A DNA stretch of 21,715 nt from a virus, in IMG/VR virus record IMGVR_UViG_3300010885_024719, positions 1 to 21,715 of that record, one strand, 5' to 3'. Made by a program: the position numbers and the translations under genes. Numbering within the stretch: the first letter of the stretch is position 1; each line of letters starts with the position of its first letter. A model generated the notes under the pieces. It made no database searches, was not told the origin of the DNA, and worked only from the letters and a program-made list of their open reading frames with translations. Shown one piece after another: positions 1 through 21,715 of the stretch.

Positions 1-5
1 ACAAT

Positions 6-1100
6 ATGTCGGAAGAAATTATTAAAAACTATCCAGGTGCAGGTGCCGTCGAAGTAAATGGCGAAGGTGCATTCGCATCTGGAGGTAGAGGTGGTGTAAG
101 CAACCCTGGTGCAAATACATTAGGTAATATCCCAACTGCACAGTTTGGTGTTACAACTGGTTCTAACGCCGTTAACCCTTCGGGCGATGCAGGCGGTGGA
201 ATCCTACGTCCAGAACAGGCACGTCAATTTATTGACTACATCTGGGATGGAACAGTTCTCGCTAAAGATGGCCGTAGAGTTACAATGCGAGCTAACACAA
301 TGGAACTTCAAAAGGTTAACGTTGGTGAGCGTGTTATTCGTGCTGCTAATCAGGCTAATGCCACATATACAAATGCAGGTGCTACTTTTGCAAAGGTTGA
401 ACTTACAACCAAGAAGCTACGCCTTGACTGGGAGGTCTCTGCAGAAGCACTCGAAGATAACATCGAGGGTGCAGCTCTAGAAGATCACCTTGTTCGTCTT
501 ATGACAAACGCATTTGCAAACGACATCGAGGACCTTGCCATTAATGGTACAGGTACTGGAGGCAACGCATTCCTCAACATCATGGAGGGATTTGTTCGCA
601 AGGTTCGTTTTGGTGGAGATGCTCACGAGTACTCAGCAACCGTTACAAACGGTGCTTTTACTCCAGAGGTTCTTCAGGGTGTTATTTCAGCATTGCCACG
701 TAAGTACCGTGCTCTAAAGAACGGACTTAAGTTCTATGCAAGCACAGACACATTTGCTGACATTGCTAGAAACAATGGAACAACTGACGGAAAAATCTGG
801 ACAGAACAATACCGTAATGCATACCTTGCAGGTACTGATCAGATTCTAGGAGAGGCTCGTACGACTCGTGTACTAGGAGTTCCAGTAATGGAAGTTCCTT
901 ACTACCCAGACAACTACGTAGACCTTACCTTCCCATCAAACCGTATCTGGGGCTTTCAGCGTGATATCACGGTAAACCGTGAGTACGTTGCGAAGAAAGA
1001 CACAATCGAGTACACAGTATTCGTTCGTTTCGGTCTTGAGTTCGAAGAAGAAGATGCAATTGCATGGGTTGACAGCGATAGCCAAGACTCGTCTTCATAA
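6..1100 (+). CDS. Major capsid protein, HK97 fold
   Basis: Builds the icosahedral shell. The 364-residue product has a Gly/Ala-rich, probably flexible N-terminus (about residues 10-65). A mixed alpha/beta body of HK97-like capsid type follows: an E-loop-like segment near residues 85-130, a charged helix around 'SAEALEDNIEGAALEDHLVR' and a C-terminal beta stretch ending in an acidic tail (EFEEEDAIAWVDSDSQDSSS). Position at the head of the module, directly before adaptor and stopper genes, supports the call. The start at base 6 is the first ATG; only 5 bases lie upstream, so the ribosome site and any promoter are outside the window and a slightly earlier start cannot be excluded. Codons look richer in C-ending forms and CGT than in the following genes, as expected for a highly expressed protein. 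The gene is closed by its own strong terminator. Assignment is by sequence character and synteny, not by a database match. Confidence 0.9.
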   Translation: MSEEIIKNYPGAGAVEVNGEGAFASGGRGGVSNPGANTLGNIPTAQFGVTTGSNAVNPSGDAGGGILRPEQARQFIDYIWDGTVLAKDGRRVTMRANTMELQKVNVGERVIRAANQANATYTNAGATFAKVELTTKKLRLDWEVSAEALEDNIEGAALEDHLVRLMTNAFANDIEDLAINGTGTGGNAFLNIMEGFVRKVRFGGDAHEYSATVTNGAFTPEVLQGVISALPRKYRALKNGLKFYASTDTFADIARNNGTTDGKIWTEQYRNAYLAGTDQILGEARTTRVLGVPVMEVPYYPDNYVDLTFPSNRIWGFQRDITVNREYVAKKDTIEYTVFVRFGLEFEEEDAIAWVDSDSQDSSS

Positions 1101-1117
1101 CACAACTAAACATGTGG

Positions 1118-1150
1118 GGGCAGGAGGTCAAACTCCTGCCCTCTTTGTTT
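1118..1150 (+). terminator. Rho-independent terminator after the capsid gene
   Basis: A perfect 9-bp stem, GGGCAGGAG (1118-1126) pairing with CTCCTGCCC (1133-1141), has a 6-base loop (GTCAAA). It is followed by a T-rich stretch, TCTTTGTTT (1142-1150). It lies 17 bases after the capsid stop codon and just upstream of the next promoter, so it insulates the capsid gene from the head-tail genes. Confidence 0.88.
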
Positions 1151-1155
1151 ATATC

Positions 1156-1164
1156 TGATATAAT
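1156..1164 (+). promoter_or_regulatory. Extended -10 promoter for the head-tail connector operon
   Basis: TGATATAAT is a perfect extended -10 element (TGn + TATAAT, hexamer 1159-1164). No -35 box is visible; the position where it would fall lies inside the terminator hairpin. Expected transcription start is about base 1171, giving a leader of roughly 14 bases that begins near the Shine-Dalgarno sequence. The same element recurs at four other intergenic sites in the window. Confidence 0.75.
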
Positions 1165-1171
1165 TGTTTTC

Positions 1172-1177
1172 AGGAGG
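1172..1177 (+). promoter_or_regulatory. Shine-Dalgarno sequence fixing the 1185 start
   Basis: AGGAGG lies 7 bases before the ATG at 1185. It shows that the in-frame TTG at 1164, which would give a longer open frame, is not the start: that TTG lies upstream of the ribosome site and overlaps the -10 box. Confidence 0.9.
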
Positions 1178-1184
1178 TTTTCTA

Positions 1185-1619
1185 ATGTCAACAGAAACAG
1201 ACAACACAGCTATGATTCAAGATGGAGAAGCAATGGTTTCACCAGAAGCAATAGAGTCATTCACAACAGTAAAAGATAAAATTAAAGGTATGCCAGAAGC
1301 AGATGAAGAAAATATAATTGGCTCATCAAGAACCACAGCAACTGGCAGTAAAAAGAAGGCAGCAATTGGTTCAGTAAGTAATGGAGTCATTGGCACAACA
1401 AAGATAGAAAATAAGAAAAACACAGATCAGTCGTCAGAGCCAGGAATTAAGGCAGACATGGTTGCAGTTTTTTCAACAAGAAATGTATTGTGGCAGGGTA
1501 TTGGATCAATTTCCAAGGGCTATAATATCTTTAGCAAGTCGGAGGCCGATCAATGGCTTACTCGTGGACATGTTAGGCTTGCTACGCCACAAGAAGTGGC
1601 TCAGGAGTATGGATTATAA
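1185..1619 (+). CDS. Small head/connector-region protein, unknown role
   Basis: A 144-residue protein whose role I cannot name. The first ~85 residues are of low complexity and rich in Ser, Thr, Lys and Glu, so probably disordered. The last ~55 residues look folded (VAVFSTRNVLWQGIGSISKG, then SKSEADQWLTRGHVRLATPQ) and end in 'EVAQEYGL'. I chose the ATG at 1185 because of the AGGAGG 7 bases upstream. It is the first gene of a five-gene coupled operon; its stop overlaps the next start (TAATG at 1617-1621). Its place between capsid and adaptor genes suggests a head decoration or head-tail junction protein. A disordered arm plus a small folded end would suit a capsid-bound accessory protein, but this is inference. 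Confidence 0.75.
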   Translation: MSTETDNTAMIQDGEAMVSPEAIESFTTVKDKIKGMPEADEENIIGSSRTTATGSKKKAAIGSVSNGVIGTTKIENKKNTDQSSEPGIKADMVAVFSTRNVLWQGIGSISKGYNIFSKSEADQWLTRGHVRLATPQEVAQEYGL

Positions 1620-2530
1620 TGGAAGTTTTAAGGTTACTGCCGTATAAAAACATAGAAGTTAAATTTACAATTCCAGCAAGTTATGTTACAAATGAAAAAT
1701 TTGTGGCTACAATTACTGATTTGGCAGACCTTTCTTCTACAACGCAAACTGTCACAGACAATGCAGCGTATGTGTGGACAATATCTTTGTCTGGAAAATA
1801 CGATACAGACTACCAGGTAGTCATTACAGATGCATCTGGAGATATCATACATGATGATACATATGAAGTTCGTAGACCATACATAAATCCAAATACCCTC
1901 GGAACAACGGCATCTGAGATTGCAACTGCTACATCAAATGAAGAGCTTGCACGAGCAATTATAGATTCGGTTATTCCTCAAGGATTTTATTACAAGAAGG
2001 TAGCATTAGAAACTACAGGGTTAGGTGCAGACTATCTTCCACTTTGGATAGACGCAAAAAAGATTATTAGTGTCTATGAAAATAATGTTTTGATTTATGA
2101 ATTAGCTAACCCAACAGCTTATACGAGAAATTTTGAAATTACAAAAGACAAGTCTGCAATTACTCAATCATACATTGGTGAGCTAAATAGAATGGAGAAT
2201 ACTCCACTTGTTTTGCCAGCAGGTAGCACAGACTATCTTGATCTTAACCTAACCCCATTTGGATCATTCCCAAAAACATATGATTACAAAATCTATGTAG
2301 AGGCAGGCTATACATCAGTTCCATCAGACATTGCAAAAGCTACAGCATTGCTAATTGAGGACATCTCGTGTGGAAAGATTGACTATTACAAGAAGTATGT
2401 ATCTGACTACAAAACAGATCAGTATAGTCTAAAGTTTGATTCACGAGTATTCGAAGGAACAGGAAATATTCTTGTAGACAAGATACTATCTAAGTATCGC
2501 AAGTCTATAACAAGACTAGGGGTGCTGTAG
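1619..2530 (+). CDS. Head-tail adaptor (connector) with N-terminal Ig-like domain
   Basis: A 303-residue protein with two parts. Residues ~10-90 are a beta-rich Ig-like unit (strands around VKFTIPASYV, YVWTISLSGK, DYQVVITDASGD). Residues ~100-303 contain helical segments with 'SVPSDIAKATALLIEDISCG' followed by a Lys/Tyr-rich tail, a pattern typical of phage head-tail adaptors of the HK97 gp6 / SPP1 gp15 type, which form the ring below the portal. Gene order (after capsid, before stopper) supports this. The start overlaps the upstream stop (TAATG), so translation is coupled. The extra Ig-like domain is unusual for a small adaptor and may decorate the neck. Alternative: a generic structural protein; the adaptor call rests on synteny and the C-terminal helical part. 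Confidence 0.68.
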   Translation: MEVLRLLPYKNIEVKFTIPASYVTNEKFVATITDLADLSSTTQTVTDNAAYVWTISLSGKYDTDYQVVITDASGDIIHDDTYEVRRPYINPNTLGTTASEIATATSNEELARAIIDSVIPQGFYYKKVALETTGLGADYLPLWIDAKKIISVYENNVLIYELANPTAYTRNFEITKDKSAITQSYIGELNRMENTPLVLPAGSTDYLDLNLTPFGSFPKTYDYKIYVEAGYTSVPSDIAKATALLIEDISCGKIDYYKKYVSDYKTDQYSLKFDSRVFEGTGNILVDKILSKYRKSITRLGVL

Positions 2531-2986
2531 TTGACAAACTGTGAGACTTGCCCAGACTTTATTTTTCCATTGATAGCAGATGTCTATTATGCTATTAGCG
2601 ACTCTACAGCTTATGGAACTATATCTAAAACATGGGTATTGGACAAAACAGTTTTGTGTAACATTGAGCCAACATCTGGCTTGAACAAACAAGACATTAA
2701 GCCAGTCCGAGGAGTCTATGAGCGTAGTGAGCTTTTGTCTGGACGAGTAAAAACAGACATTAGAAAGTCTTCTAGAGAAATTGACAATGCCTTTTCAAAT
2801 GTTATTGTCACAAATATTAGAGACATAAATGATAACGAGATCTATGTTGAGACATCTGGGCCAAGATCTGGCAAGTCTACAATTTATGAAATTGCTTCTC
2901 AAACACCATTTTTAAATCCATTCAACAGTATCGACTATTATTCAATAGTTCTTAGACGATCAGAAAATCAGGGGGTAGACGTGTAA
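2531..2986 (+). CDS. Head closure (stopper) protein, probable
   Basis: A 151-residue protein in the position where head-closure proteins of the SPP1 gp16 / HK97 gp7 kind are found, between adaptor and neck genes. It is mainly beta in character, which suits the stopper barrel that docks under the adaptor and holds DNA in the filled head. The start is TTG directly after the upstream TAG (TAGTTG at 2528-2533), with a purine-rich AGGGG upstream; translation is probably coupled. The N-terminus carries a Cys pair (NCETCP) of unknown meaning, perhaps metal or disulfide. The next gene starts within its stop (TAATG at 2984-2988). Assignment is mostly by synteny. Confidence 0.6.
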   Translation: MTNCETCPDFIFPLIADVYYAISDSTAYGTISKTWVLDKTVLCNIEPTSGLNKQDIKPVRGVYERSELLSGRVKTDIRKSSREIDNAFSNVIVTNIRDINDNEIYVETSGPRSGKSTIYEIASQTPFLNPFNSIDYYSIVLRRSENQGVDV

Positions 2987-3663
2987 TGATTTCTATCAAG
3001 TTTAATGATAAGCAGTTTCTTAAAGACATCAACAATATTCTAGGCTATACGGATGGATTCATGGATGGTATACAAAAAGGAAAGCCTCTTTTTCTAAATG
3101 CTATGGGGGCAAGAACAGTAGAGGGGGCCAAAGACTTCATTGACTCATATGCACGAGTAAACCCAGAAATCTTACACCATGTTTATGAATGGTATAAAAC
3201 TGGAAGCCCAGAGTCAAGACTGTTTGACATCTCTTTCAGGCCATATGGGAACAGAATATTTTTTGATAATAAGTTTACACAGTCTCAGACAATTAAGTCT
3301 GGGTCAAAAGTGCCTTTTCAAAATAAAGCATTTGTTATGGAAAATGGTCAATCGCTTACAATTAAGCCAAAAAATTCTACAAACCTAGTATTTGATGTTG
3401 ATGGCAAAACAGTTTTTACACCAGATTCAGTTACTGTTACTAGCCCAGGTGGACCTGGCGTTGTTGGTGGATTTGAAAAAACTTTCGACTTATTCTTTAA
3501 TAAATACTTTTCCCAGTCATTCCTGATTAGCAGTGGTATACTAGACTATCTGAGTAAGCCACTAGCCTACAAGACTAATCTACGTGCTGGAAAGACTGGC
3601 GGTAGGTCAGTAGGGGTGTCAGCAGGATATAGATGGATTGTTAATGCAGGAGGTAAGATTTAA
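2986..3663 (+). CDS. Neck / tail-completion protein (HK97 gp10-like, probable)
   Basis: A 225-residue protein that begins with 'MISIKFNDKQFLKDINNILG' and has a helical N-terminal third (MGARTVEGAKDFIDSYARV). This layout resembles neck proteins of the HK97 gp10 / Ne1 type. A Gly-rich turn (SPGGPGVVGG) near residues 150-160 is followed by a Phe-rich segment and a Gly/Arg-rich C-terminus. Proteins of this group sit at the head-tail interface and help join the finished tail. It overlaps both neighbours by the TAATG arrangement, so expression is coupled to stopper and tail terminator. No catalytic motif is seen. Assignment by position and general sequence character. Confidence 0.6.
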   Translation: MISIKFNDKQFLKDINNILGYTDGFMDGIQKGKPLFLNAMGARTVEGAKDFIDSYARVNPEILHHVYEWYKTGSPESRLFDISFRPYGNRIFFDNKFTQSQTIKSGSKVPFQNKAFVMENGQSLTIKPKNSTNLVFDVDGKTVFTPDSVTVTSPGGPGVVGGFEKTFDLFFNKYFSQSFLISSGILDYLSKPLAYKTNLRAGKTGGRSVGVSAGYRWIVNAGGKI

Positions 3664-4235
3664 TGGCTATACACTACCCACCAGTATTTTTAAATAAATA
3701 CTTACAGGAAAAACTTGCACTAAAAGGCTTTGGAGCAACTCCTATATTCCCAACATACCCAAGCGACTTTAGCGTTGCAACAGATTTTGTTTTAGATGTG
3801 TCTGTAAACAATGAAGTTAAAAGACATTCTTTTGGCGGTCTGGTCGGCGTATATGACAGAATGATAAAGAAAAGAAGAATGGTTTTTCCACACATCAAGT
3901 GTGAGCAACTTCTGTATTATTTTTATGCTATTCAGGAGTCTGCTGTAATTAGCATTTTAGAGACAAGTCAAATTGTTCAAGATCTTTTTGACGGTAGCGA
4001 TGAATCAGCCCAAGAACTTAACGCCTGGATTGCATCAAAAGCTAATGGAACAGTAACTGTTGACGGTGTAGAATATAAAAAGATCACCTTTGATAACCAA
4101 GATTTCTTGCTTCCGTTTTTCCACTATATCTGTGTTTTTCAGCTTGAAGAAACAAGAGATGCAATTGATTTCAACACTGTCAGAACATATGCAGGAACAA
4201 AGCTAATTATAGACTATGACTGGCATAAGTCCTAA
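3663..4235 (+). CDS. Tail completion / tail terminator protein, probable
   Basis: A 190-residue protein, last of the head-tail operon and directly before the tail tube gene. This is the usual place of the tail terminator (lambda gpU / SPP1 gp17 kind), which caps the tube and docks it to the head. The sequence has an N-terminal helix (HYPPVFLNKYLQEKLALKGF), a Pro-rich segment and several beta-like stretches. It starts at ATG in a TAATG overlap with the upstream gene and ends at TAA, 18 bases before the next promoter element. No terminator hairpin is visible after it, so some transcription may run into the tube gene. Confidence 0.58.
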   Translation: MAIHYPPVFLNKYLQEKLALKGFGATPIFPTYPSDFSVATDFVLDVSVNNEVKRHSFGGLVGVYDRMIKKRRMVFPHIKCEQLLYYFYAIQESAVISILETSQIVQDLFDGSDESAQELNAWIASKANGTVTVDGVEYKKITFDNQDFLLPFFHYICVFQLEETRDAIDFNTVRTYAGTKLIIDYDWHKS

Positions 4236-4250
4236 AACGTTCAAAACCAA

Positions 4251-4259
4251 TGCTATAAT
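4251..4259 (+). promoter_or_regulatory. Extended -10 promoter for the tail tube gene
   Basis: TGCTATAAT is a perfect extended -10 (hexamer 4254-4259) with no -35 box at the expected distance. The predicted start near 4266 gives a ~43-base leader, the longest in the window. It contains a small hairpin CTTAT-TCT-ATAAG and then AGAGGTG (4295-4301), 7 bases before the ATG at 4309. Confidence 0.7.
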
Positions 4260-4308
4260 TAATTGAGGAAACGGCCCCTTATTCTATAAGAAAAAGAGGT
4301 GAATTAAT

Positions 4309-4983
4309 ATGGCATATACTCGTGGTACAAGTGCAAACATCATTATTGGTGCTGCTGCACTTTTCACATTTGAGGCAGGGGAGCTAGCAGATAGCGACCT
4401 TCCTAGCCTTCACGCTGGTACCCGTGGGAACCAGAACGAAACAAAGTCGCTAAGAGAAATTCTTTCTGACGACGCTGATTTCCGTAACGTTGGTTATACA
4501 ATGAACGGTCTTGAGCTTGTTTTCCAGCCTGACTTCGGTGAGGTACAGGTTGACCAGATTCTTGACGTTGCCAAGCTATACAAGCAGGGTATGCAGGTAA
4601 ACATGAATACTGCATTTGCTGAGGCTACTCTACAGAACCTTCTCTTCGCTATTGCTGGTGAAGATGCAGATCTTCGTCCTAGAAATGGAGTGGGCAACGC
4701 TTGGGAGAGACAGCCAACACTAAACCTTGCTGCAGGTACACTCGGTGAGTGTCCGGTTGAGCGTGGTCTTGTTGCTGTTGGTCCAGGTACAGGTGACTGT
4801 GATCCAGCAGAGCAGATTGAGCGTATTTATGTTGCATACCGTGCCCTTTCAATTGAAAGTGTTACAGTATCAGCTAAGCGTGAAGAGGCTACAATGTTTG
4901 AGGTTTCGTTCCGACTCCTTCCAAACAACTCTGGTTCATACGGTAAGATCGTAGACCGCACAGTTAAGAACACAAGTTCTTAA
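4309..4983 (+). CDS. Major tail protein (tail tube)
   Basis: A 224-residue protein in the standard place of the tube subunit, directly before the chaperone genes. The N-terminus (MAYTRGTSANIIIGAAALFT) and the C-terminal beta segment (ESVTVSAKREEATMFEVSFR) fit tail tube proteins of phages with a gp19/lambda-V-like fold. The gene has its own promoter, its own Shine-Dalgarno AGAGGTG and a very strong terminator, as expected for a structural protein needed in hundreds of copies. Like the capsid gene, it is richer in C-ending codons and CGT than its neighbours. It ends with two stop codons in a row (TAATAA). Alternative: another tail structural protein, but the chaperone and tape measure genes downstream make the tube most likely. 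Confidence 0.85.
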   Translation: MAYTRGTSANIIIGAAALFTFEAGELADSDLPSLHAGTRGNQNETKSLREILSDDADFRNVGYTMNGLELVFQPDFGEVQVDQILDVAKLYKQGMQVNMNTAFAEATLQNLLFAIAGEDADLRPRNGVGNAWERQPTLNLAAGTLGECPVERGLVAVGPGTGDCDPAEQIERIYVAYRALSIESVTVSAKREEATMFEVSFRLLPNNSGSYGKIVDRTVKNTSS

Positions 4984-5006
4984 TAAAACTATAATTTAAT
5001 AACAAG

Positions 5007-5037
5007 GACTGTCCAGCTTCGGCTGGGCAGTCTTTTT
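5007..5037 (+). terminator. Strong Rho-independent terminator with UUCG tetraloop
   Basis: GACTGTCCAGC (5007-5017) pairs with GCTGGGCAGTC (5022-5032), an 11-bp stem with a single G-T wobble. It is closed by a C(TTCG)G tetraloop (loop 5018-5021) and followed by TTTTT (5033-5037). The last T of the tract is the first base of the next extended -10 promoter. Confidence 0.96.
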
Positions 5038-5045
5038 GGTATACT
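5037..5045 (+). promoter_or_regulatory. Extended -10 promoter of the first chaperone gene, leaderless type
   Basis: TGGTATACT (hexamer 5040-5045) follows the terminator T-tract. The ATG of the gene is at 5052, only 6 bases after the hexamer, so transcription should start at or within a base or two of the A of the start codon. No Shine-Dalgarno sequence exists between the hairpin and the ATG. Both points indicate a leaderless transcript. Confidence 0.68.
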
Positions 5046-5051
5046 ATACTT

Positions 5052-5741
5052 ATGGCAACAAAAATTTATGAAACAGGAACCATTGAACTTCTAGACGGTA
5101 CAAGTTTGTACATGACACCACTAAAACTAAAATACTACAGAGAGTTTATGGATGTTCTTCTAGATGCAACAAAAGATGGCAATAGGCTAGACATTGATAA
5201 TGGACTTACAGAGTGTGGATTAATCTGTATGAAGCAGTACTATCCAGAAATAAAAACAAAAGAACAGCTTGAGGATGTTGCAGACATTCAAATGATTTAC
5301 GAAATGATGAAATTTGGCGGTGGGCTATCATTAGGAAAAGACTCTAATGAAGCAGAAAAGCCACAACAAGATACAGAGGATAGAGAAAGTTCTTGGCAAA
5401 ACATTGACTTAGCAAAGATTGAGTCAGAGGTTTTCTTGCTAGGAATATACAAGGATTATGAAGAACTAGAATCTTCTTTGTCATTGCAAGAGTTGCTAGC
5501 AATTATAAACATGAGAAGAGACCTAGACTATGAAGAAAAAAAGTTTTTAGCAAGTATCCAAGGAATTGATATTGAAAAGGGTAACAAGAAGAGTGTTGAT
5601 CCCTGGGAAGCAATGAAGGCCAGGGTATTTAGTAAAGGTCAAACCCAAGATCCAGATGACATTACATCATTCCAGGGACCAAAAGCGGCAAAGGCTGGCT
5701 TCGGCGTGGGCATGGGAATTGACTACGAAGATTTGAGATAA
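5052..5741 (+). CDS. Tail assembly chaperone, long form (fused G-T-like)
   Basis: A 229-residue protein. Residues 1-95 are clearly related to the whole of the next gene product: both begin MAT..YET, share LLDGT/LIDGT, PLK, REF and the motif MKQY.PEI, roughly a third identical by eye. Residues ~96-229 are an extra acidic then helical extension (KIESEVFLLGIYKDYEELE, ending in a Gly-rich tail), as expected for the T part of lambda gpGT-type chaperones. These bind the tape measure and tube subunits during tail assembly and are not part of the virion. In most phages the long form is made by a -1 frameshift from the short gene; here it is one continuous frame. No ribosome site precedes the ATG and the -10 box ends 6 bases before it, so it is probably read from a leaderless mRNA at a modest level. 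Confidence 0.8.
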   Translation: MATKIYETGTIELLDGTSLYMTPLKLKYYREFMDVLLDATKDGNRLDIDNGLTECGLICMKQYYPEIKTKEQLEDVADIQMIYEMMKFGGGLSLGKDSNEAEKPQQDTEDRESSWQNIDLAKIESEVFLLGIYKDYEELESSLSLQELLAIINMRRDLDYEEKKFLASIQGIDIEKGNKKSVDPWEAMKARVFSKGQTQDPDDITSFQGPKAAKAGFGVGMGIDYEDLR

Positions 5742-5744
5742 AAT

Positions 5745-5756
5745 AAAAGGCCTTTT
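5745..5756. repeat. 12-bp perfect palindrome before the second chaperone promoter
   Basis: AAAAGGCCTTTT is a perfect dyad with no spacer, placed immediately upstream of the extended -10 at 5758-5766. It cannot form a useful RNA hairpin and so is a poor terminator. It could be a protein-binding site, or chance in AT-rich DNA. Confidence 0.4.
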
Positions 5757-5757
5757 G

Positions 5758-5766
5758 TGATATACT
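5758..5766 (+). promoter_or_regulatory. Extended -10 promoter of the short chaperone gene
   Basis: TGATATACT (hexamer 5761-5766) lies between the two chaperone genes; an overlapping TATAAT also occurs at 5766-5771. No -35 box is seen. Predicted start is near 5773, giving a leader of about 19 bases that contains the strong ribosome site AAGGAGG (5781-5787), 4 bases before the ATG at 5792. Confidence 0.72.
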
Positions 5767-5791
5767 ATAATAAGCCAAACAAGGAGGAATT

Positions 5792-6109
5792 ATGGCAACA
5801 ACCGTTTATGAAACAAAAGAGCTACAGCTAATTGATGGAACAACTATTAGTGTTCGACCACTAAAGATTTCACTACTGAGGGAGTTCCTAAAAAAGTTTG
5901 AAACAATTGCTGAGGCTTCAGCAGACAACAATAAGTCAATGGACATTCTAATGGAGTGTGTTCAGATTGCTATGAAGCAGTATCGACCAGAGATTGCTAA
6001 TGATACTGCTGCTATTGAAGAAAACATTGACCTACCGACAGTCTATGCGATTGTTGAGGCAGCATCTGGTATTAGGATGTCGGATATTGCAAATGCCGCT
6101 GGCATTTAA
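5792..6109 (+). CDS. Tail assembly chaperone, short form (G-like)
   Basis: A 105-residue protein homologous over its full length to residues 1-95 of the upstream 229-residue chaperone (shared MAT..YET, DGT, PLK, REF, MKQY.PEI). It corresponds to the lambda gpG-like short chaperone, without the T-like extension. The sequence after it gives no sign of a frameshift product: the -1 frame closes within about 15 codons and no XXXYYYZ slippery heptamer in the right phase is present at the end. It has its own promoter and a strong AAGGAGG, so it is likely made in larger amounts than the long form, matching the usual excess of G over GT. The tape measure gene follows after 25 bases, also as expected for a chaperone. 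Confidence 0.82.
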   Translation: MATTVYETKELQLIDGTTISVRPLKISLLREFLKKFETIAEASADNNKSMDILMECVQIAMKQYRPEIANDTAAIEENIDLPTVYAIVEAASGIRMSDIANAAGI

Positions 6110-6134
6110 AAAATAAAACAAGGAGTACGGATGA

Positions 6135-9100
6135 ATGGCTGAAGATGTAAATGCTAGTATAGGCATAGATATTGATGCATCCCAAGCTATTGCTGCGGTT
6201 CGTCAACTATCCGCAGAGATCTCAGCCTTTCACCAACTTCATTCCAAAAAGGGTGCTGCTGTAGCAAGAAGCCTTGCTGACCAAACCCAAAACCTTACAA
6301 ACCTTGTTAACCGCACTGGTTCTTATCGTGCTAGTATGACAACTGTTGCATCTGCAACTCAGACATTTACTAACGCACTCGAAAAGAACAAGCTCTCTAT
6401 GGGCGAAAACATGCGTTATGCTATGGGGTCAATGAAGCCCTTTTCACGCCTGTTTAAGTCAGAGTGGGAGATGGTTTCCAAGGTTGCTCGCGAAAGAGTC
6501 AAAGACCTACAGACACAGTATATCCGTTTAGGTAGAGATGCCAACGGTGCAGTTCAAGCAATTAAAATTAGGCCTCTTACGCTTGATATGGACAATCTCC
6601 AAACTAAAACAATGCTTGCTGCCCAAAGAATGCAGGTATTGAATAAGCTTGTTGAGAACGGTTCTACCAATCTTCTAAACTGGGGTAAGAACACCCAATG
6701 GGCTGGTCGTCAGCTTATGGTTGGTTTCACTATTCCTCTGACAATGCTTGGTGCAGCTTCTGCCAAAACCTTTATGGATATGGAAAAAGAGATCATCAAG
6801 ATACAGCGTGTTTATGGTGACTTCTCAACTACTGTTGCAGAAACAAAAGAAATGACAGACTCCTTGAGAGAGCTGTCTGTAGAATTTACTAAATGGGGTG
6901 TGTCTGTAACAGATACACTAAATCTTGCTGCCGAGGCAGCAGCAACAGGTTCGATGGGTGCAGACCTAATTAACCAGGTAACAAACGCAACTAAACTAGC
7001 AGTTCTTGGAAATGTTAGTCAGGCAGAAGCACTTGAAACAACTATGTCTGTTACAAATGCATTTGGTATTGCTACAGAAGATCTTGCCAATAAAATTAAC
7101 TTCCTTAACGCAGTTGAGAACCAGTCCGTTACAAGTATTAAAGATTTGACCGTTGCTATTCCAATTGCTGCACCAGTTATTCAGCAACTTGGTGGTAGCG
7201 TAGAAGACCTAGCATTCTTCCTTACCGCCATGAAAGAAGGTGGAATTGATGCTGGTGAAGGTGCTAACGCACTTAAGTCTGGTCTTGCTTCAATTATTAA
7301 TCCAACTGAAAAAGCTTCTGAGATGCTTATGCAGTATGGAATTAACCTTAAAGGAATTGTAGAGTCAAACAAGGGTGACGTAAAGTCAATTGTTGTGGAC
7401 TTTGCATCAGCACTGGATACACTTGATCCACTAAATAGGGCACAGGCTATTGAACAACTATTTGGCAAGTTCCAGTTCTCACGTATTTCTACTCTATTCC
7501 AAAACGTTATTAAGGAAGGTACTCAGGCACAACGTGTTCTTCAACTCTCTCAGGCAAGCACAGAGCAGCTTGCTGTTCTATCACAACGAGAGCTTGCAAA
7601 GGTAGAGGATTCTACAACATTCAAGTTTGAGGCAGCTATGCAGCGATTCCAAGCAGCTTTAGCTCCTGTTGGTGAAGAATTCCTTAAAGCTGTTACTCCA
7701 TTACTTGATTTTGGAACTAGCCTACTTGAGCAATTCAACAAGTGGGATGATGGAGCAAAGACATTTGCTGTAACGTTTGCTGCAATTCTTGGCGGTATTG
7801 GCCCAGTACTTCTAATGTCAATTGGTCTAGTAGCTAATGGTGTGGCAAATATAATTAAGCTATTCCAACTATTTGCTAAGATAATGTTTGGTGCAGGGAA
7901 GAGTACAGGAACTCTTGGTATGCAAACAGACTACCTGTCACAGAACATGACTGAAGCAGCAGCTGCTGCATCATCGCTTGGTCAGACCCACAGCAACCTT
8001 ACACAGATTTACACAAGCGAGGCATCTGCACTTAGAAATCTTGCAGCTGCATTAGAAACCGCAGCGGCATCTCAAAGAAAGATGGTGTCTGCACAACCAG
8101 CTGTTGGCAGAACAAGGGGTCCCAAAAAGTATATGATGGGTACAAAGTCTGTTCCAGGCTACATGTCTGGAACAATGTCTGTTCCTAAATATGCAGAAGG
8201 CGTTGCTATGGTCCCAGGACCAAAGGGTAAGGGTGATGTCGTACCAGCAATGCTTTCTCCAGGAGAAGCAATTATTCCTACTGATATGGCTAAGAAATAT
8301 GCCTCACTAATTGAGGGAATGATTGCAGGAAATATTCCTGGATATGCTAAGGGATATACAAGTGCAGTTTCTAAACTTGGTCGTACAACTAACAAAGCCT
8401 TAAATGAAGGCAACATGGATACAGCAGGTCTTGTTTCAGAACTTCAAAGTGGAGGAAGCAGAATTCATGGACCAATTGTTCAAGGAATTGCAAACAATCT
8501 AGGCTTGTCTCAAAGAGAAATTGATGCCCAACTTTCTGGTAATAGCGAACTAAGGCAATTTGCCGACAGATTTTCTTCAGGCTTAATTGATCAAGTTGCT
8601 GGAATTGGAACTGCAACTATGGGTGATCCAGAATACTATGCTGCAGTAGAAAAAGCAAGAAAAGCTGCAGTTAAGGGCATGTCTCCAGAATTTCAAAAAG
8701 CAACAGAAGACTTGTTTACACAAGCAACAGTTTTTGAAAATAAGTCAGTTCAGAGACAAAGAGGTAGTGGAAAATTTGAAGCCGAAGGCAGGGCAACATT
8801 ACTAAAAGATAAGCCTGGATATAAAGGTATTAACTCTAGGGCAACCGAAAGGCTTTTGCAAGGGACTGTTCCAGCAGACACAGTTTTAGCTCACGGTACT
8901 GCACCAATTTATGCAGATAGCACTCAAAAATTAGCTGGCAATCGTCGAATGAGTGCTACTGCTCAAAAAGCGGTAGACTTAGAATCTAGAAAAAAAGTTG
9001 AAATTTATGGCAGAGGAGCTGACTCAGCTCTAAGAGTACAGGTCCCAGCTGATGCAAGTCAAGATCAAAAAAGAGAGGCTTTGGCTGAGGCTAAGGGGGC

Positions 9101-9998
9101 AAAAGATGCTAAGGCTTATTCAGATGCTAAAAATAAAGTTCTTGATAAACCAGAAAATGATCCATACGTTCAGTCTACCGACAGAAACAGTCCACACCGA
9201 AGAGCTAAAAAAGATGGTATGGATGATGCAAAAGCCTATAGTGATGGGAAAAGAAGAAGAATCAGTCAGGCTGAGGCATATGGTGCTATGTCAAAATCTG
9301 AAAAGACAAAGTATACTAAAGCCGTAAATGCTGGGGATCAAAAGCTTGCTGCCCAACTTCTTGCAGCAAAACGAAGAGAGATTCGTGCAGCAGAAGAATC
9401 TGCTAAAACTGCAGAAAGAGAAGCTGCAGCAGCAAAGCGAAGAGAGTCTGCTCTAAAAGGTGTTACAACTCGTAGAGAAAGGGCAGAAGCCAAAGCAGCA
9501 CTAGCTGCAGAACAAGAAGCTAAGTCAAGAAGTCTTGGAGGCAGAATTGCCAATACAGCACGAGCTGCTGGTGCTAAGGTTAAAGGCTTTGTTGGTGGTG
9601 GCAGAGGTGCTATGGTAGGATCGGTAGGCTCTATGGGCCTTATGATGGGGTCTAGCATGATGCCAGAGGGTGCAGGTGCCGCTGGATCAATTATCGGTGG
9701 AGTTGGAATGGGTGCATCTATGGGGTCAATGCTAGGGCCACAAGGTGCTGCTGCTGGTGCTGCTCTTGGTTTGGTTGTCTCTAGTGCAACGGCTCTTAAA
9801 GAAGCTTTTGATGAAGCACAAAGAAGTGCAGAAGCATTTGCAAAAACAACAGGTGCAAGTTCTCAAGCAATTAAAGCTCTTTCAGAGGCATCTGGTAAAG
9901 TTTCCGCTGGTGAATCTATGGACAAGCGTAGAGAAACTGCTATGCAGTTTGCAAGAACTGAAAAAGCAAATGCTGTTTCAAAAGAATATCTGGCTTAA
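6135..9998 (+). CDS. Tape measure protein, N-terminal part up to an in-frame TAA
   Basis: Sets tail length and is packed inside the tube. This open frame gives 1287 residues. It starts at ATG 6135 behind AGGAG (6121-6125); an ATG at 6131 opens only a three-codon frame. Residues ~178-455 resemble the TP901-type tape measure core (MVGFTIPLTMLGAASAKTFM; AAEAAATGSMGADLINQV; AMKEGGIDAGEGANALKSG). A hydrophobic stretch lies at ~544-586. The motif PAMLSPGEAIIP is at 704-715. Residues ~730-950 look globular and unassigned, ~970-1150 are very rich in Lys, Arg and Ala with two DAKAYSD copies, and ~1158-1220 is a Gly/Met/Ala hydrophobic segment. The frame stops at TAA 9996-9998, but the same frame continues open to 13199, so this is probably one broken or recoded 2354-codon gene. 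Arginine codons shift from mostly CGT to mostly AGA after about 8000. Confidence 0.88.
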   Translation: MAEDVNASIGIDIDASQAIAAVRQLSAEISAFHQLHSKKGAAVARSLADQTQNLTNLVNRTGSYRASMTTVASATQTFTNALEKNKLSMGENMRYAMGSMKPFSRLFKSEWEMVSKVARERVKDLQTQYIRLGRDANGAVQAIKIRPLTLDMDNLQTKTMLAAQRMQVLNKLVENGSTNLLNWGKNTQWAGRQLMVGFTIPLTMLGAASAKTFMDMEKEIIKIQRVYGDFSTTVAETKEMTDSLRELSVEFTKWGVSVTDTLNLAAEAAATGSMGADLINQVTNATKLAVLGNVSQAEALETTMSVTNAFGIATEDLANKINFLNAVENQSVTSIKDLTVAIPIAAPVIQQLGGSVEDLAFFLTAMKEGGIDAGEGANALKSGLASIINPTEKASEMLMQYGINLKGIVESNKGDVKSIVVDFASALDTLDPLNRAQAIEQLFGKFQFSRISTLFQNVIKEGTQAQRVLQLSQASTEQLAVLSQRELAKVEDSTTFKFEAAMQRFQAALAPVGEEFLKAVTPLLDFGTSLLEQFNKWDDGAKTFAVTFAAILGGIGPVLLMSIGLVANGVANIIKLFQLFAKIMFGAGKSTGTLGMQTDYLSQNMTEAAAAASSLGQTHSNLTQIYTSEASALRNLAAALETAAASQRKMVSAQPAVGRTRGPKKYMMGTKSVPGYMSGTMSVPKYAEGVAMVPGPKGKGDVVPAMLSPGEAIIPTDMAKKYASLIEGMIAGNIPGYAKGYTSAVSKLGRTTNKALNEGNMDTAGLVSELQSGGSRIHGPIVQGIANNLGLSQREIDAQLSGNSELRQFADRFSSGLIDQVAGIGTATMGDPEYYAAVEKARKAAVKGMSPEFQKATEDLFTQATVFENKSVQRQRGSGKFEAEGRATLLKDKPGYKGINSRATERLLQGTVPADTVLAHGTAPIYADSTQKLAGNRRMSATAQKAVDLESRKKVEIYGRGADSALRVQVPADASQDQKREALAEAKGAKDAKAYSDAKNKVLDKPENDPYVQSTDRNSPHRRAKKDGMDDAKAYSDGKRRRISQAEAYGAMSKSEKTKYTKAVNAGDQKLAAQLLAAKRREIRAAEESAKTAEREAAAAKRRESALKGVTTRRERAEAKAALAAEQEAKSRSLGGRIANTARAAGAKVKGFVGGGRGAMVGSVGSMGLMMGSSMMPEGAGAAGSIIGGVGMGASMGSMLGPQGAAAGAALGLVVSSATALKEAFDEAQRSAEAFAKTTGASSQAIKALSEASGKVSAGESMDKRRETAMQFARTEKANAVSKEYLA
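9996..9998 (+). other. Single in-frame TAA inside the tape measure reading frame
   Basis: Codon 1288 of the tape measure frame is TAA. Both sides are in the same phase (6135 and 10086 differ by a multiple of 3), so no insertion or deletion is involved. The 29 codons between it and ATG 10086 are all sense and read as tape-measure-like helix (EAGQASVEALGKSLSSGGSK). One base change would give CAA, GAA or AAA. No ribosome site and no in-frame ATG, GTG or TTG lies between 9999 and 10085. Confidence 0.93.
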
Positions 9999-10085
9999 GA
10001 AGCTGGACAAGCATCCGTCGAAGCACTTGGAAAGAGCCTTTCTTCTGGCGGCTCTAAGGCAGCTATATCAAACATTGTTTCTCAA

Positions 10086-13000
10086 ATGACCACCGCTATT
10101 GCGTCTGGTGCAGTTAGTGCTACAGATGCAAGGGCAATTGTTGAAGATATCGGCACACAGCTTGGGGACACATCATTTGCATTAAGGGCAAATGCACAAA
10201 TCGAATCTATGATTGGCATAAATGGAGAAGACCTAGCAAAAGATCCAATTGGCGTAAGGCTAAAGATTCTTGGGGATACGCAAAGCCAATTGGCGGTCCT
10301 GTCTGATGGTGTAGAAGGTTTTGGAAAAGACATGGGGCAAATCTTTACACAAAACCTTATGAATTTTGATACACCGCTTGCTACATTGAACAGTCTTGGA
10401 AACTTGGTCTCACCAGCCGCTTTGATTACAAATTCAATTATTGGTGGCGTACAGCAAATGCAAGAGCTTGGAACACAAACAGCTGCGTTTGCTGCCAATG
10501 TAACTATTGCTGCTCAGCAAGGTCAAGAAATGCTAGATTCCCTGCAGATTGAGTATGAACAAAGAATTGGTATCGCAACAGCGGCAGGAGATCTTGCAGA
10601 AGCTACTAGACTACAAGGAGAGTATGAGCTTGGGAAACAGAAAATTCTTGCACAAAATGCTGAGACATTAAAGTCTGCAAGTACAGCATACTCAGAAATG
10701 GAATCAAATGCTCAGACTGGTGTTATAGGTTCAATTGATCAACAAATTAAAGACCTATATGCAGAAGGTCCATTGGCAGCACTAGCACAGCAAAGCATAT
10801 CACAAATTGGATCGCTTACACAAAATGGTGGTCAAACCGAGTTTGTACTTAAGACAACATTGAGCAGTGGTGACGTTGACCCAGAAACAATGAACTCAGT
10901 GCTAGCTCTTCTTGGAAAAGAACAGATAGACGTTGCAGCAAATATTATTACGCAATTTGGTGGAGCAGAAGCAGATAGAATTTTTCAACTTTCTAAGCTT
11001 GTCGATAACCCAGAAATTGCAACAAGCCTAGTCGTTGGAATGCAGGGTATGACCCCAGAAGAAGCTTCAAAAACATTGAATACATTTGAAGAAATAGGAA
11101 AACTTTCTGGTCAAAATGGAATTAATGGCATAGTGAATATTGCCGTTAATGATAATGGAGAGCTAGATCTTACCAAGCTAAACGAAATAACAAATCAGAT
11201 TAAAGGACTTGAGGCAGAGTTTAATGCTGGTCCAGTATCTGCAAAAAGAGTGAGGGAATATATTTTCCAAACTACTGGACTTACTATGACCCAAGATGCA
11301 GAAAATTATTACAACAGTCTTCCGCCAGATGCTCAAAGACTTTACACGTCAACATATTTGACGGTTTCAAAAAGCATTAATGCAAACTCACCAGAAGGTA
11401 TGAAACAGCTTAGAGATTGGGCAGGAGGAGATATACGGAAATACATGAAGTCTGGTCCAGGCTCAACAAAAAGAATTGACTATAACGCTCTAGGTTCAGC
11501 ATATGCAGCAGATCAGGCCCGACAGCAAGCTCAGGCTCAGCAACAGGCCGCTGCAAATGTATCAGGCAACAATGACGATGGAGGTGGAGGTGGTGGAGGA
11601 GGATCTTCTGCTCCTCAAAAAACAGCTCAAGAAATTGAACTGGAAAATATGAATGATCAACTTTCCAAACATCAAAAAGCACTTACTATTTTGTCATTCC
11701 AAGAAGATGAAATTAACAAGAAATACGAAAAACGTAAAGAGGCACTTAGAGAGATTGCTGAGATTAATGCACAGATTTCAGAAGAGCAAAGAGGACAGCT
11801 TGATCTTGCTGGTGCCCTAGCATCTGGTGATATTGCTGCTGCTGCTCGTGCCGCCCAAGACATGAGAAGCAAGGCTGCTGACAACGCCGTTAAGGGCCAG
11901 GAAAAAGCACTTGAAGAAGCACAAAAAAGAGAGCTTGCTGCTGTAACATTTGACGGACAAACAAGGGCACAAAGAGAAGCACAGATAAAAGACTTTGAGA
12001 AAAAAATTGCAGACCTTGAATACAGAATGCCGAAGAAAGAAGAGTCAAGCAGTGGCGGCGGAGGCGGCGGAGGCGGCGGAGGCGGCGTAACAACCCCACC
12101 ACCTGCTACGCCTCCTCCAGTTACTAAGCCAACTACTGGTCCATACAGTATTACAGGAGCACCTGGTAAACCAATTGAAGTAAAAAAAGGTTGGCCACAG
12201 ACTGAGGGTTGGTGGCAAAGTCTTATGGCTATGGGAAGCCTTGTCGCAGATGGATTGAGTGTAATTGCTAATTGGTGGAATACTGAAGGTCCAGGAAAAT
12301 ACATTAATGAGTGGATGGCAGCCTTTGGAGAATGGTGGGATACATGGGTTGCACAACCAGTAAAAGGTTTTATAGATAGCATTGCAAACTGGTGGAATGA
12401 AGGTCCAGGAGCATTCTTCAATACAGTGTTTACAACTATTGGTACTTTGTGGGACACCTATATTTCTAAACCAATTCAGGGATTCTTTGACTGGTTCTTT
12501 GGACCATCAAGTGTTGAACAAAAAAAGAAAGACATTGCTAATTTTATTGGAAGCATTGGAAGTTTCTTTAAAGGGGTATTTGACAATATTGGAAACTGGA
12601 TTGGAGAAATTCCAAAATTCTTCCAAGATGCAGTAAACAATGCAATATCGTTCTTGAGGCAAATTGGAGATTGGTTTGGTGGTTTACCTGGAATAATTGG
12701 TAATGCAATTGGTGGACTCGCAAACAATATTGGAAACGGTATAAAAGGAATTCTTAACGGTCTATTCGATATGATGCGTGGAGTAAACATTGCAGGATGG
12801 AAGCCATTTGGGGGTCTTCCAAGACTTGCAACTGGTGGTCCAATTACTGGCCCTGGCGGACCAACATCAGACTCTATCCCTGCCATGCTTTCAAGCGGAG
12901 AATATGTGGTTCGTGCATCATCTGTTTCTAAAGTTGGTCTTCCATTTCTGGAAGCTATTAATAACGGAGAGATGCCAGATCTCAAGGGTACAAAAATTAG

Positions 13001-13199
13001 TATTCCAGGAATTAAATATAATGGAAAGACTCCAGGACTAAGTAAGGGAGAATCTGCACAAGAATCCAGCGGATCAGTGTATAATTATAGTATAGTTGTT
13101 AACGCAGAAACAAATGCTAATCCAGACCAGATTGCAAGTGCGGTTATGACAAAGATTAAGCAAGTAGAAGGACAACGAGTTAGAGGTGTGATTAGATAA
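10086..13199 (+). CDS. Tape measure protein, C-terminal part after the in-frame TAA
   Basis: Continuation of the tape measure frame; 1037 residues if counted from the ATG at 10086. That ATG has no Shine-Dalgarno sequence, so independent translation is doubtful. Order of segments: helical part (1-~490) with a Gln/Ala-rich end; Gly8 linker (499-506); a charged coiled-coil-like block (~510-650); Gly11 linker (657-667); a Pro/Thr linker; Trp-rich repeats (~728-805); an amphipathic Gly/Ile/Asn-rich stretch; then the motif PAMLSSGEYVV at ~932, a common tape measure C-terminal element that also occurs once in the first part. The C-terminus is a small beta-type unit (SVYNYSIVVNAETNANPDQI). The stop overlaps the next start (TAATG). 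If joined to the first part, about 2350 residues would give a tail near 350 nm by the usual ~0.15 nm per residue. Confidence 0.85.
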   Translation: MTTAIASGAVSATDARAIVEDIGTQLGDTSFALRANAQIESMIGINGEDLAKDPIGVRLKILGDTQSQLAVLSDGVEGFGKDMGQIFTQNLMNFDTPLATLNSLGNLVSPAALITNSIIGGVQQMQELGTQTAAFAANVTIAAQQGQEMLDSLQIEYEQRIGIATAAGDLAEATRLQGEYELGKQKILAQNAETLKSASTAYSEMESNAQTGVIGSIDQQIKDLYAEGPLAALAQQSISQIGSLTQNGGQTEFVLKTTLSSGDVDPETMNSVLALLGKEQIDVAANIITQFGGAEADRIFQLSKLVDNPEIATSLVVGMQGMTPEEASKTLNTFEEIGKLSGQNGINGIVNIAVNDNGELDLTKLNEITNQIKGLEAEFNAGPVSAKRVREYIFQTTGLTMTQDAENYYNSLPPDAQRLYTSTYLTVSKSINANSPEGMKQLRDWAGGDIRKYMKSGPGSTKRIDYNALGSAYAADQARQQAQAQQQAAANVSGNNDDGGGGGGGGSSAPQKTAQEIELENMNDQLSKHQKALTILSFQEDEINKKYEKRKEALREIAEINAQISEEQRGQLDLAGALASGDIAAAARAAQDMRSKAADNAVKGQEKALEEAQKRELAAVTFDGQTRAQREAQIKDFEKKIADLEYRMPKKEESSSGGGGGGGGGGGVTTPPPATPPPVTKPTTGPYSITGAPGKPIEVKKGWPQTEGWWQSLMAMGSLVADGLSVIANWWNTEGPGKYINEWMAAFGEWWDTWVAQPVKGFIDSIANWWNEGPGAFFNTVFTTIGTLWDTYISKPIQGFFDWFFGPSSVEQKKKDIANFIGSIGSFFKGVFDNIGNWIGEIPKFFQDAVNNAISFLRQIGDWFGGLPGIIGNAIGGLANNIGNGIKGILNGLFDMMRGVNIAGWKPFGGLPRLATGGPITGPGGPTSDSIPAMLSSGEYVVRASSVSKVGLPFLEAINNGEMPDLKGTKISIPGIKYNGKTPGLSKGESAQESSGSVYNYSIVVNAETNANPDQIASAVMTKIKQVEGQRVRGVIR
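11580..11603 (+). repeat. Gly8 linker in the tape measure frame
   Basis: Eight consecutive glycine codons of mixed GGA/GGT type separate the Gln-rich helical part from the charged coiled-coil block. Unlike the second Gly tract it is not a regular DNA repeat. Confidence 0.85.
12054..12086 (+). repeat. GGCGGCGGA tandem repeat coding for Gly11
   Basis: The 9-base unit GGCGGCGGA is repeated three times and followed by GGCGGC, giving eleven glycines. It is a GC island in AT-rich DNA, directly before a Pro/Thr linker. Units of 9 bases keep the frame, so copy number could change by replication slippage without breaking the gene. Confidence 0.92.
12267..12500 (+). repeat. Two tandem ~39-residue Trp-rich repeats in the tape measure protein
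   Basis: Unit 1 starts ANWWNTEGPG at 12267 and unit 2 starts ANWWNEGPGA at 12384. Both continue with a W-D-T element and a QPVKGF / KPIQGF element. A partial relative (GWWQSL) precedes them. Such Trp-containing repeats are common in tape measure proteins and are thought to match the periodicity of the tail tube. Confidence 0.8.
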
Positions 13200-13876
13200 T
13201 GGCTGTTACTCAACAAGAAATTAATTATGTTGCTGGTCGTAAAAGGTATACAAGACCGCAGGGTATTGCTTTTGCTGAGGCGTACAATCAATCAACTTCA
13301 GGATTGATACCAGCTGGATTTGAAATAAACTCTGCACAAACAGACAACCTAGAAACTTTCCTAATTTTGTCAGATCACAATAGGGGGGCCATTGACATCT
13401 CTCCAAAGCGTATTGAAACCAGAGAGCGAATGGTCAATGGAAGAATGCGTTCGTATCACATTGATGACAAAAAGATGATTAGACTTTCTTGGGACAACCT
13501 ACCATCAAGGTCATATGCTACATCGCCAGAATTTGCAATCGCTGACTCTTTTAGTGGACAAACACAAACAGCATTTACTGGAAAATCTTCATTCTATAAA
13601 GATAGAGCAGAATACACTGTAGACGGTGGAGCAGGTGGGGCAGACATTAAAGAATGGTATGACCAGCATGTTGGTTCATTTTATGTTCTACTAGCATATG
13701 ATAACTCTGCAAGTCTTCAAAACACTGCTGGACCAAACGGTAGCAAGTATGCTAAACTTGGTCAGTATACGGAAGCAATAGAAATGTTTATTTCTGATTT
13801 TTCATTTAATGTAAACAAAAGAGGTGCTACTACTCATGACTTGTGGTCTGTATCTATAAGCTTGGAAGAGGCATAG
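13199..13876 (+). CDS. Distal tail protein-like / minor tail protein
   Basis: A 225-residue protein directly after the tape measure, the usual place of the distal tail (Dit) protein that closes the tube and anchors the tip. It is mainly beta in character. Recognisable segments are 'ETFLILSDHNRGAIDISPKR', 'RMVNGRMRSYHIDDKKMIRL' and a C-terminal 'AIEMFISDFSFNVNKRG'. Starts at ATG in a TAATG overlap with the tape measure stop and ends one base before the next ATG, so expression is coupled to both. The Dit call rests on position and beta content; it could instead be another small tip protein. Confidence 0.6.
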   Translation: MAVTQQEINYVAGRKRYTRPQGIAFAEAYNQSTSGLIPAGFEINSAQTDNLETFLILSDHNRGAIDISPKRIETRERMVNGRMRSYHIDDKKMIRLSWDNLPSRSYATSPEFAIADSFSGQTQTAFTGKSSFYKDRAEYTVDGGAGGADIKEWYDQHVGSFYVLLAYDNSASLQNTAGPNGSKYAKLGQYTEAIEMFISDFSFNVNKRGATTHDLWSVSISLEEA

Positions 13877-13877
13877 A

Positions 13878-16800
13878 ATGTTTGGCTCAGCATCACTAAA
13901 AACACATCTTGCAAATAGCCCAACGATTGAAATATCGTCATTAGTTTATGCTGAAATAAACATGAACGATCCAGACAATATTTTAAAAATTGGAAACTAT
14001 CGTAATAGGTACAATGAGGTAATTCGTAATAACTTTTCAGAAGAGACGGCACAGACAGCTGTCCCATACTATTATGGATATACCGATTCGGATATTGTTG
14101 TAGATGGTGGGTATGATGCAAACGATATCCCAATTGCATTTGCCTCTACCCAGGACAAGGTAAAACTTTACTATTCTTTGGAAGATTGCTTCAAGCAGTT
14201 TAGGCCAAGATCTGGAATTAATAAAGCAGCATTTTATTCTAGAAAAAATACTCATTTTTTGCACAATGATTCTACGTCTATGATGGCTAGACCAAGATAC
14301 TACATGCTAGATAAAAATGATACTTTTAAGTATTGGTCTTCATTTAGATATGAGGCAGTAACAAATAATGGCGAACAACAGATGGTTGCAAGAGGAATCT
14401 CCACAAACCTTGTAGCAAATCAAGTAGAAGATGAATATCGAATTTCTGATGCAGCACCGTTTATTGTTTATAAAGAAGCAGTGCCAATTAACAGGGTAGT
14501 TATTAAAATGCAAACTCACGTTGGCACGGTAACAAGTGATCTATCAACATATTATGACAGTGATGGTGATTTTATTGATGATCCATTCTACGAAGAAGAA
14601 GATCAGGTAGTAAATCGAGTTGTCCCAGTAAATTGGAAAATACAGTATCTTGATTCTACAAACACTTGGCAAACACTTAAAAACTTTTCTTCTGCATACA
14701 AAGCTACAAATGTTCCATTAATTGGTCGTGATGGATACTTTGAGCTTCAACTAAACAATGGTGTTTGGGAAACTGGATCTGAGACTATTACTACAGATAC
14801 CCCAGTTCTTTCTAACTTTATAGACAGCAGCCTCGACGGTGACGAGTATCTTTCAGTCAAAGGCTTAAGAGTTATTATAAACTCTCTTAGTAGAAAAGAC
14901 TACCCATTTGAGCTTATAGAGCTTTCTGCAAGGCTAGCTATTGATTTAACTGATATGACAAAAAGCTATTCAATTAAAAAGGTTGCTGCAAATCTAGGGC
15001 AGACTAACCTGCCTGTTGGTGAACTATTGGCATCAACTGGAAACATAAGCTTGGCAGACTATGACCTAGCATTCTCTCTTGAAAATGAAGACAGTGTAAT
15101 TGCTAAAAGATTACAGAGAAATGTGCAGTTTAAATTTTTTGAAATTATTAAAAATGTTTCTAGCGGTGGAAGTGTGAGTGATGTCTATATTCCGATTAAG
15201 ACAATGTATGCAGACATCTTCCCAATGGTAGATGCCAAGACAAGAAATGTAAACCTAGATCTTAGAGACTTGTTTGTTCAGTTTGAGTCTTTGACAATGC
15301 CAGAAACGTTTGTGCGAAATGCATCTTTTAGTTATGCAGTTGCTATGGTTTTAGACTCTATTGGCTTTACAAATTACATATACAAGAAATCTCCAAATGA
15401 TGATGAGCCTATTATCCAGGACTTTTTTGTTGAGCCAAATACATCTGTTGCAAAAGTTTTAGAAGACCTTGCGGTATCTACACAAACAGCAATGTTTTTT
15501 GACGAATACAATAATCTAGTTTTGATGAGTAAAAACTACATGCTTCCAGGAATTGGAGATAGGCCAACAAATACAGCAGACCTTGTTTTGCGAGGGAATA
15601 GCAACGGACCTGCACTAGCAAATATTATTGATATTCAAAGTCAAGACCAGGACATATACAATGGTGGAAAAATTACATATACGGAAAGATATATTCAGAG
15701 AACTGTAAGAGAAATTAGGCAAGCATCGCTACTTGATAACGATAGAGTCTTTACCTATAAGCCAGTTGTGCTATGGGAAGTAAGTCCTACAGAACAGACA
15801 AAGCCTGAAAATGGAGAAATACAAAACCAGTCTGCATATTCTTTGGCTGCGATTCCTTTGCATACCGACCTTACAGCAGCAATACCATATGTTGATCAGA
15901 GCAATCAAGTAAAAAATAATGTAATGAACCTTGGTGAAGGCATCTATTGGATTACTCGATACAATGGATACTTTTATGCAAATGGAGAAATCATAAGATT
16001 CGATGCTGTTGAGTATTCTGTCCAGGGCGTAGGAAATGTATGGGTTAGTTCTGCTGAAGAGTATGCAGAATACTTTGGTCAAATGGCCTTCAATGGCAAA
16101 ATCTTTCCAACAGGCAGAGTTAGAATATTTGTAGAGCCGTTCTATTTGGCAAACGGTAGTACCCCAAAACCAGGAGCAGTTGCTAGACATGGTAGAGGTC
16201 AGTTCAACACTAAAATAGCTTACCATAATGCTGGAATCAATAATTCACACTGGGCTATAGATCCGTCAAATGTTAATGGTGTTTCTATGGAGGCTTATAT
16301 TTTGTTTGATGCTACACAGCAAATACCAGCAACATCTAATAATTCTGCAGGAACCTTTTTTGATTCGGTCCCATCAATTAATACTGCTAAAAAATCTTCA
16401 AGAACAGGACTAATCAGAAACTTTCTTAGTAGTTCATATTTTGCTGAAGATGATCCAGACTCTCCACAAGCAAAAGCCACCGCAACAGTACAGTCTTCAG
16501 CACTGGTCTTTTCTGGTCCAGCAATCTCATCAACGCCAAGGGGCTTTGTTTCATATGTGAAAAAAGATAATCTATCTGCTCTTGTTGGTCAAAAACCAAA
16601 TCATGTGGGAACAAGAGTTCGCTTGATTGGCCAAACCTCTCCAGACTCTTCAACTCAGCTACCATCTGGGTCTTTTTCTGCTGGTCAGTATGGAGAGGTA
16701 AAAGTTTCTGCTAACTCTGCTGGAATTGCACTTATGAGTGAAAAAGAAAATATTGGCTACTTTTTTGAAATTGTTGGCCTATCTTCTTTAAAACTAGAAT

Positions 16801-18056
16801 CTTTTGGCCCAAACGATGAGTCATTGTCTAATCTTATGTTTTACAAGACAGCAAGAAATACTGCAAACGCAAACTCAGAAGCAAGGGCAGTGCCAATACC
16901 ACTATGGTATGGAAGATCTAATATTCTTGTTGACGACGGTAAATTTGTTGGTCAATACAGAATGTCTACAGAGGAAAACCCTACAGTTTATGATCTAGCA
17001 ATTGAGTATGCAGAAACAATGGAGCCAAACAGTAATGGTGTGCCAACAGCTGGAATTACATTTTATCTATATCTAAACAATAAACTAGTTGGAAAAGTAA
17101 CCGATACAGAAAACACAATTAAAATATCAGACAGCCTTGCATTGTTTGTTAGGGGATCTACAAGAGCAATGTTTGAAAATGTTTATGCTCTTGCAAACAA
17201 TAAGTCTGCAAACTATTATAATTCATCAGAAACTCCTTTATCTGCTGCTGCATCATTATCTAAAGAAACAGTAATTGAGGAATCTTTTAGAAAGTATGCT
17301 CTTCCAGAAGGAGTTTCGTCAACTTATCTTACTGGAATATCTCCAGTAGCACCAAAGAAACAGCTGTTATGGTTTGAAGAATTTGGAACTATTATGCGTG
17401 AAATGGACTATTTTAATATTAAGTATGACAAGGCATATCCTGCTTTATCTGCATACATAGCTCCTACATTTAATAGCACCAAAGGGTATGCAATTTCTGG
17501 ATTTACTCCCACTGCATACGGTGCAGAATTTCTTGTATTCAATATCACAGATAAGGCTATCAGCCTCGATGAAAGTTCTGGTAACTGGTTAAGAATATTG
17601 GGTGTGACATTTACACAACAAACAGATCGTGATCTAACTCTAGATGAATATTTTGCAGAAAACAGCAACTTGTCTGATCCAGAATTTTGGAATGGTTCTG
17701 CTTCTGGAAACATTGTTCTTAATAAAAAGAACTACCAAAGAATTAAAAACAGTATTGCAAAGTATGGCAAAAAAGAATTCTCAGTAGATGCTATGTATAT
17801 TCAAAATAAATCTATTGCTGAAAATACAATGGAGTTTTTAATTAAGAATGTCACAGTCCCTAAAAAGGCTGTGGGCCTAGATGTTTTCGGTGCGCCTAAC
17901 CTACAGCTAGGAGACATTGTATCTTTTGATTATAAAGACGGTACAACTGATATAATTGCTAATAGTACAACACGTTTTGTCGTCTATAGCATTGCTCACA
18001 ATCGCCAGGGTGACGGAATTAAAAATACAATATACGTAAATGAGGTAATTGACTAA
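13878..18056 (+). CDS. Large minor tail protein (tail-tip hub or central fibre, with lectin-like domain)
   Basis: At 1392 residues, the largest uninterrupted gene here. Its place after the Dit-like gene fits the hub/tail-associated protein. Visible parts: residues ~130-330 look like a discoidin-type beta sandwich (SDAAPFIVYKEAVPINRVVI, then NWKIQYLDSTNTWQTL), with an acidic loop DSDGDFIDD at 227-235 resembling a calcium-binding DxDxDG loop. Residues ~380-700 are mixed and hub-like (FVEPNTSVAKVLEDLAVSTQ). Residues ~780-1120 resemble a ConA/LamG-like lectin fold (SMEAYILFDATQQ; ITFYLYLNNKLVGKVTD; MFENVYALANN). The C-terminal part ends in strands close to 'LGDIVSFDYKDGTTDIIANS'. No peptidase or lysozyme motif is apparent. 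The lectin and sandwich units suggest glycan binding at the host surface. Stop and next start overlap (TAATG). Confidence 0.7.
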   Translation: MFGSASLKTHLANSPTIEISSLVYAEINMNDPDNILKIGNYRNRYNEVIRNNFSEETAQTAVPYYYGYTDSDIVVDGGYDANDIPIAFASTQDKVKLYYSLEDCFKQFRPRSGINKAAFYSRKNTHFLHNDSTSMMARPRYYMLDKNDTFKYWSSFRYEAVTNNGEQQMVARGISTNLVANQVEDEYRISDAAPFIVYKEAVPINRVVIKMQTHVGTVTSDLSTYYDSDGDFIDDPFYEEEDQVVNRVVPVNWKIQYLDSTNTWQTLKNFSSAYKATNVPLIGRDGYFELQLNNGVWETGSETITTDTPVLSNFIDSSLDGDEYLSVKGLRVIINSLSRKDYPFELIELSARLAIDLTDMTKSYSIKKVAANLGQTNLPVGELLASTGNISLADYDLAFSLENEDSVIAKRLQRNVQFKFFEIIKNVSSGGSVSDVYIPIKTMYADIFPMVDAKTRNVNLDLRDLFVQFESLTMPETFVRNASFSYAVAMVLDSIGFTNYIYKKSPNDDEPIIQDFFVEPNTSVAKVLEDLAVSTQTAMFFDEYNNLVLMSKNYMLPGIGDRPTNTADLVLRGNSNGPALANIIDIQSQDQDIYNGGKITYTERYIQRTVREIRQASLLDNDRVFTYKPVVLWEVSPTEQTKPENGEIQNQSAYSLAAIPLHTDLTAAIPYVDQSNQVKNNVMNLGEGIYWITRYNGYFYANGEIIRFDAVEYSVQGVGNVWVSSAEEYAEYFGQMAFNGKIFPTGRVRIFVEPFYLANGSTPKPGAVARHGRGQFNTKIAYHNAGINNSHWAIDPSNVNGVSMEAYILFDATQQIPATSNNSAGTFFDSVPSINTAKKSSRTGLIRNFLSSSYFAEDDPDSPQAKATATVQSSALVFSGPAISSTPRGFVSYVKKDNLSALVGQKPNHVGTRVRLIGQTSPDSSTQLPSGSFSAGQYGEVKVSANSAGIALMSEKENIGYFFEIVGLSSLKLESFGPNDESLSNLMFYKTARNTANANSEARAVPIPLWYGRSNILVDDGKFVGQYRMSTEENPTVYDLAIEYAETMEPNSNGVPTAGITFYLYLNNKLVGKVTDTENTIKISDSLALFVRGSTRAMFENVYALANNKSANYYNSSETPLSAAASLSKETVIEESFRKYALPEGVSSTYLTGISPVAPKKQLLWFEEFGTIMREMDYFNIKYDKAYPALSAYIAPTFNSTKGYAISGFTPTAYGAEFLVFNITDKAISLDESSGNWLRILGVTFTQQTDRDLTLDEYFAENSNLSDPEFWNGSASGNIVLNKKNYQRIKNSIAKYGKKEFSVDAMYIQNKSIAENTMEFLIKNVTVPKKAVGLDVFGAPNLQLGDIVSFDYKDGTTDIIANSTTRFVVYSIAHNRQGDGIKNTIYVNEVID

Positions 18057-18538
18057 TGGTTGATGCAGTAGACCCATTCCTTCCAAAACCAATTTATCAA
18101 TACAGGAAGTCTGGAGCAAAAGTTGCTTCTCCAGACATCATTCTAAATGAAGAAAACATGTCTATTGAATCAATGACAGATTACCTGTTTGAGCAAATTG
18201 GTGGCCAAGAGCTTTTGTCTTCAGCAAGAAGTAATACAATTGACAGCCCCCTGAACGTAACAAACCTTTCTATTCAAGATTCAGGATCTTTCTTTTCAAA
18301 AGATATTGAAATACCATTTGGTACATTGCAGTCTAATTTAGAAAACTATCAAATTGATATAGATGACTTTTTGCCATTTGGATACGCTCCAAATGAAATT
18401 GTTTATTTTAATGGAGAAACAGAGTCAATTGTTGTTGAGCTTGAGAATTTGAAAACAGGGTATGTTGTAGAAGTAAAAATTCTTTTTGGTATTAACACGA
18501 AGTTTGGTACAATAAATAGAGGGAGTGAAGATAATTGA
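18056..18538 (+). CDS. Small minor tail protein, unknown role
   Basis: A 160-residue protein between the hub-like gene and the 549-residue tail protein. It starts in a TAATG overlap with the upstream gene. The N-terminal part is Pro-rich and then has a helical, acidic segment (NEENMSIESMTDYLFEQIGG). The second half is beta-like with Asp/Glu-rich turns. I recognise no domain. The position inside an unbroken chain of tail-tip genes makes a structural tail-tip or assembly role likely. Its TGA stop is the only TGA stop among the genes here and overlaps the TTG start of the next gene (TTGA at 18535-18538). Confidence 0.65.
   Translation: MVDAVDPFLPKPIYQYRKSGAKVASPDIILNEENMSIESMTDYLFEQIGGQELLSSARSNTIDSPLNVTNLSIQDSGSFFSKDIEIPFGTLQSNLENYQIDIDDFLPFGYAPNEIVYFNGETESIVVELENLKTGYVVEVKILFGINTKFGTINRGSEDN
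18521..18525 (+). promoter_or_regulatory. Ribosome site supporting a TTG start
   Basis: GGGAG lies 9 bases before the TTG at 18535 and supports that start over the first ATG of the frame, at 18574, which has no purine-rich sequence upstream. Confidence 0.6.
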
Positions 18539-20184
18539 TAACAAATAAAGGAAAATCTTTAGTAGCAAAATATATGCTTGATCAGATTCCATCGTATGGG
18601 TCTTACCTTGCATTAGGTTGTGGTGCACCACCAAGCACAACAACTTCCAAGACTCCGACATCATATTCAATTTCAGGGTCTACTGTAACTGTAACCATTT
18701 CTGGTGGACACACATTTAAAGTTGGTGACAGCATTATTGTCGATATGAGCGACGGTAGAGTTGATGGAAATAAAACGATTGCAACTGTAACAAGCACTCA
18801 ACTAACATTCCCTGCTAACTATACTATCCCAGCTTTGACTGCTGTTAATGACGTGTTTCCTGGAAGTGGTTATGCAGAATATACTGCTGCTTCAGGACAT
18901 AGACTTGTTGTGGGAGACCTAATTACTACTACTAGTTTTACAGATGCAGATTTTAATAATACAGATGTAGCTGTTTATGCAGTTCCGTCTAGCACAGTTT
19001 TTCTTATTGCAGAAGTTGGAACTGGAACAACAAGTGCTGGAACGTTATCAACAATAAAACCAACTGTTCAGGGGGGATCAACAATATCTCTAGACTATTC
19101 AGGTAAAACATCTCTTAATTTTGAGATGCTAAGGGTACCAATTACATCACGAGGTTTGGCTACTGAAGATGGGGTTGATATGTTAGTTTTAGGTGCAGAA
19201 GCACCAACACAAGACAGGTTGTCAGTTACCGAAATTGGCGTATATTCTGCAGGAACAAACAATCTTGTCACAGGATCTCAAAGTGGGGTACTGCATACTT
19301 TTGCTAATTATGAAAATTGGGAATTACATAATACAACAGCAGTAACTGTTACTGACTTTCCTACAGGACTAAGCACTGACTCAGGATCAACAATTTCTTT
19401 GTCTTCAACAACACCTGCTACATATCTTAATGCTGATTCAGCTTTTTTCGAAAACGCTGATAGAACATCTAATCAAGAAAGACCACGAATGTACACCAGC
19501 ACTCTTGTTGTAAATGGCAAACTTTCATATATTGAAAATGTTGATAACTTAGGAACAATGGCTGTTGCTACTGGTTCTGGAAATATTGGTGCTGGAATTC
19601 AAGATGGAAGGCATGTGCACTTGCTTGGACAAACATATCCCTTTGACCAAAACTCGTCTTCAGATGAAATACGAGTTGTTTTTTCTGTTTTATATAAAAA
19701 GGTTGTTCCTCAAGTTGTTGGCACTTCGCCAAACAGTGCGCCATCATATATTGGAATAATTCTTGAATTTTCATCAGAAACAACAGCAGGAAAATATGCA
19801 AGAGTTAAAATTAATAAAGATAGCACTAAATTTGCAAACTCTCGCTATTTTGTTGAAAGTGTTCCGTTGTCTAATCTAGAAATTTCTGATGGCTTTGCAT
19901 GGTCTTCAGTAGACACAATTAAAGTATACTTTTCAGCATTTACTGGAACAGCACCATATGTTGCGGCAGATCTATCAGATGAATACTCTTTAGCCCTAGA
20001 TGCAATTTCCTTTGAAAATGTGTATGATGAAGAGCAAAACAGTTCATATGGGCTTGTGGCATACTCTAGTGTTGGATCTACAAAAACAATTTCTGCAACA
20101 AACTATATAGTTCCAATTGAAAAAACCGTTAACAATTCTACCCTAATTGAATACAAATTCCCAATAGTTGTTGGTGATAGATAG
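18535..20184 (+). CDS. Minor tail protein with two inserted beta repeat modules
   Basis: A 549-residue protein that starts at TTG (MITNKGKSLVAKYMLDQIPS), overlapping the previous stop; GGGAG precedes it. The N-terminus up to 'YLALGCGAPP' (to ~34) and the segment 'LDYSGKTSLNFEMLRVPITS' (from ~182) look like two halves of one tail domain. Between them lie two related modules with the pattern GHx(2)xVGDxI followed by an FN or DG turn and a TxxxSxTxF strand (about residues 57-92 and 120-158). Residues ~230-549 are Ser/Thr-rich beta sequence, with a lectin-like sandwich around 'RVVFSVLYKKVV' and 'YIGIILEFSSETTAGKYARV'. This looks like a tail-tip or receptor-contact protein. The stop overlaps the next GTG start by one base (TAGTG). 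Confidence 0.68.
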   Translation: MITNKGKSLVAKYMLDQIPSYGSYLALGCGAPPSTTTSKTPTSYSISGSTVTVTISGGHTFKVGDSIIVDMSDGRVDGNKTIATVTSTQLTFPANYTIPALTAVNDVFPGSGYAEYTAASGHRLVVGDLITTTSFTDADFNNTDVAVYAVPSSTVFLIAEVGTGTTSAGTLSTIKPTVQGGSTISLDYSGKTSLNFEMLRVPITSRGLATEDGVDMLVLGAEAPTQDRLSVTEIGVYSAGTNNLVTGSQSGVLHTFANYENWELHNTTAVTVTDFPTGLSTDSGSTISLSSTTPATYLNADSAFFENADRTSNQERPRMYTSTLVVNGKLSYIENVDNLGTMAVATGSGNIGAGIQDGRHVHLLGQTYPFDQNSSSDEIRVVFSVLYKKVVPQVVGTSPNSAPSYIGIILEFSSETTAGKYARVKINKDSTKFANSRYFVESVPLSNLEISDGFAWSSVDTIKVYFSAFTGTAPYVAADLSDEYSLALDAISFENVYDEEQNSSYGLVAYSSVGSTKTISATNYIVPIEKTVNNSTLIEYKFPIVVGDR

Positions 20185-20975
20185 TGGCAGTTCAAAGGGA
20201 TATAAAGAAAGTAGAAATTCCAATTTTTAAGTCTCAGATATCGGTGTCCCCTGAAAACACAATTCCTATTCAGTTTAGAATTAAAACTGAAGACGGCACA
20301 AGTGTGTCTACTTGGTCAAATGTGTATGAGATTGCTGGACCAGCAGTTATTTCTGACAACGTTCTCACAATGGTTAACAAAGCTGGGGCCAATAAAAAAG
20401 TATTGCTATCTTGGGATGATGAAAACAATGCCAATCTTTATGATGTTTTTATCTATGGATTTCAGAATATTGCTATTCGTTTTGCTGGTCCTGGAAGTGC
20501 AAAATTTACTAAAACTGCTACTGTAGCAACTGTAGAACTTTTTAACGGTAAGCAGAGTTCGGGAACAAGGCTAGAGCATGGACTAAAGGTAGGAATGAAA
20601 ATATCGGTGTCAAATACTGATGCTGATTTTAATATTTCATCAACAGTTGTAACTGAGATTGTTGACCCATATACGTTTAAATATAGTCCTGTTGCAAATA
20701 CAAATGTGCGAGGGTCATTTTTACAAGACGACTTTGACATTTTAGCATTAACATCACAAACTACAACATTGTCTCTTAGTGATTATGTTTATATAGACAC
20801 AACAGATAGAACATCCTACAACTTGTCAAAAGCTTTTGAAATTAGAACCGATGATGATTTAGTAATATATTCTGCAATTTCTACTCATATGTTTGCTATG
20901 GTCCAGGTAGCGTCATCTAATAAAAAACCTAACAGTTTGCTTACTGTTGGATTTGTTAATGTGGCCACACCATAA
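20184..20975 (+). CDS. Minor tail protein with FnIII-like and beta repeat modules
   Basis: A 263-residue protein with a GTG start that shares its G with the upstream TAG. Residues ~10-110 resemble a fibronectin-III-like unit (EDGTSVSTWSNVYEIAG, KKVLLSWDDENNANLYDVFI). Residues ~120-170 (EHGLKVGMKISVSNTDADFN, ending TFKYS) are a third copy of the module found twice in the upstream protein. The rest is beta-like. FnIII and similar small beta domains are common in phage tail-tip proteins, where they help hold to surfaces. This is the last gene of the coupled tail-tip chain; a 36-base gap with a promoter element follows. Confidence 0.65.
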   Translation: MAVQRDIKKVEIPIFKSQISVSPENTIPIQFRIKTEDGTSVSTWSNVYEIAGPAVISDNVLTMVNKAGANKKVLLSWDDENNANLYDVFIYGFQNIAIRFAGPGSAKFTKTATVATVELFNGKQSSGTRLEHGLKVGMKISVSNTDADFNISSTVVTEIVDPYTFKYSPVANTNVRGSFLQDDFDILALTSQTTTLSLSDYVYIDTTDRTSYNLSKAFEIRTDDDLVIYSAISTHMFAMVQVASSNKKPNSLLTVGFVNVATP

Positions 20976-20985
20976 AGACTTTTTC

Positions 20986-20994
20986 TGATACAAT
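20986..20994 (+). promoter_or_regulatory. Extended -10 promoter for the fibre-like gene
   Basis: TGATACAAT (hexamer 20989-20994) is preceded by a T-tract (CTTTTTC) and has no -35 box. Expected start is around 21001, close to or within the ribosome site AGGGAG (21000-21005), so the leader would be only about 11 bases. Confidence 0.65.
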
Positions 20995-21011
20995 AATATA
21001 GGGAGAAAAAT

Positions 21012-21455
21012 ATGAAATTGCCAATTCCACAAAGGGGACAGCCACTAGATGTAACCTTTATATCTGATATTGTCAGATCAGTTAATGATCTATATGATAA
21101 AGTTGCCATTAAGATTTCTGCATATGCTAGTCTTTGGACTTTGTCTGGACGTAAACAGGTAAGGTCTAGCGAGGTTAAGTTTGTTAGTGGTCAAGTAAAG
21201 ATCAACACAGAAAAGACAACAAATGCTAGCCAATACGTAGATTTTGAATATCGTTTTGATATTGCATTTAAGTATCCTCCAGTTGTTACGGCAACCCCAA
21301 TTTCTCTTCGTAGCACAGCTAGCAATGCAGCGAAAAATGCAACGGTAATTTTAACAAATGTTACAACAAGTAGTGTTACGGGTGCAGTTAAATTTGAGAC
21401 TGCTGGTGAGTTTACCGTTGGTGTAAACATTATTGCAATCGGCATTCCAGTATAG
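21012..21455 (+). CDS. Small fibre-like protein, possible receptor-binding tip
   Basis: A 147-residue protein behind AGGGAG and its own promoter. The N-terminal ~45 residues are helical (TFISDIVRSVNDLYDKVAIK), possibly a trimerising or attachment segment. Residues ~70-147 are beta (YRFDIAFKYPPVVTATPISL, ending in VNIIAIGIPV). A helix followed by a C-terminal beta unit with a 'F..F...PVV.ATP' pattern recalls small phage tail fibre ends (gp53-like or H-type lectin C-termini). A role in host recognition is inferred from this and the position after the tail-tip genes. Having a separate promoter suggests a higher dose than the large tip proteins. Alternative: a head or tail decoration protein. Confidence 0.6.
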   Translation: MKLPIPQRGQPLDVTFISDIVRSVNDLYDKVAIKISAYASLWTLSGRKQVRSSEVKFVSGQVKINTEKTTNASQYVDFEYRFDIAFKYPPVVTATPISLRSTASNAAKNATVILTNVTTSSVTGAVKFETAGEFTVGVNIIAIGIPV

Positions 21456-21465
21456 GCTGGCACTA

Positions 21466-21715
21466 ATGCCTTCCCCAGGATTTGACAGACAGGCCTATAA
21501 CTCTGCACCAGTAATACCTGGCAGCAAGAAGGTCTGGTTTCTCAATGGCGATTTGGTCAGGGTACATCATCTAGGCAAATCTAACGGCATCATGTCTGTC
21601 TACAACATGAACAAAGATCAGCTTGAAAGTTGTCTAGTAGGAGACTTCAAGAAGAACAGGGAACGAGCTTATACTGTTGGAGAAGTAGCTATCTTAGTAA
21701 ATCGTCATAGAAAAT
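21466..21715 (+). CDS. HTH-like (MerR/excisionase type) protein, partial at the right edge
   Basis: An open frame from ATG 21466 that runs off the window after 83 codons. It begins MPSPGFDRQAYN, continues with a small beta-like part (VWFLNGDLVRVHHL) and then 'RERAYTVGEVAILVNRHRK', which looks like the start of a MerR/excisionase-type winged helix-turn-helix (the 'YTVGEVA' element). It is 10 bases after the previous stop, with no new promoter and only a weak ribosome site. Codons are richer in AAG, AAC, ATC and GGC than in the tail genes, so it may have a different origin. A DNA-binding regulator after the tail module would be reasonable, but the helix-turn-helix is cut off, so this is tentative. 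Confidence 0.6.
   Translation, partial: MPSPGFDRQAYNSAPVIPGSKKVWFLNGDLVRVHHLGKSNGIMSVYNMNKDQLESCLVGDFKKNRERAYTVGEVAILVNRHRK

What the first reader, a model, noticed from the sequence alone, without database searches (positions are those of the whole stretch)
9996..9998. One TAA splits an otherwise open 2354-codon tape measure frame
Both flanks are in the same phase and the 29 codons after the TAA are all sense and tape-measure-like. No ribosome site or start codon serves the second part before an unsupported ATG at 10086. Explanations: a nonsense mutation in a defective genome, an assembly or read error of one base, stop readthrough that makes two tape lengths, or two separate proteins. A whole-genome TAA reassignment is unlikely because at least ten genes here end in TAA.
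Basis: partly seen in the sequence, partly recalled or inferred. Interest (0 to 1): 0.75.

Follow-up and report, generated by a model that had tools for sequence, protein, structure and literature searches.

The report
Private stop in a tape-measure gene
A phage gene for the protein that sets tail length is interrupted by one stop codon seen in none of its relatives from 54 aligned contigs, so it is most likely a one-letter sequencing error or a private disabling mutation, which is ordinary.

Summary
TAA at 9996-9998 is the only in-frame stop between ATG 6135 and TAA 13197-13199, in a frame of 2354 codons counting the TAA. The explanation is ordinary. The closest relative found (IMG/VR 3300028025_000656; 94% DNA identity over 11.9 kb) has the same gene as one open frame. 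It carries TCA (Ser) at the homologous codon, one base away from TAA (window position 9997). I aligned 59 related loci (54 distinct contigs) across the site. All have a sense codon there: Ser 29, Thr 17, Gly 10, Gln 2, Asp 1. Of 69 related tape measure genes whose end is visible, none shows a stop followed by a long in-frame continuation. The one other broken copy I traced is private too: L054 lacks 149 bp that an otherwise 99.97-99.99% identical contig has. There is no ribosome site, promoter, terminator, downstream RNA structure or suppressor tRNA at or near the site. No other gene in the window is visibly broken. Two separate proteins, programmed readthrough and TAA reassignment are therefore rejected or unsupported. 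What remains is a consensus base error or a private nonsense mutation. Only reads can separate the two. The phage is an uncultured distant relative of Streptomyces phages of Stanwilliamsviridae.

The parts
6135..9998 (+). First part of the tape measure protein gene, 1287 aa, ending at the TAA in question
   Evidence: Pfam PhageMin_Tail 5.9e-25; PHROG tape measure families, best 6.4e-99; start has AAGGAG upstream
9996..9998 (+). In-frame TAA at codon 1288; sense codon (Ser/Thr/Gly, rarely Gln or Asp) in all 59 aligned related loci; TCA in the 94% relative
9999..13199 (+). Remainder of the same tape measure gene, 1066 sense codons then TAA; no start or ribosome site of its own
   Evidence: Same frame; the whole gene is 92.9% identical in protein to L002 through codon 1921; C-terminal tape measure PHROG matches; dN/dS 0.05-0.23 downstream of the stop
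13199..13876 (+). Next tail gene (225 aa), overlapping the stop of the full frame by one base; its homologue follows the single-ORF tape measure in relatives
   Evidence: PHROG 1194

Best explanation
The gene at 6135-13199 is one ordinary tape measure gene of an uncultured tailed phage. The TAA at codon 1288 is a private single-base change at position 9997: the nearest relative has C there, the window has A. It is either a wrong base in the metagenome consensus or a recent nonsense mutation in the sampled genome. If real, it would truncate the protein to 1287 residues, removing the C-terminal 45%, and most likely give a defective phage. That no relative shares the stop and that the gene is a single frame in relatives is shown; error versus real mutation is not resolved. 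Error is slightly favoured by inference, because a lethal change should not be the majority sequence in a growing phage.
For: One open frame through the site in L002, 94.3% DNA identity over 11.9 kb, codon TCA there. Sense codon in 59 of 59 aligned loci from 54 contigs, Ser/Thr/Gly in 56. Of 69 related genes with a visible end, none has an in-frame continuation longer than 56 codons after its first stop. The part after the stop is still constrained: dN/dS 0.05 for codons 1289-1385, 0.11 for the well-aligned parts. All nine other genes shared with L002 are uninterrupted. A base-error or mutation rate of 1e-4 per base would predict 0.09 nonsense changes in a window of this size, so one such case is expected in a scan of many windows. 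Another break in this gene in IMG/VR is private as well (L054).
Against: No reads were available. Only one close relative (94%) spans the site; the others are about 26-43% identical there. The dN/dS values compare two sequences and mix the histories of both.
Confidence: 0.95

Rival explanations
1. Sub-case A of the best explanation: consensus base error of the metagenome assembly at 9997.
For: All other shared genes are intact; the stop-making change is a single base; the truncated product would probably be non-functional, and no decay is seen around it.
Against: No reads to check; the site is not in a homopolymer, and C>A differences between window and L002 are not in excess (25, against 18 to 30 for the other transversion types).
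Confidence: 0.52
2. Sub-case B of the best explanation: a real private nonsense mutation in a defective or minority genome.
For: TAA is one step from the relative's codon; about 4% of all single substitutions in this gene make a stop.
Against: No other gene is broken; a lethal mutation should not be the majority sequence unless coverage was low (inference).
Confidence: 0.43
3. Programmed stop readthrough that gives two tape measure lengths.
For: The frame stays open and constrained after the stop.
Against: TAA is absent from all 59 aligned relatives. Downstream RNA is no more structured than shuffles (z 0.85). No tRNA in the window or in 38 related loci. The context UAA GAA GCU is not a readthrough signal known to me (own knowledge).
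Confidence: 0.02
4. Two separate proteins from a split gene.
For: The ORF from ATG 10086 is 1037 aa long.
Against: No Shine-Dalgarno motif before 10086, no promoter or terminator pattern. Relatives have one gene. The Met at 10086 lies inside an aligned stretch and is often Leu in relatives.
Confidence: 0.02
5. TAA reassigned to an amino acid in this phage.
For: None beyond the open frame.
Against: About 11 genes end in TAA, including this one at 13197-13199, and those shared with L002 have equal or nearly equal lengths there. No other in-frame TAA lies inside any of the genes examined.
Confidence: 0.01

Closest known systems
Tape measure gene of IMG/VR contig 3300028025_000656 (L002)
   Same: 94% DNA identity over 11.9 kb, same gene order, same frame on both sides of the site
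   Different: TCA (Ser) instead of TAA; one open frame of 1920 codons to the contig end
Tape measure proteins of Streptomyces phages of Stanwilliamsviridae (e.g. Enygma gene 61)
   Same: 31% identity over residues 3-576; similar order from the major capsid protein to the tail genes
   Different: Single uninterrupted 6294-nt gene; very distant in sequence, and the second half of the window's gene has no match in the phage records

Membership tests
Phage tape measure protein (PhageMin_Tail, PF10145; PHROG 10030) | N-terminal PhageMin_Tail domain above Pfam cutoff | tested here: met
   88.8 bits against a cutoff of 33.2; PHROG 10030 6.4e-99
Phage tape measure protein (PhageMin_Tail, PF10145; PHROG 10030) | Long single gene after the tail chaperone position and before the distal tail genes | tested here: met
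   Gene order as in Enygma and in related contigs; single frame in relatives, interrupted in the window
Phage tape measure protein (PhageMin_Tail, PF10145; PHROG 10030) | Sets tail length | not testable with these tools
   Needs virion microscopy
Programmed stop-codon readthrough | Stop codon conserved among relatives | tested here: not met
   0 of 59 aligned loci
Programmed stop-codon readthrough | Downstream stimulating RNA structure | tested here: not met
   z 0.85 for the 100 nt downstream
Alternative genetic code (TAA recoded) | Recurrent in-frame TAA in genes and avoidance of TAA as terminator | tested here: not met
   One in-frame TAA among the genes examined; about 11 genes end in TAA
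Alternative genetic code (TAA recoded) | Ochre suppressor tRNA | tested here: inconclusive
   None in the window or in 38 related loci, but the genome is incomplete

The most novel reading that the evidence does not exclude
This particular phage lineage really carries the stop and makes both a short and a readthrough tape measure, giving particles with two tail lengths.
Probability: 0.02. Interest if true: 0.7.

Novelty: not a real feature. Interest (0 to 1): 0.08.

Why it matters
It matters little beyond annotation: the two ORFs should be recorded as one interrupted tape measure gene rather than two proteins. The comparison also shows that breaks of this long gene in metagenome contigs are rare and, where traced, private to single contigs.

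Tried and rejected
Further close relatives: a DNA pattern across the site with the middle base of the codon left free found only L002's contig. Scans with the second half and with the region around the site found L002 alone, plus L005, which shares only a short glycine-rich stretch and no other gene and was rejected. The genome collection had no relative. The phage records have relatives of the first half only. Readthrough structure, reinitiation, a promoter, a terminator and suppressor tRNAs were looked for and not found. An excess of C-to-A differences that would point to damage-type errors was not seen. Two paper searches turned up no described tape measure readthrough; the one promising hit (PMC3091744) concerns the tail chaperone frameshift.

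Full report
Observation. The window is a 21,715-base virus record. The frame from ATG 6135 is open to TAA 9996-9998 (1287 aa) and then for 1066 more sense codons to TAA 13197-13199. The other two forward frames over the second part hold 57 and 79 stops, so the continuation is real coding sequence. No start codon lies in frame before ATG 10086. There is no Shine-Dalgarno motif upstream of it, whereas ATG 6135 has AAGGAG.

Identity. The first part matches PhageMin_Tail (5.9e-25) and many PHROG tape measure families. The second part matches C-terminal pieces of tape measure families, with one PHROG match labelled endolysin. The best annotated relatives of the first part are tape measure proteins of Streptomyces phages of Stanwilliamsviridae at about 31% identity. 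In Enygma, gene order from the major capsid protein through the tail chaperone to the tape measure is like that of the window, and the tape measure is a single 6294-nt gene.

Relatives across the site. A scan of IMG/VR with the residues after the stop gave one close relative, contig 3300028025_000656. It is 94.3% identical to the window over 11.9 kb. It has the same genes at the same lengths, apart from 220 instead of 224 aa in one, and one open tape measure frame to its contig end. At the homologous codon it has TCA, with the same codons on both sides of it. A wider scan with the conserved N-terminus gave 80 more loci, and one with the capsid protein gave 80 hits, several on the same contigs. 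Fifty-nine loci from 54 contigs, L002 included, could be aligned across the site. All have a sense codon: Ser 29, Thr 17, Gly 10, Gln 2, Asp 1. The position is thus a mostly small residue inside a continuous protein.

Single gene or two. Among loci, 69 show the end of the tape measure frame. In none does the frame stay open for more than 56 codons after its first stop, against 1066 in the window. In nearly all, the stop is next to the homologue of the 13199-13876 gene. Two of the 69 end early, L054 and L064. L054 lacks 149 bp, not a multiple of three, that L052 has; the two are otherwise 99.97-99.99% identical. The cause in L064 was not worked out. Breaks in this gene in metagenome contigs are therefore rare and, where traced, private.

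Selection. Between window and L002, dN/dS is 0.19 before the stop and 0.05 to 0.23 after it, depending on the stretch. There is no sign that the second part has drifted, so the stop is recent or not real. The eight other shared genes compared have dN/dS between 0 and 0.27. These are pairwise values and cannot assign changes to one branch.

Mechanisms for a functional stop. The 100 nt downstream fold no better than shuffles (z 0.85). There is no promoter or terminator pattern around the site. No tRNA gene was found in the window or in 38 related loci. About 11 genes end in TAA and no other in-frame TAA was seen inside the genes examined. Readthrough, reassignment and two separate genes have no support.

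Chance. About 4% of single substitutions in the window's genes create a stop. A base-error or mutation rate of 1e-4 (assumed for illustration) predicts 0.09 nonsense changes per window of this size. One such change is ordinary in a scan of many windows.

Verdict. A private C-to-A difference at 9997 in an otherwise normal tape measure gene: a consensus error (slightly favoured) or a private nonsense mutation. Reads are needed to tell them apart.

Noticed in passing
5052-5741 and 5792-6109: The two genes before the tape measure are paralogues: residues 1-101 of the first align with the second at 36% identity (2e-20), both matching PHROG 10504; the first has an added C-terminal domain (PHROG 10474). 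They sit where a tail assembly chaperone lies in Enygma, suggesting a duplicated chaperone domain, possibly in place of the usual frameshift product.
   Followed up: partly
about 10290-10455: A patch of the tape measure gene (codons about 1386-1440) is far more divergent from L002 than its surroundings, with indels, suggesting local recombination.
   Followed up: no
L054 8979/8980: Contig 3300008113_001626 lacks 149 bp inside its tape measure gene compared with contig 3300032093_000730, which is otherwise 99.97-99.99% identical.
   Followed up: yes
L064 near 11656: A second related contig has its tape measure frame broken at about codon 840, with homology resuming in another frame further on; cause not worked out.
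   Followed up: no
window and loci L007-L086: A large family of uncultured phages distantly related to Stanwilliamsviridae, with tape measure frames from about 1700 to 3660 residues and a conserved N-terminus; the wide length range would suit a study of tail length.
   Followed up: no
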